From: Halomonas socia
GTDB taxonomy: Bacteria > Pseudomonadota > Gammaproteobacteria > Pseudomonadales > Halomonadaceae
Direction of reading: 5' to 3'
Assembly (NCBI RefSeq): GCF_010977575.1
Contig: NZ_CP048812.1
Location: forward strand, 2,418,001-2,482,000
DNA length: 64,000 bases
Below, piece by piece: positions 1 through 64,000 of this stretch. A program made the translations under genes and the position numbers. A model generated the notes under the pieces. It saw only the letters and a list, made by a program, of their open reading frames with translations. It was not told the origin of the DNA and did no database searches. Positions within the stretch are counted from its first letter, which is position 1, and each line of letters starts with the position of its first letter.

Positions 1-1427
1 CATCAGGTTGGCGGCGGTGTTGGAGCCGGCAATGAAGGCCCCCAGGCCACCCACGGCAGGTGCGAACAGCGGATAGACATCGCCTACGCTATTGGCCACG
101 AACTGCGCCATTGCCACCGGCATCGAAACCAGGTCCGAGCCATTGACGCCGGAGTTGATCAGGATCCGCACCATCGGGATGGTGAAGATCAGCACGAAAC
201 CGGCGCCAATGATGGTCTTGGTCGACTCGCCGAACGCCCTCTGTAGTTCACCGACCTTCATGCGATGGATCAGTGCCGTGAGCAGCACCACGAACACCAG
301 AATGCCACCAGGCAGGTACAGTGGCTCGAGACTGCCCGAGACGCCGCTCTCGCCGAGAATATCGCTCCAGCCGAAGCTCAGTGAGTTGAGCGCTTCGCGT
401 ACCGGCTCGACGGTGCGCGAGATCACCAGCAACACGGCCAGCAGCACGTAGGGGACCCAGCCCATGAAGGTCGACAGCGGCTGCTTGCCGGCGATGTCGT
501 CCATCTTGATCTCGAGCTTGCCGATCCACTCGTCGAGCCACTGCTCGCGGGGGGGAAGTCCCAGGTGTCCTTGGGCATCAGGAAGCCGCGGCGTGCCGCC
601 GGTACGACGATGGCGAGGCCGACCATGGCACCGATCATCGACGGGAACTCCGGCCCGAGCAGCACCCCGGCCAGCATGTAGGGCACCACGAAGGCAACCC
701 CGGCGAAGATCGCGAAGGGTGTGATCGACAGGCCTTCCTTCCACGAGCGATTGGCGCCGAAGAAGCGCACCATGATCACCACCATGATCAGCGGCATCAG
801 GATGCCGACGATACCGTGGATGATCGCCACTTCCGCGGCGATCAGCCGGAAGTACTCGGTCCAGGTAGCGCCGTCGGCGGCCAGGCGCTCGGTAATCGCG
901 CTCTGGTTTACACCGCCGGTCACGCCCACCACGATTGGCGTACCCACCGCACCGAAGGAGACCGGGGTGGATTGGATCATCATGCCGACCACGACGGCGG
1001 CCAGCGCCGGGAAGCCCAGTGCCACCATCAACGGCGCTGCCACGGCGGCGGGGGTGCCGAACCCGGAGGCACCTTCGATGAAGCAGCCGAACAGCCAGGC
1101 GACGATGATCGCCTGCACGCGGCGGTCCGGGCTGATGCCCGAGAAGCCGTTGCGGATGGCGGAGATGCCACCCGAGTACTTCATGGCATTGAGCAGCAGG
1201 ATGGCGCCGAAGATGATCCACAGGATCGAGAGGGTGAGGATTAGCCCCTGCAGCGAGGAGGCCACGACCCGGGTGAAGGTCATGTCCCAGGCCACCAGGG
1301 CAATCAATGCGGTGACGATGAAGACGATCGGCATGGCCACCTTGGCGGCCATGCGAAAGCCAATCAGCAGTACACCGGCCAACAGCAATGGCGTGAACGC
1401 CAATAGCGCGAGTACAGTGTCATTCAT
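1..1427 (-). CDS. lctP: L-lactate permease, LctP/LldP family (frameshifted, 3' end outside window)
   Basis: Inner-membrane importer that takes up L-lactate (family also glycolate) with protons. The N-terminal two thirds is a run of hydrophobic helices carrying the family motif [12 protein letters not shown] start it at the ATG whose first codon ends at 1427 because AGAGGAAA lies 8-9 bases upstream. The reading frame breaks at a run of seven G (549-555); one more G would continue it into a normal LctP middle (a cytoplasmic stretch starting REQWLDEW, then further helices) that runs off the left window edge. The break is either a sequencing error or a real inactivation. An LldR-like operator lies about 170 bp upstream. 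Family assignment is firm; intactness is not. Confidence 0.85.
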
Positions 1428-1836
1428 GAGGCAAGTTTCCTCTTGTTTTTCAAGCATCGTGGACGATGCCAGCAACGGGAGTGAGACGCTTGCGTGTCCA
1501 ATGGGATACCAGCGATGGCTGTCATCCCGGCGAACCGTCGCCGTGGACGGGTAGTGGGAAGATAATCGTATTAGTTGCTTCGATGCCACATGTGGGTAAT
1601 TGGTATGACCAGTGCGTTGCGAGACAGTTATTTATTGTTAACTATATGAAATTCAATGGATAATAACCATTTTTCGTGAGAAATTCTGGTTCTTTCGGGT
1701 GGCTTGGGGCCCCTAGCGTTCGACTAATGGACAGTGGGTTATATCAGCTGCGGGAAAGAAGCTAAGCCGGTGATAGTCTGAAACTAATTCTGCGATTGAG
1801 TGAAACGATAATGCTATTGGTGAGGAGTAAGCCCTG
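1428..1836. other. Intergenic region between lctP and the GST gene
   Basis: About 409 bases without a convincing gene, between divergently transcribed genes. It is AT-rich around 1620-1680, compatible with the lctP promoter on the minus strand, and contains a FadR/LldR-type palindrome at 1598-1613. A Shine-Dalgarno AGGAG precedes the GST start at the right end. I see no RNA gene or repeat here. Confidence 0.6.
1598..1613. promoter_or_regulatory. LldR/PdhR-type operator (TGGTATGACCA core)
   Basis: The sequence AATTGGTATGACCAGT has the dyad TGGT-N3-ACCA that GntR/FadR-family regulators LldR and PdhR of E. coli recognise (AATTGGT-N3-ACCAATT). It stands between the lactate permease start and an AT-rich stretch likely to hold its promoter, so lactate- or pyruvate-responsive repression is the natural inference. 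The cognate regulator is not in the window. Confidence 0.6.
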
Positions 1837-2544
1837 ATGTCTCCCGTGCTATACGACCTTAGTGGCAAAGATGATGCGCTGCGGTTTTCACCCTATTGCT
1901 GGCGAGTGAAGTTGGCGCTGGCACACAAAGGGCTCGACGTCGAAACGCGACCTTGGCACTTCGTCGACAAGGACGCACTGGCCTTTTCTGGCCAGGGGGC
2001 TGTGCCGGTGCTGGTGGACGGTGATGACGTCGTCTGCGACAGCTATGCAATCATGCGCTACCTCGATCGCACCTATCCCGGCGCGCCGCTGTTCGGCGAC
2101 GAGCACGCCGAGGCCAGGGCGCGTTTCTTCAAGTTCTACGCCGAGCGTTCGCTGGCACCGGCGATCCTGCGCACCATCATCATGGATCTGCTCAACGCCC
2201 TGCACCCCGGCGACCGGGAATACTTTCGCGAGACCCGCGAAAAGCGTTTCGGACGCAGCCTCGAGGACTTTCATTCGCCGAGCCGCGGCCTGAGCCAGCT
2301 GGATGCGGCCCTGGAGCCACTGCGTGGCCGGCTCGATGAAGCCGACTTCATCGATGGCGAGGCTCCGGCTGCCGCCGACTACCTGGTGTTCGCCACCTTC
2401 ATGTGGGCGCGGGTGGTATCGGCGGCGGATCTGGTCTCCAACGCCGATCCGGTCTACGCCTGGCTCGAGCGTATGCTCGACCTGAACGGCGGCATGTGTC
2501 GCGCGGCGCCACGCGTGGTCGACCTTCCCGACGGCTACCGCTGA
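1837..2544 (+). CDS. Glutathione S-transferase family protein
   Basis: A 235-residue cytosolic GST. The N-terminal thioredoxin-like domain carries SPYCWRVKLALAHKGL near residues 18-33 and the cis-proline segment GAVPVLVDGDDV near 54-65, followed by the DSYAIMRYLD helix; the rest is the all-helical C-terminal domain. The SPYCWRVK pattern resembles the beta-etherase/LigE-like GSTs, whose substrates vary, so the substrate is unknown. AGGAG stands 7-8 bases before the ATG. It is a single gene between the divergent lactate permease and the GntR gene. Family certain, function open. Confidence 0.88.
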   Translation: MSPVLYDLSGKDDALRFSPYCWRVKLALAHKGLDVETRPWHFVDKDALAFSGQGAVPVLVDGDDVVCDSYAIMRYLDRTYPGAPLFGDEHAEARARFFKFYAERSLAPAILRTIIMDLLNALHPGDREYFRETREKRFGRSLEDFHSPSRGLSQLDAALEPLRGRLDEADFIDGEAPAAADYLVFATFMWARVVSAADLVSNADPVYAWLERMLDLNGGMCRAAPRVVDLPDGYR

Positions 2545-2763
2545 CGCTGAACCCGCGGTAAACATGGCGCTAGCTGCCTGCGCTTCCTATGACTCGATGG
2601 CCTGCCAAGCGGGCCATCTGCATTTATACCCCTGGTGGTCCAGGGCAGGAGCAGCGGCGTTAGACCAATGTCTAGCCGAGTTCGGCTTTCGCTGTGCTGA
2701 CACAGCTACCATACTAGTCATATCAGATAGCTGGGCGCAGTCTTCGGCGGAGACGAAACGCTT

Positions 2764-3507
2764 ATGAACACGACCCTCAAGACACTCTGGCACGAGACCA
2801 ACGACGCCGAGTCGGTGCGTCAGCGGCTTTATCAGGTACTGCGCCAGTCGATCATTCACATGGTGCTGGCGCCGGGGCAGGCGCTGTCCGAAAAGGAGAT
2901 CGCCGACGCCTTCAACGTCAGCCGTCAGCCGGTGCGCGAGGCGTTCATTCGCCTCTCCGAGGCGGGGCTGGTGGAGGTGCGCCCTCAGCGCGGCACCTAT
3001 GTGGTGAAGATCTCCCAGCGGGCGGTGCTGGAGGCGCGCTTCGTGCGTGAGGCGATCGAGGTCGCCGTGGTGCGCAGTGCCGCTGCCAAGGGATTGACCA
3101 GGTCCGATCTGGCCGAATTGCACGAACTACTCGATCGCCAGCGGCGCTGCGTCGATCCCCACGACTTCGACCGTTTCTACCGTCTCGACGAGGACTTCCA
3201 CCGCACTCTGGCGCTGGCCGTCGGTCAGCAGGCGGCATGGAAGGTGACCCAGGAGGTCAAGGCGCAGTTCGACCGGGTGCGCTATCTCAGCGTACCCGAC
3301 ACCACGCCGATACCGCGTCTGATCGAGCAGCATGCGGCGATCGTGGCGGCCATTGAGGCCCACGATGTGGAAGGCGCAGAGCAGGCCATGCGGCTGCATC
3401 AGAGTGAAATACTGAAATCGCTCCCCGCGCTAGTGCGCCGCTTTCCTGAGATGTTCGACGGAGCTTCGGCTCAGAGTGCTCACGACGGTCAACACGCGTT
3501 TGGCTAA
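2764..3507 (+). CDS. GntR/FadR-family transcriptional regulator (FCD domain)
   Basis: A 247-residue repressor-type regulator. The N-terminal winged helix (about residues 18-85) contains SEKEIADAFNVSRQPVREA and the wing VEVRPQRGTYVVKI; the C-terminal all-helical FCD ligand domain holds typical metal/ligand-binding positions (DEDFHRTL, the HAAIVAAIEAHD helix). It lies directly upstream of and co-oriented with a TRAP transporter and uronate enzymes, so it probably senses a hexuronate or aldonate intermediate and controls this cluster, in the manner of UxuR/ExuR-type regulators. The effector is inferred from context only. Confidence 0.9.
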   Translation: MNTTLKTLWHETNDAESVRQRLYQVLRQSIIHMVLAPGQALSEKEIADAFNVSRQPVREAFIRLSEAGLVEVRPQRGTYVVKISQRAVLEARFVREAIEVAVVRSAAAKGLTRSDLAELHELLDRQRRCVDPHDFDRFYRLDEDFHRTLALAVGQQAAWKVTQEVKAQFDRVRYLSVPDTTPIPRLIEQHAAIVAAIEAHDVEGAEQAMRLHQSEILKSLPALVRRFPEMFDGASAQSAHDGQHAFG

Positions 3508-3547
3508 CTCAACAATCACAACATGCACGCCACTTCAGGAGATTTCC

Positions 3548-4507
3548 ATGAAAATGTCAGTACTCACCTCGGCCATCGTTGTGGCCGTGGCCAGTAGCAT
3601 GGCTCATGCATCGTATCAGCTCAACTTGTCCTCGGCGTTGAGCTCCCAGGACCCAATCGTACAGGCCATGGAGAACGCCAAGGCGTCTATCGAGGAGCGC
3701 TCCGACGGTGAGCTCACCATTCAGGTATTCCCCAACAGCCAGCTCGGTTCCGACGAAGACGTGGTGGAACAGATCCGCAGCGGGGCCAATATCGCCATCC
3801 TGATCGATGCCGGACGGCTCTCCGAGTATCAGCCGGAGCTGGGCATTCTCAGCGCGCCTTACCTGGTGGAAGACCACAGCGACTATGCGCAGATCACCTC
3901 CTCCGACCTCTACCTTGGGTGGGTCGAGAGCCTGGCCGACGACAGCGGACTGCGGCTGCTGAACTACAATTGGTTTCAGGGCTCGCGGCAGATGCTGACG
4001 CAGGATCCGGTCGAGTCGCCGGACGATCTGAGTGGCGTTCGCGTGCGCACCATCAACTCGCCGGTGTGGGTCAAGACCATCGAGTCTATGGGGGCCACGC
4101 CCACGCCGCTGCCCTGGTCCGAGGTCTACTCTGCGCTGCAGCTGGGTTCCATCGACGGGGCCGAGGCTCAGCTCACTGCGGCCGAAGGCCAGAACCTGGA
4201 TGAAGTCATCAGCCATATCGCCTTGACTAGCCATATCCATCTCATGACGGGTATTGCCACCTCCGAGCAGTGGTTCCAGTCGCTGCCCGAGGAGCTGCAA
4301 GTCATTCTGACCGAGGAGCTTACTCGAGCCGGGGAAGAAGCCAGCCAGGCCACTGTCGATGCTCAGGATGCCGTGCGTGAGCGCATGGAGGCGGAGGGCG
4401 TGACCTTTAGCGAGGTGGATATCGAGGTGTTCCGCGAGCGCGTCGCTGGGGTCTATACGGATCTTGGCTACGATGAGTACCGCGAACAGCTGGTCTCGGG
4501 AGAGTAA
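3548..4507 (+). CDS. dctP: TRAP transporter substrate-binding protein, DctP family (uronate/aldonate cluster, system 1)
   Basis: Periplasmic solute receptor of a tripartite TRAP transporter, 319 residues. I start it at 3548 because the peptide then begins with a clean signal sequence (cleavage after SSMAHA) and AGGAG lies just upstream. The mature part has the DctP signature region VRTINSPVWVKTIESMGATP near 165-185, which includes the carboxylate-binding arginine, and SEVYSALQLGSIDGAEAQ shortly after. The neighbours (DctQ, DctM, UxaC, ManD) point to a hexuronate or hexonate ligand. The gap to the DctQ gene is only 15 bases. Confidence 0.92.
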   Translation: MKMSVLTSAIVVAVASSMAHASYQLNLSSALSSQDPIVQAMENAKASIEERSDGELTIQVFPNSQLGSDEDVVEQIRSGANIAILIDAGRLSEYQPELGILSAPYLVEDHSDYAQITSSDLYLGWVESLADDSGLRLLNYNWFQGSRQMLTQDPVESPDDLSGVRVRTINSPVWVKTIESMGATPTPLPWSEVYSALQLGSIDGAEAQLTAAEGQNLDEVISHIALTSHIHLMTGIATSEQWFQSLPEELQVILTEELTRAGEEASQATVDAQDAVRERMEAEGVTFSEVDIEVFRERVAGVYTDLGYDEYREQLVSGE

Positions 4508-4522
4508 GGGGGAGGACTTCCC

Positions 4523-5014
4523 ATGTGGCGTTGGTACGATCGAATCGAAGAGTGGCTGGCCATCGTGCTGCTGGCCGGCACTTCCCTGACCATGCTGGCC
4601 AGCTCGACGGCCCGGGCACTGGGGCAGCCCTTCGCCGGTGGCGCCGAGCTGGCCCAGTTCCTGTTCATCTGGACCGCCGTACTGGGCGCGGATATCACGC
4701 TACGTCGCGGCGGACAGGTGCGTATCGATGCCTTGGCGGTTCGTTTGCCGCTGCCGCTGCAGCGTCTGGTGACCGGTTTCTGCTTGATATCGATGCTGCT
4801 CTTCCTGGCGCTGCTGGTGCGGCATGGTTTTCCGCTGGCGCTTTCCAACTGGCAGCGTCCCATGGGCGTCGCCGGCCTGAGCTATGGCTATATTACCCTG
4901 GCCCTGCCGGTCGGAGCGGCACTGATGATGGTCTCGCTTATCCGTCGCGTCATAGATCAAGGCATCATCGGCAGCCTTGTGGCCGATGACGAGATCGTGG
5001 AGGAGGCGCTATGA
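4523..5014 (+). CDS. dctQ: TRAP transporter small permease, DctQ family (system 1)
   Basis: A 163-residue four-helix membrane subunit. Hydrophobic segments fall near residues 10-30, 45-60, 85-105 and 125-145, with the conserved family pattern ELAQFLFIWTAVLGADITLRR in the second helix region. It links the periplasmic receptor to the large DctM permease. GGAGG precedes the start, and the stop overlaps the DctM start in an ATGA arrangement, so the two are translationally coupled. Confidence 0.9.
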   Translation: MWRWYDRIEEWLAIVLLAGTSLTMLASSTARALGQPFAGGAELAQFLFIWTAVLGADITLRRGGQVRIDALAVRLPLPLQRLVTGFCLISMLLFLALLVRHGFPLALSNWQRPMGVAGLSYGYITLALPVGAALMMVSLIRRVIDQGIIGSLVADDEIVEEAL

Positions 5015-6299
5015 CCGCTGCCCTGTTGCTCGGGCTCGGCCTGCTGTTGATGGCGATTGGCATGCCCGTTGCGTTTGCGATCGGCATTGCCGGATTTACC
5101 TATTTCTATCTTCCCGGCACCTTCCTGCCGGTCAATATCGGCCCGCAGCGTATCGTCTCTGCCACTCAGTCCTTCCCGCTGCTGGCGGTGCCTCTGTTCA
5201 TCTTTATCGGCCACCTGATGAATGCCAGCGGCATCACGCCACGGCTGATGCGCCTCTCCACGCTGCTGGCGGGCTGGATGAGCGGCGGGCTGGCCCAGGC
5301 CAGCATCGTACTCAGCACGCTCATGGGCGGCGTGTCCGGCTCGGCGGTCGCCGACGCCGCCATGCAGTCCCGGGTGCTAGGGCAGGGCATGATCAAGGGG
5401 GGCTACAGCCCCGGCTTCTCGGGGCCGTGCTCTCCATCGGTGGCCTGATCACCGCCACCATCCCGCCGAGCATCGGCCTGATCCTGTACGGCTATCTCGG
5501 CGAGGTGTCGATCGGGCGGCTCTTCATCGCCGGCCTGGTGCCCGGCTTTCTGCTAATGGTGGCGCTGATGGTGACCACCTACTTCGTCGCCAAGCGGCGC
5601 GGCTATACCCCGGTGCGGGAGGGGCTGCCCACGGGGCGCGAGGTGCTAAAGGCCGCACGTGCGAGCGTCTGGGCGCTGCTGTTCCCGGTCTGGCTGCTGG
5701 TGGGGATTCGCTACGGCCTGTTCACGCCCTCCGAGGCGGGTGCCTTCGCCGTCGCCTATGCGCTGATGGTGGGCTGTGTCATTCACCGTGAGATGGGGGT
5801 GAAGGAGATCCTGGCGGCAATGCATGCCAGTGTGCGCGACATCGGCATGATCATGCTGATCATCATGTTCTCGGGAATCATCGGCTACGTCGTCTCCTTC
5901 GAGCGGGTGCCGCAGACCATCGCCGAACTGACGCTGGGCGTCTTTGCCAGCCAGACGGCGCTGCTGCTGACCCTGGCAGTACTGCTCATTTGCCTCGGCA
6001 TGCTGCTCGAAGCCACCGTGGTGGTCATGCTGCTGACCCCGATCCTGGTGCCGGTAATCAAGGCGGCGGGCATCGATCCGGTGCACTTCGGCCTGCTGAT
6101 GATGACCCTGGTTACCTTTGGCGGCATGACACCGCCGGTCGGCATCTCCATGTACACCGTCTGCGGCATCCTGCGCTGCTCCTTCATCGACTACAGCCGT
6201 GAGCTAGTGCCGTTTGCATTGGCGGTATTCGTGGTGGTACTGGGCATCATCTTCTTCCCCGACATCGTGCTGTTCCTGCCCAACCTGCTGATGGGCTGA
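5011..6299 (+). CDS. dctM: TRAP transporter large permease, DctM family (system 1, frameshifted)
   Basis: The sodium-coupled translocation subunit of the TRAP system, normally about 425-430 residues in twelve or so helices. Residues up to GYSPGFSG are in one frame and the remainder (AVLSIGGLITATIPPS onward) in another. The break lies at the four-G run 5421-5424, and one extra G gives an intact 429-residue protein with the usual GSAVADAA and IPPSIGLILYG motifs. A sequencing error or a recent mutation explains it; conservation on both sides argues that the gene is not long decayed. It ends shortly before uxaC. Confidence 0.87.
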
Positions 6300-6332
6300 A
6301 TGTGATCAAGCCCAACTACAACGGAGTTTGTC

Positions 6333-7754
6333 ATGACCTTTAATGATCGGCTCGACTTCATGGGGCCAGACTTCCTGCTCGAGAATGCGCCGGCGCGACG
6401 GCTCTACCACGAGCATGCCGCTGCCATGCCGATCTGCGACTACCACTCGCACCTGAGCCCAAAGGAGATCGCCGATGACGTGCGGTTCGACAACCTCGCC
6501 GAACTGTGGCTCAAGGGCGACCATTACAAATGGCGCGCGATGCGCTGTGCGGGTATCGAGGAGCGTCGCATCACCGGTGACATGAGCGATCGTGAACGCT
6601 TCCAGGCCTGGGCGGAAACGGTGCCGGACTGCCTGGGCAACCCGCTCTATCACTGGACGCATCTGGAGTTGCGCCATCCGCTGGGCATCGAAAACTTGCT
6701 GCTCTCGCCGGCTACCGCCGACGAGATCTGGACCACGGCCCGTGAACGATTGGCCACGCCGTCATTGAGTGCCCAGGGAATCCTCGAGCGCTACAACGTG
6801 CGCACGGTATGCACCACCGACGACCCGGTCGATTCGCTGGCGCTTCATGCTCGGCATGCCGAGAGCGGGGCGATGCCTGCCATGCTGCCGACCTTTCGTG
6901 CCGACGCGGTGCTCAAGATCGAGCAGCCCGGCTTCGCCGACTATCTCGGTGAGCTGGAGCGTGCCAGCGGCGTGGCCATCCGAGGCTACGACGATCTGCT
7001 CGCGGCCCTGTATCAGCGCCTCGAGCACTTCGCCGCCCATGGCTGCTGCCTCTCCGACCATAGCCTGGAGAAGCCGGTGTTCGTTCCGCCGCCGAGCGTG
7101 GCCGAACTCGACCGGATGATCGAGCGCCGCCGCCGGGGCAAGACGCTCAGCGGCGACGAGAACGCCGCCTTCACCACCGCGGTGCTGCTGTGGTTGGGGC
7201 GCGAGTACGCCCGCCGCGGCTGGGTGATGCAGCTCCACCTCGGCGCGCTGCGCAGCCTGAGCCAGCGTGGCCTGGCCGAGATCGGTGCCAACAGCGGCTT
7301 CGACGCCATCGGCGATGTCACCTACGCCGAACCGCTAGCGGCGATTCTCGATGCGCTGGACCGCGACCGGGCGCTGCCGCGCACCGTGGTCTACAACCTC
7401 AATCCACGCGACAACGAGATGCTGGCGGGTCTGGTTGGTTCGTTCCAGGGCGACGGCATCCCCGGCAAGCTGCAGTTCGGCGCCGCCTGGTGGTTCAATG
7501 ACCAGCGCGACGGCATCGAGCGCCAGCTCGTCACGCAGATGAACTTCGGCCTGCTGCGCCACTTCGTCGGCATGCTCACCGACTCGCGCAGCCTCTTGTC
7601 GTTCTCCCGCCACGATTACTTCCGCCGCATCTTCTGCCAGATGCTCGGTGCGCAGATGCTGCGCGGCGAACTGCCGAATGATCCCGACCGTATCGGCGAG
7701 CTGGTGCGGGCGGTGTGTTACGACAACGTGCAGCGCTATCTCTTCGAGCGATAG
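6333..7754 (+). CDS. uxaC: Glucuronate (hexuronate) isomerase UxaC
   Basis: Converts D-glucuronate to D-fructuronate (and galacturonate to tagaturonate), the first cytoplasmic step of hexuronate breakdown. At 473 residues it matches the family length (about 470). The N-terminal [17 protein letters not shown] and the metal-binding CDYHSHLSP (residues 35-43) are typical of this amidohydrolase-superfamily enzyme, as is the C-terminal [19 protein letters not shown]. It follows the TRAP genes by 33 bases and precedes manD, so import and isomerisation are co-expressed. Confidence 0.96.
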
Positions 7755-7788
7755 GAACTCTTTTCCATATCACAGCGACGGAATCTTC

Positions 7789-9000
7789 ATGAAAATTAGC
7801 GACGCTTATGTGCTCGTCACCTCGCCGGGACGCAACTTCGTCACCCTCAAGATCGTCACCGAGTCGGGCACCTACGGGATCGGTGACGCTACCCTCAACG
7901 GTCGCGAGATGGCGGTGGTCGCCTATCTCGAGGAGCATGTGCTGCCTGCCCTGATCGGTCGCGACGCCAGCCGCATCGAGGATATCTGGCACTACCTCTA
8001 TCGCGGCGCCTACTGGCGCCGGGGGCCGGTGACCATGGCGGCGATCTCGGCCGTCGACCTGGCGCTGTGGGACATCAAGGCCAAGGCGGCCGGCATGCCG
8101 CTCTACCAGTTGCTGGGCGGCAAGAGTCGCGAGCGGGTGATGACCTACGCTCACTGTACCGGGCGCGATATCGAGGGCTGCCTCGCTGAGGTGGAGAAAC
8201 ACGTCAAGCTCGGCTACCGCGCGGTGCGGGTGCAGGCCGGTGTGCCCGGTATTCCCACCATCTACGGCGTGGCCAAGCGCGAGGGCGAGCGCTACGAGCC
8301 GGCGGATGCCGACTTGCCTGCCGAGCACGTGTGGAGCACCGAGAAGTATCTCAACCATGTGCCCAAGCTGTTCGCCGCGGTACGCGAGCGCTTCGGCGAC
8401 GAGCTGCAGGTGCTGCACGATGTTCATCATCGCCTCACGCCCATTGAGGCGGCCCGTCTGGGCAAGGCGGTGGAGCCCTATCACCTGTTCTGGCTCGAAG
8501 ACTGCGTGCCGGCCGAGAACCAGGAGAGCTTCCGCCTGATTCGTCAGCACACCACCACGCCGCTGGCGGTGGGCGAGGTATTCAACTCGATCCACGATTA
8601 CCGCGAGCTGCTCGAGAACCAGTGGATCGACTACATCCGCACGCCGCTCTCCCACGGTGGCGGCATCACCCACGTGCGACGCATCGCCGACCTGGCCGGG
8701 CTCTACCATGCGCGCACCGGCTTCCACGGGCCGACGGACCTGTCGCCGGTGTGCCTGGGTGCGGCGATCCACTTCGATACCTGGGTGCCCAACTTCGGCA
8801 TCCAGGAGCACATGCCCCACACGCCGGAGACCGACGCCGTCTTCCCCCACGACTATCGCTTCGAGGATGGCCACTTCCTGGTCGGCGAGTCGCCGGGCCA
8901 CGGCGTCGATATCGACGAGTCGCGGGCCGCCCAATACCCCTACAAGCGTGCCAGCCTGCCGGTCAATCGGCTCGAGGACGGCACCCTCTGGCACTGGTGA
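7789..9000 (+). CDS. manD: D-mannonate dehydratase, enolase superfamily (ManD/RspA)
   Basis: Dehydrates D-mannonate to 2-keto-3-deoxygluconate. The start at 7789 gives 403 residues, the family length, beginning [20 protein letters not shown]. The expected active-site residues are visible: Arg147 and Tyr159 in the characteristic insertion, metal ligands Asp211, Glu237 and Glu263, and histidines 213 and 313; the protein ends LEDGTLWHW as ManD proteins do. It is non-homologous to UxuA encoded 6.7 kb downstream, so the locus has two mannonate dehydratases. Some family members have very low activity and may serve other acid sugars such as L-gulonate. Confidence 0.93.
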
Positions 9001-9010
9001 GGAGAGCAAC

Positions 9011-10033
9011 ATGAAGGCATTTCAGGTCAAGGCGCCGCTGGACTACCGGATCGCCGAGGTCGAGGCGCCCACGTCTGCCTCCGGCGAAGTGCTGGTCAAG
9101 GTGGCCTTTGCCGGCATCTGCGGATCGGACATGCATATCATCCATGGCGACAACGCCTTCGTGCGCTTCCCGCGCATCACCGGGCATGAGTTCGCCGGGA
9201 TCGTCGAGGCGGTGGGCGAGGGCGTCGAGGGTGTCACCCTCGGCGAGCGGGTGTGCGTCGACCCGGTGGTCAACTGCGGGCGTTGCTATCCTTGCCGCAT
9301 CGGGCGACCCAATGTGTGTACCGCCATGCAGGTGATCGGCGTGCATCGCGACGGTGGCTTCGAGGAGCGCGTCAGCGTCCCGGCGGCCAATTTGCATCGT
9401 CTGCCGGCGCACCTGGGGCTGGATATCGCCGCCCTGGTCGAGCCCTACAGCATCGCCGCCAACGTGCTCGACCGCATGCAACCCCAGCCCGGCGATCGGT
9501 TGCTGGTCTATGGCGCCGGAGTGATCGGCCTGACCGTGCTGCAGATGGCCCGCGCTCGGGGCATTGAGGAGGTGATCGTCAGCGATGTGCTCGACGAACG
9601 CCTGGCCACGGCCCGCGAGCAGGGTGCGCGGCATACCCTGCATGGCAGCCGCGACGACGTCGAGGCCGAGGTCATGCGCCTCACCGACGGCGAAGGCGTG
9701 CCGCTGATCGCCGATGCCGCCTGTGTGCCGGCGCTGCTGCCGCAGATGCTGCGTGTGGCCTCGGCGGCGGGGCGCATCGGCTTGTTGGGTTTCAATCCCG
9801 CCCCCAGCGACCTGGTGCAGTTGGAGGTGATCAAGAAGGAGCTGACCCTGGTTGGCTCACGGCTCAACAATCGCAAGTTTCCGGAGGTGCTCGAGCTGCT
9901 CGCATCCGGGGCGCTCGACGCGGCGGCGCTGGTCAGCCACCGGCTGCCGTTCGACGAGATGCCGTCAGCCATCGAGATGCTCGACCACCATCCAGAAAGA
10001 GCCCGCAAGGTGCTGATCGAGATCGGTGCCTGA
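9011..10033 (+). CDS. Zinc-dependent alcohol dehydrogenase, RspB-like (probable L-gulonate 5-dehydrogenase)
   Basis: A 340-residue medium-chain dehydrogenase. Catalytic zinc ligands Cys37 and His59-Glu60 (GHE), structural zinc cysteines 89, 92, 95 and 103, and the NAD-binding GAGVIGLTVLQ near residues 168-178 are all present. It sits 10 bases after manD, the same pairing as rspA-rspB in E. coli. From memory, a homologous enzyme in Chromohalobacter oxidises L-gulonate to D-fructuronate, which would feed UxuB here. The class is certain; the exact substrate is inferred from context. Confidence 0.85.
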   Translation: MKAFQVKAPLDYRIAEVEAPTSASGEVLVKVAFAGICGSDMHIIHGDNAFVRFPRITGHEFAGIVEAVGEGVEGVTLGERVCVDPVVNCGRCYPCRIGRPNVCTAMQVIGVHRDGGFEERVSVPAANLHRLPAHLGLDIAALVEPYSIAANVLDRMQPQPGDRLLVYGAGVIGLTVLQMARARGIEEVIVSDVLDERLATAREQGARHTLHGSRDDVEAEVMRLTDGEGVPLIADAACVPALLPQMLRVASAAGRIGLLGFNPAPSDLVQLEVIKKELTLVGSRLNNRKFPEVLELLASGALDAAALVSHRLPFDEMPSAIEMLDHHPERARKVLIEIGA

Positions 10034-10120
10034 CGGCCGGACGGCATATGGCATGCCGCCATTCGTACCTTGATGCACAGCAATCACAACTCACAACCCG
10101 TTCGTGCAGGAGTCAACGCC

Positions 10121-11089
10121 ATGATTAAGCAAGTCGTTACCGGTGCCGTACTCGGCGCCGCCCTGATCGCAAGCCAGGCGGCGGTGGCCGCCGACTTCAC
10201 GCTGCGCTTCGGCCACCTGGCCAACGAGCAGAACATCTGGCACCAGGCCGCCGAGGCGTTCAAGGAGGAGGTCGAGGCCAATTCCGACGGTCGTATCGAA
10301 GTCCGCCTCTATCCCAATGAGCAGCTCGGCAGCGAGATGGATGTGATCAACAGCATCCAGCTGGGTACCGCCGAGATGACCATCACCGGCGAGAGCCTGC
10401 AGAACTGGGCGCCCAAGGCGGCCATGATGGCGGTGCCCTATGCCTTCCGTGACTCGGAGCACCTGCACGCCGCGGTCAACGGTGAGATCGGTGCGGAGAT
10501 CGAAGAGCAGATCACTCAGCAAGCCAACCTGGTGCCGCTGGCGTGGTTCGAGCGCGGCCCCCGCGAGCTGACCTCCAACCGTCCCATCGAGCATCCCGAT
10601 GATCTCGACGGCATGCGCCTGCGGGTGCCCAACGTGCCGCTGTTCGTCGATACCTGGGAGGCGCTGGGTGCGCGGCCGACGCCGATGGCCTTCAGTGAGG
10701 TGTTCACCGCGCTGCAGCAGAACACCATTCAGGCCCAGGAGAATCCGCTGAGCCTGATCGAAAGCGCCAGCTTCAACGAGGTGCAGGACTACGTGAACCT
10801 CACCGGCCATGTGCGTAGCTGGATCTACGTGGTGATCGGCCAGGATGCCCTGAACCAGATGCCCGATGACCTCCAGCAGGTGGTGCGGGACGCTGCCGCC
10901 AGTATGCAGGAGTACCAGGCGGAGCTGTTCGTCGAGGATCAGGAGCGTCTCGAGGAGGCCCTGCGCGAGCGCGGCATGGAGTTCGTCGAGGTGGATATCG
11001 AGGCTTTCGCCGAGCGCGCGCGTCCGGCGGTCGAAGAGGCCCTCGACGACGAGCAGCGGGCGCTGTTCGAGGCCATCCAGGACCTGTGA
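10121..11089 (+). CDS. dctP: TRAP transporter substrate-binding protein, DctP family (system 2)
   Basis: Second periplasmic TRAP receptor of the cluster, 322 residues. The start at 10121 (GCAGG upstream) gives a signal peptide ending ASQAAVAA; the mature protein begins DFTLRFGHLANEQNIWHQAA, the classic DctP start for acid-sugar receptors. The ligand region MRLRVPNVPLFVDTWEALGA near residues 165-185 includes the conserved arginine. It differs clearly from the first receptor, so it probably binds a different ligand, such as an aldonate rather than a uronate. A strong hairpin follows the stop. Confidence 0.92.
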   Translation: MIKQVVTGAVLGAALIASQAAVAADFTLRFGHLANEQNIWHQAAEAFKEEVEANSDGRIEVRLYPNEQLGSEMDVINSIQLGTAEMTITGESLQNWAPKAAMMAVPYAFRDSEHLHAAVNGEIGAEIEEQITQQANLVPLAWFERGPRELTSNRPIEHPDDLDGMRLRVPNVPLFVDTWEALGARPTPMAFSEVFTALQQNTIQAQENPLSLIESASFNEVQDYVNLTGHVRSWIYVVIGQDALNQMPDDLQQVVRDAAASMQEYQAELFVEDQERLEEALRERGMEFVEVDIEAFAERARPAVEEALDDEQRALFEAIQDL

Positions 11090-11098
11090 GCCAGGCAG

Positions 11099-11119
11099 GC
11101 GGGCAGCCGCTGCCCGCCT
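11099..11119 (+). promoter_or_regulatory. Intercistronic hairpin after dctP (system 2)
   Basis: A perfect 9-bp stem (11099-11107 with 11111-11119) and a 3-base loop stand ten bases after the receptor stop codon, without a T-run. It lies between dctP and dctQ within the likely operon, so it may protect the receptor transcript or damp read-through and give more receptor than permease. Confidence 0.6.
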
Positions 11120-11140
11120 CGTCATACCGGAGTCGCAAAC

Positions 11141-11713
11141 ATGACGGCATCTGATCCCCAGGCGCTCGAGAAGGAAGCGCTCGAGAGCCTTGATACGCTA
11201 GCCTCGGTGCCCACCCTGGGAGGCCCGCTGGGGCGTGTGATCGGCTGGATCGACACGCTGTTTCTGGGGCTGGCGGTGACGGCCCTGGTGGCCATCGCCG
11301 TCACCGTGCTGCTGCAAATTTCCGGCCGGCTGTTTCTGCCCTTCTCGCTGGCCTGGACCGAGGAGCTGTCGCGCTATCTGTTCATCTACATGGTGGCGCT
11401 CTCGGCGGGGGTAGTGCTGCGGCGCAATCGCAACGTCAATGTCGAACTCTTTCACCATCTGCTGGGGCCGCGTGCCCGGGCCGGCTATCAGCTCGTGGGA
11501 TGCCTGCTGATCGGCGGCTTCGCCTTGATCGCCCTGCCTTATGCCTGGCAGTACGCCCAGAACGGCGCCTGGCAGACTTCGCCGACCCTCAGGGTTCCCA
11601 TGCTCTATATCTTCTTCTCCACCGTGGTGATGTTCGCCCTGCTGCTGGGCTATAGCGCGCTCGGCTGTATCGAGGGCCTCATCGCCATGCTGCGTCCCAA
11701 GGAGCGTCGCTGA
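11141..11713 (+). CDS. dctQ: TRAP transporter small permease, DctQ family (system 2)
   Basis: A 190-residue membrane protein with an unusually long hydrophilic N-terminus (about 35 residues, rich in Glu and Leu), then four helices. The family signature SLAWTEELSRYLFIYMVALS lies near residues 68-87, followed by AGVVLRRNRNVNVELF. CGGAG precedes the start. Its TGA overlaps the ATG of dctM by one base, typical of coupled TRAP permease genes. Confidence 0.91.
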   Translation: MTASDPQALEKEALESLDTLASVPTLGGPLGRVIGWIDTLFLGLAVTALVAIAVTVLLQISGRLFLPFSLAWTEELSRYLFIYMVALSAGVVLRRNRNVNVELFHHLLGPRARAGYQLVGCLLIGGFALIALPYAWQYAQNGAWQTSPTLRVPMLYIFFSTVVMFALLLGYSALGCIEGLIAMLRPKERR

Positions 11714-12993
11714 TGGAAGTGCTCGTCCTGTTCGGGGTCTTCCTGGTGCTGCTGGTGATCGGTCTGCCGATCGCCTTCGCCCTGGGGCTCGCCTCGCTGG
11801 CCTATCTGTTGCTCGAAGGCATCTCGCTGACCATCGTGCCGCAGCGCATGTACGCCGGCATCGATACCTTCGTGCTGCTGTGTATCCCCGGTTTCGTGCT
11901 GGCCGGCAACCTGATGAACGTGGGTAACATTACCGAGCATATCGTGCGTTTCGCCAATGCCCTGCTGGGGCATATCCGCGGCGGTCTGGGTCTTGCCAAC
12001 GTCGGCGGCTCGATGATCTTCGGCGGCATCTCGGGAACCGCGGTAGCCGACTCGGCGAGCATCGGCTCGGTGATGATTCCCGGCATGGCGCGCTCCGGCT
12101 ACGATAAGCCGTTTGCCGCCGCGGTCACCGCCGCATCCTCCACGGTGGGGCCGATCATTCCCCCTAGCGTGCCGATGATCATCGTCGGTTCGCTCTCCGG
12201 CGTATCGGTGGGGCGGATGTTCCTGGCCGGCGCTATCCCCGGACTGCTGATGGGCCTGGCGATGATGTTCACCGTCTATGTGCTGGCAGTGCGGCGCGGC
12301 TATCCCAAGGGCGAGCGAGCCACCTGGCTGGAGCTGCTGCGCGAGGGGCGTACAGCCTTCTGGGCGTTGTTGATGACGGTGATCATCCTCTACGGCATCA
12401 TCGGCGGCTACTTCACGCCCACCGAGGCGTCAATTGTTGCCAGCCTGTATGCGCTGGTGGTTGGCATGTACGTCTACAAGGGGCTCTCCTGGCGTAAGTT
12501 GCCGGGGATTCTTAGCGACACGGTATTGACCTCCTCGGCGCTGCTGCTGCTGGTGGGGCTGGCCAATCTGTTTGGCTGGATCCTGACTAGCGAGCAGGTG
12601 CCGCAGATGATCGCTGCACTGATCCTGTCGATCAGCGAGAACCCGATCATCGTGATCCTGATTCTCAACCTGATCCTGCTGTTCGTCGGTGCCTTCATGG
12701 AGACCATCGCCGCGCTGATCATTCTGTTCCCGGCGCTGCTCGGGGTGGCCACCGGGGTCGGCGTCGATCCGGTGCACTTCGCGGTGATCGCGGTGCTCAA
12801 CCTGATGATCGGCCTGACCACGCCGCCGGTGGGGGTGTGCCTGTTCGTGGTAGCGGGCATCGGCAAGCTGCCGATGCTCACCGTGGCGCGGGCCATCGTG
12901 CCGTTTCTGCTCTGCAATCTCGGCGTATTGCTGTTGGTCTCCTATGTGCCGGCGGTGTCGCTGTGGCTGCCGACCCTGATCATGGGCGACTAA
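11713..12993 (+). CDS. dctM: TRAP transporter large permease, DctM family (system 2)
   Basis: An intact 426-residue, roughly twelve-helix permease that drives uptake with the sodium gradient. Family motifs include FGGISGTAVADSASIGS near residues 100-116, IIPPSVPMIIVGSLSGVSVG near 145-165, and FTPTEASIVA in the second half. It follows dctQ with a one-base overlap and precedes uxuB by about 20 bases, so it belongs to the uronate operon. Confidence 0.94.
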   Translation: MEVLVLFGVFLVLLVIGLPIAFALGLASLAYLLLEGISLTIVPQRMYAGIDTFVLLCIPGFVLAGNLMNVGNITEHIVRFANALLGHIRGGLGLANVGGSMIFGGISGTAVADSASIGSVMIPGMARSGYDKPFAAAVTAASSTVGPIIPPSVPMIIVGSLSGVSVGRMFLAGAIPGLLMGLAMMFTVYVLAVRRGYPKGERATWLELLREGRTAFWALLMTVIILYGIIGGYFTPTEASIVASLYALVVGMYVYKGLSWRKLPGILSDTVLTSSALLLLVGLANLFGWILTSEQVPQMIAALILSISENPIIVILILNLILLFVGAFMETIAALIILFPALLGVATGVGVDPVHFAVIAVLNLMIGLTTPPVGVCLFVVAGIGKLPMLTVARAIVPFLLCNLGVLLLVSYVPAVSLWLPTLIMGD

Positions 12994-13014
12994 TACATGA
13001 CACGAGGAGCAATG

Positions 13015-14484
13015 ATGTCCATTACCCGCTATCCTGCGGCGCCGCGGCGCGGCGCCATCGCCCTCGTCCATCTCGGCCTGGGGGCCTTCCACCGTGCCCA
13101 TCAGGCGGTCTATCTGGAACGCTATCGTCAGCGCAGCGGCGATGATGCCTGGGGCATCTGCAGCGCCAACCTGCGCGGCAACGTGGCCCTGGTGGACGGT
13201 CTGGCCGCGGCCGACCATCGCTACCATGTTGCCGAGTACACCGACAGCGATAACGTCGCCCTGCGTGAGATCGGCACTATCGAGGAGGCGCTGTTCTCCG
13301 GCCGAGACGCCGAGGGGCAGTGGGGGCGCGACCTGGATGCCCTGCTGGAACGCATGGCTGCACACGAGACGCGCATCGTCACCCTCACCGTCACCGAGAA
13401 GGGCTATTTTCTCAACCCGGCCAGCGGCGAGCTGCTCAGCGACGACCCGATGATCGCCGCCGACATCGCTGATCCCACGAGACCCCGCACGGCGCCAGGC
13501 ATGCTGGTGGAGGCGCTGGCGCGGCGACGTGCCCAGGGCATCGCGCCCTTTACGGTACTGTGCTGCGACAACATGCCGGACAACGGCCGGCGCACCCGCA
13601 ATGCCGTGGTCCAGCTCGCCGCACGGCGCGATGCCGAACTGGCCGCCTGGATCGAGCGCGAGGTGGCCTTTCCTTGCAGCATGGTCGATCGCATCGTGCC
13701 GGCGATGACCGAACGCGATGCCGCCCGGCTTGCCGAACTGGGCGTGGCCGATGCCCAGGCGGTGGCCTGCGAGGCCTTCAGCCAGTGGGTGGTGGAGGAT
13801 AGCTTTCCCCAAGGCCGGCCCTACTGGGAGGCTGACGGCGTGGAGATGGTCGACGACGTCGCGCCGTTCGAGACCATGAAGCTGCGCCTGCTCAATGGCA
13901 GCCACTCGCTGCTCGCCTATCTCGGCGCGCTGGATGGCATCGCAACGGTCGCCGAGGCGGTGGCCCGCGACGACCTGCGCGCCCTGCTGCACCACTATAT
14001 GCATCGCGAGGCGGCGCCGACCCTGAGCCTGCCGGCGGGCACCGACCTGAGCGGTTATGCCGCCTCGCTGTTGGCGCGTTTCGGCAACGACAGCCTGCAG
14101 CATCGCCTGCAGCAGATCGCCATGGACGGCAGCCAGAAGCTGCCCCAGCGCTGGCTGCAGGGCGCCGTGGCGCGCCTCGAAGCGGGTGGCGAGGTGCCGT
14201 GTACCGCACTTGGCTTGGCGGCGTGGATCCGCTACACCGCTGGCAGCGACCTGCGCGGCAATGCCCATGCCGTCGACGATCCCCTGGCGCCGCGCTTCGT
14301 CGAGCTCCATCAGCACCACGCCAATGACCCGGCGGCGCTGGTCGCCGCCTTCATGGCCATGGACGACGTGGTGCCGCCGGCCCTGGCCGCCGACGAGGCG
14401 TTCGTCGCCGCCGTGCTCGACGCCTATCGCGGCCTGACCGAGGATGGCCTCGCCGCGGCGTTGGCCCGCGTGACACACGCCTGA
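13015..14484 (+). CDS. uxuB: Fructuronate reductase / mannitol dehydrogenase family (UxuB)
   Basis: NAD(P)-dependent polyol dehydrogenase of the mannitol dehydrogenase family, about 489 residues. In this cluster it most likely reduces D-fructuronate to D-mannonate. The N-terminal nucleotide-binding segment is VHLGLGAFHRAHQAVY; the catalytic Lys/Asn/His pattern appears as KLRLLNGSHS in the second domain. I prefer the ATG at 13015, five bases after GAGGAG; in-frame ATGs at 12997 and 13012 are alternatives. UxuA follows after 15 bases. Mannitol or arabinitol dehydrogenase activity cannot be excluded from sequence alone. Confidence 0.9.
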   Translation: MSITRYPAAPRRGAIALVHLGLGAFHRAHQAVYLERYRQRSGDDAWGICSANLRGNVALVDGLAAADHRYHVAEYTDSDNVALREIGTIEEALFSGRDAEGQWGRDLDALLERMAAHETRIVTLTVTEKGYFLNPASGELLSDDPMIAADIADPTRPRTAPGMLVEALARRRAQGIAPFTVLCCDNMPDNGRRTRNAVVQLAARRDAELAAWIEREVAFPCSMVDRIVPAMTERDAARLAELGVADAQAVACEAFSQWVVEDSFPQGRPYWEADGVEMVDDVAPFETMKLRLLNGSHSLLAYLGALDGIATVAEAVARDDLRALLHHYMHREAAPTLSLPAGTDLSGYAASLLARFGNDSLQHRLQQIAMDGSQKLPQRWLQGAVARLEAGGEVPCTALGLAAWIRYTAGSDLRGNAHAVDDPLAPRFVELHQHHANDPAALVAAFMAMDDVVPPALAADEAFVAAVLDAYRGLTEDGLAAALARVTHA

Positions 14485-14499
14485 CAGCAAGGAGACCCC

Positions 14500-15678
14500 A
14501 TGCAGCATACCTGGCGCTGGTTCGGCCCCACGGACCCCATTCGCCTCGACGAAATCCGCCAGACCGGGGCCACCGGCATCGTCACTGCGCTGCACGAGAT
14601 CGCCAATGGCGAGGTGTGGCCGCGGGAGGCGATCGTCGAGCGCAAGGCGCTGATCGAGGCCGCCGGCCTTTCCTGGTCGGTGGTCGAGAGCGTGCCGGTG
14701 CACGAGGCGATCAAGCAGGGCCTGGCGGCGCGCGACGCCTTGATCGCCAACTACTGCCAGACCCTGCGTAACTTGGCGGCGTGCGGCATCGATACCGTCT
14801 GCTACAACTTCATGCCGGTGCTCGACTGGACCCGCACCGACTTGCGCTATCGCCTGCCCGATGGCGCCCTGGCGCTGCGCTTCGACCAGGTCGCCTTCGC
14901 CGCCTTTGATCTGTATCTGCTGGCGCGCCCTGGTGCCGAGGACGAGTACAGCGACGCCGAGCAGGTGGCGGCCAGGCGCTATCTTGAGGGCCTCGATGCG
15001 GTCGGCTGCGACACCTTGGTCGATACCCTGATCGCCGGCCTGCCGGGCGCCGAGGAGGGCTATACCCTGGCCCAGTTCCGCGAGGTGCTGAGGGCTTATA
15101 GCGAGATCGATGCCGGCCGGTTGCGTGAGCACCTGGGTGTTTTCCTGCGCGCGGTGATACCCGTGGCCGAGGAGGTGGGCATCCGCATGGCGATCCATCC
15201 CGACGATCCGCCGCGGCCGATGCTGGGCCTGCCGCGGGTGGTATCCACCGCCGAGGACGCCCAGTGGGTCCTCGATGCCGTGCCCAGCCCGGCCAACGGC
15301 CTGACGCTGTGCAGCGGCTCCTACGGCGTGCGCGGCGACAACGACCTGGCCGATATGGCGCGGCGCTTCGGCCCGCAGATCCACTTCGTGCACCTGCGCT
15401 CGACCCGGCGTGAGACGCCGGAGCCGCGCTCCTTCCATGAGGCGCCGCACCTCGACGGCGACGTCGACATGGTGGCGGTGATCCAGGTGCTGGTAGCAGA
15501 GGAACGGCGCCGTGAGCGCGAGGGCGGCCCGCGCCTGCCGCTGCGCCCCGACCACGGCCACCAACTCCTCGACGACCAGCAGCGTGCCACCGCCCCAGGC
15601 TATCCCCTCTATGGCCGACTGCGTGGCCTGGCCGAACTGCGTGGGGTGGAGCTGGCGGTGCGTCGACTCACCGTTTGA
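14500..15678 (+). CDS. uxuA: Mannonate dehydratase UxuA
   Basis: Dehydrates D-mannonate to 2-keto-3-deoxygluconate using a TIM-barrel (xylose-isomerase-like) fold and a divalent metal. The 392-residue protein begins [14 protein letters not shown] with [14 protein letters not shown], and carries the family motifs [34 protein letters not shown] and HLRSTRRE, ending with the [11 protein letters not shown] metal site. AGGAG lies seven bases upstream. It is the last gene of the co-directional uronate cluster and is functionally redundant with manD upstream. Confidence 0.96.
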
Positions 15679-15698
15679 CCCACCTCCCTGCAACGCAC

Positions 15699-15730
15699 AA
15701 CGGCTCCGCCGATGGCTCGGCGGGGCCGTT
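15699..15730. terminator. Hairpin between convergent uxuA and SSS symporter gene
   Basis: A 14-base stem with a single G-T pair (15699-15712 with 15717-15730) and a four-base loop lies 20 bases after the uxuA stop and 50 bases beyond the end of the convergent symporter gene. No clear T-run follows on either strand, so termination efficiency is uncertain, but position and stability fit a shared terminator. Confidence 0.6.
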
Positions 15731-15782
15731 GCGTTACCGGCTCTGGAACGGTTAGGGAGCGCAGCAATGAATCAGAGTCGCT

Positions 15783-17282
15783 CTAGCGACCGGTGGCGGT
15801 CACCTGGCCCTCCGTCAGGGCCGCGTCGGGAGCCTGCTCCATGCGTCGACGCTCCTCATCGAGGATCGCCAGGGCCTGTTCCGGCGTGGTGCGTGGCGCC
15901 CGTGTCAGTAGACTGACCACCACGCCTACCGTCAGAGACACCAACACTGCCGGGATGCTGGGGTTGCCCCAGTAGGCGTTCCAGTCGGCGTTGGTGATGA
16001 TCGCCAGTGAGGTGGCCGAGGCGCTGACCAGGGTGGCCACGGCACCCTGCCAGTTGTAGCGCGGCCAGAAGCGGCCCAACAGAGCACAGGCCAACAGGCC
16101 GGCCATGATAGTGGATATCATGCGGGTGATATAGTCGATCACGTTATCCGAGGTCAGGGCGAAGGCCAAGGCCAGGCCGATGGTGGCCACCAGTGCGATC
16201 CGTGAGAAACGTACTACGTGGCGTGCCGAGGGGGTATGGCCGGTGGCCAGCACGTAGAGGTCGCGCATCAGCGTCGAGACCCCGGCGATGGCATCCGAGC
16301 TGGCACTGGACATGGTCGCCGATAGCCCCGCTACCAGCAGCAACAGGCCGAGGCCCAGCGGCAGGATCTCGGTGGCCAGGAAGGGGAAGGCGAAGTTGCT
16401 GTTGTCCAAGCCCGGGTTGAGGGCATGGGTGGCCATGCCGATGATCGCCGGGATGATCGAGAAGCCCAGATAGAGCACACCGGTGATCACGAAGGAGCGG
16501 CGTACCGAAGCGACCGACTCGCCTGAATAGATGCGCTGGCGGAAGGAGGGCGTCGCCAGCACGCCCACGGCGATCACCGCGGCCAGCGATAGCGCTGGCA
16601 GGCCGCCTATGGCTCCGATCCCGAGGAAGCTCGCCGCGCCGGCATCCATGCTCGCTGTGAGCCCGCCGAATCCACCCACTTCCACCAATGCCAGCACCGC
16701 CATCAGCAGGAAACCGGCGAAAAGTATCACTGCCTGAATGGTATCGGTCCAGACCACGGCGAAATAGCCCCCGATCACGCAGTAGATACCGAAGCCCAGT
16801 GCCACCAGAATGCGGGCGGTGGTCAGGTCGATGTCCGCCATCCACGACAGGTAGAGGCCGCCGCCAAGGATATGCGCACCCAGCCAGCCGATGCAGGCGA
16901 CGTAGATGAGCACTGCCACCAGATAACGCACCAGGCGATTGGCTCCCACATAGTAGGAGAGCTCCTCGCTCATGGTCATGAAGCGCAGCTTGCGCACCGG
17001 GGCAAATAGCAGTGCCAGCAGCAGTACACCGACGGCGCCGCCGATGCCGTAGAGTGCACCGGCCCAGCCGTTGGCATAGCCGAAGCCAACCGCGCCCATG
17101 CTCGACCCGGTGCCGACCATGGTCGCCACGGTGGTGCCGATGGTCAGAAAAATGGGCACGCTGCGCCCACCGAGCAGGAAGTCATCGCCGTTGCCGCGCT
17201 TGTGGCGGGAGATCCACCAGCCGAAGCCGATCATGGCGACGATATAAGCCACGAAAGTGGCGAGGAAGATGTGACTGTTCAT
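15783..17282 (-). CDS. Sodium:solute symporter family (SSS) permease
   Basis: A 499-residue membrane protein with about thirteen helices. It has the SSS hallmarks: an N-terminal FLLGGRSVPIFLTIGTTVAT segment near residues 36-55, GFGYANGWAG near 67-76, and MSSASSDAIAGVSTLMRDLY near 325-345, followed by a charged C-terminal tail. It likely imports an organic solute with sodium. Being 3' of and co-oriented with RidA, D-aminoacylase and an RpiR regulator, it may carry N-acyl-D-amino acids or D-amino acids; this is inference from the neighbourhood. A 218-base gap with two dyads separates it from ridA, so it may have its own promoter. Confidence 0.88.
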   Translation of the reverse strand: MNSHIFLATFVAYIVAMIGFGWWISRHKRGNGDDFLLGGRSVPIFLTIGTTVATMVGTGSSMGAVGFGYANGWAGALYGIGGAVGVLLLALLFAPVRKLRFMTMSEELSYYVGANRLVRYLVAVLIYVACIGWLGAHILGGGLYLSWMADIDLTTARILVALGFGIYCVIGGYFAVVWTDTIQAVILFAGFLLMAVLALVEVGGFGGLTASMDAGAASFLGIGAIGGLPALSLAAVIAVGVLATPSFRQRIYSGESVASVRRSFVITGVLYLGFSIIPAIIGMATHALNPGLDNSNFAFPFLATEILPLGLGLLLLVAGLSATMSSASSDAIAGVSTLMRDLYVLATGHTPSARHVVRFSRIALVATIGLALAFALTSDNVIDYITRMISTIMAGLLACALLGRFWPRYNWQGAVATLVSASATSLAIITNADWNAYWGNPSIPAVLVSLTVGVVVSLLTRAPRTTPEQALAILDEERRRMEQAPDAALTEGQVTATGR

Positions 17283-17342
17283 GGTAGCCTCTTATCGTTG
17301 TTTGCCCGGCCGTTGCCGCGGCCGAGGGTAAGCAATGTGTCG

Positions 17343-17384
17343 ATCATCGGCGGCATCGTCTGTTATGAATGATCCGCCGATGAT
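17343..17384. promoter_or_regulatory. 11-bp perfect inverted repeat upstream of the SSS gene
   Basis: ATCATCGGCGG at 17343-17353 is exactly inverted at 17374-17384 with a 20-base spacer. It lies 60-100 bases upstream of the symporter start on the minus strand, so it may be an operator; a second hairpin at about 17390-17419 may end the ridA transcript. Confidence 0.4.
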
Positions 17385-17500
17385 TCGGTGCCGTGCCCTT
17401 GCCGGGGTACGGCACCCCCTTCTGTAGAGCCAGTGCTCGATCTCGCTGAACACCATTTCAATGCCATGTGGCCAACGCTCAGCAGATCATGCATGGCCTT

Positions 17501-17893
17501 TCAGGCCCGGTCGGCCCGGAAGCACTTGACGTCCACCTCCACCTTGCAGTCCACCACCAGATCCTGGACGCTACAGATGCGTGCCGGCGGATGGTCGCCG
17601 AAGATCTCGCGGAACACCTTGTTGAAGGACGAGAAATAGCGGGCGTCGGTGAGCACGGCGGTGACGTGCACCACGTCCTCCACGCCATAGCCGGCCTCTG
17701 CCATGATCGTCAGGCAGTTGTCGAAGGCGAGCCGAGCCTGCGCGACGATGCCGCCTTCGACGACTTCGCCGTCGGTCATCGGCGTTTGACCGGAAATGTA
17801 GAGCCAGCCGCCGGCCTCCACGGCGCGGGCGAAGGGCAGCTTCTGGCCGCCGGTACCGACGCCGCCTTCGACGCCGTAACGGGTAATGCTCAT
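17501..17893 (-). CDS. ridA: RidA family (YjgF/UK114) reactive-intermediate deaminase
   Basis: A 130-residue member of the RidA family, which hydrolyses enamine/imine intermediates such as 2-aminoacrylate released by PLP enzymes. I start it at the ATG ending at 17893, seven bases after AAGGAGGAG. Visible motifs are FARAVEAGGWLYISGQTP and a C-terminal PARICSVQDLVVDCKVEVDV carrying the active-site arginine. The start overlaps the stop of the D-aminoacylase gene (ATGA). Placement beside a PLP-dependent D-amino-acid enzyme fits imine clearance. It is probably a RidA paralogue dedicated to this pathway. Confidence 0.9.
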   Translation of the reverse strand: MSITRYGVEGGVGTGGQKLPFARAVEAGGWLYISGQTPMTDGEVVEGGIVAQARLAFDNCLTIMAEAGYGVEDVVHVTAVLTDARYFSSFNKVFREIFGDHPPARICSVQDLVVDCKVEVDVKCFRADRA

Positions 17894-19371
17894 TGAGACT
17901 CCTCCTTGCTGTTTTGGGTCAGGGTGTTGGGGATGCGCCGGGTGCGGCGCAGCATGCGCCCGGCGCGCTCGCCGGTGGCTGCGCCCTGGCGGTAGCCAAT
18001 GACGCCGTTGACTATTACCAGCTCGATGCCCCGGGCCGGGGCGATGGGCGTGGCGTAGTCGGCGGTGTCTTCCAGGGTCTCGAGGTCGAAGAGCGTCAGG
18101 TCGGCATAGGCCCCTTCGCAGATCGCGCCGCGGTCGGTAAGGCCGAAGTTGGCTGCCGAGAGCCCGGTCATCTTGCGCACCGCCTCGGCCAGCGGCATCA
18201 ACGCCAGGTCGCGGCTGTAGTGGGCCAGCACCCGGGGGAAGGCGCCCCACAGACGCGGGTGCGGATGGGGGTCGTTGGGCAGACCGTCGGAGCCGACCAT
18301 CGACAGCGGATGGGCTAGCACTCGGCGCATGTCGTCCTCGCTCATGTTGTGGTAGACCGCCCCGGCCGGCTGCAGACGCCTGGCGGTCTCCAGCAGTGAC
18401 AGACCCCAGTCGATGGCGATTGCCTTGAGCGGGCGACGCGCTTGCTCGGGGTGCGGCTCAGACCAGGTGATGGTGATCTCGATCTCGTCGCTGACCTGGG
18501 CCAGGTCGAGGGTCGAGGAGCCGGCGGTATAGGGGTAGCAGTCGCAGTGGGCGCGCTGGTGGCGTGCCGCCGTTTCGAGCTTGTCCAGGGCGTGGGGTGC
18601 ACCGCCCCAGTTGCCGGCACCGGCGCACTTGAGGTGCGAAATGACCAACGGGACCCGAGCGTGGCGGGCGGTAGCGAAGGCCTCGTCCATGGCGCCCAGC
18701 AACCCGGCAAACTCGTCGCGCAGGTGGGTGGTGTAGACGCCGCCGGCCTCGCCCACCGCGGCCACCAGCGGCGCCATCTCCGCCATGGGCGCATGGAAGG
18801 CGTTGCGGTAGGCGAGCCCCGAGCTGAGCCCCAGGGCGCCCTCGTCCAGGGCCCGGCGCAGCAGACGTTCCATAGTGGCGATCTCGGCGTCGCTGGCCGG
18901 ACGGGCGAAGTCGTCCATCACCTGGCTGCGCAGGCTGGTGTGGCCCACCAGGGCGGCGACATTGACGCTAGGCACCGCCTTATCCACCGCTTCGGCATAG
19001 GTGGCGAAGCTTGGGTAGCGGAAATCCTCGACGTGACCCAGCAGATTCATGGGGTCGGGCACTTCAGCCGTGAGGGTTACGGGACTGGCACTGATGCCGC
19101 AGTTGCCCACCACCACCGTGGTCACCCCCTGGGAAAGCTTGGGCAGCATGTCCGGAGTGCGGATCACGTTGGTGTCGTCGTGGGTGTGCACGTCGATAAA
19201 GCCCGGGGCCAGGTAGCGATCATCGGCATCGATGACGGTCGTCGCCTCGCTCCCGCCCAGCCCGCCCACGGCGGCGATGCGTTCACCAAGCACCGCCACG
19301 TCGGCCCGGAAGGGGGAGGTGCCAGTGCCGTCGATCACCCAGGCGTTGCGGATCAGCAGGTCGTAGGGCAT
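17890..19371 (-). CDS. D-aminoacylase / N-acyl-D-amino-acid deacylase
   Basis: Amidohydrolase-superfamily enzyme that hydrolyses N-acyl-D-amino acids to a D-amino acid and a carboxylate. It has 493 residues, the family length. Metal-site candidates are the HxH at residues 62-64 (VHTHDD), Cys91 in VVGNCGISASP, a histidine in TTHLRDE and another in VISHLKCAG; the catalytic aspartate is in MVGSDGLP. The N-terminal LLIRNAWVIDGTG and C-terminal strands form the small beta domain. It begins one base after the rpiR stop and overlaps ridA, forming a three-gene operon. Confidence 0.93.
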   Translation of the reverse strand: MPYDLLIRNAWVIDGTGTSPFRADVAVLGERIAAVGGLGGSEATTVIDADDRYLAPGFIDVHTHDDTNVIRTPDMLPKLSQGVTTVVVGNCGISASPVTLTAEVPDPMNLLGHVEDFRYPSFATYAEAVDKAVPSVNVAALVGHTSLRSQVMDDFARPASDAEIATMERLLRRALDEGALGLSSGLAYRNAFHAPMAEMAPLVAAVGEAGGVYTTHLRDEFAGLLGAMDEAFATARHARVPLVISHLKCAGAGNWGGAPHALDKLETAARHQRAHCDCYPYTAGSSTLDLAQVSDEIEITITWSEPHPEQARRPLKAIAIDWGLSLLETARRLQPAGAVYHNMSEDDMRRVLAHPLSMVGSDGLPNDPHPHPRLWGAFPRVLAHYSRDLALMPLAEAVRKMTGLSAANFGLTDRGAICEGAYADLTLFDLETLEDTADYATPIAPARGIELVIVNGVIGYRQGAATGERAGRMLRRTRRIPNTLTQNSKEESQ

Positions 19372-19372
19372 G

Positions 19373-20236
19373 TCAGTCTCCCAGTGGCTGGCGGTTGTCG
19401 CCGCCGCGGTGGGCGTCCAGGGTGAGTTTCAGGCGGCGCAGCTTGTCGCGCGAGCGCTCGCGGTGGCGCAGTGCCAATTCGAGAGCCAGTACGTCGATGG
19501 CGGCGAGCATGGCGTAGCGGGAGGCCGAGGGGTGGTAGATGAAGTCGGTCTCGCGGGCCGCCACCGGCAGCACCACGTCGGCGGTCTCCGCCAGAGGGGA
19601 GCCTTGGGCGGTGATCGCTATCACCTGGGCGCCGTACTGGCGGGCGATGCGTGCCGACTCCACCATCTCCGGCGTATAACCGGTCACTGAGAGCACGACC
19701 ACGACGTCCTCGGGCTCCAGGGTCGAGGCCACCATGCGCGGCAAGAGGGTCTGGGGATAGGCGCTCACCGCATAACCCAGACGCACCAAGCGAAACTGCA
19801 GCTCCTGGGAGAGCATGCTGGAGCCGCCGCCAGCGCCGAACACCAGCGTTTGACGGGCACCGTCCAGGCGCTCCACGGCGCCGGCTACATCGGCTCGGGA
19901 CATCAGTTCACGGTTCAGCGATAGGGTTTGAGTGGCGATGTCGTAAACTGCCGAGGCGTCGTCTTCAGGGGTGGCCTCCTGGATGAAACGTCGTCCGGCA
20001 GCCAAGGCTCGGGTCAGTCGGGTCTTGAGGTCGCGCACGTTGGTACAGCCCACGGCGCGAGCGAAGCGGGTGACGCTGGCATCGCTGACGCCAGCGTGGG
20101 CGGCGATCTCGCTGATGCTGGCTTCGGTGACAAAGTCGATATCGGCGTAGATCAGCTCGGCGACCTTTTTCTCGGCGTCGCGCAGGGCGGTGAAGTCTGC
20201 CGTGATACGCGACAGAATGTCGATCTCTTGGCTCAC
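19373..20236 (-). CDS. MurR/RpiR-family transcriptional regulator
   Basis: A 287-residue regulator with an N-terminal HTH_6 domain (SISEIAAHAGVSDASVTRFA near residues 38-57) and a C-terminal SIS sugar-isomerase domain (FGAGGGSSMLSQELQFRL, VVVLSVTGYTPEMVE). It starts with GTG, seven bases after AGGAG. It heads the D-aminoacylase/RidA operon and is divergent from the D-serine-dehydratase-like gene, with a repeated AGTWTCTAAC element between them. It probably controls D-amino-acid salvage in response to a pathway metabolite, although SIS domains usually bind phosphosugars. Confidence 0.9.
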   Translation of the reverse strand: MSQEIDILSRITADFTALRDAEKKVAELIYADIDFVTEASISEIAAHAGVSDASVTRFARAVGCTNVRDLKTRLTRALAAGRRFIQEATPEDDASAVYDIATQTLSLNRELMSRADVAGAVERLDGARQTLVFGAGGGSSMLSQELQFRLVRLGYAVSAYPQTLLPRMVASTLEPEDVVVVLSVTGYTPEMVESARIARQYGAQVIAITAQGSPLAETADVVLPVAARETDFIYHPSASRYAMLAAIDVLALELALRHRERSRDKLRRLKLTLDAHRGGDNRQPLGD

Positions 20237-20275
20237 TAGGGACTCCTGTGACTTGCCTCGCCAGTAATGTATGTT

Positions 20276-20316
20276 AGTTTCTAACTTTTAGTCAATTGAG
20301 TGTGAAAGTATCTAAC
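20276..20316. promoter_or_regulatory. Direct-repeat operator between rpiR and the D-amino-acid deaminase gene
   Basis: AGTTTCTAAC (20276-20285) and AGTATCTAAC (20307-20316) recur 31 bases apart, three helical turns, and the first is part of the dyad GTTAGTTTCTAAC (20273-20285). They lie in the 112-base gap of a divergent pair whose left member is an RpiR regulator, so they are candidate RpiR-binding sites. Confidence 0.45.
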
Positions 20317-20348
20317 AGTCTGGCTGAGCTGCCGGTAGGAGAAGAGCG

Positions 20349-21581
20349 ATGAGTGAAGTCGGGATGTGCTTCGACAAAGGAGGCGTAGAGATCGGCCCCG
20401 AGCTGCTGGCGGGGGTCAGCCTACCGGCGGCGGTGATCCGTGAGACGCCCCTGGCCCACAACCTGGCGTGGATGCAGCGTTTCGCCGAGGCCCATGGCGC
20501 GCGGCTGGCGCCCCACGGCAAGACCACCATGACCCCGGCGCTGTTCCGGCGTCAGCTCGAGGCCGGTGCCTGGGGCATCACCCTGGCCACGGCGCCCCAG
20601 TGTCGCGCCGCCTTCGTTCATGGCGTGCAGCGCCTGCTGATGGCCAACCAACTGGTGGGTGAGGCCAATATGGGCATCGTCGCCGAGCTGATCAAGGGTG
20701 GCGCCGATTATTACTGTGTGGTGGACGGCGCCGAGAACGTGCGCCAGTTGGGCCGCTTCTTCGCCGCTCGGGGACTCGAGCTGCAGGTACTGATCGAGTT
20801 GGGCATGCCGGGCGGGCGTTGCGGTTGCCGCGATGCCGCCCAGGTCGAGGCACTGGTGGCGGTCATCGCCGAGCAGCCGGCCCTGCGGTTGGTGGGTGTC
20901 GAGGGCTACGAGGGCATGATCGCCGGCGGTGACGAGGTCGCCGCGGTACGCGCCTACGGCGAGCGGTTGGTCGAAACCGTCAGGGCGCTGCACGCCAGCG
21001 GCGTGCTCGCCTGCGAGGCGCCGATCGTCACTGCGTCCGGCTCCAAGTGGTTCGACCTGATTGCCAAGGCCTTCGACGTGGCCGAGTTGCGCGAGCACTA
21101 CACACCGGTGCTTCGGCCGGGTTGCTATGTGGTGCACGATCACAACCTCTATGCCGGTGCCATGGCCGAGGTGAAGGCGCGTCATCCGCACCTCCAGGAC
21201 GAGTTGCGGCCGGCGCTGGAGGTCTTCGCCCATGTGCAGTCGCTGCCCGAGCCGGGGCTGGCCGTCCTCGCTCTGGGCAAGCGCGATATCGGCCACGAGC
21301 CGGACCTGCCGTTGCCGTTACGGCTCTATCCGCTAATCTCCGATCCGTCGGCGGCCACGACGCCGGTCGATATCGGTGATTGGAATGCAACGCATATCAT
21401 GGATCAGCACGTTTTCCTGGCGATTCCCCATGATTCTGAGATAGGGAGTGCCGGGATCGCTGTCGGCGACGTGATCGCCTTCGGTACCTCGCATCCCTGC
21501 CTGACCTTCGACAAGTGGCGCCAACTGCTGCTGGTGGATGACGAATTGCAGGTCCGGGAGAGTTTGATGACCTGTTTCTAG
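20349..21581 (+). CDS. PLP-dependent D-amino acid deaminase (D-serine dehydratase-like / D-threonine aldolase-like, fold type III)
   Basis: A 410-residue enzyme of the alanine-racemase-fold DSD/DTA family. The PLP lysine is Lys58 in LAPHGKTTMTP; the C-terminal zinc site of eukaryotic-type D-serine dehydratases is preserved as His382-x-Cys384 (SHPC). Members deaminate D-serine and related D-amino acids to 2-keto acids through an enamine, the substrate type RidA clears. It is transcribed away from the rpiR/D-aminoacylase/ridA operon across a shared promoter region. GTAGGAGAAGAG precedes the ATG. D-threonine aldolase activity is the main alternative. Confidence 0.85.
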   Translation: MSEVGMCFDKGGVEIGPELLAGVSLPAAVIRETPLAHNLAWMQRFAEAHGARLAPHGKTTMTPALFRRQLEAGAWGITLATAPQCRAAFVHGVQRLLMANQLVGEANMGIVAELIKGGADYYCVVDGAENVRQLGRFFAARGLELQVLIELGMPGGRCGCRDAAQVEALVAVIAEQPALRLVGVEGYEGMIAGGDEVAAVRAYGERLVETVRALHASGVLACEAPIVTASGSKWFDLIAKAFDVAELREHYTPVLRPGCYVVHDHNLYAGAMAEVKARHPHLQDELRPALEVFAHVQSLPEPGLAVLALGKRDIGHEPDLPLPLRLYPLISDPSAATTPVDIGDWNATHIMDQHVFLAIPHDSEIGSAGIAVGDVIAFGTSHPCLTFDKWRQLLLVDDELQVRESLMTCF

Positions 21582-21585
21582 GCGG

Positions 21586-22257
21586 CTAGGCGGTTGCGAC
21601 TGCCTCCAACCGGGCCAGCGCTGCGGGCAACTCGCTGGCGTGATGGATGGCGCTGGCGCCAACTGGGGTGGCTTCCGCGTCGGGGAAGCGGTTGAGGTGA
21701 ATCACCTGCATGCCGGCCTCGAGGCCGGCGGCCACGCCTACCGCGGCGTCGTCGATTACCACGCAGCGCGCCGGCGGGTAGCCCATGCTGGCGGCGGCCT
21801 GCAGAAAAAGGCCCGGATCCGGTTTCCACACCTTCAGGGTGTAGGCGCTGAATAGGCGCTCGCCGAAGTGGTGAGAAAAGCCGACGCTGTGCATGGCGCA
21901 GCGAATCTTGGCCTCGGGGCCGTTGGAGACCACCGCCTTGGGGTGGGCTTCAAGTGCCGCCAGAGCCTCGGCCATGCCGGCGATGGGCACCAGTTCGGCG
22001 CGCATGCGATGCTCCATCAAGTGGCGCATTTCCTGCTCGAGGTGGCCACGGCGAGCATCGTCGAGGGGGCCGAAGCGTTGTTCCAGGGTCAGCACGATGG
22101 TCAGGAAGCGGACCCCGCGAAATTCCTGCATGTACTGATGCGGCGTAAAGGGCAGCCCGAAACGCGGCAGCACTTCGGCCATGACCTCGGCGAGTAGGAT
22201 CTCGCTGTCGACCAGGGTGCCGTCGGAATCGAACAGCAGGCAGAGCGGGGTAGTCAT
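21586..22257 (-). CDS. HAD-superfamily hydrolase (beta-phosphoglucomutase/YieH-like phosphatase)
   Basis: A 223-residue HAD-IA phosphatase. Motif I is DSDGTLVDSE (nucleophile Asp10, acid/base Asp12); motif II is the serine/threonine-type VVSNGP near residue 110; motif III/IV is KVWKPDPGLF followed by CVVIDDAAVGVAAG. It overlaps the end of the LacI-kinase fusion gene by four bases (ATGA), so it is co-translated with it. E. coli relatives act on small sugar phosphates, for example YieH on 6-phosphogluconate, which fits a KDG/Entner-Doudoroff context, but the substrate is unknown. It ends four bases from the convergent deaminase gene. Confidence 0.88.
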   Translation of the reverse strand: MTTPLCLLFDSDGTLVDSEILLAEVMAEVLPRFGLPFTPHQYMQEFRGVRFLTIVLTLEQRFGPLDDARRGHLEQEMRHLMEHRMRAELVPIAGMAEALAALEAHPKAVVSNGPEAKIRCAMHSVGFSHHFGERLFSAYTLKVWKPDPGLFLQAAASMGYPPARCVVIDDAAVGVAAGLEAGMQVIHLNRFPDAEATPVGASAIHHASELPAALARLEAVATA

Positions 22258-24320
22258 GCAAATGTCTCCGGATGCTTGGCGATGAGGGCCTCGAGTCGCT
22301 GGCGATCGGGCAGCCCTTCCATGTCGCCGATGACCTTGACCGCCTCGGCGCCGAGCAGGTTGCCGCGCAGAACGGCCTGGCGCGGATCGAGCCCGTCGAG
22401 CAGGGCGCTGATCACGCCGACGGCAAAGGCGTCGCCGGCGCCCACGGTATCGACTACCTCGGCTACCGCGAAGCCGGGCACGCTGACGCTCTGTTCGCGG
22501 CCGCTGAGAGTGCCGCGATAGTACCCGCCCTGTGGCCCCAGCTTTATGACAACCGCCTTGGCACCGCGCTCGAGGTAGAAATCGGCGATGGCCTCGGGGG
22601 ACTCCCGGCCGCTGAGCAGGCGACCCTCGGCGAGCCCGGGCAGCACCCAGTCGGCCTGGGCGGCGAGGCGATTGATGGTGTCACGCATTTCCCCTTCGCT
22701 GTGCCACAGGCTTGGGCGCAGGTTGGGATCGAAGGAGATGCTAGCACCGGCAGCGCGTGCCTGGGCCAGCAGGTGGTGGGATAGCTCCCGGGCGCTGGAC
22801 GAGAGGGCGGGAGGAATACCGGTGGCGTGCAGGTGCTTGAGGGCGCTGAGGTCGAGGTCATTGGCGTCGTCGCAAGACAGCTGACTTGCCGCGCTGCCGC
22901 GGCGGAAGTAGCTGACCCGCGGATCCTGGCCATCCTCCGCGCGCTCCTTGAACAGCAGGCCGGTGGGGGTGGCGGAGTCGCTTATCAAGTGGCGGCAATC
23001 GAGCCCTTCCTGCTCCAGGGTGCGGCGGATGAACTCGCCGAATCCGTCGTCGCCGACGCGGCTCAGCCAGGCGACGCCGAAGCCGAGCCTGGCCAGGCCA
23101 ATGGCGACATTGGTATCGGCGCCGGCGATCCTGCGCCGGAACTGCTCGACTTCGGCCAGCGGGCCCGGCGTCTCGGCGACGAACATGGTCATGGCCTCAC
23201 CGAAGGTGAGGATCTCGGGGGTGCTAGGGCTAGGCATGGGTAAGTCGTCTCCGCGTGAGTCAACGGCCACGAGAGGCCGCTGGTGGTGGCAGGGGGGCGT
23301 GCCGGCTGCGGTCGAGCCTCGTGCCATCAGCGTCGGGGAGTGCTGGATGTCATCGATGGCTCGGGTGGGGTCGGCGAGGCGCTTTAGCAAGCATGCGACC
23401 GCGCTGTGGCCGATGGCCGCGGTGGGTTGGGCAAGAGTGGTGATGCCGGGCTCGACCAGTCCACACCAGTCGAGCTCATCGATCCCCATCAGGCCGGTGG
23501 CACCTGGGCGAATCGCCAGGGCTTGGAAGGCACGGGTGGCGGCCAGGGTCATGTTGCCGTTGGCACATAGCACGGCTTTTGGCGCCGCGGCCGGGCGCTG
23601 GATGAACGCGCTGAGTGCGGCCTGCAGTGGCTCGTCGGAGCGATCCGGCGCCTGATAGTGAACCTCGCCATGCAGTCCTCTCAGTGCCAGGCCGTGGCGG
23701 AAACTCGCCAGGCGTTGTTCACGCGAGCTGACCTGCGTTGCAGGCTCGCTGAGATAGAACACCTCGCGGTAGCCCTGCGCCGCAAGGTGGTCGAGGGCCA
23801 TATCGATGGCCAGGTGGTTATCGAGCCCCACGACATCGGCAAGTGCGTGGTCGAGGCGGCGGTCGAGCAGTACCGTGGGAATGTTCTGGGCGGCGATCGC
23901 GCCGAGTGCCGGCTGGCTGCTGCCCGCCGGGTTGATCACCAGGCCCTCGACCCGGTAAGCGCTGAGCAGCTCGAGGTGCGCGCGCTCCTGACCGGGGTCG
24001 TTATCGGTATTGCACAGCATCAGCGAGTAGCCGCGCTGGCGACACGCCTGCTCGATGCCGTGCATGATGGCGACCGAGAAGGGATTGCGGATATCGGCCA
24101 CCAGCATGCCGATCAGCCGCGAATGACCTCCCTTGAGGCCGCGAGCTATGCGGTTGGGTGAAAACCCCAACTGGGCGGCTGCCGTGGCGATACGCTCCTG
24201 CAGCGCCGCCGACAGCCTCTCGCGCTCGTCGCCAAAGTAGCGCGAAACGCTGGTCTTGGAGGCGCCGGCGGCGCTGGCGACGTCATGCAGGGTAGGGTGT
24301 CGAGGGGCGCGATTGGTCAT
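22254..24320 (-). CDS. LacI-family regulator fused to a PfkB-family 2-keto-3-deoxygluconate kinase
   Basis: One 688-residue reading frame with two complete modules. Residues 1-60 are a LacI headpiece ([20 protein letters not shown]) and about 65-345 a periplasmic-binding-like effector domain ending in the usual LacI terminus (ARGSTAAG). Residues 362-688 are a PfkB sugar kinase ([22 protein letters not shown], catalytic TVGAGDAF with Asp630) most like KdgK. The roughly 20-residue linker looks like a translated intergenic spacer: an ATG at codon 362 (first base 23237) follows GGAG by about 11 bases, so a separate kinase could also be made. A LacI-type palindrome lies 24 bases upstream of the start, suggesting autoregulation. 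It provides the missing kinase of the uronate pathway. Confidence 0.88.
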
Positions 24321-24343
24321 GCGCGATGCTATCCAAGCTGGAA

Positions 24344-24357
24344 TGGTAACGTTCCCA
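24344..24357. promoter_or_regulatory. LacI-family operator upstream of the LacI-kinase fusion
   Basis: TGGTAACGTTCCCA is a 14-base palindrome with one mismatched pair and the central CG typical of LacI/GalR operators. It is 24 bases from the start codon of the fusion gene and 128 bases from that of the divergent carbonic anhydrase gene, so the fusion's own DNA-binding domain is the prime candidate to bind it. Confidence 0.65.
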
Positions 24358-24485
24358 TCCTAGCCCTTCCTGGCCGTTGCGGCAAACCCCGCAACGCCGC
24401 CCACCACCAAGGCGCTATGGCCGTGGCCGGCACTGATGGGGTATCAATGGGAGGTCACAGGCTGAATCCCAACAGGAGAGATGAG

Positions 24486-25010
24486 ATGGCGATCTATCGC
24501 TACGATGGCATGACCCCCGAGGTACACGCCGACAGCTACGTTGCCGAAACCGCCGATGTGATGGGCCGGGTGGCGCTGCACAAGGGCAGCAGCGTGTGGT
24601 ACCAGGCGGTGCTGCGCGGCGACAACGAGCTGATCGAGATTGGCGAGGGCAGTAACGTGCAGGAGGGAGCGGTGCTGCACACCGACCCAGGCTATCCGTT
24701 GACGGTGGGCAAGCGGGTCACCGTGGGCCACCAGGCGATGCTGCACGGCTGCAGCGTGGGTGACGGCGCACTGATTGGCATTCAGGCAGTGGTGCTCAAC
24801 GGCGCCAGGATCGGCAAGAACTGCCTGGTCGGCGCCGGGGCGGTGGTCACCGAGGGCAAGGAGTTTCCTGACAACTCGCTGATCCTCGGCGCGCCGGCCA
24901 GGGTGGTGAAGACCTTGAGCGACGAGGCCATCGCCGCCATGCAGAAGGGCGCCGACAAGTACGTCGAGCGTGGTCGGGTGCACCGCGACACCTTGGCGCG
25001 GATCGATTGA
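24486..25010 (+). CDS. Gamma-class carbonic anhydrase family protein (YrdA-like)
   Basis: A 174-residue left-handed beta-helix protein built of hexapeptide repeats. The three zinc-ligand positions are His65 (AVLHTDPGY), His82 (VGHQAML) and His87 (LHGCSVG). Related proteins bind zinc or iron and some hydrate CO2, but many YrdA-type proteins lack proven activity. The start is the ATG at 24486, after AGGAGAGATGAG; the overlapping ATG at 24481 is out of frame. It stands alone between a divergent regulator gene and the phasin gene. Confidence 0.92.
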
Positions 25011-25027
25011 GAAAATCTCCGCGATCG

Positions 25028-25068
25028 ATGTTGCACTGCACAAAATGCTCTGCTATGTTGCACTGCAA
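25028..25068 (+). promoter_or_regulatory. Phasin promoter with PhaR-like repeats
   Basis: A sigma-70-like promoter TTGCAC (25031-25036), 17-base spacer, TATGTT (25054-25059) is overlapped by two copies of ATGTTGCACTGCA (25028-25040 and 25055-25067), the second forming the dyad TTGCACTGCAA. TGC-rich dyads of this type are the known targets of the polyhydroxyalkanoate repressor PhaR in other proteobacteria. Overlap with the -35 and with the -10/start region fits repression relieved when granules sequester PhaR. Confidence 0.55.
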
Positions 25069-25113
25069 CGAAGGACGAAAAGCCTTCGCTCCCGAAACCT
25101 ACGGAGGTGTCCC

Positions 25114-25482
25114 ATGAGCAACGCAACTATCGATCAAGCCACTCAGCAGTTCGAATCCATGTTCTTCGGTCCGGCCCGTGCCTATGCGGCACTGAGCATC
25201 GATTACGCCGAAAAGCTGCTGAACACTCAGTACGAAGCGGTCAAGGCCTATAGCGACGTCAGCATGAGCCAGGCACGCGCCATGCTCGACATCAAGGACG
25301 CGGAAGGTCTGCGTACTTACGTCGAAGGCCAGCAGAAAGTGGCCAAAGAGCTGTCCGAGCGCGTCAAGGGCGATGCAGAGAAAGTCGTCGCGCTGAACCA
25401 GGATTTCGTTCAGAAAGGCCAGAAGCTGGCTGAAGAGAACATCCAGACTGCGTCCAAGGCTGCCAGCAAGGCCGCCAAGTAA
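25114..25482 (+). CDS. Phasin family protein (PHA granule-associated)
   Basis: A 122-residue amphipathic helical protein of the phasin family, which coats polyhydroxyalkanoate granules. The core AALSIDYAEKLLNTQYEAVK near residues 30-50 and the alanine/lysine-rich C-terminus (AASKAASKAAK) are typical; no signal peptide or membrane segment is present. ACGGAGG stands seven bases before the start. It is a single-gene unit with its own promoter and a strong terminator. Its presence implies that the organism stores PHA, although no synthase gene is in the window. Confidence 0.88.
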   Translation: MSNATIDQATQQFESMFFGPARAYAALSIDYAEKLLNTQYEAVKAYSDVSMSQARAMLDIKDAEGLRTYVEGQQKVAKELSERVKGDAEKVVALNQDFVQKGQKLAEENIQTASKAASKAAK

Positions 25483-25518
25483 CGCTCGACTCGCGCCATA
25501 CGGCGTCGCGTTGAATAA

Positions 25519-25548
25519 GCCGCCACCCGAGAGGGTGGCGGCTTTTTT
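25519..25548 (+). terminator. Rho-independent terminator of the phasin gene
   Basis: A perfect 10-bp GC-rich stem (25519-25528 with 25533-25542) and a GAGA loop are followed directly by six T (25543-25548), 36 bases after the phasin stop codon. Confidence 0.93.
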
Positions 25549-25585
25549 AGTGCTGGGCCTGCGCAAGGAGCACTGCGACGGGTCT

Positions 25586-25654
25586 TTGTATACAGTTAAT
25601 GTCTACCAGTAATTGCCTTTTATGAGTTAAGGTCTTTTGTGCGGATTGTATACA
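25586..25654. promoter_or_regulatory. Twin TTGTATACA operators upstream of the nucleobase permease
   Basis: The 9-mer TTGTATACA, with palindromic core TGTATACA, occurs at 25586-25594 and again at 25646-25654, exactly 60 bases apart. The second copy ends 21 bases before the permease start. Such GT-N-AC dyads are characteristic of GntR/FadR-type regulators. The equal spacing on one DNA face suggests cooperative binding or looping. The regulator is not identifiable here. Confidence 0.5.
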
Positions 25655-25675
25655 TAAAAACAGCAGAGTCCTGAG

Positions 25676-27076
25676 ATGAGCACACCACAACACAGCCAAT
25701 CGGTTTTCGATTTTCACGGCAGGCCGCCGCTGGCAAAGGCATTGCCGCTCTCCCTCCAGCATATCCTGGCGATGATCATGGGCACGGTAACGGTGCCGAT
25801 CATCGTGGTCGGCGCCGTCGGCGGCAGCCACGCCGAGCAGATGACGCTGATTCAGATCTCGCTGGTTGCCTCGGCGCTGTCGACGCTGATCCAGCTCTAC
25901 GGCATCGGCAAGCTGGGGGCGCGACTACCCACCATCTTCGGCGTGGGTTTTGCCTATGTGCCGACGCTGGTCGCCGTCGGTGCCCAGTACGGCATTGGCG
26001 GCATCCTCGGCGCGCAGATCATCGGCGGCGTGGCGATGGTCGTGGTGGGGCTGTTCATCACCCGCATTCGCCACTTGTTCCCGCCGGTGGTGGCGGGCAC
26101 GGTGGTGCTGGTGATCGGCCTGTCGCTCTACGATATCGCCGTCAACTACATGGCCGGCGGCGTCGGCCAACGCGATTACGGCGACCCGCTCAACTGGCTG
26201 ATCGCGCTGGCGACGCTGTTGGTGGTACTGGTGGTCTCCCAGTTCGGCCGCGGTTTCCTGAAGCTGGCGGCGATCATCTGCGGTATCGGTGTGGGCTATC
26301 TGCTGGCCCTGGCGCTGGGGCGCGTCGACTTCAGCCCGGTGGGCGAGGCGACCTGGTTCAATGCCCCCAGGCTGATGCCCTTCGAGCTGGAGTTTCACGC
26401 CGCCGCGATCCTGTCGGTGGTGATCATCTGCGTGGTCAACTCGGTGCAGACCATCGGCGATCTGTCGGCGACCTCGGTGGGCGGCATGAACCGTGAGCCG
26501 AGCACCCGCGAGCTGTTCGGCGGGCTGATGGGGAACGGTGCGACCACCGTGCTCGGCTCGCTGTTCGGCGCCATGCCGACTTCCTCCTACAGCCAGAACG
26601 TGGGTATCGTGGCCATGACCAAGGTGATCAGCCGCTATGTGCTGGCGCTGGCGGCGCTGTTCATGCTGCTTGCCGGGCTGGTACCCAAGTTCGGTGCGAT
26701 CATGACCACCATCCCCTACCCGGTGCTGGGCGGCGCCACCATCACGGTGTTCGGCATGATCACCATGACCGGCATCCAACTGATCACCAAGGATGAGCTC
26801 TCGGCGCGCAACATGACCATCGTCAGCCTGGCGTTGGCGTTGAGCATGGGCATCTATGCGGTGCCCGAGTCCATCGAGTATTTCCCGTCGATGCTGCAGC
26901 TGGTGCTGGGCGGCTCGCCGATCGTGGTGGCGGCGCTGGTGGCGTTCACACTCAATCTGCTGCTGCCCAAACGCAGCCTGGCAGACGAGGCCGCCGAGCG
27001 CGAGGCCATGGCGGCCAAGATGAATGCCGAGCAGGATGCCACGCTGGATCGGGCCTGCACAGAGAGCCGTGTCTGA
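25676..27076 (+). CDS. Uracil/xanthine (NCS2) family permease
   Basis: A 466-residue, roughly 14-helix nucleobase:proton or sodium symporter. Family hallmarks are QHILAMIMG in helix 1, VQTIGDLSATSVGGMNREPS in helix 8, and the substrate loop SSYSQNVGIVAMTKVISR in helix 10. The SQNVG form is more usual in xanthine/urate carriers than in uracil carriers, so a purine substrate is favoured. Twin operators upstream suggest dedicated regulation. The convergent fetB gene ends only four bases after it. Confidence 0.9.
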   Translation: MSTPQHSQSVFDFHGRPPLAKALPLSLQHILAMIMGTVTVPIIVVGAVGGSHAEQMTLIQISLVASALSTLIQLYGIGKLGARLPTIFGVGFAYVPTLVAVGAQYGIGGILGAQIIGGVAMVVVGLFITRIRHLFPPVVAGTVVLVIGLSLYDIAVNYMAGGVGQRDYGDPLNWLIALATLLVVLVVSQFGRGFLKLAAIICGIGVGYLLALALGRVDFSPVGEATWFNAPRLMPFELEFHAAAILSVVIICVVNSVQTIGDLSATSVGGMNREPSTRELFGGLMGNGATTVLGSLFGAMPTSSYSQNVGIVAMTKVISRYVLALAALFMLLAGLVPKFGAIMTTIPYPVLGGATITVFGMITMTGIQLITKDELSARNMTIVSLALALSMGIYAVPESIEYFPSMLQLVLGGSPIVVAALVAFTLNLLLPKRSLADEAAEREAMAAKMNAEQDATLDRACTESRV

Positions 27077-27080
27077 CGCG

Positions 27081-27884
27081 TTATTGGCGTTGTCTCGACA
27101 GTCGGTCGAGGCGCAAACGCTCGCGTTCATCGAACAGGCGTCGGCTGCCGGCGGCCACTGCCGCCATGGTCCCGAAGCCGGTGCCCACGGTAATCGTGAA
27201 CATCACCAGGATCTGATATTTGACGGCCAGCGATGGCGGGCTACCGGCGAGGATCTGCCCGGTCATCATGCCGGGCAGACTGACCACGCCGGCGGCGGCC
27301 ATCGCATTGATGGTCGGAATCATGCCGCTGCGCATCGCCTCGCGTCGCAGGTCGCCCACCGCTTCATGCCAGCGTTGGCCGAGCATCAGGCGGTTCTCGA
27401 TTACCGCGCGTTGGCGCCATACGCTATCGGTCAGGCGATCCAGCGACAGCGCTACCCCGGTCATGGTGTTGCCGAGCATCATGCCCAGTAGCGGAATGGC
27501 GTACTGCGGCGTGTACCACGGTTCGGGGCCGACGATGACCGTCAGGGTCAGCACGGTGACGGTGAACGACGACACGAACATCGATAGCGTGCCGATGCCG
27601 AAGGCCCAGCCTCCTTTCAGGCGATGTTTCTGGCGCGCCATGACTTCGCGTCCGGCGACCAGCAACATGGCCAGCGACATCAGTGCGACCCAGTGCAGGT
27701 GTGCCACCGTGAACAGCGCTTCCAGCACCAGCCCGATCAGTGTCAGTTGAATCACCGTCCGCGTGGCGGCGATCAGCAGGCTGCGGCCGACACCGAGCTG
27801 GCTCATGGCACTGCAGCCGGCCAACGCTATCACCAGCAGTGCAGCGAGCCCCAGTTGCCACCAGGCCAGATCGATCACTTCCAT
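27081..27884 (-). CDS. fetB: ABC transporter permease, FetB (YbbM) family
   Basis: A 267-residue membrane subunit of the FetAB-type exporter, which in E. coli promotes iron efflux and oxidative-stress resistance. It has about seven helices and the characteristic RTVIQLTLIGLVL and GMMLGNTMTGVALSLDRL segments. I start it at MEVIDLAWWQ (27884), which overlaps the ATPase gene by ten bases, a normal arrangement for this pair. The assignment to FetB is by pattern and gene pairing; the metal is inferred. Confidence 0.9.
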   Translation of the reverse strand: MEVIDLAWWQLGLAALLVIALAGCSAMSQLGVGRSLLIAATRTVIQLTLIGLVLEALFTVAHLHWVALMSLAMLLVAGREVMARQKHRLKGGWAFGIGTLSMFVSSFTVTVLTLTVIVGPEPWYTPQYAIPLLGMMLGNTMTGVALSLDRLTDSVWRQRAVIENRLMLGQRWHEAVGDLRREAMRSGMIPTINAMAAAGVVSLPGMMTGQILAGSPPSLAVKYQILVMFTITVGTGFGTMAAVAAGSRRLFDERERLRLDRLSRQRQ

Positions 27885-28498
27885 GCTTGAGGCTCCAGAT
27901 GCTGGCCGGCAATGTGCAGGTGGCGCGTCGCCACCCGGGCGATTTGGTCCATGTCGTGAGCGACCCACAGCGCCGCCAGTGGCGTGTCGCAAATCTGTTG
28001 ACGCAGCCACGCCTCACAGCGGGTGATATTGTCGGCATCCAGGTTGGCGGTGGGTTCGTCGAGCAGCAGCACCTTGGGCCGATGCGCGATCGCGCGTAGC
28101 AGCCCCAGACGCTGTTTCTCGCCTGACGATAGCTGCGCCACGTCCCAGTCGAGCGCATCAGCAGCAAAGCCCAACTGCGCCAGGCTAGCCTTCAGCGATT
28201 CGCAGCGCGGGTCCGGGAAGTGCTCGCCGACTCGCTCGTACCACCACTGGCTGTCTGCCGGTATCAGCATGACCCGGTGTCGCCAGTCGCTGCCGCGCCA
28301 ATCGCCACGCGCTATATTGCCTAGCCAGGCCTCACCGCCGTGGGGCTCGAGATCGGCAATCGCCCTCAGCAGTCGCGTCTTGCCCGAACCGCTGGGGCCG
28401 GACAGGCAAACGATGTCGCCTGCGGCGACCTCCAGAGAGACCGCGTGCAGATGGCCGATCGAGATGGCGTCAAGCCTCAGGAGTGGCGGCTGCTTCAT
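27875..28498 (-). CDS. fetA: ABC transporter ATP-binding protein, FetA (YbbL) family
   Basis: A 207-residue ATPase with Walker A GPSGSGKTR near residues 33-41, signature LSSGEKQRLG, Walker B KVLLLDEPT and the switch histidine in VAHDMDQ. The start at 28498 (MKQPPLLRL) gives the short length usual for YbbL. It energises the FetB permease encoded by the overlapping downstream gene. It is divergent from modA across 176 bases in which I recognise no clear operator. Confidence 0.9.
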   Translation of the reverse strand: MKQPPLLRLDAISIGHLHAVSLEVAAGDIVCLSGPSGSGKTRLLRAIADLEPHGGEAWLGNIARGDWRGSDWRHRVMLIPADSQWWYERVGEHFPDPRCESLKASLAQLGFAADALDWDVAQLSSGEKQRLGLLRAIAHRPKVLLLDEPTANLDADNITRCEAWLRQQICDTPLAALWVAHDMDQIARVATRHLHIAGQHLEPQAWK

Positions 28499-28674
28499 GG
28501 CATGGATCTCGGTAGTGCGTGGCAGGCCTCTTGGCCTGCGGATGGGCCGGGCGTCGGTGCTTTGCCTTAGGAGCGTGCATCGTCGACAATTCACCCAGGC
28601 AGTGCAACTTGACCGGTAGGTCAGTTATCGCGAGAGTCGCGGATGACAACACGGCAGAAACATGAGGATACGAC

Positions 28675-29475
28675 ATGCAGGGACTTCGGCGCGGGCTGTT
28701 GATGGTGATGCTGGCCTGGCTGCCTGGCCTGGCCCACGCAGAGGTGCCAACGGTGGCCGCTGCCTCGGACCTGCAGTTCGCCCTGGAGGAAGTCGCCGAG
28801 CGCTTCAGCGCCGAGACCGGCCAGGCGCTGCGCCTGAACTTCGGCTCGTCGGGCAACTTCCGCCGCCAGATCGCCCAGGGCGCACCCTTCGAGCTCTACC
28901 TCTCCGCCGACGAGGCCTACGTCGAGGCGCTCCACGCCGAGGGGCATACCGTCGATGCGGGCGTGCGCTATGCGGTGGGGCGACTGGTATGGCTGCAGCC
29001 TGCCGGGCGCGATGACCTGCCCGGCGACGACGCGCCGCTGGCCGCGGTGGAGGCCGCGGTAGCCAGCCTGCAGGCGGGTCAGGGGCGGGCGCGCATCGCC
29101 CTGGCCAACCCCGAACATGCGCCCTACGGCGTGGCCGCGCAGCAGGCGCTGGAGCATGCCGGGCTGTGGGACGAGATGCAGCCGCTCAAGGTACTCGGCG
29201 AGAATGTCTCTCAGGCGGCGCAGTTCGCGCTGGGCGGCGACGCCCGCGGCGGCCTGGTGGCCTATTCGCTGGCCCTGGCGCCGACGCTGGCGGCACGCGC
29301 GGACCATGTGCTGATTCCCGAGGCGTGGCACGCGCCGCTCAACCAGCGTATGGCGCTGATCGAAGGCGCCGGCGACACCGCCCGGGCCTTCTACGCCTAC
29401 CTGCAGCAGGATGAGGCGCGCCAGATGCTCGCCGACTACGGCTTCAGTGTGCCGTCGGACAGCGAGTCGCCGTGA
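28675..29475 (+). CDS. modA: Molybdate ABC transporter substrate-binding protein ModA
   Basis: A 266-residue periplasmic protein. The signal peptide ends around GLAHA, then VPTVAAASDLQFALEEVAER begins the mature fold, and LRLNFGSSGNFRRQIAQGAP contains the oxyanion-binding serines; APYGVAAQQALEHAGLWD is also typical. It captures molybdate or tungstate for ModBC. It heads a three-gene operon with overlapping genes. Molybdate supply is relevant to the molybdenum-cofactor-fold and MOSC proteins encoded nearby, though those may not bind the metal. Confidence 0.92.
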   Translation: MQGLRRGLLMVMLAWLPGLAHAEVPTVAAASDLQFALEEVAERFSAETGQALRLNFGSSGNFRRQIAQGAPFELYLSADEAYVEALHAEGHTVDAGVRYAVGRLVWLQPAGRDDLPGDDAPLAAVEAAVASLQAGQGRARIALANPEHAPYGVAAQQALEHAGLWDEMQPLKVLGENVSQAAQFALGGDARGGLVAYSLALAPTLAARADHVLIPEAWHAPLNQRMALIEGAGDTARAFYAYLQQDEARQMLADYGFSVPSDSESP

Positions 29476-30143
29476 TGGACTGGCGTGCGCTGACGGTCTC
29501 GCTGCAGCTGGCAGCCTTTACCTGCCTGCTGTTGATACCCATCGGCTTGTGGCTGGGGCGTGCCCTGGCCAGCCGCCAGTTTCGCGGCAAGGCGCTGTGC
29601 GAGGCGGCGGTGGCACTGCCGCTGGTGATGCCGCCCACCGTGCTGGGTTTCTACCTGATGCAGGCGTTCGGCGTCGAGGCACCGTTTGGCGCACTGTGGC
29701 AGCGGCTGACCGGCAGTGGCCTGAATTTCACCTTCAGCGGCATCCTGCTGGCCTCGCTAGTGGTCAACCTGCCGTTCGCCGTGCAGCCCATCCAGCGCGC
29801 CTTCGAGGGGGTGCCGAACAATGTGCGCGAGGCGGCCTGGTGCTGCGGATTGTCGCCGTGGCGGACCTTTACCCGCATCGAGCTGCCGCTGGTGTGGCCG
29901 GGGTTGGTCTCGGCGCTGGCGCTGACCTTCGCCCATACCCTCGGTGAGTTCGGGGTGATCCTGATGGTCGGTGGCTCCATCGACGGCGAGACGCGGACCC
30001 TGGCGATTTCGATCTACGACCGCGTGCAGGCCTTCGACGAGGCCGGCGCGGGGATCATGTCGGCGATCCTGCTGGCGGTCTCCTTCGTGACCATTGGCGT
30101 GGTCTATGGCCTTGCCCGCCGCGGCAGGGGGCTGCATGTCTGA
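29475..30143 (+). CDS. modB: Molybdate ABC transporter permease ModB
   Basis: A 222-residue membrane subunit with five to six helices. ALPLVMPPTVLGFYLMQAFG near residues 43-62 and the EAA-loop REAAWCCGLSPWRTFTRIELP near 118-138 mark it as ModB. The ATG at 29475 overlaps the modA stop (TGATG); a GTG one codon earlier is also possible. The end overlaps modC by eight bases, so all three mod genes are translationally linked. Confidence 0.93.
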   Translation: MDWRALTVSLQLAAFTCLLLIPIGLWLGRALASRQFRGKALCEAAVALPLVMPPTVLGFYLMQAFGVEAPFGALWQRLTGSGLNFTFSGILLASLVVNLPFAVQPIQRAFEGVPNNVREAAWCCGLSPWRTFTRIELPLVWPGLVSALALTFAHTLGEFGVILMVGGSIDGETRTLAISIYDRVQAFDEAGAGIMSAILLAVSFVTIGVVYGLARRGRGLHV

Positions 30144-31272
30144 GTCATTGTGCCTCGCCCAGGGCCTGGAGGTGCGGCTGCAGCAGGCCGGGCCGATTCC
30201 GCTGGCCGCCGAGTTCTACTGCGCACCCGGTGAGTTGCTGGCGCTGGTGGGCCCCTCCGGCGGCGGCAAGACCACCCTGCTGCGCGCCATTGCCGGCCTC
30301 TACCGCCCCGAGGGTGGCAGCATCCGCTGCGCCTGCGAGCGCTGGTTCGATGCCGCCGCCGGGATCTGCCTGACGCCACAGCACCGTCGTGTCGGCCTGG
30401 TGTTCCAGGACTATGCGTTGTTTCCCCATCTCACCGCCCAGGCCAATGTCATGGCGGCAATGGATCATGTGCCGCGGGGCGAGCGTGCTGCCCGTGCGGT
30501 ACGCTGGCTGGCCCAGGTGCGGCTCGAGGGGCTCGAAAAGCGCTATCCGGCGGCGCTGTCCGGCGGCCAGCGCCAGCGGGTGGCGGTGGCGCGGGCGCTG
30601 GCCCGCGAGCCGCGAGTGATGCTGCTCGATGAACCGTTCTCGGCGGTGGACCAGGTCACCCGGCGACGCCTGCAGCGCGAGCTCGCCCAATTGCGCGAGG
30701 TGATCGATATCCCCATCCTGCTGGTCACCCACGACCTGGAGGAGGCCGCGGCGCTGGCCGACCGGCTGTGCGTGCTGCACGCCGGCGAGACGCTGCAGAG
30801 TGGCCCCGCCGAGGCACTGTTTCGCCGCCCGGCATCGCCCCAGGTGGCACGCCTGCTCGATAAGCACAACGTCTTCGAGGGGCAGGCGCTGCGCGGCAAC
30901 GATGGGCAGAGCGGCGTGCAGTGGGGCCCCTACCGGCTCTCCGCCGAGCTGCCGGCAAACGTTGAGAGTGGCGACCAGGTGCACTGGTATATTCCACCTT
31001 CGGATGTCGTGCTTCACCGTCGCGAGCGGCCCTCTCGCGGTGAGCGCGAGAACCCCGTGCATGGCTGGGTCAGCGAGATGATCGTGCTCGGCGGCATCGC
31101 TCAGGTCACCCTGAGCTTTGCCCACACCCGCGATAGCCTGCGTTTCGAGATCGCCACCCATGCGGCGCGTCGCAATGGCCTGTCCCTCGGGGAGCCAGTT
31201 GGCGTATCGCTGTTGACCGCGGGCCTGCACGTCATGCCCGATGCTGGGCCGAGGAGCCTATCGGAAGATTAG
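30136..31272 (+). CDS. modC: Molybdate ABC transporter ATP-binding protein ModC
   Basis: A 378-residue ATPase. Walker A GPSGGGKTTLL (about 38-48), Q-loop VFQDYALFPHLT, signature LSGGQRQRVA, Walker B MLLDEPFSAVD and switch VTHDLEEA are intact. Residues from about 290 form a C-terminal TOBE/Mop domain that in ModC proteins can bind molybdate. It energises ModB. The stop codon overlaps the convergent diguanylate cyclase stop by four bases, leaving no room for a separate terminator. Confidence 0.93.
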   Translation: MSESLCLAQGLEVRLQQAGPIPLAAEFYCAPGELLALVGPSGGGKTTLLRAIAGLYRPEGGSIRCACERWFDAAAGICLTPQHRRVGLVFQDYALFPHLTAQANVMAAMDHVPRGERAARAVRWLAQVRLEGLEKRYPAALSGGQRQRVAVARALAREPRVMLLDEPFSAVDQVTRRRLQRELAQLREVIDIPILLVTHDLEEAAALADRLCVLHAGETLQSGPAEALFRRPASPQVARLLDKHNVFEGQALRGNDGQSGVQWGPYRLSAELPANVESGDQVHWYIPPSDVVLHRRERPSRGERENPVHGWVSEMIVLGGIAQVTLSFAHTRDSLRFEIATHAARRNGLSLGEPVGVSLLTAGLHVMPDAGPRSLSED

Positions 31273-32858
31273 TACGAGGGCGCCGGACTCGACTGATCGA
31301 GCGTTTCGCAGCGGTTACGGCCCCTTGATTTGGCCAGATACAGCGCCTTGTCGGCTTCTACCAGCAGGTGTTGGGGGCTGGTGTCCTGCCCGCTGTGGGT
31401 GGCGATGCCAATGCTGATGGTCACCGGTATGGCCTGCCCATCCTCGCCCTGCAGCGTCAGGCATTCGACATCATGGCGCAACTCCTCGGCGATCTCCCAT
31501 GCAGCACGGCCATCTGCGTTCTTGACGAGTACTGCAAACTCCTCGCCACCGAGTCGGCCCAGCAGGCCCCGCGGATGAAGATGCTTGTCGAGCCGCCGGG
31601 CGACCCCTTGCAACACCGTATCGCCCACCTGGTGGCCATGCTGGTCGTTGATACGTTTGAAATTGTCGATGTCGATCACCAGTACCGAACATGGTTTGGC
31701 TTCGCGTAGCGAGCGTCTCAGCTGTTTGATGGCCTGGCGCAGGAAGGTGCGTCGGTTGGCGAGACCGGTCAACGAGTCGGTGGTAGCCAGTTGCTTGAGC
31801 TCATGCTCCATGCGTTTGCGGTCACTGATGTCCAGGCTCCAGATCAGCCAGGCACGACGCGAGTCGATCTCGAGGTGGCGTACCGAGAGTAGCGCCCAGT
31901 ATGGCGACCTGGGGTCGAGGCGCGCCTCCCAGTTGTCGAGAGCCTGGCTCGTGGCCAGCCGCTGCATGAAGAGTGTGTGCTGGTGCGAATCGACGAATAG
32001 CGATTCGAGAAAACTACTGCCACTGGCGTTGGTGCGTTGCCGAAGGGTGTCGCTGATATAGTAAGCGTGCTGGTCGTTGGCGCCGAGCAGGGCCACGTCG
32101 CTCGGGCTCGAGTCGAGGATGATACCCAGCAGTGCCTTGCGTTCCTTGAGGCGCCGGGTGCGCTCGGCGACACGTTTTTCCAGCGACTGGTTGAGGGTGC
32201 CGAGCTCGCGTGTCAGGTGCAGCGTATGGCGGTGGTCTCTGAACAGCTTGACCGCGAGCAGCAGGCTGCCTGTACCCAATAGCAGCAGCATCCATACCAG
32301 TCGCTGGAAGGTGCGTTTGAGCTCACGGCGTTCTACGTCGAGGCGGCTGGCCACGGCAATATTGGCACTGACGATGATGTCGTGGGTGGGGCCCAGCATG
32401 GTGGGCAGTTGCTCTGCTATTTCCTCGGCGACCTGGAAGACCAATGCTGTGTCTTGCCATGAAAGGCGTGACGCCCAGTCTTTAAGTATCGAATCTAGTC
32501 GCCCGAGCGTTTCGGGAAGTTCGGTGTGCTCTTCGGGTAAATAGTCAAAGACTTGGGTGCGCAATAAGGGAGCGAGTTGACTCTTCGCTACCCCCAGGCG
32601 CTGGATCAGTTCAGGAGCCGCCGCCTCACCTGCCAGCGCGCGGTTGGCGGTTTCGCTCAATCGGCGTGTTTCCGAGTGCAGCTGATAGCTCTGCCACACT
32701 TCGGTATGCATTCCTGGAGCAGAGTACTTCGCATACTTGGCATTGACGGTGACCAGGCTGTAGGCCGTGGCCACGATCATTGTCGCTAGCGTAGACAGGA
32801 GCGCCAGCATGGCCAGCTTATGGTGACGGGGGCGGCTGGGCCGCATGAGCGGCCTCAC
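31269..32858 (-). CDS. Membrane-bound diguanylate cyclase with four-helix-type periplasmic sensor and PAS-like domain
   Basis: Predicted to make cyclic di-GMP from GTP. 529 residues: helix 1 at about 14-38, a helical periplasmic domain to about 186 (with WQSYQLHSETRRL at 55-67), helix 2 at about 187-206, a coiled coil, a PAS-like region (about 245-350) and a GGDEF domain with the active GGEEF at 437-441. The product-inhibition RxxD site is absent (the aligned residues read RGLL), so feedback inhibition may be weak. It starts with GTG overlapping the stop of the upstream periplasmic-protein gene. Its sensor region resembles that of the hybrid kinase at 53067-55244. Confidence 0.9.
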   Translation of the reverse strand: MRPLMRPSRPRHHKLAMLALLSTLATMIVATAYSLVTVNAKYAKYSAPGMHTEVWQSYQLHSETRRLSETANRALAGEAAAPELIQRLGVAKSQLAPLLRTQVFDYLPEEHTELPETLGRLDSILKDWASRLSWQDTALVFQVAEEIAEQLPTMLGPTHDIIVSANIAVASRLDVERRELKRTFQRLVWMLLLLGTGSLLLAVKLFRDHRHTLHLTRELGTLNQSLEKRVAERTRRLKERKALLGIILDSSPSDVALLGANDQHAYYISDTLRQRTNASGSSFLESLFVDSHQHTLFMQRLATSQALDNWEARLDPRSPYWALLSVRHLEIDSRRAWLIWSLDISDRKRMEHELKQLATTDSLTGLANRRTFLRQAIKQLRRSLREAKPCSVLVIDIDNFKRINDQHGHQVGDTVLQGVARRLDKHLHPRGLLGRLGGEEFAVLVKNADGRAAWEIAEELRHDVECLTLQGEDGQAIPVTISIGIATHSGQDTSPQHLLVEADKALYLAKSRGRNRCETLDQSSPAPSY

Positions 32859-33368
32859 TCTAGCCTCAGTTCATCAAGTTGCCACACCGTGCGGCTGAAA
32901 AAAACGCGGGTCAGTAGTTCAGGATGCTCACCATAGGGGTACATGATGACCAGCGGACCGCGCTGACTAATGTTGAGATACTCACCGTTGCGCTGATAGG
33001 CGATGATGGGGTCGTAAACCTCGAGATCGCTACCGGGAATGGCTTCGCGATAGCTGTCCATGGCGCTGGCGGTGAGGCGAGCGGGCAGCGGTTCACCTAA
33101 CCCCTTGAGCAGTGAAGCCAGCGACACCCCTGTCCACTCGGCTTCTTGATCGTCGACATCGGGGATGAAGCCCGTCACGCTGCGCTGAGGGTATGCTTTC
33201 AGGTCGGCCAGGCATGAGTACATGCGGAGCACCCTCCGCAACCGGGTGAATAGTAAGGATAGGCATATCGTGAGGCGGTGCTGCCTGGGCGCCAAAGGCC
33301 AGGACTAGGCCAACTATTGAGAGGCTGGTGATAACTCGTTGCATGCCTGTTCTCGCCATCAGGTCCAT
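32855..33368 (-). pseudogene. Small periplasmic sulfite-oxidase-fold (molybdopterin-binding-like) protein, frameshifted
   Basis: The start at 33368 follows AGAGGAAA and encodes a signal peptide (cleavage near FGAQA). The frame is then lost between about 33215 and 33240, and continues in the next frame as CLADLKAYPQRSVTGF to the end. Removing one base gives 170 residues, close to the 173 of the paralogue at 52501, with the shared GEYL..RGPLVIMYPYGEHPEL and W-Q-L ending. The position of the Mo-ligand cysteine in this fold is not a cysteine. The end overlaps the diguanylate cyclase start, so it is probably its sensory partner. Sequencing error or genuine decay cannot be told apart here. Confidence 0.72.
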
Positions 33369-33482
33369 TGTGGATTTCCTCTGAGCACTGTTCTGGCAGT
33401 AATATCGGCAGGATCTGGCTTAAGCTGTAGCACCTTGTGCGAGCACCCTGATGAGCACCGCTCAAACACGAGAGGACGAAGG

Positions 33483-34013
33483 ATGAACCTGACCCGCCGC
33501 CAGCTACTGCTCGGCATGAGCGCCACCCTGATGATGCCCAAGGCGCTATTGGCGCAGTCCGACGCTGGCCAGCCCATGGACTTTGCCCGCGATACCCTCG
33601 CCATCCATAGCCAGCACGGGCCGCACAAGCTCGAGGTCGAGCTGGCCGAAAGCTTTGCCCAGCGTGCGCGGGGGCTGATGCATCGCGACGAACTGGCCAG
33701 CGATGCCGGCATGCTGTTCGTCTACGCCGAGCCGCAGTCGTCACGCAACGGCTTCTGGATGTACCGCACCCGGATTCCGCTGGATATCGCCTTCATCGAC
33801 GAGCAGGGGCGTATCTCGACCATCGCCAGCATGCAGCCCTGCACCTCGAGCGACCCGAGCCAGTGCCCGGTGACGCGTCCGGACGCGCGCTATATCGCCG
33901 CGCTGGAGGTCAACGCCGGCTATTTCGCCGAGCACGGCATCGAGGAGGGCGACTGCGTGGCGATCCCCGCGGCGGCCCTGCAGTGCATGGCTGAGCTGGA
34001 CGAGGCGGTATAG
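33483..34013 (+). CDS. DUF192 family exported protein
   Basis: A 176-residue protein whose N-terminus TRRQLLLGMSATL followed by ALLAQ looks like a Tat-type signal. The DUF192 core (about 45-165) is recognisable from VELAESFAQRARGLMHRDEL, GMLFVYAEPQ, FWMYRTRIPLDIAFID and ALEVNAGYFAEHGIEEGD. The biochemical function of DUF192 proteins is not established. It is co-oriented with the downstream TRAP operon but separated from it by 276 bases with its own leader, so probably independent. Confidence 0.88.
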   Translation: MNLTRRQLLLGMSATLMMPKALLAQSDAGQPMDFARDTLAIHSQHGPHKLEVELAESFAQRARGLMHRDELASDAGMLFVYAEPQSSRNGFWMYRTRIPLDIAFIDEQGRISTIASMQPCTSSDPSQCPVTRPDARYIAALEVNAGYFAEHGIEEGDCVAIPAAALQCMAELDEAV

Positions 34014-34082
34014 CGCAGCAAGGGCGAATACCCGGCGACTAGCACCTTGGTGTAAGTGACTTTCTTTCAACGCAGGGCGCTC

Positions 34083-34289
34083 TACAATAGGGGCTGGAGC
34101 CTTAATGCTCTGCGCTGCCGGCCAGCCACCCTCGATGGCCGGCAGCGCATGCCAATGATCCCGCCACAAGCGGCCGATATCGCCTTGCTACCCGAAGGCT
34201 GCAGCCTCGCTGCCCGCGCCAGGTGCGCACCCATACCAATAATCGCTTCGCTGCCCGAGAGGCGGCGCCCTCTGCTGCAAGGACATTCC
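34083..34289 (+). promoter_or_regulatory. Promoter and structured leader of the third TRAP operon
   Basis: TACAAT at 34083-34088 is a plausible -10 element. If used, it leaves a leader of nearly 200 bases before the dctP start at 34290. The leader contains a perfect 14-bp stem (34111-34124 with 34136-34149, 11-base loop) and further GC-rich pairing near the start. Frame and codon pattern do not support a protein here. Attenuation or an RNA element is possible but unproven; the length rests on a weak promoter call. Confidence 0.35.
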
Positions 34290-35300
34290 ATGACACTGTC
34301 ACGCCGCTTGACCCATTTCACCGTCGCGCTGGCCGGTGCCGCGCTGCTCTCCACCTCGCTGTCGGCTCAGGCCCGCGAGCTGTCCGTTTCCACCGTGCTA
34401 TCCGACGCCTTCCCCTGGGGGCAGGCGGCGGAGAAGTGGGCGGAGCTCGTCGATGAGCGCAGCGAGGGCCGTATCACGCTGCGCGTCTACCCCAACTCGC
34501 AGCTGGTCTCCGGCGATCAGACCCGCGAATTCTCGGCGATGCGCTCGGGGCTGATCGATCTTGCCGTTGGCTCGACCATCAACTGGTCGCCCCAGGTGCC
34601 GGAGCTCAACCTGTTCTCGCTGCCGTTCTTCATCCCCGACGAGGCGGCGGTGGATGCCGTCACCGGCGGCGAGGCCGGTGAAATGATCTTCGATGCCATC
34701 GAATCCCGCGGTGTGGTGCCGCTGGCCTGGGGCGAAAACGGCTTCCGCCAGCTCTCCAACTCGCGCGGTCCAATCAGCGCGCCGCAGGACCTCGACGGGC
34801 TGCGCATCCGCGTGGTCGGCTCGCCGCTGTTCCAGGACACCTTCAGCGCGCTGGGCGCCGACCCGACCCAGATGAGCTGGACCGACGCCCAGCCGGCGCT
34901 GACCACCGGCGCGGTGGACGGCCAGGAGAACCCGCTGTCGGTGTTCGACGTGGCGCGCATCGACCAGGTGGGTCAGGAGCACCTGACGCTGTGGAACTAC
35001 ATGAACGACCCGCTGATCTTCGCCGCCAACCAGCGCGTGTGGGACTCCCTCGACGAGGCCGACCGCGAGATGCTGCGCGAGACCGCCATCGAGGCCGGGG
35101 CGTGGGAGATCGCCATGACCCGCGAGCAGGAGCCTGAGCGGCTTGCCGATATCGAGTCGCGTGGCGTCACCGTCACCGAGCTCAGCGACGCACAGCATCA
35201 GGCCTTCGTCGAGGCCACCCAGGCGGTCTACGAAAAGTGGGCGCCCCGCATCGGCGAGGCGGTCGTCGAAGCCGCCGAGGCGTCCATCGACGCACGCTGA
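34290..35300 (+). CDS. dctP: TRAP transporter substrate-binding protein, DctP family (system 3)
   Basis: A 336-residue periplasmic receptor. The start at 34290 gives a signal peptide ending LSAQA, then RELSVSTVLSDAFPWGQAA. The signature LRIRVVGSPLFQDTFSALGADP near residues 165-187 contains the ligand arginine, followed by GAVDGQENPLSVF. An internal reading frame extends farther upstream but has no signal peptide or ribosome site. The ligand cannot be named; the neighbouring DUF192 gene gives no hint. An attenuator-like hairpin separates it from dctQ. Confidence 0.92.
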   Translation: MTLSRRLTHFTVALAGAALLSTSLSAQARELSVSTVLSDAFPWGQAAEKWAELVDERSEGRITLRVYPNSQLVSGDQTREFSAMRSGLIDLAVGSTINWSPQVPELNLFSLPFFIPDEAAVDAVTGGEAGEMIFDAIESRGVVPLAWGENGFRQLSNSRGPISAPQDLDGLRIRVVGSPLFQDTFSALGADPTQMSWTDAQPALTTGAVDGQENPLSVFDVARIDQVGQEHLTLWNYMNDPLIFAANQRVWDSLDEADREMLRETAIEAGAWEIAMTREQEPERLADIESRGVTVTELSDAQHQAFVEATQAVYEKWAPRIGEAVVEAAEASIDAR

Positions 35301-35320
35301 GTCGTTCCCTGATCTTGCCT

Positions 35321-35356
35321 GCCGCCCCTGGTGTTCGAGGGGCGGCGTCATTTTTT
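35321..35356 (+). terminator. Intercistronic terminator/attenuator between dctP and dctQ (system 3)
   Basis: A perfect 9-bp stem (35321-35329 with 35338-35346), an eight-base loop and, four bases later, six T (35351-35356) form a rho-independent terminator just 10 bases before the dctQ start. In this position it probably terminates part of the transcripts and makes the receptor more abundant than the permease. Confidence 0.82.
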
Positions 35357-35366
35357 CGAGGTGGTC

Positions 35367-35846
35367 ATGAAGGTGTCTCCTGATGCGCGCCCCGAGCGCT
35401 GGCTGGCGTCGCTGGCGCTAATCATCATTGCCGTCATCAGTCTCGGCAACGTGGTGACCCGCTATATCACCGGCGGCTCGCTGGCCTTCACCGAAGAGTT
35501 CTCGGTGTTCCTGCTGGTGGTGGTGACCTTTGCCGGCGCCTCGGTGGCGCTGCGCCGCAACGGTCATATCCGCATCGGCCTGTTGGAGCGCGCGCTGCCC
35601 AACGGGCCGCGCAAGGCTCTGATCGCGCTGCAGTGGCTGTGCGGGGTGACGGTGCTGGGGCTGGTGACCTGGTTCGGCGCTAAGCTGACCTGGGAGGAGT
35701 ACCAGTGGCAGTCGCTGTCGCCGGGGATCGGGCTGCCGCAGTGGTGGTACATCATCTGGTTGCCGCTGCTCTCCGGTGCGATGCTGATCCGCCAGACCCA
35801 GCAGACCTGGGATCGACTCACCGGGAGGCTCGCCGATGAGCCCTGA
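35367..35846 (+). CDS. dctQ: TRAP transporter small permease, DctQ family (system 3)
   Basis: A 159-residue four-helix protein with LAFTEEFSVFLLVVVTFAGA near residues 39-58 and VALRRNGHIRIGLLERALP directly after, the standard DctQ signature. It starts at 35367 after CGAGGTGG, immediately downstream of the attenuator hairpin. The last 11 bases overlap dctM, which couples their translation. Confidence 0.91.
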   Translation: MKVSPDARPERWLASLALIIIAVISLGNVVTRYITGGSLAFTEEFSVFLLVVVTFAGASVALRRNGHIRIGLLERALPNGPRKALIALQWLCGVTVLGLVTWFGAKLTWEEYQWQSLSPGIGLPQWWYIIWLPLLSGAMLIRQTQQTWDRLTGRLADEP

Positions 35847-37143
35847 CCTGTGGATGCTGCTGGCCTTCGCTGGGCTGCTGATCGCCGGGGTGCCGGTGGC
35901 GTTTTCGCTGGGGCTGGCCGGTGCGGTGGGTATCGTCATCGGACTATCGCCGGAGATGCTGGCCACCCTGGGCACCAATACCTACAACAGTATCGCCAAG
36001 TACCCGCTGATCGCGATTCCGCTGTTCATTCTCACCGGCCTGCTGTTCGAGCGCGCCGGCGTGGCGCTGCGCCTGGTGCGCTTCGCCCAGGCGCTGGTCG
36101 GCCCACGTCATGGCGGTCTCGCCGTGGTGGCGGTACTGGTGTGCATGATCATGGGCGGCATGAGCGGCTCGGGGCCGGCGGATGCTGCGGCGGTGGCCAT
36201 GGTGATGCTGCCGAGCATGACCAAGGCGGGCTATCCCAAGCCGTTCTCGGCCACGCTGATTGCCGCCTCGGCGTCCACCGCTATCCTGATTCCGCCTTCC
36301 GTGGCGCTGATCCTGTATTCCATCGTGGTACCCGGAGTCGACCTGCGGGCGCTGTTCGCCGCCGGGCTGTTCCCGGGCATATTGGCTGGCCTGGCGATGA
36401 TGGTGCCGGCGCTGTTGCTGTCGCGCCGCTACGGCTGGGAGGGCGGCACCCCGGTGGAGGGCGTCGAGCGGCTCAAGGTCGGTGAGACCTTCAAGCAGGC
36501 GCTACCGGCGCTGTTTGCCCCGGTGCTGATCCTCGGCGGGCTGCGCTCGGGGCTGTTCACGCCCACCGAGGCGGCGGTGGCGGCGGTGGCCTACGGCATC
36601 GTGGTGGGGCTGTTCTTCACCCGCGAACTCAAATGGCGCGACCTGTGGTCGCTGTTCGGCGAGGCAGCGGTGATCTCCGGGGTGGTGATGCTGATCATTG
36701 CCCTGGCCGGCATCTTCGCCTGGGCCGGCACCATGCTCGGTACCTTCCGCGACATGGCGGAGTGGATCATCGCGCTGTCGGACAACGGCGTGATGCTGCT
36801 GATCCTGGTCATGCTGGCGGTGCTGATCGCCGGCATGCTGCTGGATGCGATTTCCATCTACCTGATCCTGATGCCGATCCTGATCCCGGTGATGCAGCAC
36901 TTCGAGTGGAACCCGGTGTGGTTCGGTATCCTGCTGGCGATGAATATCGCCATTGGCCAGTTTACGCCGCCGGTGGCGGTCAACCTGATGGTGACCACCG
37001 AGGTGGCCAAGATCCGCCTGGAGCAGACCGTGGGCTGGGCGCTTATCTTCGTTGCCGCCATGGGCAGTGCGTTGGCGCTGGTAGCGGTGTTTCCTGAGAT
37101 AGCGCTATGGCTGCCTCGAGTACTGGGCTACAACGTGGGGTAG
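35836..37143 (+). CDS. dctM: TRAP transporter large permease, DctM family (system 3)
   Basis: A complete 435-residue permease with the GGMSGSGPADAAAVAMVMLP motif near residues 110-130, IPPSVALILYSIVVPG near 153-168 and FTPTEAAVAAVAYG in the second half. The C-terminus (ALWLPRVLGYNVG) is followed by a diverged second copy of the last 70 or so bases of the gene. It forms a sodium-driven uptake system with the preceding two genes. Confidence 0.93.
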   Translation: MSPDLWMLLAFAGLLIAGVPVAFSLGLAGAVGIVIGLSPEMLATLGTNTYNSIAKYPLIAIPLFILTGLLFERAGVALRLVRFAQALVGPRHGGLAVVAVLVCMIMGGMSGSGPADAAAVAMVMLPSMTKAGYPKPFSATLIAASASTAILIPPSVALILYSIVVPGVDLRALFAAGLFPGILAGLAMMVPALLLSRRYGWEGGTPVEGVERLKVGETFKQALPALFAPVLILGGLRSGLFTPTEAAVAAVAYGIVVGLFFTRELKWRDLWSLFGEAAVISGVVMLIIALAGIFAWAGTMLGTFRDMAEWIIALSDNGVMLLILVMLAVLIAGMLLDAISIYLILMPILIPVMQHFEWNPVWFGILLAMNIAIGQFTPPVAVNLMVTTEVAKIRLEQTVGWALIFVAAMGSALALVAVFPEIALWLPRVLGYNVG

Positions 37144-37223
37144 CCGGGCGCTGGTAGCGCTCTTCATGCTTCCCCGAAATCGCCCTATGGCTGCCTCGAG
37201 TGCTGGGCTATAACATGGGGTAG
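37075..37223 (+). repeat. Tandem duplication of the dctM 3' end
   Basis: Bases 37075-37143, the end of dctM including its TAG, recur at 37148-37223 with a 7-base indel and several substitutions. Both copies share CTATGGCTGCCTCGAG and encode ALWLPRVLGYN followed by (V/M)G and a stop. The second copy has no start and is a non-coding relic of a local duplication, or of a recombination with another dctM gene. Confidence 0.85.
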
Positions 37224-37247
37224 GGTGACGATAACGGGGAGGGCGGC

Positions 37248-37646
37248 ATGCGAAAAGGCGTTGTGATGACAGGCTGCGCTGCACTGCTAGCGATGCTGGG
37301 GTCGGCGCCGCTCGAGGCTCAGCGCACCGGCTGGCAGGCGGATGAGCCGCGCCAGGCCAGGGAGGCGCGTGACGAGCGCCAGTCGCATCGCGGGGAGCGC
37401 CCGCCCGATTCCCGCCCGCGCCCCCGGGTCGAGGTGGTGATTCCCCTCGATCTGCTGCCCCAGGCGGCTCAGCCTGGCGTGCCAGCTAGCCCGCAGGCCC
37501 CGGCGGCGCCCGACGAACCGCTGGTGCTCGACTGCCGGGCGCTGGCCGAGCGACTGCAACGCCTGCACGCCGACACCACCGTTGGCACGCGCCAACTGCG
37601 CGAGCGCCGCGAGCTGGAGGCCCGCTATCGGCGCGCTTGCCGATAG
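37248..37646 (+). CDS. Hypothetical exported protein
   Basis: A 132-residue protein I do not recognise. Residues 1-24 form a probable signal peptide (ending LGSAPLEA); the next 35 residues are very rich in Arg, Glu and Pro, then comes a Pro/Ala-rich linker and a C-terminal basic, probably helical segment with cysteines near residues 96 and 131 (VLDCRALAERL and YRRACR). These two cysteines could pair in the periplasm. GGGAGGGCGG precedes the ATG. Codon use matches the genome, so it is probably real. Confidence 0.6.
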   Translation: MRKGVVMTGCAALLAMLGSAPLEAQRTGWQADEPRQAREARDERQSHRGERPPDSRPRPRVEVVIPLDLLPQAAQPGVPASPQAPAAPDEPLVLDCRALAERLQRLHADTTVGTRQLRERRELEARYRRACR

Positions 37647-37829
37647 AGCATTTGTCGCACTTGGGCGCGTGATTGGCGACATTCGTTGCAAATGCGCGCA
37701 GAAACTTGCAACCCCTTATCCTAGCCTGTACCAATGGCCATCCCTGATAAACGCCACACGGCGCTGCTGCCGGTAGCCAGTAGAGCGCAGCCGGCCCGCG
37801 CGCGCCGAGCAGAATAAACAGGAGATGGC

Positions 37830-39215
37830 ATGAGTCAGCCAGTGAATGCCGACCTCGAAAGATCCGCCAGCGCCTTCGAGGCACGCCAGTTCAAGGTCTA
37901 TACCCATCGCCAACTCGACAAGATCGAGGCGATCCAGTCTCTGCCTGAGAACCTGCGTTTCGACATGCGGGTGGTCAGCCAGGTGCTGCCGTTTCGCGTC
38001 AACGAATACGTGATCGAGGAACTGATCGACTGGCGCAATATACCTGCGGACCCGGTCTTTCAGCTCACCTTCCCCCAGCGCGGCATGCTGCGTCCCGAGC
38101 ATTTCGACGAGGTCGCCGAGCTGGTACGCCGTGACGCCCCCGTCGCCGAGATGAAGCCGGTGATCGAGCGGGTGCGCAGCGAGCTCAACCCGCACCCGGC
38201 GGGGCAGATGGACCTCAACCTGCCGCTGCTCGATGGCAAGCCGCTACCCGGCATGCAGCACAAGTACCGCGAGACCGTGCTGTTCTTCCCAAGCCAAGGC
38301 CAGGTATGCCACAGCTACTGCACCTTCTGTTTTCGCTGGGCGCAGTTCGTCGGCGACAAGGAGCTGAAGTTCGCCTCAAGCGAAGCGGGTTCGCTGCATC
38401 GTTACCTGGCCGAGCACGCCGAGGTCACCGACCTGCTGCTGACCGGTGGCGACCCGATGGTGATGAAGGCCAAGCACCTGCGCCACTACCTGGAAGGGCT
38501 GATGGCCCCGGAGCTGGACCATGTCCGGGACATTCGCATCGGCACCAAGAGCCTGACCTTCTGGCCCTATCGCTTCGTCACCGACCCCGACGCCGAGGAG
38601 ATCCTCGAGCTGTTCCGAGAATTGACCGCAGCAGGGAAGCATGTCGCCTTCATGGCGCACTTCAACCACTGGAAGGAGATGGATACTCCCATCTGCCGCG
38701 AGGCGATCCGGCGTATTCGTGCCACCGGAGCCGAGATTCGCACCCAGGCGCCGCTGCTGAAGCACATCAACGACGACGCCGACCAGTGGGCGAAGATGTG
38801 GACCATCCAGGTGCGCCTGGGGATGATTCCCTACTACATGTTCGTCGAGCGCGACACCGGCGCCCGCCACTACTTCGAGGTGCCGCTGGTGCGCGCCTGG
38901 GAGATCTACCGCGAGGCGATGAAGCAGGTGCCGGGCCTGGCGCGTACCGCTCGTGGGCCCTCCATGTCCGCCGATCCGGGCAAGGTGGAGATTCAGGGAG
39001 TCACCAAGATCAAGGGCGAGAAGGTCTTCGTGCTGCGCTTTATCCAGGGCCGCGACAGCGACTGGGTGCAGCGGCCGTTCTTCGCCAAGTACGACGAGGC
39101 GGCGACCTGGCTCAACCATCTCGAGCCCGCGCTGGGCGAGAGCGAGTTCTTCTATGAGCCCGAGTTCGCGACGATGAAGGACGACAAGCAGGCATTGATC
39201 ATGAAGGCGTCTTGA
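37830..39215 (+). CDS. KamA-family radical SAM protein (lysine 2,3-aminomutase-like)
   Basis: A 461-residue radical SAM enzyme. The [4Fe-4S]/SAM motif is CHSYCTFCFRW (CxxxCxxC) near residues 158-168, followed by LLTGGDPMVMKAKHLRHYL, the SAM-binding GGD region of the KamA family. It is about 120 residues longer than EpmB/YjeK and lacks an adjacent epmA, efp or ablB gene, so neither EF-P lysylation nor acetyl-beta-lysine synthesis is indicated. Whether the PLP lysine is retained cannot be settled by eye. CAGGAG precedes the start and a strong terminator follows. Family firm, substrate unknown. Confidence 0.83.
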   Translation: MSQPVNADLERSASAFEARQFKVYTHRQLDKIEAIQSLPENLRFDMRVVSQVLPFRVNEYVIEELIDWRNIPADPVFQLTFPQRGMLRPEHFDEVAELVRRDAPVAEMKPVIERVRSELNPHPAGQMDLNLPLLDGKPLPGMQHKYRETVLFFPSQGQVCHSYCTFCFRWAQFVGDKELKFASSEAGSLHRYLAEHAEVTDLLLTGGDPMVMKAKHLRHYLEGLMAPELDHVRDIRIGTKSLTFWPYRFVTDPDAEEILELFRELTAAGKHVAFMAHFNHWKEMDTPICREAIRRIRATGAEIRTQAPLLKHINDDADQWAKMWTIQVRLGMIPYYMFVERDTGARHYFEVPLVRAWEIYREAMKQVPGLARTARGPSMSADPGKVEIQGVTKIKGEKVFVLRFIQGRDSDWVQRPFFAKYDEAATWLNHLEPALGESEFFYEPEFATMKDDKQALIMKAS

Positions 39216-39263
39216 AAGAAAGCCAAAATTAACGATCCCTAAACGCTGATGGCACCTAGAATG

Positions 39264-39315
39264 AACAGGTATCGGGCGAGCCGCAGATTGGCTCGCGCTG
39301 GTACCTGTTTTTTTT
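39264..39315 (+). terminator. Rho-independent terminator after the KamA-family gene
   Basis: A two-part stem (AACAGGTA 39264-39271 with TACCTGTT 39302-39309, and an inner GCGAGCC/GGCTCGC stem) is followed by an eight-T run (39308-39315), about 50 bases after the stop codon. The rest of the 300-base gap to the TAXI gene holds its promoter region; I see no gene there. Confidence 0.85.
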
Positions 39316-39515
39316 AGGAAATTTCGCTAAAGTAGCGCACTGTCAATAACGGTATCCTACCCTGTAGCCGCTCCACGCGAGGTGTCGATTGGCTCAATGC
39401 CGCGCAAAGAGGCTATAAGTATGCTAGGGCTATCGTAACGCAGGGTAATTGCCCTTGGCAGAAAGCGCTCGGCAGGATCGCCGGTCGCGTCGTCTACAAC
39501 TTCAAGAGGTGTCCC

Positions 39516-40499
39516 ATGAAACGCCATGCCTTTACTGCCGCTGCCTTCTCCGGCGCGCTCCTCGGCGCTGCGGCCTTCGCCGTGCCCGCCGTGGCCAACG
39601 AGCAGTTCATCACCATCGGCACCGGTGGCCAGACCGGCGTTTACTACGTCGTTGGCCAGTCGGTCTGCCGCATGGTCAACCGTGGCAGCGACGATCACAA
39701 TATCCGCTGCAACGCGCCGTCCACCGGTGGTTCCGTGGCCAACGTCAACGGCATGAAGAGCGGTGAGCTGGACATGGGCGTGGTGCAGTCCGACGTTCAG
39801 TATCGCTCCTACCACGGCGAAGCCAACTTCGAGGAAGACGGTGCCTGGGAAGAGATGCGTGCCGTATTCACCATGCACGGTGAGCCGTTGACCGTGGTAG
39901 CACGCGCCAATGCCGACATCGAAACCTTCGACGATCTGCAGGGCAAGCGCGTCAACATCGGCAACCCTGGCTCTGGTCAGCGCAACACCATGGACGTGGT
40001 GTTGAACGCCAAGGGCTGGACCACCGATGATTTCTCCCTGGCCTCCGAACTGGATGCCGCCGAGCAGGCCGCTGCCCTGGCCGATAACAACGTCGACGCC
40101 ATGGTCTATGTCGTCGGCCATCCCAATGGTTCGATCCAGGAAGCCACCACCACCATCGATGCGCGCATCGTGCCGGTGACCGGCGACGAGATCGACGGTC
40201 TGATCGACGAGTATCCGTACTACACCCGCGCCACCATTCCCGGCGGCCTGTATCGCGGTAATGACGAAGACGTCGAAACATTCGGTGTGGCGGCGACCTT
40301 CGTGACCACGGCTGACGTCGACGATGACGTGGTCTACGAGACCGTCAAGGCGGTATTCGAGAACTTCGACCGTTTCAAGCGCCTGCATCCGGCCTTCGAG
40401 AACCTCAACGAAGAGGACATGATCTCCGATGGTCTGACTGCACCGCTGCATGACGGTGCCAAGCGCTACTACGTGGAGCAGGGTTGGATCGAGGAGTGA
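39516..40499 (+). CDS. TAXI-family TRAP transporter solute-binding protein
   Basis: A 327-residue periplasmic receptor of the TAXI subclass. The signal peptide ends PAVA, then NEQFITIGTGGQTGVYYVVG begins the mature protein with the TAXI signature; STGGSVANVNGMKSGELDMG follows near residues 69-88. GAGGTGTCCC precedes the ATG. TAXI receptors are best known for glutamate/2-oxoglutarate-like or other dicarboxylate ligands; the ligand here is not predictable. The protein is acidic, as expected for a halophile. It pairs with the fused permease downstream. Confidence 0.93.
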   Translation: MKRHAFTAAAFSGALLGAAAFAVPAVANEQFITIGTGGQTGVYYVVGQSVCRMVNRGSDDHNIRCNAPSTGGSVANVNGMKSGELDMGVVQSDVQYRSYHGEANFEEDGAWEEMRAVFTMHGEPLTVVARANADIETFDDLQGKRVNIGNPGSGQRNTMDVVLNAKGWTTDDFSLASELDAAEQAAALADNNVDAMVYVVGHPNGSIQEATTTIDARIVPVTGDEIDGLIDEYPYYTRATIPGGLYRGNDEDVETFGVAATFVTTADVDDDVVYETVKAVFENFDRFKRLHPAFENLNEEDMISDGLTAPLHDGAKRYYVEQGWIEE

Positions 40500-40532
40500 T
40501 CCTGGCACGCTAGGAGTAACCGACTCCACCTG

Positions 40533-40571
40533 ACGATGCGCGGTCACCCCTGGCGGGAGGCCGCGCATCGT
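40533..40571 (+). promoter_or_regulatory. Intercistronic hairpin between TAXI receptor and permease genes
   Basis: A perfect 11-bp stem (ACGATGCGCGG 40533-40543 with 40561-40571) and a 17-base loop lie 33 bases after the receptor stop, without a T-run. It is the third such hairpin behind a TRAP receptor gene in this window and may stabilise the receptor transcript. Confidence 0.6.
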
Positions 40572-40673
40572 GGTTCTGGACATGATGATCCGAGATTGAA
40601 CTGAGCATGACGTCAAGCAACTTCGAGAGGATAGAGTGCATCCGTGTCACTCGGCCAAGGGCAGGGCAAGCGT

Positions 40674-43268
40674 ATGAGTGCTGACAAGAAAGCGCCGGCA
40701 AATGATGTCGATCTGGACGAGATGGTAGCGGCCAGCGACTCCGGAGCGCGCAAGCCGGTAGGCATGCCGGGCAAACTACTGGTCGGCATTGCCGCGACCT
40801 GGTCGCTGTTCCAGCTGTGGATTGCTTCGCCGCTGCCTTACATCCTGGGCTTCGGGGTGTTCAATGCCACTCAGGCGCGTTCGATTCACCTGGCCTTTGC
40901 GCTGTTCCTGGCCTTCATGGCCTACCCGGCGCTGAAGCGCTCGCCGCGTGACCGTATTCCGATCCAGGATTGGGTATTTGCCGGCGTCGCGGCTTTTTGC
41001 GGCGCCTACATGTTTCTGTTCTACGCCGAGCTGGCGCAGCGCCCCGGACGGCCTGAGCCTCAGGACGTAGTGGTCGGCGTAGTAGGTATCATCATGCTGC
41101 TCGAGGCGGCCAGGCGTGCGCTGGGTCCGCCACTGATGATCGTCGCCTCGGTCTTTATTCTCTATTCTCTGCTGGGCCCCTACATGCCCGGCATCCTCGC
41201 CCACCGCGGGGTCAGTGTGGCGGGGCTGATCAATCACCAGTGGCTGACCACCCAAGGGGTGTTCGGTATCGCGCTAGGGGTCTCGACCAGCTTCGTGTTC
41301 CTGTTCGTGCTGTTCGGCGCCTTGCTCGACAAGGCCGGCGCCGGCAACTATTTCATCAAGGTGGCTTTCTCGATGCTCGGCCACTTTCGCGGTGGGCCGG
41401 CCAAGGCTGCCGTGGTGGCCTCGGGCATGACCGGTTTGATCTCTGGCTCGTCGATCGCCAACACCGTTACTACCGGCACCTTCACCATTCCGATGATGAA
41501 GCGGGTCGGGTTCTCGGCCGAGAAGGCCGGTGCCGTCGAAGTCTCCTCGTCGGTCAATGGCCAGATCATGCCGCCGGTGATGGGCGCGGCCGCCTTCCTG
41601 ATGGTCGAGTATGTCGGCATTCCCTACGTGGAGGTAATCAAGCACGCCTTCCTGCCGGCGCTGATCTCCTATATCGCCCTGATCTACATCGTCCATCTCG
41701 AGGCGCTCAAGGCCGACATGACCGGCCTGCCGTCGAGCAATCCGGCGCGCCCGCTGATCAACAAGGTGCTCGGTTTCCTGACCGGCCTGATCCTGCTGAT
41801 GGCACTGTCGTTTACGGTCTACTATGGCCTCGGCTGGCTCAAGCCGGTGCTTGGCGATGCCACGCCCTGGGTAGTCGCCGTGGCGCTGGCGGTGATCTAT
41901 ATCGGCCTGCTCAAGGTGGGATCGAACTATCCTGAGCTGGAGATGGATGATCCCAGCTCCAAGGTGCTCAAGCTGCCCCAGACCAGGCCGACGGTGATGG
42001 TCGGGCTGCACTTCATCCTGCCGGTGATCGTGCTGGTGTGGTGCCTGATGGTCGAGCGCCTGTCCCCGGGGCTGTCGGCGTTCTGGGCCACGGTGTTCAT
42101 GATCTTCATCATGATCACCCAGCGCCCCATCACCGCGCTGTTCCGCGGCCGCAGTCGGCTGGCGGCGGATATCAAGGAGGGTGCCCTCGATCTCTGGGAC
42201 GGCCTGGTGGCTGGTGCCCGCAACATGATCGGCATCGGTATCGCTACCGCCGCGGCGGGCATCATCGTCGGTGCGGTCTCCCAGACCGGGGTCGGCCTGG
42301 TGCTGGCCGATGTGGTCGAGATCCTGTCGATGGGTAACCTGATGCTGATCCTGCTGCTCACCGCGGTGCTAAGCCTGATCCTCGGGATGGGTCTGCCGAC
42401 CACCGCCAACTACATTGTGGTCTCGGCGCTGCTGGCGCCGGTGATCGTGATGCTGGGGCAGCAGAACGGCCTGATCGTGCCGCTGATCGCGGTGCACCTG
42501 TTCGTGTTCTATTTCGGCATCATGGCCGACGTCACGCCACCGGTGGGGCTGGCCTCGTTCGCCGCGGCGGCGGTGTCCGGCGGTGACCCCATCCGCACCG
42601 GTTTCCAAGCGTTCTACTATAGTCTGCGTACCGCGGCACTGCCGTTCCTGTTCATCTTCAATACCGACCTGCTGCTGATCGACGTGAGCTTCCTGCAGGG
42701 CATCGTGATCTTCATCATCTCGACCATCGCGATGTTGATCTTCGCCGCCGGGACCCAGGGCTTCATGATCGTGCGTAACCGCTGGTACGAGAGCCTGTTC
42801 TTGCTACTGGTGGCCTTTACCCTGTTCCGCCCCGGCTACTGGATGGACATCATCCATGATCCTTATCAGTCGGTGCCTCCGGCGCAGCTCGAACAGGCCC
42901 TGGACGGTATCGAGGACGGCAGCAATATCCGCGTGCAGATTGCTGGCGAAGATGGCTTCGGCGATCCTATGACGACCTATCTGCTGGTGCCGGTGCCGTC
43001 GGGTGACAGCGGCGCCGAGCGTCTCGAGAATCTCGGGCTCGAACTCTACGTCGATGGCGACCAGGCGATCGTCGACTTTGTCGAGTTCGGCAGCCTGGCC
43101 GATGACATCGGCTTCGACTTCGATCAGGAGATCCTCGAGATTCTTGCCCCGGTGGATCGCTGGGCCAAGGAGTGGATGTGGATCCCCGGCTTCTTGCTGT
43201 TTGGGCTGGTGGTGGTGTTGCAGCGTCGCCGTCGTGAACCAACGCCGGCGCAGACGGCGTCCGCCTAG
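40674..43268 (+). CDS. TRAP transporter fused permease (4TM/12TM, DctQM type) with DUF3394 C-terminus
   Basis: About 864 residues from the ATG at 40674; a GTG at 40644 is an alternative. An N-terminal DctQ-like block (helices near 35-145) is fused to a DctM-like block with SGLISGSSIANTVTTGTFTI-type motifs (GMTGLISGSSIANTV) and GQIMPPVMGAAAFLMVEY. The region after helix NRWYESLFLLLVAFTLF is a soluble periplasmic-type DUF3394 domain ending in one more helix and a basic tail. It partners with the TAXI receptor upstream, and the UspA gene follows after 18 bases. Confidence 0.92.
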   Translation: MSADKKAPANDVDLDEMVAASDSGARKPVGMPGKLLVGIAATWSLFQLWIASPLPYILGFGVFNATQARSIHLAFALFLAFMAYPALKRSPRDRIPIQDWVFAGVAAFCGAYMFLFYAELAQRPGRPEPQDVVVGVVGIIMLLEAARRALGPPLMIVASVFILYSLLGPYMPGILAHRGVSVAGLINHQWLTTQGVFGIALGVSTSFVFLFVLFGALLDKAGAGNYFIKVAFSMLGHFRGGPAKAAVVASGMTGLISGSSIANTVTTGTFTIPMMKRVGFSAEKAGAVEVSSSVNGQIMPPVMGAAAFLMVEYVGIPYVEVIKHAFLPALISYIALIYIVHLEALKADMTGLPSSNPARPLINKVLGFLTGLILLMALSFTVYYGLGWLKPVLGDATPWVVAVALAVIYIGLLKVGSNYPELEMDDPSSKVLKLPQTRPTVMVGLHFILPVIVLVWCLMVERLSPGLSAFWATVFMIFIMITQRPITALFRGRSRLAADIKEGALDLWDGLVAGARNMIGIGIATAAAGIIVGAVSQTGVGLVLADVVEILSMGNLMLILLLTAVLSLILGMGLPTTANYIVVSALLAPVIVMLGQQNGLIVPLIAVHLFVFYFGIMADVTPPVGLASFAAAAVSGGDPIRTGFQAFYYSLRTAALPFLFIFNTDLLLIDVSFLQGIVIFIISTIAMLIFAAGTQGFMIVRNRWYESLFLLLVAFTLFRPGYWMDIIHDPYQSVPPAQLEQALDGIEDGSNIRVQIAGEDGFGDPMTTYLLVPVPSGDSGAERLENLGLELYVDGDQAIVDFVEFGSLADDIGFDFDQEILEILAPVDRWAKEWMWIPGFLLFGLVVVLQRRRREPTPAQTASA

Positions 43269-43286
43269 CGCCCAAGGAGAGCTGCC

Positions 43287-43715
43287 ATGTATCAGAAGTT
43301 ACTGCTGCCCATCGACCTCAACGAAGAAGCGTCGTGGCAGAAGGCCTTGCCCACGGCGCTGACGCTGTGCCGCACTTTCGGCGCCTCGCTGCAGATCGTC
43401 ACGGTGATGCCCGACTACCGCATGCCGCTGGTGGGTTCCTACTTTCCCAAGGACTTTGCCAAGAAAGCACGCGAAGCACTGACGGACGCCCAGCAGGCGT
43501 TCGTCGATGAGCATGTGCCGGATGACGTAAGCGTCAAGCATGCGGTAATCGACGGCTCGCCGTGGGAGGCGATCATCAAGGCGGCCAAGAAGATTGACGC
43601 CGACCTGATCGTCATGGCTTCCCATAACAAGCGCAAGTTCGCCGACTACGTGCTGGGCCCCAATGCCGAGCACGTGGTGCATCACTCGAAGATGTCGGTG
43701 ATGATTGTGCGCTAG
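43287..43715 (+). CDS. Universal stress protein (UspA family), TRAP-associated
   Basis: A 142-residue single-domain Usp beginning MYQKLLLPIDLNE. The C-terminal nucleotide-loop region VLGPNAEHVVHHSKMSVMIV is a variant of the GxxG-x9-GS ATP-binding motif, with the second glycine replaced, so ATP binding is uncertain. AAGGAG precedes the start. The gene is fused to the end of a TRAP operon in the way teaD follows teaABC of Halomonas elongata, where TeaD modulates ectoine uptake; a similar brake on this TAXI system is a reasonable inference. Confidence 0.9.
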   Translation: MYQKLLLPIDLNEEASWQKALPTALTLCRTFGASLQIVTVMPDYRMPLVGSYFPKDFAKKAREALTDAQQAFVDEHVPDDVSVKHAVIDGSPWEAIIKAAKKIDADLIVMASHNKRKFADYVLGPNAEHVVHHSKMSVMIVR

Positions 43716-43748
43716 CTAGGTAAAGCCAACGCAGCGCTACGCACTGCA

Positions 43749-43797
43749 ATCGCGACTGAAGTCGCTCCTACGCATCGCGACTGAAGTCGCTCCTACG
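43749..43797. repeat. Two REP-like palindromic repeats
   Basis: Two identical 24-base units, at 43749-43772 and 43774-43797, each contain the hairpin GCGACTGAAGTCGC. Units of this kind are common intergenic REP elements in Pseudomonas and Halomonas genomes. They lie between the uspA gene and the convergent SoxYZ-type gene, and the second copy overlaps that gene's last codons. Confidence 0.8.
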
Positions 43798-44629
43798 AGA
43801 CGTTGAGTTCGCGGGTCTCGCGGGCGCTGTCGCCGGTGTCGTCGTGCCATTCGAAGACCGCCTCGCCACTGGCTTGCGGTGCGAGGTGGAAGCGCAGGTA
43901 GGGGTTGGCCGACACCGACTGATGCAGCTCGGCCTCGAAGGCGGTGTCGCCATCCACGCTGACCGTGAAGCGCTCGATGATGTGGCGCGGCAGGGTCTCG
44001 CCGTCGTCGCCCTCGCGCAGGCCAGTCTCCATGGGATGGGTGATCAGGGTGCGGAACTCCCCGGGCCGGCCGGCGCTGAAGCTGTCGGGGACGCTGACCC
44101 GCGGGTTGCTGAGCGACTCCTGGACGTCGTCGCCGCGCATCAGGCAGCCGCTGACGGTAATCCGCACCTCGCGGGAGGTGGCCCACACCCTGCCTTCGGC
44201 GCTGCGCGCCACGGCGACCACCTGCTGGGTTTCGTTGAGGCGTACCCGGGTCGAGACTTCCGGCTTGCCGGCCAGGGGAGTGAGATGGAACACCGCTATC
44301 TCGGGGTTGGGGTTGCCACTGGCGAACAGGTGGATGCTCTCGACGTAGTCGTCGTCGAGGTCGGCCTCGACGCCCACGGTCAGCGCCACTGCCGAGCCGT
44401 CCTCGGAGACGTGGGGCAGATCCAGGCTCAGGCCGTTGCTCTCCGGGGTAGCGTCGCCGATCACCTGCTGCGCCGCGTCGAGCCGCTGCCAGGCATCGCT
44501 GGCAAGGGCCGTCGGCGAGAACAGCAGTCCCGGGGCCGCGCCGAGCAGGCCCAGGCCCAGCAGGCCGCCAGCGCTGGTGCGCAGCAGGCGGCGGCGAGAG
44601 AGCGTCAATTGGTGTACAGGGTGGGGCAT
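43793..44629 (-). CDS. SoxY-SoxZ fusion, sulfur carrier protein
   Basis: A 278-residue exported carrier. The Tat signal LSRRRLLRTSAGG is followed by a SoxY-like domain (to about residue 160) and a SoxZ-like domain (from about 168, NPRVSVPDSFSAGRPGEF and ETLPRHIIERFTVSVDG). In SoxY the sulfur is held on a cysteine in a C-terminal GGCGG arm; here the single cysteine appears as VSGCLMRG in the linker between the domains, so the arm is internal. It is the last gene of a four-gene operon with a flavocytochrome c-type dehydrogenase. The related quinoprotein-associated SoxYZ-like carriers are the alternative. It starts at 44629 after GGAG. Confidence 0.82.
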   Translation of the reverse strand: MPHPVHQLTLSRRRLLRTSAGGLLGLGLLGAAPGLLFSPTALASDAWQRLDAAQQVIGDATPESNGLSLDLPHVSEDGSAVALTVGVEADLDDDYVESIHLFASGNPNPEIAVFHLTPLAGKPEVSTRVRLNETQQVVAVARSAEGRVWATSREVRITVSGCLMRGDDVQESLSNPRVSVPDSFSAGRPGEFRTLITHPMETGLREGDDGETLPRHIIERFTVSVDGDTAFEAELHQSVSANPYLRFHLAPQASGEAVFEWHDDTGDSARETRELNVS

Positions 44630-44663
44630 CGAGGTCTCCAGGCTGAAAACGGGAAGGTCACCA

Positions 44664-45722
44664 TCATACCTTGGACAGTGCCAGTGGGCCGCGGATTCCC
44701 AGCCCGGCCCCGGCGAGGATGCCGCCAAGTGCCACGAAGCTGGTCAGCGCCAGGGTCGAGAAGCCCGACAGCCCCTGACCGATGGAGCAGCCCAGTGCCA
44801 GTACTCCGCCGATGCCCATCAGCGCCCCGCCGCCCATGCTGCGCAGGATGCGGGTGTGGTCAGGAAAGCCCTGCCAGGCGAAACCACGGCTTGCCAGTGA
44901 GGTGATCAGTGAACCGGCCACAACCCCGGCCACCACTGTTACACCGAAGCCCAGCCGCGTGCCGGTGGAGAGCATCAGGTACTGCAGGCTCTCGCCGATC
45001 GGCGCGATAAAGGTCAGGCTGGCCAGTCGCACTGGCTCGAAATCGTCGAAACCGAGCACGCCGGTGGCATACCAGCCGCCGGGGATCAGCGCACCGATCA
45101 CCAGCCCACCCAGCCAGTCGCGGGGCGCGGCGCGAAACGCTGCGCTGGACAGTGCCCAGGCCAGCAGCGCTCCCGCCAGCAGCAGGCTGGGCAGCCAGCG
45201 GGCCGGGCCGGTCGCGAGGCCGGCCTGGGTCAGCCAGCCGGGCAGGTCGCGGGCCGGCAGCGCCAGCGTCGTCATCCCCTCGAGCCATACTCGCAGCGGG
45301 GCGAGTACTCCGGACAGCGCCATATAGGCGGCGATGCCCAGGCATACCAGCACCACGAAGCTGCGCAGGTTGCCGCTACCCAGCAGCACCAGCGAGCGTG
45401 CGCCGCAGCCGTTGGCCATCACCATGCCGTAGCCGAACAGCATGCCGCCCAGCGGCACCAGCAGCCACGACAGGCTGGCGCTGCGATACAGCGCGTCGTT
45501 CAACGACAGCGAGGTTACGCTGGCCAGCAACTGGCTGCCGAGCAGGGCGACCGCCATGGCCACGGCGAAGGCGCGCAGCTTGCGAGCGTCGCGCTGGGCG
45601 GGCTCCACTGCCCAGGCATTGGCCAGGCCGCGCATCAGGCAGAAGCCGCTGAGCCTGCCGGCGGCGCCGAACAGCAGGCCGAGCAGCAGGCCCGACCAGG
45701 CCACCATGGCGGTGTGGGTCAT
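44664..45722 (-). CDS. YeeE/YedE family (sulfur-compound transporter) membrane protein
   Basis: A 352-residue protein of about ten helices. The cysteine-bearing motifs of this family are present twice over: GRLSGFCLMRG near residue 26 and GMVMANGCGARSL near 100 in the first half, and LALGCSIGQGLSGFS near 325. Characterised relatives import thiosulfate or pass sulfur across the membrane through such cysteines. The start at 45722 follows GGAG by seven bases. It lies between FCSD and SoxYZ genes, so it may import the sulfur generated or carried in the periplasm. Confidence 0.87.
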   Translation of the reverse strand: MTHTAMVAWSGLLLGLLFGAAGRLSGFCLMRGLANAWAVEPAQRDARKLRAFAVAMAVALLGSQLLASVTSLSLNDALYRSASLSWLLVPLGGMLFGYGMVMANGCGARSLVLLGSGNLRSFVVLVCLGIAAYMALSGVLAPLRVWLEGMTTLALPARDLPGWLTQAGLATGPARWLPSLLLAGALLAWALSSAAFRAAPRDWLGGLVIGALIPGGWYATGVLGFDDFEPVRLASLTFIAPIGESLQYLMLSTGTRLGFGVTVVAGVVAGSLITSLASRGFAWQGFPDHTRILRSMGGGALMGIGGVLALGCSIGQGLSGFSTLALTSFVALGGILAGAGLGIRGPLALSKV

Positions 45723-45792
45723 TGCGCATCTCCATGACAATCGAAAAGGCCACCTGAAGGTGGCCTCATTCTAGCCCGATTCCGGGTGCAGT

Positions 45793-47121
45793 TCAGGCCT
45801 CGGTGCCCCAGGTGTCCTGGCAGATGGCGTTATACCAGCCGACTGCATACTCGGCCTCCATCTGGCGGATCTCGGCACTGGCATCGCTGGGGCTGAGCCC
45901 GCCTGAGCCTTCTACCTCGGCGATGACGCCGTCCTGAATGCGATACACACCGGCCACTGAGATGCCGTACTCGGGGCCGATCAGGCTGTAGCAGGTGTTG
46001 CTCCAGTATGGCTCCGGGGTGCTGTCGCCACGCAGCGCGGCGACGATGGCGGCGGCCGCCACCTTGGCCTGGGCGTTGGCGCAGAAGCCCGACTTGGGCA
46101 TCGGTGCGGCCACCGAGGCATCGCCGACCACGTAGATATCGGCGACCTGCTGCGACTCGAAGGACTCCGGCTTGACCGGCACCCAGCCGCTGGCGTCGGT
46201 GACGCCAGCACGCTCGGCGATCCAGCCGGCCTTCTGCGGTGGCACCACGTTGAGCACATCGGCGCGGTGCACGGTGCCGAATTCCGTCTCGACCTCGAGG
46301 TTCTCGGCGTCGACGCGGGTCACGCGGCCGTCGCCGGAGAGGCCGACCCACTCGATGCTGTCGCCGTAGAGCTGCTCCCAGCCGCCAGTGAACAGCCCCT
46401 GCTTGGAGAAATTGTCCTTGGCGTCGAGGATCAGTACCTTGGAGCTGGGCTTATGCTGCGCCAGGTAGTGGGCCACCATGCTGGCGCGCTCGTAGGGACC
46501 GGGCGGGCAGCGGAAGGGATTCTCTGGGGCGACCAGTACGAAGGTGCCGCCGTCGTCCATGTCCTCGATCTGGCGCTTGAGCAGTTCGGTCTGGGGGCCG
46601 GCCTTCCAGGCGTGGGGAGCCAGCTCGGCGGCGGCTTCGTCGTAGCCCTCCAGGGCATTCCAGCGGATGTCGATACCCGGCGACAGCACCAGCTTGTCGT
46701 AGTGCAGGGTATCGCCGTTGGCCAGACTCACGCTGTGGCCATCAGGGTCGATGTCCTGGGCCATGGTGTGCACCACCTCCACGCCGTAGCGGTCGCGCAG
46801 TTCGTCGTAGCCGTGGGCGATCTTGCTCATCTCGCGCAGGCCGCCGAGGAACAGGTTGCTGAATGGGCAGGTGTAGAAGGTCCGCGCCGGCTCGACCAGG
46901 GTCACGCTGAGGTTGGGGTTGGCACGCTTGAGATACTTGGCCGCGGTGGCGCCGCCGAAGCCGCCGCCGATGACGACCACCCGGCCGTCGCTGCCAGTGG
47001 CAAAAGCCGGGGCGGCGAAGCCGCCAATCAGCGGCAGGCTGGAAGCGGCCCCGAGGCCCTTGAGCACCTGGCGGCGAGAGACGCCCAGGCGTGATTGAAA
47101 CGGCTTGCTGTTGACGCTCAT
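45793..47121 (-). CDS. fccB: Flavocytochrome c sulfide dehydrogenase, flavoprotein subunit (FccB/SoxF)
   Basis: Oxidises sulfide in the periplasm, passing electrons to a c-type cytochrome. 442 residues: Tat signal VSRRQVLKGLGAASSLP, FAD-binding VVVIGGGFGGATAAKYLKRA near 47-66, the redox cysteines in FRCPPGPYERASM and in SNTCYSLIGP, and the second flavin segment VYVVGDAS-type (IYVVGDASVAAPMPKSGFCA). The C-terminal FCSD domain is complete. It lies seven bases after the cytochrome gene, as in fccAB. It could also be called SoxF. Confidence 0.93.
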   Translation of the reverse strand: MSVNSKPFQSRLGVSRRQVLKGLGAASSLPLIGGFAAPAFATGSDGRVVVIGGGFGGATAAKYLKRANPNLSVTLVEPARTFYTCPFSNLFLGGLREMSKIAHGYDELRDRYGVEVVHTMAQDIDPDGHSVSLANGDTLHYDKLVLSPGIDIRWNALEGYDEAAAELAPHAWKAGPQTELLKRQIEDMDDGGTFVLVAPENPFRCPPGPYERASMVAHYLAQHKPSSKVLILDAKDNFSKQGLFTGGWEQLYGDSIEWVGLSGDGRVTRVDAENLEVETEFGTVHRADVLNVVPPQKAGWIAERAGVTDASGWVPVKPESFESQQVADIYVVGDASVAAPMPKSGFCANAQAKVAAAAIVAALRGDSTPEPYWSNTCYSLIGPEYGISVAGVYRIQDGVIAEVEGSGGLSPSDASAEIRQMEAEYAVGWYNAICQDTWGTEA

Positions 47122-47128
47122 GGGTGCC

Positions 47129-47458
47129 TCACTCCTGTTCCACGTTGGCGAAGTGCTCGGCCAGACTGGCCAGCTCGTCGTCGCTGAAGCCCTTGGCGAT
47201 GCGATTCATGATGGTGGTGTCAGCCACCTCATTGCGCTTGAAGGCCAGTAGGCGCTCTTCCAGGTAGTCGGCGTCGCGGCCGGCCAGCGGCGGCACGTTG
47301 CCGGCGCGCGCGCCGTCGGTGCCGTGGCAGTTGGCACAGCCACCGGCCATTACTTCCCGCTGCAGGTCGTAGTCGTCGGCCAGCGCCTGCTGGGTGGCGC
47401 CGAGCAGCAGGCTCGCAGCTATTGCCGCCGTCGCCGCACGTGGTAGGCGTACGTTCAT
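47129..47458 (-). CDS. fccA: Monoheme cytochrome c, electron acceptor of the sulfide dehydrogenase
   Basis: A 109-residue exported cytochrome with a signal peptide ending QQALA, one haem motif CANCH in MAGGCANCHGTDGARAG and an axial methionine candidate in DTTIMNRIAKGFSDDEL. I start it at 47458 because GAGGG lies eight bases upstream. The first gene of the sulfur operon, it should carry electrons from FccB to the respiratory chain. Known FccA of purple sulfur bacteria has two haems; this single-haem form is the smaller SoxE-like variant. Confidence 0.88.
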   Translation of the reverse strand: MNVRLPRAATAAIAASLLLGATQQALADDYDLQREVMAGGCANCHGTDGARAGNVPPLAGRDADYLEERLLAFKRNEVADTTIMNRIAKGFSDDELASLAEHFANVEQE

Positions 47459-47778
47459 CGTCGGATCCCTCACAAGACGTCGTTATCGTTATCCCCTCGG
47501 ATGAAAGAGGGCTGTAGCGTTAATAGCATAGCGCCACGTGCCGGTGTGGGGCCAAGCGCTATGGGTAATGATTATATGAATTTTCATTGTTATAGCCATT
47601 GGCGAGCCTCCGGGGCGCCGCGTTGAATGCTCGCCACCTGCACATTGGCGAGCGCTGAACTATAGTGAAGGCGTAGGAGAAAAGGCATCTAGCCTTGTGT
47701 TGGCCACCCGTGACCGAGGCCACGACAGGCCCAAGCCCGGTGTGCCGTATTACTGCTTGCGGGATAAGGGGTAACGCC
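47459..47778. other. Divergent promoter region between the sulfur operon and the DUF2189 gene
   Basis: About 320 bases without a gene. A perfect minus-strand TATAAT (47571-47576) lies about 115 bases upstream of the cytochrome gene. The octamer TGGCGAGC occurs at 47600-47607 and 47646-47653, and inverted at 47629-47636, so regulators could bind here. No RNA gene is recognisable. Confidence 0.45.
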
Positions 47779-48588
47779 ATGAATGCTGCTGAAACGAACA
47801 AACACAAGCAGTCGGATGCCACGATCAAGATCACCATCAACCCGGTGGAAATGGACCGGCCGCGCGCCTGGCTGGTGGCAGGTTTCAAGGATTTCCGCGA
47901 GGCCACGGCGGTCAGCCTGGCCTATGGGATGTTCTGGGTGGGGTTGAGCATCGCGGTCACCGCGGGTGCCTTCACGCTGGGTTACTGGCATTGGCTGCTG
48001 CCGCTGGTGGCCGGCTTCATGTTTCTCGGGCCGCTGGTCGCAGTAGGTTCCTACGGCATCAGTCGGCGCATCGAGGAGGGCCGCACGCCGACCCTGGGCG
48101 ACGCCTTCGGCGCCTGGCGCCCGCACGCCGGGCAACTGGCGATGATGGGCGTGATGATGATGATCTTCTTCCTCGCCTGGATTCGCCTGGCCACACTGCT
48201 GTTCGCGCTGTTCTTCGGCTTCGAGACGCCCAGCCCCGACACCCTCTACACGGCGCTGATCACCACCCCGGAAGGTTTCGGCATGCTGGCGGTGGGTACC
48301 GTGGCCGGGGGCATCCTGGCCTTTGGCGCCTTCGCCATCAGCGTGGTGGCGATTCCCACCCTGATGGACCATGACCTGACCTTCATGGAGGGCATAGAAG
48401 CCAGCGTGCGCTCGGTGGCGCGGAATTTCCGGCCGATGCTGCTGTGGGCGGCGATGCTGACCGGCTGTGTGCTGATCGGCGTGATGACCTTCTATATCGG
48501 CCTGGCGCTGATTCTGCCGGTGCTCGGCCATGCCAGCTGGCACGCCTACGAAGATCTGGTGCGCGTCGAGGCACTGCCCAAGAGCTGA
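47779..48588 (+). CDS. DUF2189 family membrane protein
   Basis: A 269-residue integral membrane protein with six predicted helices, starting around residue 45. The family signature RPRAWLVAGFKDFREATAVS precedes the first helix and GPLVAVGSYGISRRIEEGRTP follows the second. The function of DUF2189 is unknown; it is often found near respiratory or cytochrome genes. Start at 47779 after AAGGGG. It is divergent from the sulfur operon. Confidence 0.85.
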   Translation: MNAAETNKHKQSDATIKITINPVEMDRPRAWLVAGFKDFREATAVSLAYGMFWVGLSIAVTAGAFTLGYWHWLLPLVAGFMFLGPLVAVGSYGISRRIEEGRTPTLGDAFGAWRPHAGQLAMMGVMMMIFFLAWIRLATLLFALFFGFETPSPDTLYTALITTPEGFGMLAVGTVAGGILAFGAFAISVVAIPTLMDHDLTFMEGIEASVRSVARNFRPMLLWAAMLTGCVLIGVMTFYIGLALILPVLGHASWHAYEDLVRVEALPKS

Positions 48589-48690
48589 GGCTGTGGCACG
48601 GCCACCGCCGATACGACTATGCTGGGGGCGATCATCGCCCCCAGCGTCGTTGTAACGCCGGACAGATACTCTCGACACAAGGATTGCTGC

Positions 48691-49494
48691 ATGGCCGACT
48701 CGCCGCTGCGTCTCGCGGGCCTGTACCGCTACCCGATCAAGTCTTCCGCCGGCGAGGCGTTGAGCGCCGCGCATGCCGGCGAGGAGGGCCTGGCGGGGGA
48801 CCGTCGCTACATGGTGGCGCGGCCCGATGGTGTCTTCGTCACCGCGCGCAGCCACCCCCAGTTGCAGCGCATCTCGACCACGCTGTTCGAGAGCGGGATC
48901 GTGTTGCATCATGCGGCGCTGGATGACCTGACCCTGCATCACGCCAATCATATCGGCGAGCCGCTGCCCACCCAGGTGTGGGGTGACCGTTTCTCTGGCT
49001 TGACCACTACCGCCGAGGCGGATGCCTGGCTGAGCGAGGCCATCGGCGAGCCGGTACGGCTGCTCTGGCTCGGCGAGCGATCGCCGCGCTACCGGCAGGC
49101 GCTGGGCAAGCGGGTCAGCTTCGCCGACGGCTATCCACTGCTGCTGATCGGCCAGGCCTCGCTGGATGACCTCAATACCCGTTTCGCGACGCCGCATCGC
49201 ATGGCCCAGTTTCGGCCCAATCTGGTGGTAACCGGCAGCCTGCCCTACGCCGAAGACGACTGGCACCTGCTACGTATCGGCGAGGTCGAGCTGCTGGTCG
49301 ACAAGCCCTGCTCGCGCTGTGCGATGGTCACCGTCGACCCGGGCAGCGGTGAGTTCCTGCCTCGGCGCGAGCCGCTGCGCACCCTGGCCGAATACCGTCG
49401 AGGGGCGGATGGCCTGATCTATTTCGGTCAGAACCTGATCGTTGCCCGCGGCGGTACCCTGGAGGTAGGCGCCGAGGTGGAGGTAGTGTCATGA
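48691..49494 (+). CDS. MOSC domain-containing protein (YcbX-like, without ferredoxin domain)
   Basis: A 267-residue cytosolic protein with an N-terminal MOSC beta-barrel (LAGLYRYPIKSSAGEALSAA, GDRRYMVARPDG) and the MOSC core FRPNLVVTGS...LLVDKPCSRCAMVTVDP containing the conserved cysteine near residue 209 that ligates the molybdenum cofactor in mARC/YcbX-type enzymes. YcbX of E. coli, which reduces N-hydroxylated bases, has an extra ferredoxin domain missing here, so an external electron donor would be needed. The LprI-like gene overlaps its stop (ATGA). Confidence 0.87.
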   Translation: MADSPLRLAGLYRYPIKSSAGEALSAAHAGEEGLAGDRRYMVARPDGVFVTARSHPQLQRISTTLFESGIVLHHAALDDLTLHHANHIGEPLPTQVWGDRFSGLTTTAEADAWLSEAIGEPVRLLWLGERSPRYRQALGKRVSFADGYPLLLIGQASLDDLNTRFATPHRMAQFRPNLVVTGSLPYAEDDWHLLRIGEVELLVDKPCSRCAMVTVDPGSGEFLPRREPLRTLAEYRRGADGLIYFGQNLIVARGGTLEVGAEVEVVS

Positions 49495-50006
49495 CGCATA
49501 CGCTGATAGGCCAGGCCGTCGCCGCGCTGCTGCTGGCGGCGCCACTCGCCGTAGTGGCCGAGGACGAGTCGCCGCCGACGCGGGGGAGCCACCCCATCGA
49601 CCACAAGACCGACAGCTGCATGGAGGAGGGCGAATGGCGCACGCCGGCGATGCTTGCCTGTGCCGCGGACGCCTATGACGACTGGCAGGCCGAGGTGGAG
49701 CGCCTTGCGTCGCGCTTGTCGGGGCGCCTGGGCAACGAGGCGCGTGACGCCCTAGAGCTCGCCCAGCAGCAGTGGGCGCTGGGCCGCGACGCCGATTTTG
49801 CCTTCATTGCGGCCTATTATGCCGACCTCAAGCATGCCGAGGAGGGCTATGCCGACGATGAGGCGCGGGCAGATGCCGGTGACACGCCCTGGTCGCTGGC
49901 CGAGCAGTTGCGCCGCAACGCCGTGCTCGAGGACCGGGCCTACCAGCTGCAGCGCTACCTGGACGGCCTGGAGGAGCTGCCCGGGCGGACGCGGCTGCCT
50001 CGCTAG
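49491..50006 (+). CDS. LprI-like (DUF1311) exported protein
   Basis: A 171-residue exported protein: signal peptide ending AVVAEDE, then a small helical domain with the LprI pattern DSCMEEGEWRTPAMLACAADAYDDW (cysteines near 43 and 57 forming the conserved disulfide) and RDALELAQQQWALGRDADF. LprI of Mycobacterium inhibits lysozyme, but most bacterial homologues are uncharacterised. It is translationally coupled to the MOSC gene by an ATGA overlap and ends six bases before the convergent CBS gene. Confidence 0.78.
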   Translation: MTHTLIGQAVAALLLAAPLAVVAEDESPPTRGSHPIDHKTDSCMEEGEWRTPAMLACAADAYDDWQAEVERLASRLSGRLGNEARDALELAQQQWALGRDADFAFIAAYYADLKHAEEGYADDEARADAGDTPWSLAEQLRRNAVLEDRAYQLQRYLDGLEELPGRTRLPR

Positions 50007-50012
50007 TCGGTA

Positions 50013-50405
50013 TCAGTCGAGAATATCGAGCACCGTGCCGATGATATCGTCCATGGTCAGCAGGCCCACCAGTTGGTTGTCGCGCAGGACCAGCACGCGC
50101 TTGATGCGGTTATCGGTCATCAGCGCCGCAACATGTTTGACGTCGAGGTTCTCGCCCACCGAGATCACCGGTTTGGCGCAGGCATCATAGACGTTGATCA
50201 GGTCGATATCGCCGCTCTCGGCGACGATGGTCTTGAGGATGTTGGTGTAGGTAATCAGGCCCCAGGCATCGTGGGGGGTCTGCTGCTCGACCACCAGTGA
50301 CTTGAGTGAGTGGCGCTTCATCAGCGCCAGGGCCTCGCGCAGAGTGGTGAAGGCCGAGACCTTCACCACCTCGCGCACCATGATGTCCTTGACCAGCATA
50401 GACAT
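50013..50405 (-). CDS. CBS-domain-pair protein
   Basis: A 130-residue protein consisting of two CBS motifs (about 4-60 and 70-128: VKDIMVREVVKVSAFTTLRE and KPVISVGENLDVKHVAALMT with RIKRVLVLRDNQLVGLLTMDD). CBS pairs sense adenine nucleotides or similar ligands and regulate attached or partner proteins. It is the last of three genes with a PII-like protein and a DUF1538 membrane protein, 45 bases after the PII-like gene. AAGGAAGG precedes the two possible starts (50405 or 50399). Confidence 0.88.
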   Translation of the reverse strand: MSMLVKDIMVREVVKVSAFTTLREALALMKRHSLKSLVVEQQTPHDAWGLITYTNILKTIVAESGDIDLINVYDACAKPVISVGENLDVKHVAALMTDNRIKRVLVLRDNQLVGLLTMDDIIGTVLDILD

Positions 50406-50450
50406 GCCTTCCTTCTAGCGCCACGGGGTGGCGAATGAATGAATGAATGG

Positions 50451-50801
50451 CTAGAGCGTATCGCGCAGATGCTGCTCGAAGCGCTCCAGCTGTGAGACGT
50501 CGAGACCGCCGAGATGCTCAATGGGCAGCGTAAAGACCACCCCTCGGGAGCTTTCGCCGTCGTGATTGAGCACCTTCTGCAGCGCCTTGAGCACGCTCAG
50601 CGACAACCCCTTCTCGAGGACCATCAGCAGCACTGTCTGGCTGCCCTCGAAGGTCAGGCCGAAGAAGGTCTTCTTGGGCTCGCCGCCCAGCCCACGGCCC
50701 GATAGCAGGGTGACCCCGCCGCCGCCGCTGTGGTTGGCCTCGTCGAGGCACTCCTGCTCCAGCTCTTCGGGCACGATGGCCACCAGTGCGGAAAATTTCA
50801 T
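50451..50801 (-). CDS. PII-like (GlnB-fold) signalling protein
   Basis: A 116-residue protein resembling P-II family regulators in length and strand pattern: VAIVPEELEQECLDEANHSG in the first strand-helix, the GGGGVTLLSGRGLGG loop in the usual nucleotide-site position, and LPIEHLGGLD near the C-terminus. The uridylylated tyrosine of the classical T-loop is absent, so it belongs to the PII-like rather than the GlnB/GlnK group. Its gene overlaps the DUF1538 transporter gene by four bases, suggesting direct nucleotide-dependent control of that membrane protein. Confidence 0.78.
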   Translation of the reverse strand: MKFSALVAIVPEELEQECLDEANHSGGGGVTLLSGRGLGGEPKKTFFGLTFEGSQTVLLMVLEKGLSLSVLKALQKVLNHDGESSRGVVFTLPIEHLGGLDVSQLERFEQHLRDTL

Positions 50802-52294
50802 GAGGCTGTTTTCCTTAGGTCAGAGATCTTTTCCATCACCGCCCCATAAATCATGACGGTCAATACGGGAAAAATCGAGGTAAAGACCAATAGTCCAAAA
50901 CCGTCCAGCAGCATGCTGCGTCCTTCGATATGCATGGCGAGGCCGATGCCCAAGGCAGTGACAAGTGGCACGGTCACTGCCGATGCCGATACGCCTCCCA
51001 GGTCGAAGGCCAGTGCGGTGATATAGCGTGGCGCCAGTAATGCCATACCGACGACGCAGCAATAACCAAGGGTGACGTATAGGTGCAACGAGTCACCGGA
51101 AATGATCCTATGCGTGCCGACGGTGATGCCAATCGCTACGCCCAGCGCCACCAGCAGTCGAATCGCGCGCCCGTCGATCTTGCCGGCGGCGGCCTCTTCG
51201 GCCTGCTGGCCCACGGCAATCAGCGCCGGCTCGGCCATGGTGGTGGCAAAGCCGATGGCAAAGGCGAACAGGTAGACCCATAGCCAGCTATCGAACTGAA
51301 TCAGCTGCTCGGCCATGCTGCTACCGATCGGGAACAGTCCCAGCTTGAGCCCGACCACGAAGGCGTAGAGGCCGATGATCACCAGCGCGAAGCCGGTCGC
51401 GACGCGCAGCCGATTGGAGAGCGCGCGCTTGAGCACCGCGTACTGGAAGAACAGGATTACCAGCAGGATCGGCAGCACGTCGCGCAGCATGCCGAACAGG
51501 TCGAATGCCATCTGTAGCAGCGGGCTGGCCGCGTCCAGGGCATCGTCACCATTCATCACCAGCTCGGCATCACCCGCGAGACTGCCCTGCCCGTAGACGA
51601 TGATGCCGTACAGCTGTACGGCAATCATCGGTGTTACTACCACCATCGCGACGAGTCCGAAGCCGTCGATCAGCGGGTTGCGGCCGCGAATCGAGGTGGC
51701 CAAGCCAATGCCCAGCGCGGCAATCAGCGGCACGGTGACGACATTGGTGGTGACGGTGCCGGCGTCGTAGGCCAGCCCGACGATCTCTTCCGGGGCGAAG
51801 AAGGTCACCGCGACCACCGTCAGGTAGCCGATGATCATGTACCAGTGCAGCGGGTGGCCGAGGATCAGTCTGAGAACGCCCAATGCCATCACCAGACCCA
51901 CTGCGGTAGCGACGACCAGACGCAGGGACAGGGCGTCGATACGCCCGGCGCTGATCTCGGCGGCCTGGTCGGCAACGGCGATCAGCGCAGGTTCGGCGAT
52001 CACCGCCGAGAAGCCGATGGCGAAGCCGAAGCTGATCAGGATCGGCAACGAGCCGCGGCGCGCGAACTGGTTGGCGAGGCTCTTGCCGACCGGAAAGATG
52101 CCCAGCTCCAGACCGCGCAGGAAAAGCGCCATGCCGAGTGCCACGATCAGCAGGCCGATGGCCATGCTGAGGCCGCCGTCCGGCCATTGGCGCAACACCA
52201 GCGCCTGGAATACCACCACCACGACGATGATCGGCAGCAGATTGTTCACGGCATGCAAGAAGGTGTGGGCAAAATCCTTCAACTGCTCAGGCAA
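50798..52294 (-). CDS. DUF1538 family membrane protein, internally duplicated
   Basis: A 498-residue polytopic protein formed by two homologous halves of about 240 residues. Each has NxLLPI or DVLPILL at the start, GLELGIFPVG or GLKLGLFPIG, the motif AEPALIAV followed by AGxIDxxxxR, and VTVPL(I/V)xALGIGLA near its end. The repeat and helix count look like a transporter, but no substrate is known for DUF1538. It uses a TTG start supported by AGGAG seven bases upstream, with no nearby in-frame ATG. It is the first gene of an operon with PII-like and CBS genes. Confidence 0.87.
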   Translation of the reverse strand: MPEQLKDFAHTFLHAVNNLLPIIVVVVVFQALVLRQWPDGGLSMAIGLLIVALGMALFLRGLELGIFPVGKSLANQFARRGSLPILISFGFAIGFSAVIAEPALIAVADQAAEISAGRIDALSLRLVVATAVGLVMALGVLRLILGHPLHWYMIIGYLTVVAVTFFAPEEIVGLAYDAGTVTTNVVTVPLIAALGIGLATSIRGRNPLIDGFGLVAMVVVTPMIAVQLYGIIVYGQGSLAGDAELVMNGDDALDAASPLLQMAFDLFGMLRDVLPILLVILFFQYAVLKRALSNRLRVATGFALVIIGLYAFVVGLKLGLFPIGSSMAEQLIQFDSWLWVYLFAFAIGFATTMAEPALIAVGQQAEEAAAGKIDGRAIRLLVALGVAIGITVGTHRIISGDSLHLYVTLGYCCVVGMALLAPRYITALAFDLGGVSASAVTVPLVTALGIGLAMHIEGRSMLLDGFGLLVFTSIFPVLTVMIYGAVMEKISDLRKTAS

Positions 52295-52500
52295 GAGACC
52301 TCTCCTGTGGCCTGGGTGCTATCCAGTATGCCGACCAGAGGCGGCAACCACGAGATTCTACCCTAGGGAATATGGCAAAATAGTGCGACGGATCAATAAG
52401 CAGTGCGAGCAGTGCAAGGGAAGGCCTTCACGGCACTGACGACGGCAAGGCTCGTCGTCGGGCGCACGATCATAAAAACGTTTGTATGTAAGGGGCCTTC

Positions 52501-53022
52501 ATGCGTATTCGCCACCGCCTGCCACCCTCCGCCAGCCGGCTGCCGCTGGCCATGCTGCTGAGCGTTCTGCCGTTGGCGGCCTGGGCCCTGCCCAGCCCGC
52601 AGGGCGAGGTGATCCTCACGGTCTCGGGCAATATCGCCCATACCAACGTCGGCGACGAGGCGCATTTCGATATCGATATGTTGATGTCGCTGCCCGCCAG
52701 GGTGATCGAGACCCATACCCCCTGGACCGATGGCCCGAGTGTCTTCGAGGGGCCGCTGGCGCGTGCCCTGCTGGAGGCGGTGGGCGCCGACAGCGAGTCG
52801 GTGCGGGTACGCGCGTTGAACGACTTCGCCGCCGACATCCCGGTCGACAACTTCCACGACTACGATGTGATTCTGGCGCTGACTCGCAATGGCGAGCCGA
52901 TGCCGATTCGCGACTACGGTCCGATTTTCGTGCTCTATCCGTTCGATGACTATCCCGAGCTGCACAACGAGACGATCCGTTTCCGCTCGGTGTGGCAAGT
53001 GGTCAATATCCATGCCGATTGA
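52501..53022 (+). CDS. Small periplasmic sulfite-oxidase-fold protein (molybdopterin-binding-like), no Mo-ligand cysteine
   Basis: A 173-residue exported protein (signal peptide ending AAWA). [51 protein letters not shown] and [18 protein letters not shown] follow the core of the sulfite oxidase/MsrP-type molybdopterin fold, but the protein contains no cysteine at all, so it cannot provide the normal thiolate ligand. It lies 44 bases upstream of a hybrid sensor kinase and is paralogous to the gene before the diguanylate cyclase at 31269. A ligand- or cofactor-sensing role for the kinase is the best inference. Confidence 0.8.
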
Positions 53023-53066
53023 GCGCGGGGCGCCAGATCAGCGCCCAGCGGCGTGAGGGTGATGTG

Positions 53067-55244
53067 ATGCTGCGCTATCCTGGCCGCCTCAAGCTCGGCG
53101 CCTTCGCCGCGCTGCTGTTCTTCGTTGCCGCCATCGCCGTGGCGGGGTTGGTGCTGTGGCGTCAGGACAGCCTGGCGCAGAGCGTTGGTGGCGATACCGC
53201 CTGGGCGGCCTACAAGCTCGATCGTGAGGCGATCCAGCTGCGTTCGCAGTTGGCCCGCCCCGCGGCACAGAACGATCTCAGTGACCTGCGCCTGCGCTTC
53301 GAACTGATGTACAGCCGCGTCAACCTGCTGCGCCGCGGAGAGCTCGCCGAGCTGCTCGACACCATTCCGCGGGCTGCGTCGCTGATGGCGTCGATCATCG
53401 ATCAGGTCGACGCCATCGATACGCAGCTCTACCGCGACGGCTTCTCGCTCCAGGACGGCGGCCGCGAGGCGCTGGATGCGCGCCTCGCGACCCTCAGCGG
53501 CTACAGCGAGGAACTGATCGTGACGATCAATGCCCACCTCGCCGATACCACCACCCGCGAACGCCAACAGCTGCAGCGCCTCTACCGCCTCCTGCTCGCG
53601 CTGATCGTGGCGATGAGTGCCGCCGCCGCGTTGGTGGTGGTGTTCCTGTTCCGCGAGGCACGTGAGAGCGCCGCAGCGCGGCGCGCCACCGAAGCGCTCA
53701 GCGGCGAGCTCGAGGTCGCCGCGCGGCGTGCCGAGGCGGCCAGCCAGGCCAAGAGCGAGTTCCTGGCCACGGTCAGCCATGAGATTCGCACCCCGCTCAA
53801 TGGCGTGATCGGCATGAGCGAGCTGCTGCGCGAGCGGCCGCTGGACGCCACCTCGCGGCACTATGCGGCGACCATTCACGAGAGCGGTGGGCTGCTGCTG
53901 GGGTTGATCAACGACATCCTCGACTTCTCCAGGATCGAGGCCGGCCGCCTCGAGCTGGAGCATACCGACTACGATCTGCGTGAGCTGGTGGCGCGGGCGG
54001 TGGCGCTGTTCGCCCCTCGGGCCAGCGCCAAGTCGCTGACGCTGCGCAGCGTCAGCGACCCGCGGCTGCCGGCACGCCTCTACGGCGACCCTGGACGCAT
54101 CAATCAGGTGATCCTCAACCTGCTCTCCAATGCCATCAAGTTCTCGGCCGACGGCGAGGTGGTGCTGGCCGTCCAGCGCTGCGCGGGTGGGCAGCTCGAG
54201 ATCAGCGTCAGCGACCAGGGCTGCGGCATCGACGAGGCGCAGCGCGAGGCACTGTTCGAGCCCTTCCGCCAGGGCGACGCCTCCACCGCACGACGCTTCG
54301 GCGGTAGCGGGCTGGGGCTGGCGATCTGCAAGCAGCTGGCCAGCGCGATGGGCGGCGAGATCGACTTTACCAGCCAGCCGGGGCAGGGCAGTCGTTTCTG
54401 GCTGCGACTGCCGCTGCAGCCGGCGACGGCCGAAGGCGAGGCGCCGTCGGTGGGCCAGCCAGTTGCCACCACGTCGAGCGTCGGGGCATCGCTGCTGCTG
54501 GTCGAGGACAACCCGATCAATCAGCAGGTGGCGGTGGCCATGCTCGAGCAACTGGGCTGCCAAGTCACGCTGGCGGGCAGCGGGCGCGAAGCCCTGGCAT
54601 GCTGTGAGGCGCAACGCTTCGCACTGATCTTCATGGACGTGCAGATGCCCGACATGGACGGACTGGCGGTGACCCGTGCGCTACGTCAGCATGAGGGCTG
54701 GACGCGGCAAGTGCCCATCGTGGCGATGACTGCCGGGGCGCTGGATGGTGACCAGGCGCGCTGCCGCGAGGCCGGCATGGATGGCTACCTGGCCAAGCCG
54801 CTGTTTCGCGAGACGCTACTGGCGGTGCTCGAACGCCACCTGCCCGGTGAGCCAAGGCCCGCCACGGCGGTGTCGTCTGGTGATGATGGCGAGCCATCGG
54901 CGTGGCTCGACGACGACGCCCTGCATGAGCTGGAGGCGAGTCTACCGCTGAGGGATCGCCGGGCACTGCTGGCGCTGTTGCAGTCCAACATGCCGGCGCG
55001 GCTCGACGAGCTGGCGGCGGCCCAGGCGAGCGGGGATCTGCCACACATCGCGCAGCTGGCGCATCTGATCAAGGGCGAGGCCGGCAGCCTGGGGCTGGGG
55101 CGGTTGGCAGCGGCGGCGCAGCGCCTCGAGCAGGCCGCTGCTCAGCAGGCGCCGTGCCAGGCCGCGCTGGAGACGCTGCGGCAGTGCCTGGCGCCGTCGC
55201 TGGCAGCGCTGGAACGGCGCTGGCCGGGTAGCGAAACCTCATAG
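53067..55244 (+). CDS. Hybrid sensor histidine kinase with receiver and Hpt domains
   Basis: A 725-residue phosphorelay kinase: helix 1 (about 10-31), an all-helical periplasmic domain (32-174; [13 protein letters not shown] at 46-58), helix 2 (175-195), HisKA with phospho-acceptor His238 ([10 protein letters not shown]), HATPase ([10 protein letters not shown] at 351-360, [15 protein letters not shown]), a receiver with Asp524 ([10 protein letters not shown]), and a C-terminal Hpt with His666 ([12 protein letters not shown]). All phosphotransfer residues are present. The terminal response regulator is not in the window. It follows the periplasmic sulfite-oxidase-fold gene, and its sensor domain resembles that of the diguanylate cyclase at 31269. 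Confidence 0.93.
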
Positions 55245-56144
55245 CCAGCGCCGCTCGGCGGTGAACGACAGCGTGAACCAGCGCTGCTCGCCGGGGATGC
55301 TCAGCCGCGAGTCGATCTCCTCGCGGATCTCGTCGAGCCGAGCCACCCCCGCGTCGCGGGCAAACTCGGGCGTGGTCAGCAGGTGGATCTCGATGGTATG
55401 CACGCGGCCGCTCTTGGCCACGTGGCTGGTGTACTCCAGCAGCCCGTCACGCCGCATGACCGGCGCCATCGCCGCATGGACCTCGGCATCCAGCGCCGGT
55501 GGGGCGATCATCATGATCTCGCCCATGGCACGGCGCACGATACCGATCGGCACCGGCATGAAGCACAGCGTCAATACCGCCAGCAGCGCCGAATCGACGT
55601 AGGGTGTCCACACTGCCAGGACGGTATCCTGCATCAGCAGTGCGGCAATGAAGGCCACCAGCAGGGCGCTGGTGATCAGCGCCGCCATCAGCCAGCTCTG
55701 GGTGTCGATGCGCACGAACTCCGAGCGGGCGCGGCGATTGAGGCGGCGCTCAAAGAAGAACATGCCGTAGCAGGCCGCGCAGACGATGACCGCATAGCCG
55801 ATCGCCACATCGAAGGCCAGTTCGCGGCCGCCCTCCATCAGCCCGCTGACGGCGTTGAGAAAGGCATAGAAGCATAGTAGCAGCAGGATCGAGCCGTTGA
55901 GTGCAGCGACCATCGGCTCAAAGTGCCAGTAGCCGAGCTGGAAGCGCTGGCTCGACTCCTTCATTACCAGCCGCGAAACGAATAGCGCCAGCAGTGACAT
56001 GGCGGCATCGATGGTCGAGAAGACCCCGTCGAAGAGTATCGAGCGCGACCCCGAGAGCAGCCCGAAGGCCACCCCCAGGCTCGCCACCAGCAGGGTCATG
56101 GCGGTGGAGATTTTCAGCGCACGCTGCTCAAGATAGGCGTTCAT
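55239..56144 (-). CDS. Cation diffusion facilitator family transporter
   Basis: A 301-residue divalent-metal exporter of the CDF family with six helices in the first 215 residues and a cytoplasmic ferredoxin-like C-terminal domain. [20 protein letters not shown] near residues 38-57 corresponds to helix 2 of CDF proteins with the metal-site aspartate, and [16 protein letters not shown] follows. The helix 5 site appears as [12 protein letters not shown], again with an aspartate. The metal is not predictable. It ends in a six-base convergent overlap with the sensor kinase gene. Confidence 0.85.
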
Positions 56145-56182
56145 GGTGTCACCCGTGAGTATGAGGCTGGCGACGCGGCATC

Positions 56183-56224
56183 AAAAAATCCACCGTCCAG
56201 TCAAGTGTTGTCTGGACGGTGGAT
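56183..56224 (-). terminator. Rho-independent terminator of the cra gene
   Basis: A perfect 13-bp stem (56188-56200 with 56212-56224) with an 11-base loop is followed, reading the minus strand, by a run of six T (56188 down to 56183). It lies just over 50 bases beyond the stop of the LacI-family gene. Confidence 0.9.
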
Positions 56225-56277
56225 GTCGGTATTCAGGTCGTGGACGCTGTCGCCGTGGCGCCCAAGTGTTGAATATT

Positions 56278-57312
56278 CTATACCATTTGCGGATTGGTCG
56301 CCAGCTGCGGCAGGCGCTGGCGCAGGCTGCGTTCGACGACATCCTGACCGGGGCGATAGTCGTCCTGGCAGGCGGCCAGGGCGCGGTTGAGGGTCAGCTC
56401 GGCGATGCGCGCATGGTCCTGGGGCAGGGAATTGACCGGCAGCGGCAGGAAATCCAGCAGCCGGTCGTCGCCGAACGTCGCCAGGCGCAGTTGCTGGGGC
56501 AGGCTGCCCTGCTCGAGCAGGATGTCGAAGACTCCGTCGAGCAAGGTATAGGAGGCGGTGACCAGGGCATCGGGCAGGCCGTGGTCGTCGAGCAGCTGAC
56601 GCATCAGCCGTGCGCCCTCGCCGCGCTCATAGCGCGCCGCGCTGTAGGTCACCGCCTGGGCGGGCGCGTCGGCCAGGGCCTGCTGGAAACCGGCGCGTCG
56701 CTCGACGCTGATCGACAGACGCGGCACGGCGTCGAACCAGGCGATGCGCCCTACCTCGGGAGCCAGCACCGAGCGGGTAAGGGCGTGGGCCGCGGCCTGG
56801 TTGTTGCTGACCACGCTGACGAAGCGCGACGGATCCAAGGCGCGGTCGACGGCGATCACCGGCAGCCCCGTCTCCATCAGCTCGGCGTAGAAGGGGTCGT
56901 CCATGGCCAGACAGCTGGCGACGATCAGGGCGTCGCAGCGCTGCGCACGCAGTGCCCTGGCCAGCTCGCGCTCGCTCTCGGGGTCGTCGTCGGAGCCGAC
57001 GATCAGCAACTGGTAGCCACGTTCCCGGGCGCCGCGCTCGAGACGCTTGGCGAGCCGCGCATAGCTGGCGTTCTCCAGGTCGGGAATGATCAACCCCAGG
57101 GTGCGGCTGGCGCCACGCCGCAGTGCGGCGGCCTGGGCATCGATACGGTAGTGGTGGCGCTCGACCACGGCCATGACCTTGTCGACCGTGTCCTGGCTGA
57201 TGCGCCGCTCCTTGGCCCGGCCGTTGATCACGTAGCTTGCCGTGGTGCGCGAGACGCCGGCCAGGCGGGCGATTTCGGCTAGGGTCATGACGGGTTTCCT
57301 TGGCTTGGGCAT
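56278..57312 (-). CDS. cra: Fructose repressor / catabolite regulator Cra (FruR), LacI family
   Basis: A 344-residue LacI-type regulator with the Cra-type headpiece MTLAEIARLAGVSRTTASYV followed by INGRAKERRIS, and an effector domain typical of Cra (ALRRGASRTLGLIIPDLEN). It represses fruBKA until fructose 1-phosphate binds. Two starts have ribosome sites: 57312 (AAGGAA) and 57288, which gives the usual Cra N-terminus. It is divergent from fruB, with a Cra-type operator at 57428-57441 between them. Confidence 0.92.
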   Translation of the reverse strand: MPKPRKPVMTLAEIARLAGVSRTTASYVINGRAKERRISQDTVDKVMAVVERHHYRIDAQAAALRRGASRTLGLIIPDLENASYARLAKRLERGARERGYQLLIVGSDDDPESERELARALRAQRCDALIVASCLAMDDPFYAELMETGLPVIAVDRALDPSRFVSVVSNNQAAAHALTRSVLAPEVGRIAWFDAVPRLSISVERRAGFQQALADAPAQAVTYSAARYERGEGARLMRQLLDDHGLPDALVTASYTLLDGVFDILLEQGSLPQQLRLATFGDDRLLDFLPLPVNSLPQDHARIAELTLNRALAACQDDYRPGQDVVERSLRQRLPQLATNPQMV

Positions 57313-57426
57313 GCGTCGATTTCCTTATTCTACGCCACCGATGTGCCCTTAGGCCCCCTGCCAAAGTCGTAGGCATCGTGGCTTGATAAAAGCGTGTTCT
57401 CGATCCAGCATTGTCGTTAGTGCGTG

Positions 57427-57454
57427 GTGACACGATTCAGCTTGCGACTATAAG
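57427..57454 (+). promoter_or_regulatory. fruB promoter with Cra operator
   Basis: TGACACGATTCAGC (57428-57441) is the reverse complement of GCTGAATCGTGTCA, one base from the E. coli fruB Cra site GCTGAATCGTTTCA. It overlaps a plausible -35 GTGACA (57427-57432), which is 16 bases from a -10 TATAAG (57449-57454). The transcript would start about 90 bases before fruB. Confidence 0.75.
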
Positions 57455-57550
57455 ATGTAGCGCCTAAGGCCAGGCGCGTCAAACGTCTCGCCACCCGGCG
57501 ATTATCTGTGCCTTGCCCGAGGCGGGCGAGGCACCACCAGGAGGTAGCTC

Positions 57551-60418
57551 ATGCTGACACTCGGCCAGGACGACATTCTTCTCGACTGCCAGGCGCGTGA
57601 CTGGCGTGAGGCACTCGATGCCGCTGCCCAGGCGCTGCAGACGGCGGGGTTGGTGGATGCCGGCTACCGCCAGGGCCTGCACGCCCGCGAGGCGCAGTCG
57701 TCGACCTTTCTCGGCAACGCCATTGCCATTCCCCACGGCACCCCGGAGAGCCGTCAGCACGTCAAGCGCACCGGGGTGCGAGTGCTGCAGTTTCCCCGCG
57801 GCGTCGAGTGGCACGACGGCAATCGCGTCCATGTGCTGGTCACCATCGCCGCCCAGAACGACGAGCACCTCGATATCCTGCGCCAGTTGACCCATGTCCT
57901 CGACCGCGACGGCGTCGCCGAACGGCTGGCGGCGGCGAGTGACAGCGGCGAGGTCGCCGCACTGCTCTCCAAGGCTGTGGTCGAGGCGCGGATGGATGCC
58001 GCGACGCTGTGCCTGGGGTTTCCCGGTCATGATGCGGCGGAACTGGCACTGGCCGGTGCTGCACGGCTGCGTCAGGCGGGCTGCGTTGCCAGCGAGTTCG
58101 TCGCGGCGATTGCCGCCGCCACGCCTCAGTCGCTGGGCCAGGGGCTGTGGCTGGCCAGCGCCGAGCGCGGCGTCGGCCAGCCGGCGCTGGCCCTGGCCAC
58201 ACCAGAAGCACCGCTGGCTACGGCGCTAGGTACGGTCAATGGCGTGTTCTGCCTGGCCGCCCAGGGCGAGGCGCATCGGCCGCTGCTGGAGCGTCTGGTG
58301 GCGCTGCTCGACAGCGGCGCCGGTGACACCCTGGCGGGACTTGGCGAAGCCGAGGTGCTGGCACGTCTGGCCGGTGAGTCGGCGACGGCGCAGACCGCCA
58401 CGGTGCGGGTACTTAACGCCCACGGCCTGCACGCACGGCCGGCCAAGCAGCTGGTGCAGGTGGCCCGCGCCCAGCCGCTGGCGATCAAGGTGAGGCTTGC
58501 CGAGGGCAGCGGTGCGGCGGTCTCTGCGGCGAGCCTGACCAAGGTCATTGGCCTCGGCGCGCGACGCGGCCAGCTGCTGCAGTTCTCGGCCGAGGGCCAG
58601 GGCGCTGAAGCGGCGCTGGCGGCGGTCTGTGAGGCGGTCAGCGCCGGGCTCGGCGAGAAGGTGGCGCCGTTCGACGAGGGCCGCGAGCATGCCGAACTGG
58701 CCTCCGCTGCGGCGCCCAGGCTGGAACCGCTGCCGGCCGACACCCCGCATCTGGCGGTGGCCGCTTCGCCGGGCCTGGCCATCGCGCCGCTGTTCGTGAT
58801 GCGCACGCCGCGCTTCGACTACCCACGCCAGGGCCAGGGTGCCAGCCACGAGATCCCCCGCCTTGAGCAGGCCATCGCCGAGGGCCAGGCGCAGCTCGAG
58901 GCACTGGTCAAGCGCGCCCCGGGGGGGGAGGTCGCCGAGATACTGTCGATGCACGAGGAGATGCTCGACGACCCCGAACTGCAGCAGGCGGCCTGCGACG
59001 CCATCGACGACGGGCTGTCGGCGGAGGCGGCCTGGTGGGACGCCATCGACACCGCCGCCCACGCGCAGGAGATGCTCGCCGACCGGCTGCTGGCCGAGCG
59101 CGCCGCCGACCTGCGCGACGTAGGGCGCCGGGTGCTGGGCATCCTCTGCCAGATCACGCTGCCCGAGCCGCCGGCGCATCCCTATATCCTGGTGGCCGAC
59201 GACCTGGGCCCATCCGATGTGGCGCGCCTCGACACCGCGCGGGTGCGCGGCCTGCTCACCGTTCGCGGCGGGGCCACCGCGCACAGTGCGATCCTCGCTC
59301 GCGCCCTGGGGATCCCGGCCGTGGTCGGCGCGGGGGAGCGCGTGCTGACCCTCGATAGCGGCCTCGAGATGGTCCTCGACGGCGAGCGCGGGCGGGTGAT
59401 TCCGGCGCCGTCGGCGGAGCGGCGTAGCCGCGCCGAGCTGCGCCTCAAGGAGCATGAGGCGCGGGAGCGCGCGGCCTGGGAAGCACGCTTCGAGGAGGGG
59501 CGAACCCGCGATGGGCATCGCGTCGAGGTCGCCGCCAATCTCGGCAATACCGCCCACGCCGCGGATGCCGTCGAGCGCGGTGCCGAAGGTGTCGGCCTGC
59601 TGCGTACCGAGTTCCTGTTCATGGCGCATGCGTCAGCGCCAGACCTGGCGACGCAGATCGAGGAGTATCGCGAGGCGATCACTGCCCTTGAGGGGCGGCC
59701 GCTGGTGGCGCGCACCCTCGACGTCGGCGGCGACAAGCCGCTGCCCTACTGGCCGCTGCCCCAGGAGGACAATCCCTTCCTCGGCCTGCGCGGCATCCGC
59801 CTGGCGCTGACCCAGCCGGAGGTGCTCGAGACCCAGCTGCGCGCGCTGTTGATGGCCGGACGGGGCGCGCCACTGCGTATCATGCTGCCGATGGTCAAGG
59901 ACATCGCCGAGTTTCGCCAGGCCAGGGCGATCTACGCCCGCCTGCTCGACGAGATCCCTGCCGCCGAGCGCGCCACCGACGTGCAACTGGGGGTGATGAT
60001 CGAAGTGCCGTCCTGTGCGCTGCTGGCGCCAAGCCTGGCCGCCGAGGTCGACTTCTTCTCGGTGGGCACCAACGACCTGACCCAGTACACCCTGGCCATC
60101 GACCGCGGCCATCCCGAACTCTCGGCCCAGGCCGACGGCCTGCACCCGGCGGTGCTGCGGCTGATCCAGATGACCGTCGACGCCGCCCATGCCCAGGGCA
60201 AGTGGGTCGGGGTGTGCGGCGAGCTGGCCTCCGACGCCATGGCGGTGCCGGTGCTGGTCGGCCTGGGCGTCGACGAACTGTCGGTCAGCGCCCGCCAGGT
60301 GCCGCTGGTCAAGGCGCGGCTGCGCGACATCGATCTGGCAGAAGCCCGCGCCCAGGCCGAGCTGGCGCTGGCCCAGGCCACCAGCGAAGCGGTGCGCGAT
60401 GCCCTGGAGGCACGCTGA
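57551..60418 (+). CDS. fruB: Fructose PTS multiphosphoryl transfer protein FruB (EIIA-HPr-EI fusion)
   Basis: A 955-residue protein that carries phosphate from PEP to the fructose transporter on one chain. Domains: EIIA-Fru (1-145) with active His62 (AIPHGTP), a diverged central domain (about 150-275), HPr (283-370) with active His294 (GLHARPAK), and enzyme I (400-955) with active His578 (GGATAHSAIL) and the PEP site EVPSCALL...TNDLTQYTLAIDR. This is the Pseudomonas-type architecture and length. No separate EI or HPr is needed for fructose. fruK overlaps its stop (TGATG). Confidence 0.96.
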   Translation: MLTLGQDDILLDCQARDWREALDAAAQALQTAGLVDAGYRQGLHAREAQSSTFLGNAIAIPHGTPESRQHVKRTGVRVLQFPRGVEWHDGNRVHVLVTIAAQNDEHLDILRQLTHVLDRDGVAERLAAASDSGEVAALLSKAVVEARMDAATLCLGFPGHDAAELALAGAARLRQAGCVASEFVAAIAAATPQSLGQGLWLASAERGVGQPALALATPEAPLATALGTVNGVFCLAAQGEAHRPLLERLVALLDSGAGDTLAGLGEAEVLARLAGESATAQTATVRVLNAHGLHARPAKQLVQVARAQPLAIKVRLAEGSGAAVSAASLTKVIGLGARRGQLLQFSAEGQGAEAALAAVCEAVSAGLGEKVAPFDEGREHAELASAAAPRLEPLPADTPHLAVAASPGLAIAPLFVMRTPRFDYPRQGQGASHEIPRLEQAIAEGQAQLEALVKRAPGGEVAEILSMHEEMLDDPELQQAACDAIDDGLSAEAAWWDAIDTAAHAQEMLADRLLAERAADLRDVGRRVLGILCQITLPEPPAHPYILVADDLGPSDVARLDTARVRGLLTVRGGATAHSAILARALGIPAVVGAGERVLTLDSGLEMVLDGERGRVIPAPSAERRSRAELRLKEHEARERAAWEARFEEGRTRDGHRVEVAANLGNTAHAADAVERGAEGVGLLRTEFLFMAHASAPDLATQIEEYREAITALEGRPLVARTLDVGGDKPLPYWPLPQEDNPFLGLRGIRLALTQPEVLETQLRALLMAGRGAPLRIMLPMVKDIAEFRQARAIYARLLDEIPAAERATDVQLGVMIEVPSCALLAPSLAAEVDFFSVGTNDLTQYTLAIDRGHPELSAQADGLHPAVLRLIQMTVDAAHAQGKWVGVCGELASDAMAVPVLVGLGVDELSVSARQVPLVKARLRDIDLAEARAQAELALAQATSEAVRDALEAR

Positions 60419-61392
60419 TGGCCAAGGTTCTCACTCTTAGCCTCAACCCGGCGCTGGACCTGGCGATCAGCCTGCCACGCCTGGCGCTGGGGCAGGTCAA
60501 TCGTACCGACGCCACCCACCTCGAGGCGGCCGGCAAGGGCGTCAATGTAGCGCGGGTGCTGGCGGCCCTCGGCCACCGGGTGCGCGTCTCGGGCTTCCTG
60601 GGCGCCGCCAACGACGGCCCCTTCCTGCGTGCCTTCGAGGCCATGGGCGTGGAGGATGACTTCCTGCGCGTGGCCGGCGAGACGCGCATCAATGCCAAGG
60701 TCGCCGAACACGACGGCCGGGTCACCGATATCAACGGGCCGGGGCTGGAGATCGACGCCGCGGCCTTCGGCGCGCTGGTCGAACGCCTCGATGCCCTGGC
60801 CACCGACCGCGAAGCGCGCCCCGATGCGGTGCTGATCGGCGGCAGCCTGCCGCCAGGCATCGCCGCCGAGGATCTCGCCGCGTTGGTGGTGCGACTGCGC
60901 GGTCACGGCCTGCCGGTATGGGTCGACACCAGCGGGGCGGCGCTGCGGGCCGCTATCGAGGCCGGGCCCACCGCGGTCAAGCCCAATGAAGTGGAACTCG
61001 CCGACTGGGCTGGCCGGGCGCTGGACACCCCGGCCGAACGGCTGGCGGCGGCGCTGCGGCTGCACGCCGCTGGCGTCGAGGAGGCGCTGATCTCCGCTGG
61101 CGCCGAGGGCGTGCTGTGGGTCAGCCGGCGCGGCAGCTGGCTGGCCACCCCGCCGCGGGTAGCGGTGGCCAGCACCGTGGGCGCCGGCGACACCCTGGTT
61201 GCGGGGATGCTGCACGGCCTGCTCGAAGGCCATGCGCCAACCCAGACCCTGGCGTTCGCCACGGCGCTGTCGGCGGAATCGGTTCGTCACCTCGGGGGGG
61301 GCAACGTCCACGCCGAGGATCTCTCTTCACTCCAACAACAGACCCGTGTGCGTCGCCTCGACGACGCCGATACAGGGGGAGCGCTCGCATGA
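60418..61392 (+). CDS. fruK: 1-phosphofructokinase FruK
   Basis: Phosphorylates fructose 1-phosphate to fructose 1,6-bisphosphate. A 324-residue PfkB-family kinase beginning MAKVLTLSLNPALDLAISLP, with the substrate motif EAAGKGVNVARVLAALGH near residues 37-54 and the catalytic STVGAGDTLVAG near 249-260. It overlaps fruB by one base and fruA by four, so all three are translationally coupled. Reaction and family are secure from sequence and operon. Confidence 0.96.
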   Translation: MAKVLTLSLNPALDLAISLPRLALGQVNRTDATHLEAAGKGVNVARVLAALGHRVRVSGFLGAANDGPFLRAFEAMGVEDDFLRVAGETRINAKVAEHDGRVTDINGPGLEIDAAAFGALVERLDALATDREARPDAVLIGGSLPPGIAAEDLAALVVRLRGHGLPVWVDTSGAALRAAIEAGPTAVKPNEVELADWAGRALDTPAERLAAALRLHAAGVEEALISAGAEGVLWVSRRGSWLATPPRVAVASTVGAGDTLVAGMLHGLLEGHAPTQTLAFATALSAESVRHLGGGNVHAEDLSSLQQQTRVRRLDDADTGGALA

Positions 61393-63127
61393 ACATCATC
61401 CTGATCACCGCCTGCCCCAGCGGCATGGCGACTACCTTTCTCGCCGCCCGTCGCCTGGAACAGGCCGCTGTCCGCCGCCAGTGGCAGGTCAGCGTCGAGA
61501 TGCACGGCCAGCTCGAGCCGCTGACCCCGGTCAGCGCCGAGGCGATCGCCGCCGCCGACCTGGTCGTGGTCGCCGCCGAGCGGGTCCCGGAACCGGCGCG
61601 CTTCGCCGGCAAGCGCCTCTACCGGGCGCCCATCGACCAGGCGCTGCCCGACCCCGACGCCTTTCTCGAGCGGGCCAGCCGCGAGGCCGAGGCGTTCACG
61701 CCGGCGGCGGAGGACACTGCGCCTTCAATGGGCACTGCCGGCAGCAAGGTCGTCGCCGTCACCGCCTGCCCGACCGGCGTGGCCCATACCTTTATGGCTG
61801 CCGAGGCACTCAGCGAGGCCGGCAAGGCGCTGGGCCACCAGATCCGCGTCGAGACCCAGGGCTCGGTGGGCGCCCAGGACAAGCTTACCGCGGAAGAGAT
61901 CGCTGATGCCGACCTGGTGCTGCTAGCCTGCGACATCGAGATCGACCCGACCCGCTTCGCCGGCAAGCGCATCTACCGTACCTCCACCGGCAACGCCCTG
62001 AAGAAACCCCAGCCGACCATCCAGGCGGCGCTGGCCAATGCCGCGGTAGAAGAAACGGGAGCGAGCGCCACTGGCGGCGAGGCGAGCAAGAGCTTCAAGG
62101 AGGTCGGCGTCTACAAGCACCTGCTGACCGGGGTCTCATTCATGTTGCCGATGGTGGTGGCGGGTGGCCTGCTGATTGCGCTCTCCTTCGCCTTCGGCAT
62201 CGAGGCCTTCGAGCAGGAGGGTACCCTGGCCGCGGCGCTGATGCAGATCGGCGGCGGTACGGCGTTCGCGCTGATGATTCCGGTGCTGGCCGGGTACATC
62301 GCCTACTCCATCGCCGACCGGCCGGGTATCGCCCCGGGCATGATCGGCGGCATGCTGGCTGCCGAGATCGAGGCGGGCTTTCTCGGCGGTATCCTGGCCG
62401 GCTTCCTGGCCGGTTACGTGGCGCTGGCGGTGGCGCGCCACGTCAAGCTGCCGGCCAGCGTGGAGTCGCTCAAGCCGATCCTGATCATTCCGCTGGTGGC
62501 GAGCCTGGTCACCGGCCTGACCATGATCTACGTGATCGGCGAGCCGGTGGCGGCGATCATGACGGGGCTGACTGGCTTCCTGGCCGGCATGGATGCCACC
62601 AATGCGGTGCTGCTGGGCATCCTGCTCGGGGCCATGATGTGCGTCGACCTGGGGGGCCGGTCAACAAGGCGGCTTACACCTTCGGCGTTGGCCTGCTGGC
62701 GTCCCAGACCTATGCGCCGATGGCGGCGATCATGGCCGCTGGCATGGTGCCGGCTATCGGCATGGGCATCGCCAGCTTCGTGGCGCGTCACAAGTTCTCG
62801 CAGCCGGAGCGTGAGGCGGGCAAGGCCTCCTTCGTGCTGGGGCTGTGCTTTATCAGCGAGGGGGCGATCCCCTTCGCCGCCAAGGACCCGCTGCGGGTGA
62901 TTCCTGTCTGCATCGTTGGCGGCGCGGTGACCGGGGCGCTGTCGATGCTGGTCGGCGCTCAACTGATGGCCCCCCACGGTGGCATCTTCGTCCTGATGAT
63001 CCCCGGCGCCATCAGCCCGGTGCTGCTCTACCTGGCTGCCATCGTGATCGGCTCGCTGGTCACTGGCCTGGGCTATGCCGCCCTCAAGCGCGGCGCCGCA
63101 CCGGTGGCGGTGGCCGCGACCAACTGA
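61389..63127 (+). CDS. fruA: Fructose PTS permease FruA (EIIB'BC, frameshifted)
   Basis: Transports and phosphorylates fructose to fructose 1-phosphate. Starts MNIILITACPSGMATT, a duplicated EIIB' domain with Cys9, then the active EIIB with Cys127 (TACPTGVAHTFMAAEAL), then an EIIC membrane domain from about residue 230 (KHLLTGVSFMLPMVVAGG). The frame breaks at the six-G run 62651-62656 right after MMCVDLGG; with one more G the protein continues PVNKAAYTFGVGLLASQ to a normal 579 residues. The rest is well conserved, so sequencing error or a very recent mutation is likely. Confidence 0.9.
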
Positions 63128-63156
63128 TCGCTGCTGGCATTTCTTTGCATGGCTTG

Positions 63157-63183
63157 CCGGCGCCTTCGGGTGCCGGTTTTTTT
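63157..63183 (+). terminator. Rho-independent terminator of the fru operon
   Basis: An 8-bp GC stem with one G-T pair (63157-63164 with 63169-63176), a TTCG tetraloop and seven T (63177-63183), 30 bases after the fruA stop codon. Confidence 0.92.
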
Positions 63184-63427
63184 ATTGTCGGGCGGCTATG
63201 TGTCGAATGGAAAATGCCGAAGCTTATAGGGATATATCCTGGTGTCTAAAAGAATCCATAAATTTTATCCTGAATTGATATTCAGTAATGGTCTGATGGT
63301 ATTTCCACCAACGCTGGTGTAGTTTTTGCAGCTATGAATACAGCAGATGAACGCGAAGGGCCCTTACCCGGGCCGTTCGTTCGCTCGGTGGCGCTACCCG
63401 CGCCGCTGATGAAACAGGAGATACACG
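63184..63427. other. AT-rich intergenic region after the fru operon
   Basis: About 240 bases with no coding frame; with the fru terminator the gene-free gap is 300 bases. The left two thirds (to about 63350) is clearly poorer in GC than the rest of the window and holds two small dyads, GGATATATCC at 63230-63239 and TGAATTGATATTCA at 63271-63284, compatible with a regulated promoter for the next gene. No RNA gene is recognised. Confidence 0.5.
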
Positions 63428-64000
63428 ATGTCTACCGCCCCCGTGACGCTGATGGTGGCGCGCCGCGTGGCCCGTGGCCGCTACCGCGCGTTCATCGCCT
63501 GGCTCAATGAAGGCCGCGATTTGGCCGCCGACTTCGCCGGCTATCTCGGCTCCGGCGTGCTGGCGCCGCCGCCCGGCGACGACGAGTACCAGATCATCTT
63601 TCGCTTCCGTGACGCCCAGACCCTCGCCGCCTGGGAGCACTCAGCCTCGCGGCGTGCCTGGCTTTCGCGCGGCGGGGGCCTATTCGAGGCGCCCCATGAG
63701 CACCGTGCCACTGGGCTGGACCGCTGGTTTGTCGACGCCAGCGGCCAGGCGCCGCCGCGCTGGAAGCAGGCGGTGGCGATCTGGCTGGCGTTCTTTCCGG
63801 TGTCGCTGGCGTTTCAACTGCTGGCCGGTGGCGCGCTTGCCACCCTGCCGCTGCTCGCCAGGGTGCTAGTCAGTACCCTGGTACTCACGCCGCTGATGGT
63901 GTTCCTGTTCATTCCGCTCTCGACCCGCCTGCTGGCGCCCTGGCTGCGTGGCGAGCGCTCCGTGCGAGGGCGGCTGGGGCGTTTGCTGCACCAGCGCGGG
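63428..64000 (+). CDS. Antibiotic-biosynthesis-monooxygenase (ABM) domain membrane protein, 3' end outside window
   Basis: The frame opens at ATG 63428 (AGGAG seven bases upstream) and is still open at the window end, 191 codons. Residues 1-95 form an ABM-type dimeric ferredoxin-like domain (VTLMVARRVARGRYRAFIAW, YQIIFRFRDAQTLAAWEHSA). The rest has two transmembrane helices (about 120-140 and 150-170), the first preceded by the amphipathic PPRWKQAVAIWL, and a basic tail. ABM proteins with this membrane tail are widespread but functionally uncharacterised. Coding potential matches the genome. Confidence 0.82.
   Translation, partial: MSTAPVTLMVARRVARGRYRAFIAWLNEGRDLAADFAGYLGSGVLAPPPGDDEYQIIFRFRDAQTLAAWEHSASRRAWLSRGGGLFEAPHEHRATGLDRWFVDASGQAPPRWKQAVAIWLAFFPVSLAFQLLAGGALATLPLLARVLVSTLVLTPLMVFLFIPLSTRLLAPWLRGERSVRGRLGRLLHQRG

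Follow-up and report, generated by a model that had tools for sequence, protein, structure and literature searches.

The two loci of the window (the whole stretch of DNA that was analysed, 64,000 nucleotides) very probably encode PruR signalling pairs, in which a pterin-loaded exported protein, PruR, would alter the output of a membrane sensor with a WX7E motif, towards a phosphorelay at one locus and towards c-di-GMP at the other. One and the same exported module most likely serves both outputs, as a ligand sensor rather than as an enzyme. This had been suggested in an earlier note on this DNA, and it agrees with the homology of the two sensor domains and with the position of the exported family beside sensors. 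Both pairs belong to the published PruR signalling family (PruR-DcpA and PruR-DTB), which places the finding within a recently described group of pterin-signalling systems. The features concerned are the following; the last two lie elsewhere in the genome of this Halomonas-family bacterium, which is a single contig of 4.75 Mb, and come from the family survey described below.

52501-53022, plus strand: PruR-type exported protein, 173 aa (PDB sequence matches, PF00174, pocket residues)
53067-55244, plus strand: DTB-type hybrid histidine kinase, 725 aa (Pfam domains, NCBIfam TorS, WX7E)
33093-33368, minus strand: N-terminal PruR fragment with the signal peptide and the start of the domain (this frame runs into a stop within the gene)
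32855-33304, minus strand: C-terminal PruR frame with most of the domain (match to 7kos at 1.4e-15, dN/dS)
31269-32858, minus strand: membrane diguanylate cyclase, GGDEF only, 529 aa (Pfam, W55/E63 motif, profile comparison)
28675-31272, plus strand: modABC-like transporter genes, convergent to the cyclase locus (Pfam; not counted within the system)
C1:3970403: S1-type PruR locus
C1:3822479: S2-type PruR locus

At the kinase locus the exported protein is encoded by a single frame of 173 aa with a hydrophobic N-terminus, and its translation bears out the earlier claim that it holds no cysteine. Searched against PDB sequences, it matches the pterin-binding-family entries 7rkb (E 4.3e-39), 7kos (1.1e-37), 7kp2 (2.9e-23) and 7kom (2.3e-19), and a sulfite oxidase (E 0.55) is the one other chain listed. 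The ATG of the kinase lies at 53067, 44 bases past the end of this gene. Two transmembrane helices of the kinase flank a periplasmic domain bearing WX7E (W46, E54), and Pfam finds HisKA, HATPase_c, receiver and Hpt domains, with no PAS hit. The best NCBIfam model is TorS (452 bits, under its cut-off of 676.5). When this locus was scanned for promoters and terminators, no promoter-like site came up, and the two terminator-like sites are both inside the kinase gene.

The sensor of the other locus is a 529-aa membrane diguanylate cyclase with a GGEEF motif. The cyclase gene begins with a GTG that overlaps the stop codon of the preceding PruR gene. Its periplasmic domain carries WX7E at W55-E63 and is of the DcpA type, DcpA of Agrobacterium tumefaciens itself being outside the alignments. 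Pfam finds GGDEF and no EAL domain in this protein, which we therefore file as a PruR-partner cyclase and not as a dual-function DcpA. The pairing of an exported protein with a sensor, claimed for both loci, stands for 52501/53067 and for the cyclase at 31269; the exported gene of the cyclase locus is frameshifted.

The review by Rucker et al. 2026 (PMC13259868), in its accessible part, describes PruR as exported, pterin-binding, about 170 aa long and of a sulfite-oxidase-type fold that lacks the Mo-ligand cysteine. The gene downstream of pruR encodes either DcpA (c-di-GMP) or a TorS/BaeS-like DTB kinase; the periplasmic domain of each of these partners carries the WX7E motif, and up to four PruR systems occur in one organism. 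The motif W-x2-Y-x-L-x2-E of the earlier note is this WX7E, and the pairing that it implied to be new had already been published, as PruR-DcpA and PruR-DTB (PMC13259868). To judge by occurrence counts, PruR or DcpA is mentioned in passing in a few other papers, among them PMC10530663, PMC4646962 and PMC6771610. The kinase locus resembles PruR-DTB (e.g. Ruegeria pomeroyi DSS-3) in its small exported PruR upstream of a WX7E kinase with TorS-like HisKA, HATPase and receiver. It differs by an Hpt domain, which the accessible text of PMC13259868 does not name, by the lack of a PAS hit, and by Phe at position 104 of its PruR; Phe at this position is reported there for the PruR of Halomonas elongata. 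The cyclase locus resembles PruR-DcpA of A. tumefaciens (7KOS), where PruR is also immediately upstream of a WX7E membrane c-di-GMP enzyme, but its enzyme is a cyclase without EAL, and its PruR has Asp rather than Asn at position 102 and a frameshifted gene.

We compared the sensors of the kinases with those of the long-cyclase and GGDEF-EAL partners in the bacterial family by hhalign, with 32 of 59 kinase sensors (alignment A3) and 7 of 7 long-cyclase and GGDEF-EAL sensors (A4) as inputs. They are homologous (98.3% probability, E 1.9e-14, 162 columns), as the earlier note had supposed of the two sensors of the window; these two alone give 24% identity over 177 aa by BLASTP (E 4e-7). The motif W-x2-Y-x-L-x2-E-x3-L lies where that note placed it, at residues 55-67 of the cyclase and 46-58 of the kinase. 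Its Trp is aligned in all 66 kinase, long-cyclase and GGDEF-EAL partners. The residue at +8 of this Trp is Glu in 51 of them, Asp in 8 and another residue in 7, and these last seven, with neither Glu nor Asp at the second motif position, count against reading the loci as PruR signalling pairs. One subgroup of kinases (L056, L057, L059, L060, L065, L076) keeps the Trp and has Ala in place of the usual Glu.

For the genome-neighbourhood survey suggested in the earlier note we searched 61 genomes of the bacterial family with a PruR profile of 7 rows. A match at 0.001 was found in 50 of the 61 genomes, and 97 of the 112 match rows (E <=1e-20) were kept with their flanks; the cyclase locus of the window enters these counts (L114) by its domain-frame ORF alone. 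The 15 dropped rows are the window's own N-terminal PruR fragment, one half of a split gene in genome G010, and 13 rows in frames of 258-365 aa, four of which were examined and all carry the enzyme cysteine. On a crude scale, 93 of the 97 PruRs have a hydrophobic stretch near the N-terminus, within 90 aa of it, the broken gene of the window being counted among the 93.

For 95 of the 97 genes the direct downstream neighbour on the same strand is a kinase or a GGDEF protein, whose start lies anywhere from 76 bases before the PruR-type gene ends to 138 bases beyond it (longest-ORF starts). These partners are 59 kinases, 5 long cyclases, 2 GGDEF-EAL proteins and 29 short, GGDEF-only cyclases (369-411 aa). 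Two genes have no direct partner: at L128 the cyclase is 1.3 kb off, beyond an IS605 OrfB-type transposase gene on the opposite strand, and L135 has no sensor partner. Overall, 96 of the 97 PruR-type genes are upstream of a kinase or a diguanylate cyclase on the same strand. The earlier note would have taken the pairing as coincidental if the exported proteins had lain mostly away from sensors, which they do not. The genome of the window, with 29 GGDEF and 30 HATPase match rows, holds three PruR-type genes besides that of the cyclase locus, and its four partners are one of each kind: a kinase, a long cyclase and two short cyclases with different sensors (S1 and S2, below).

The identity of the exported proteins can be examined at the Mo-ligand cysteine and at the pterin pocket (positions in A. 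tumefaciens numbering, by alignment of the 97 PruRs). Both exported proteins of the window match PF00174 above its cut-off, a family that they have in common with MsrP and sulfite oxidase. This match, and the transporter genes that adjoin the cyclase locus and lie near 3 of 5 long-cyclase loci, would suit molybdenum enzymes (MsrP-like or sulfite-oxidase-like) encoded near sensors that regulate them. We consider this highly improbable. At the alignment column where four full-size enzymes from the same bacterial family have their Mo-ligand cysteine, no cysteine occurs in any of the 97 PruRs, 92 of which are gapped there; the last 130 residues are free of cysteine in 91 of the 97. At 173 aa the protein at 52501 is also shorter than the four enzymes, whose open frames measure 261-335 aa, and the best PDB matches are pterin-binding proteins, the only sulfite-oxidase chain being that at E 0.55. 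On the absent cysteine ligand and these matches, an identity as molybdenum enzymes was rejected. The earlier statement that the exported protein of the cyclase locus lacks the Mo-ligand cysteine is in line with this column, and the intact copy of the gene in a relative (G002, same genus) is free of cysteine. Across the genome of the window a PF00174 search gave 3 rows, all PruR-type, and no full-size enzyme of the sulfite-oxidase family. Against PDB sequences, the S2-type PruR of this genome matches at 1.3e-10 and the S1-type PruR only at 0.15.

The three ABC-transporter genes adjoining the cyclase locus encode a solute-binding protein, a permease and an ATPase (Pfam); modABC is the putative name given to them in the earlier note, which was right that such genes are adjacent. 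A general tie to molybdate is unsupported, since the first two of these genes occur in the fetched flanks of only 3 of the 97 loci (the window, a near relative and another genus), all among the 5 long-cyclase loci and none among the other 92. The modABC-like genes are thus conserved beside some members of a single lineage and are not a feature of the system.

In the pocket, all 97 PruRs keep Trp160 and have either Tyr or Phe at position 104, Phe being confined to 28 of the 59 kinase-paired proteins, that of 52501 (Phe104, Trp160) included. Position 102 differs with the partner. It is Asn in 57 of the 59 PruRs paired with kinases and in both of those paired with GGDEF-EAL proteins, and Asp in all 29 paired with short cyclases, in 4 of the 5 paired with long cyclases and in both PruRs without a direct partner (exceptions: kinase-paired L077 and L089, long-cyclase L125). 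The C-terminal frame of the cyclase locus has Asp102, Tyr104 and Trp160, and matches 7rkb, 7kos, 7kp2 and 7kom at 1.4e-15 (7kos) to 2.3e-12. The tie of Asp or Asn102 to partner type comes from the present survey of sequences. In the accessible part of PMC13259868, Asp102 is described in two sequence groups, with a suggestion of pterin specificity.

The genome of the window encodes FolE (GTP cyclohydrolase, 275 bits, cut-off 174), directly followed by FolX (dihydroneopterin triphosphate 2'-epimerase, 196 bits, cut-off 152), and FolM (dihydromonapterin reductase, 341 bits, cut-off 249), as well as FolB (89 bits, cut-off 72). FolE, FolX and FolM make up the tetrahydromonapterin route, whose presence suggests that this pterin is synthesized and may feed the PruRs of the window. 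What the sequences show are the homologies and domains of the proteins, their pairing, the residues of the pocket, the genes of the pterin route and the frameshift; by analogy with A. tumefaciens we infer the ligand, the docking and the direction of the response. Tetrahydromonapterin made by FolE, FolX and FolM would reach the periplasm, as published for A. tumefaciens, and the reduced pterin would bind PruR in its sulfite-oxidase-type fold devoid of the Mo-ligand cysteine. Loaded PruR would then dock on the helical periplasmic domain with the WX7E motif, and docking would change the output across the membrane: a phosphorelay via receiver and Hpt for the kinase at 53067, c-di-GMP synthesis for the cyclase at 31269. 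Two further points count against this explanation: the 31269 protein lacks the EAL of DcpA, and 52501 has Phe and not Tyr at position 104. The proteins might instead be PruR-fold sensors of something other than a monapterin-type pterin, such as a different small molecule or pterins that neighbours release. The Phe104 of 28 of the 59 kinase-paired PruRs and the Asp102 of all 29 short-cyclase-paired ones would fit such a ligand, and the pterin bound in vivo is described as unclear even for A. tumefaciens in the accessible part of PMC13259868. We nevertheless find another ligand unlikely, because Trp160 is kept in every PruR and FolE, FolX and FolM are all in the genome.

The short cyclases differ from the other partners in their sensors. 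WX7E was found in the first 230 residues of none of the 29, and a looser motif (Asp, Gln or Ser allowed) in 6 of 29, all of the S1 set, with the Trp further along and always with Ser. By eye and by alignment the short-cyclase sensors split into two sets. S1 (17 cyclases, plus the one behind the transposase gene) has the consensus GADY...VRAQ...YSEL, and S2 (12 cyclases) has two invariant cysteines in alignment A6; a disulfide between these two might allow the sensor to respond to redox state. Alignment A5 covers 17 of the 18 S1 loci and A6 12 of the 13 S2 loci. Profile comparison of S1 with the WX7E kinase set gave a weak match (88%, E 3.1e-6) in the second half only, including the second transmembrane helix; it gave no usable match of S1 with the long-cyclase sensors or with S2, and no homology of S2 with the WX7E kinase sensors. 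Pfam and PDB sequence searches with the three sensor sets yielded no consistent family, the one PDB row for S2 being a sensor kinase at E 0.17. Among 274 genomes of the class, S1 sensors occur in 4, three of which belong to other families, and in each of these three a PF00174 gene immediately precedes the sensor gene; S2 occurs in one, the window's own, in a sample with few members of the family. The pairing of PruR with short cyclases lacking WX7E, of two sensor families, at 29 of the 97 loci is new here relative to the open-licence literature that was searched, and may be published elsewhere.

On a tree of the PruRs (96 of 97, the 86-aa fragment L145 left out), the five partner types need 4 changes, which is the minimum, with the cyclase-less L135 labelled S2 by resemblance and with joins of long branches that may be false according to a program warning. 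S2, the long cyclases and the GGDEF-EAL proteins are each a single well-supported group, S1 also forms one group, less well supported (88/93), and the kinases need two changes. Since only the minimum number of changes is needed, each PruR lineage appears to keep its sensor type, the two being inherited as a unit across one bacterial family. The Asn/Asp102 split follows the same clades and so reflects few events. We tentatively propose that PruRs serve two sensor families other than WX7E, and that the genome of the window runs four pterin channels (one kinase, three cyclases), with lineages locked to sensor types and residue 102 determining the pterin or redox state to which a channel responds. 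With its one kinase pair and three cyclase pairs this genome is suited to asking whether PruRs differ in the pterin or redox state that they recognize, and residue 102, with its split between Asn and Asp, is a concrete position for such a test.

The stretch 32855-33368 had been presented as an intact gene for an exported protein. It is 514 bases long, which is not divisible by three, and is not one reading frame: the signal peptide is in the frame of 33093-33419 and the domain in that of 32855-33304. The copy of G002 is a single intact frame of 170 aa without cysteine, and a DNA alignment of the window with this relative places the length difference within the PruR gene. A protein of about 170 aa with a secretion signal is encoded by the intact copy of G002, not by the broken gene of the window. 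The domain-frame ORF contains two cysteines, neither of which is present in the intact copy. A programmed frameshift is not favoured, the gene of the relative being in one frame.

Unless there is a sequencing error, the frameshift leaves the cyclase without an exported partner of its own. The last 110 codons of PruR differ from those of the relative mostly by silent changes (dN/dS 0.12, against 0.23 for the cyclase), so the break is either very recent or a sequencing error. The cyclase locus may be a decaying pair whose PruR gene is a genuine pseudogene, in which case the cyclase would be either constitutive or under the control of one of the cell's other PruRs; we judge the chances of this to be a little short of even. 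It concerns the cyclase locus alone and is compatible with the loci being PruR signalling pairs. The frameshift relative to the intact copy of G002 and the three further PruR-type genes of the genome speak for decay, while the two dN/dS values are as expected if the break is very recent or the sequence is in error, and the partner types that follow PruR clades argue against cross-talk. If resequencing confirms the frameshift, the locus would provide a naturally occurring cyclase that lacks its exported partner.

Other observations were made in the relatives and in the window. In G010 a PruR-type gene (C124:6019-6524, L145) appears as two overlapping match pieces and is possibly a second frameshifted copy. 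The IS605 OrfB-type transposase gene (Pfam) at L128:2982-4121, minus strand, lies between a PruR-type gene and an S1-type cyclase in a relative. Scans of the 64-kb window for tRNAs and against Rfam gave no match. Counted by phmmer at E <=1e-20, which could include other LacI-type genes, a gene similar to the LacI-family regulator gene at window 56278-57312 lies near 21 of the 59 kinase loci and near none of the other loci.
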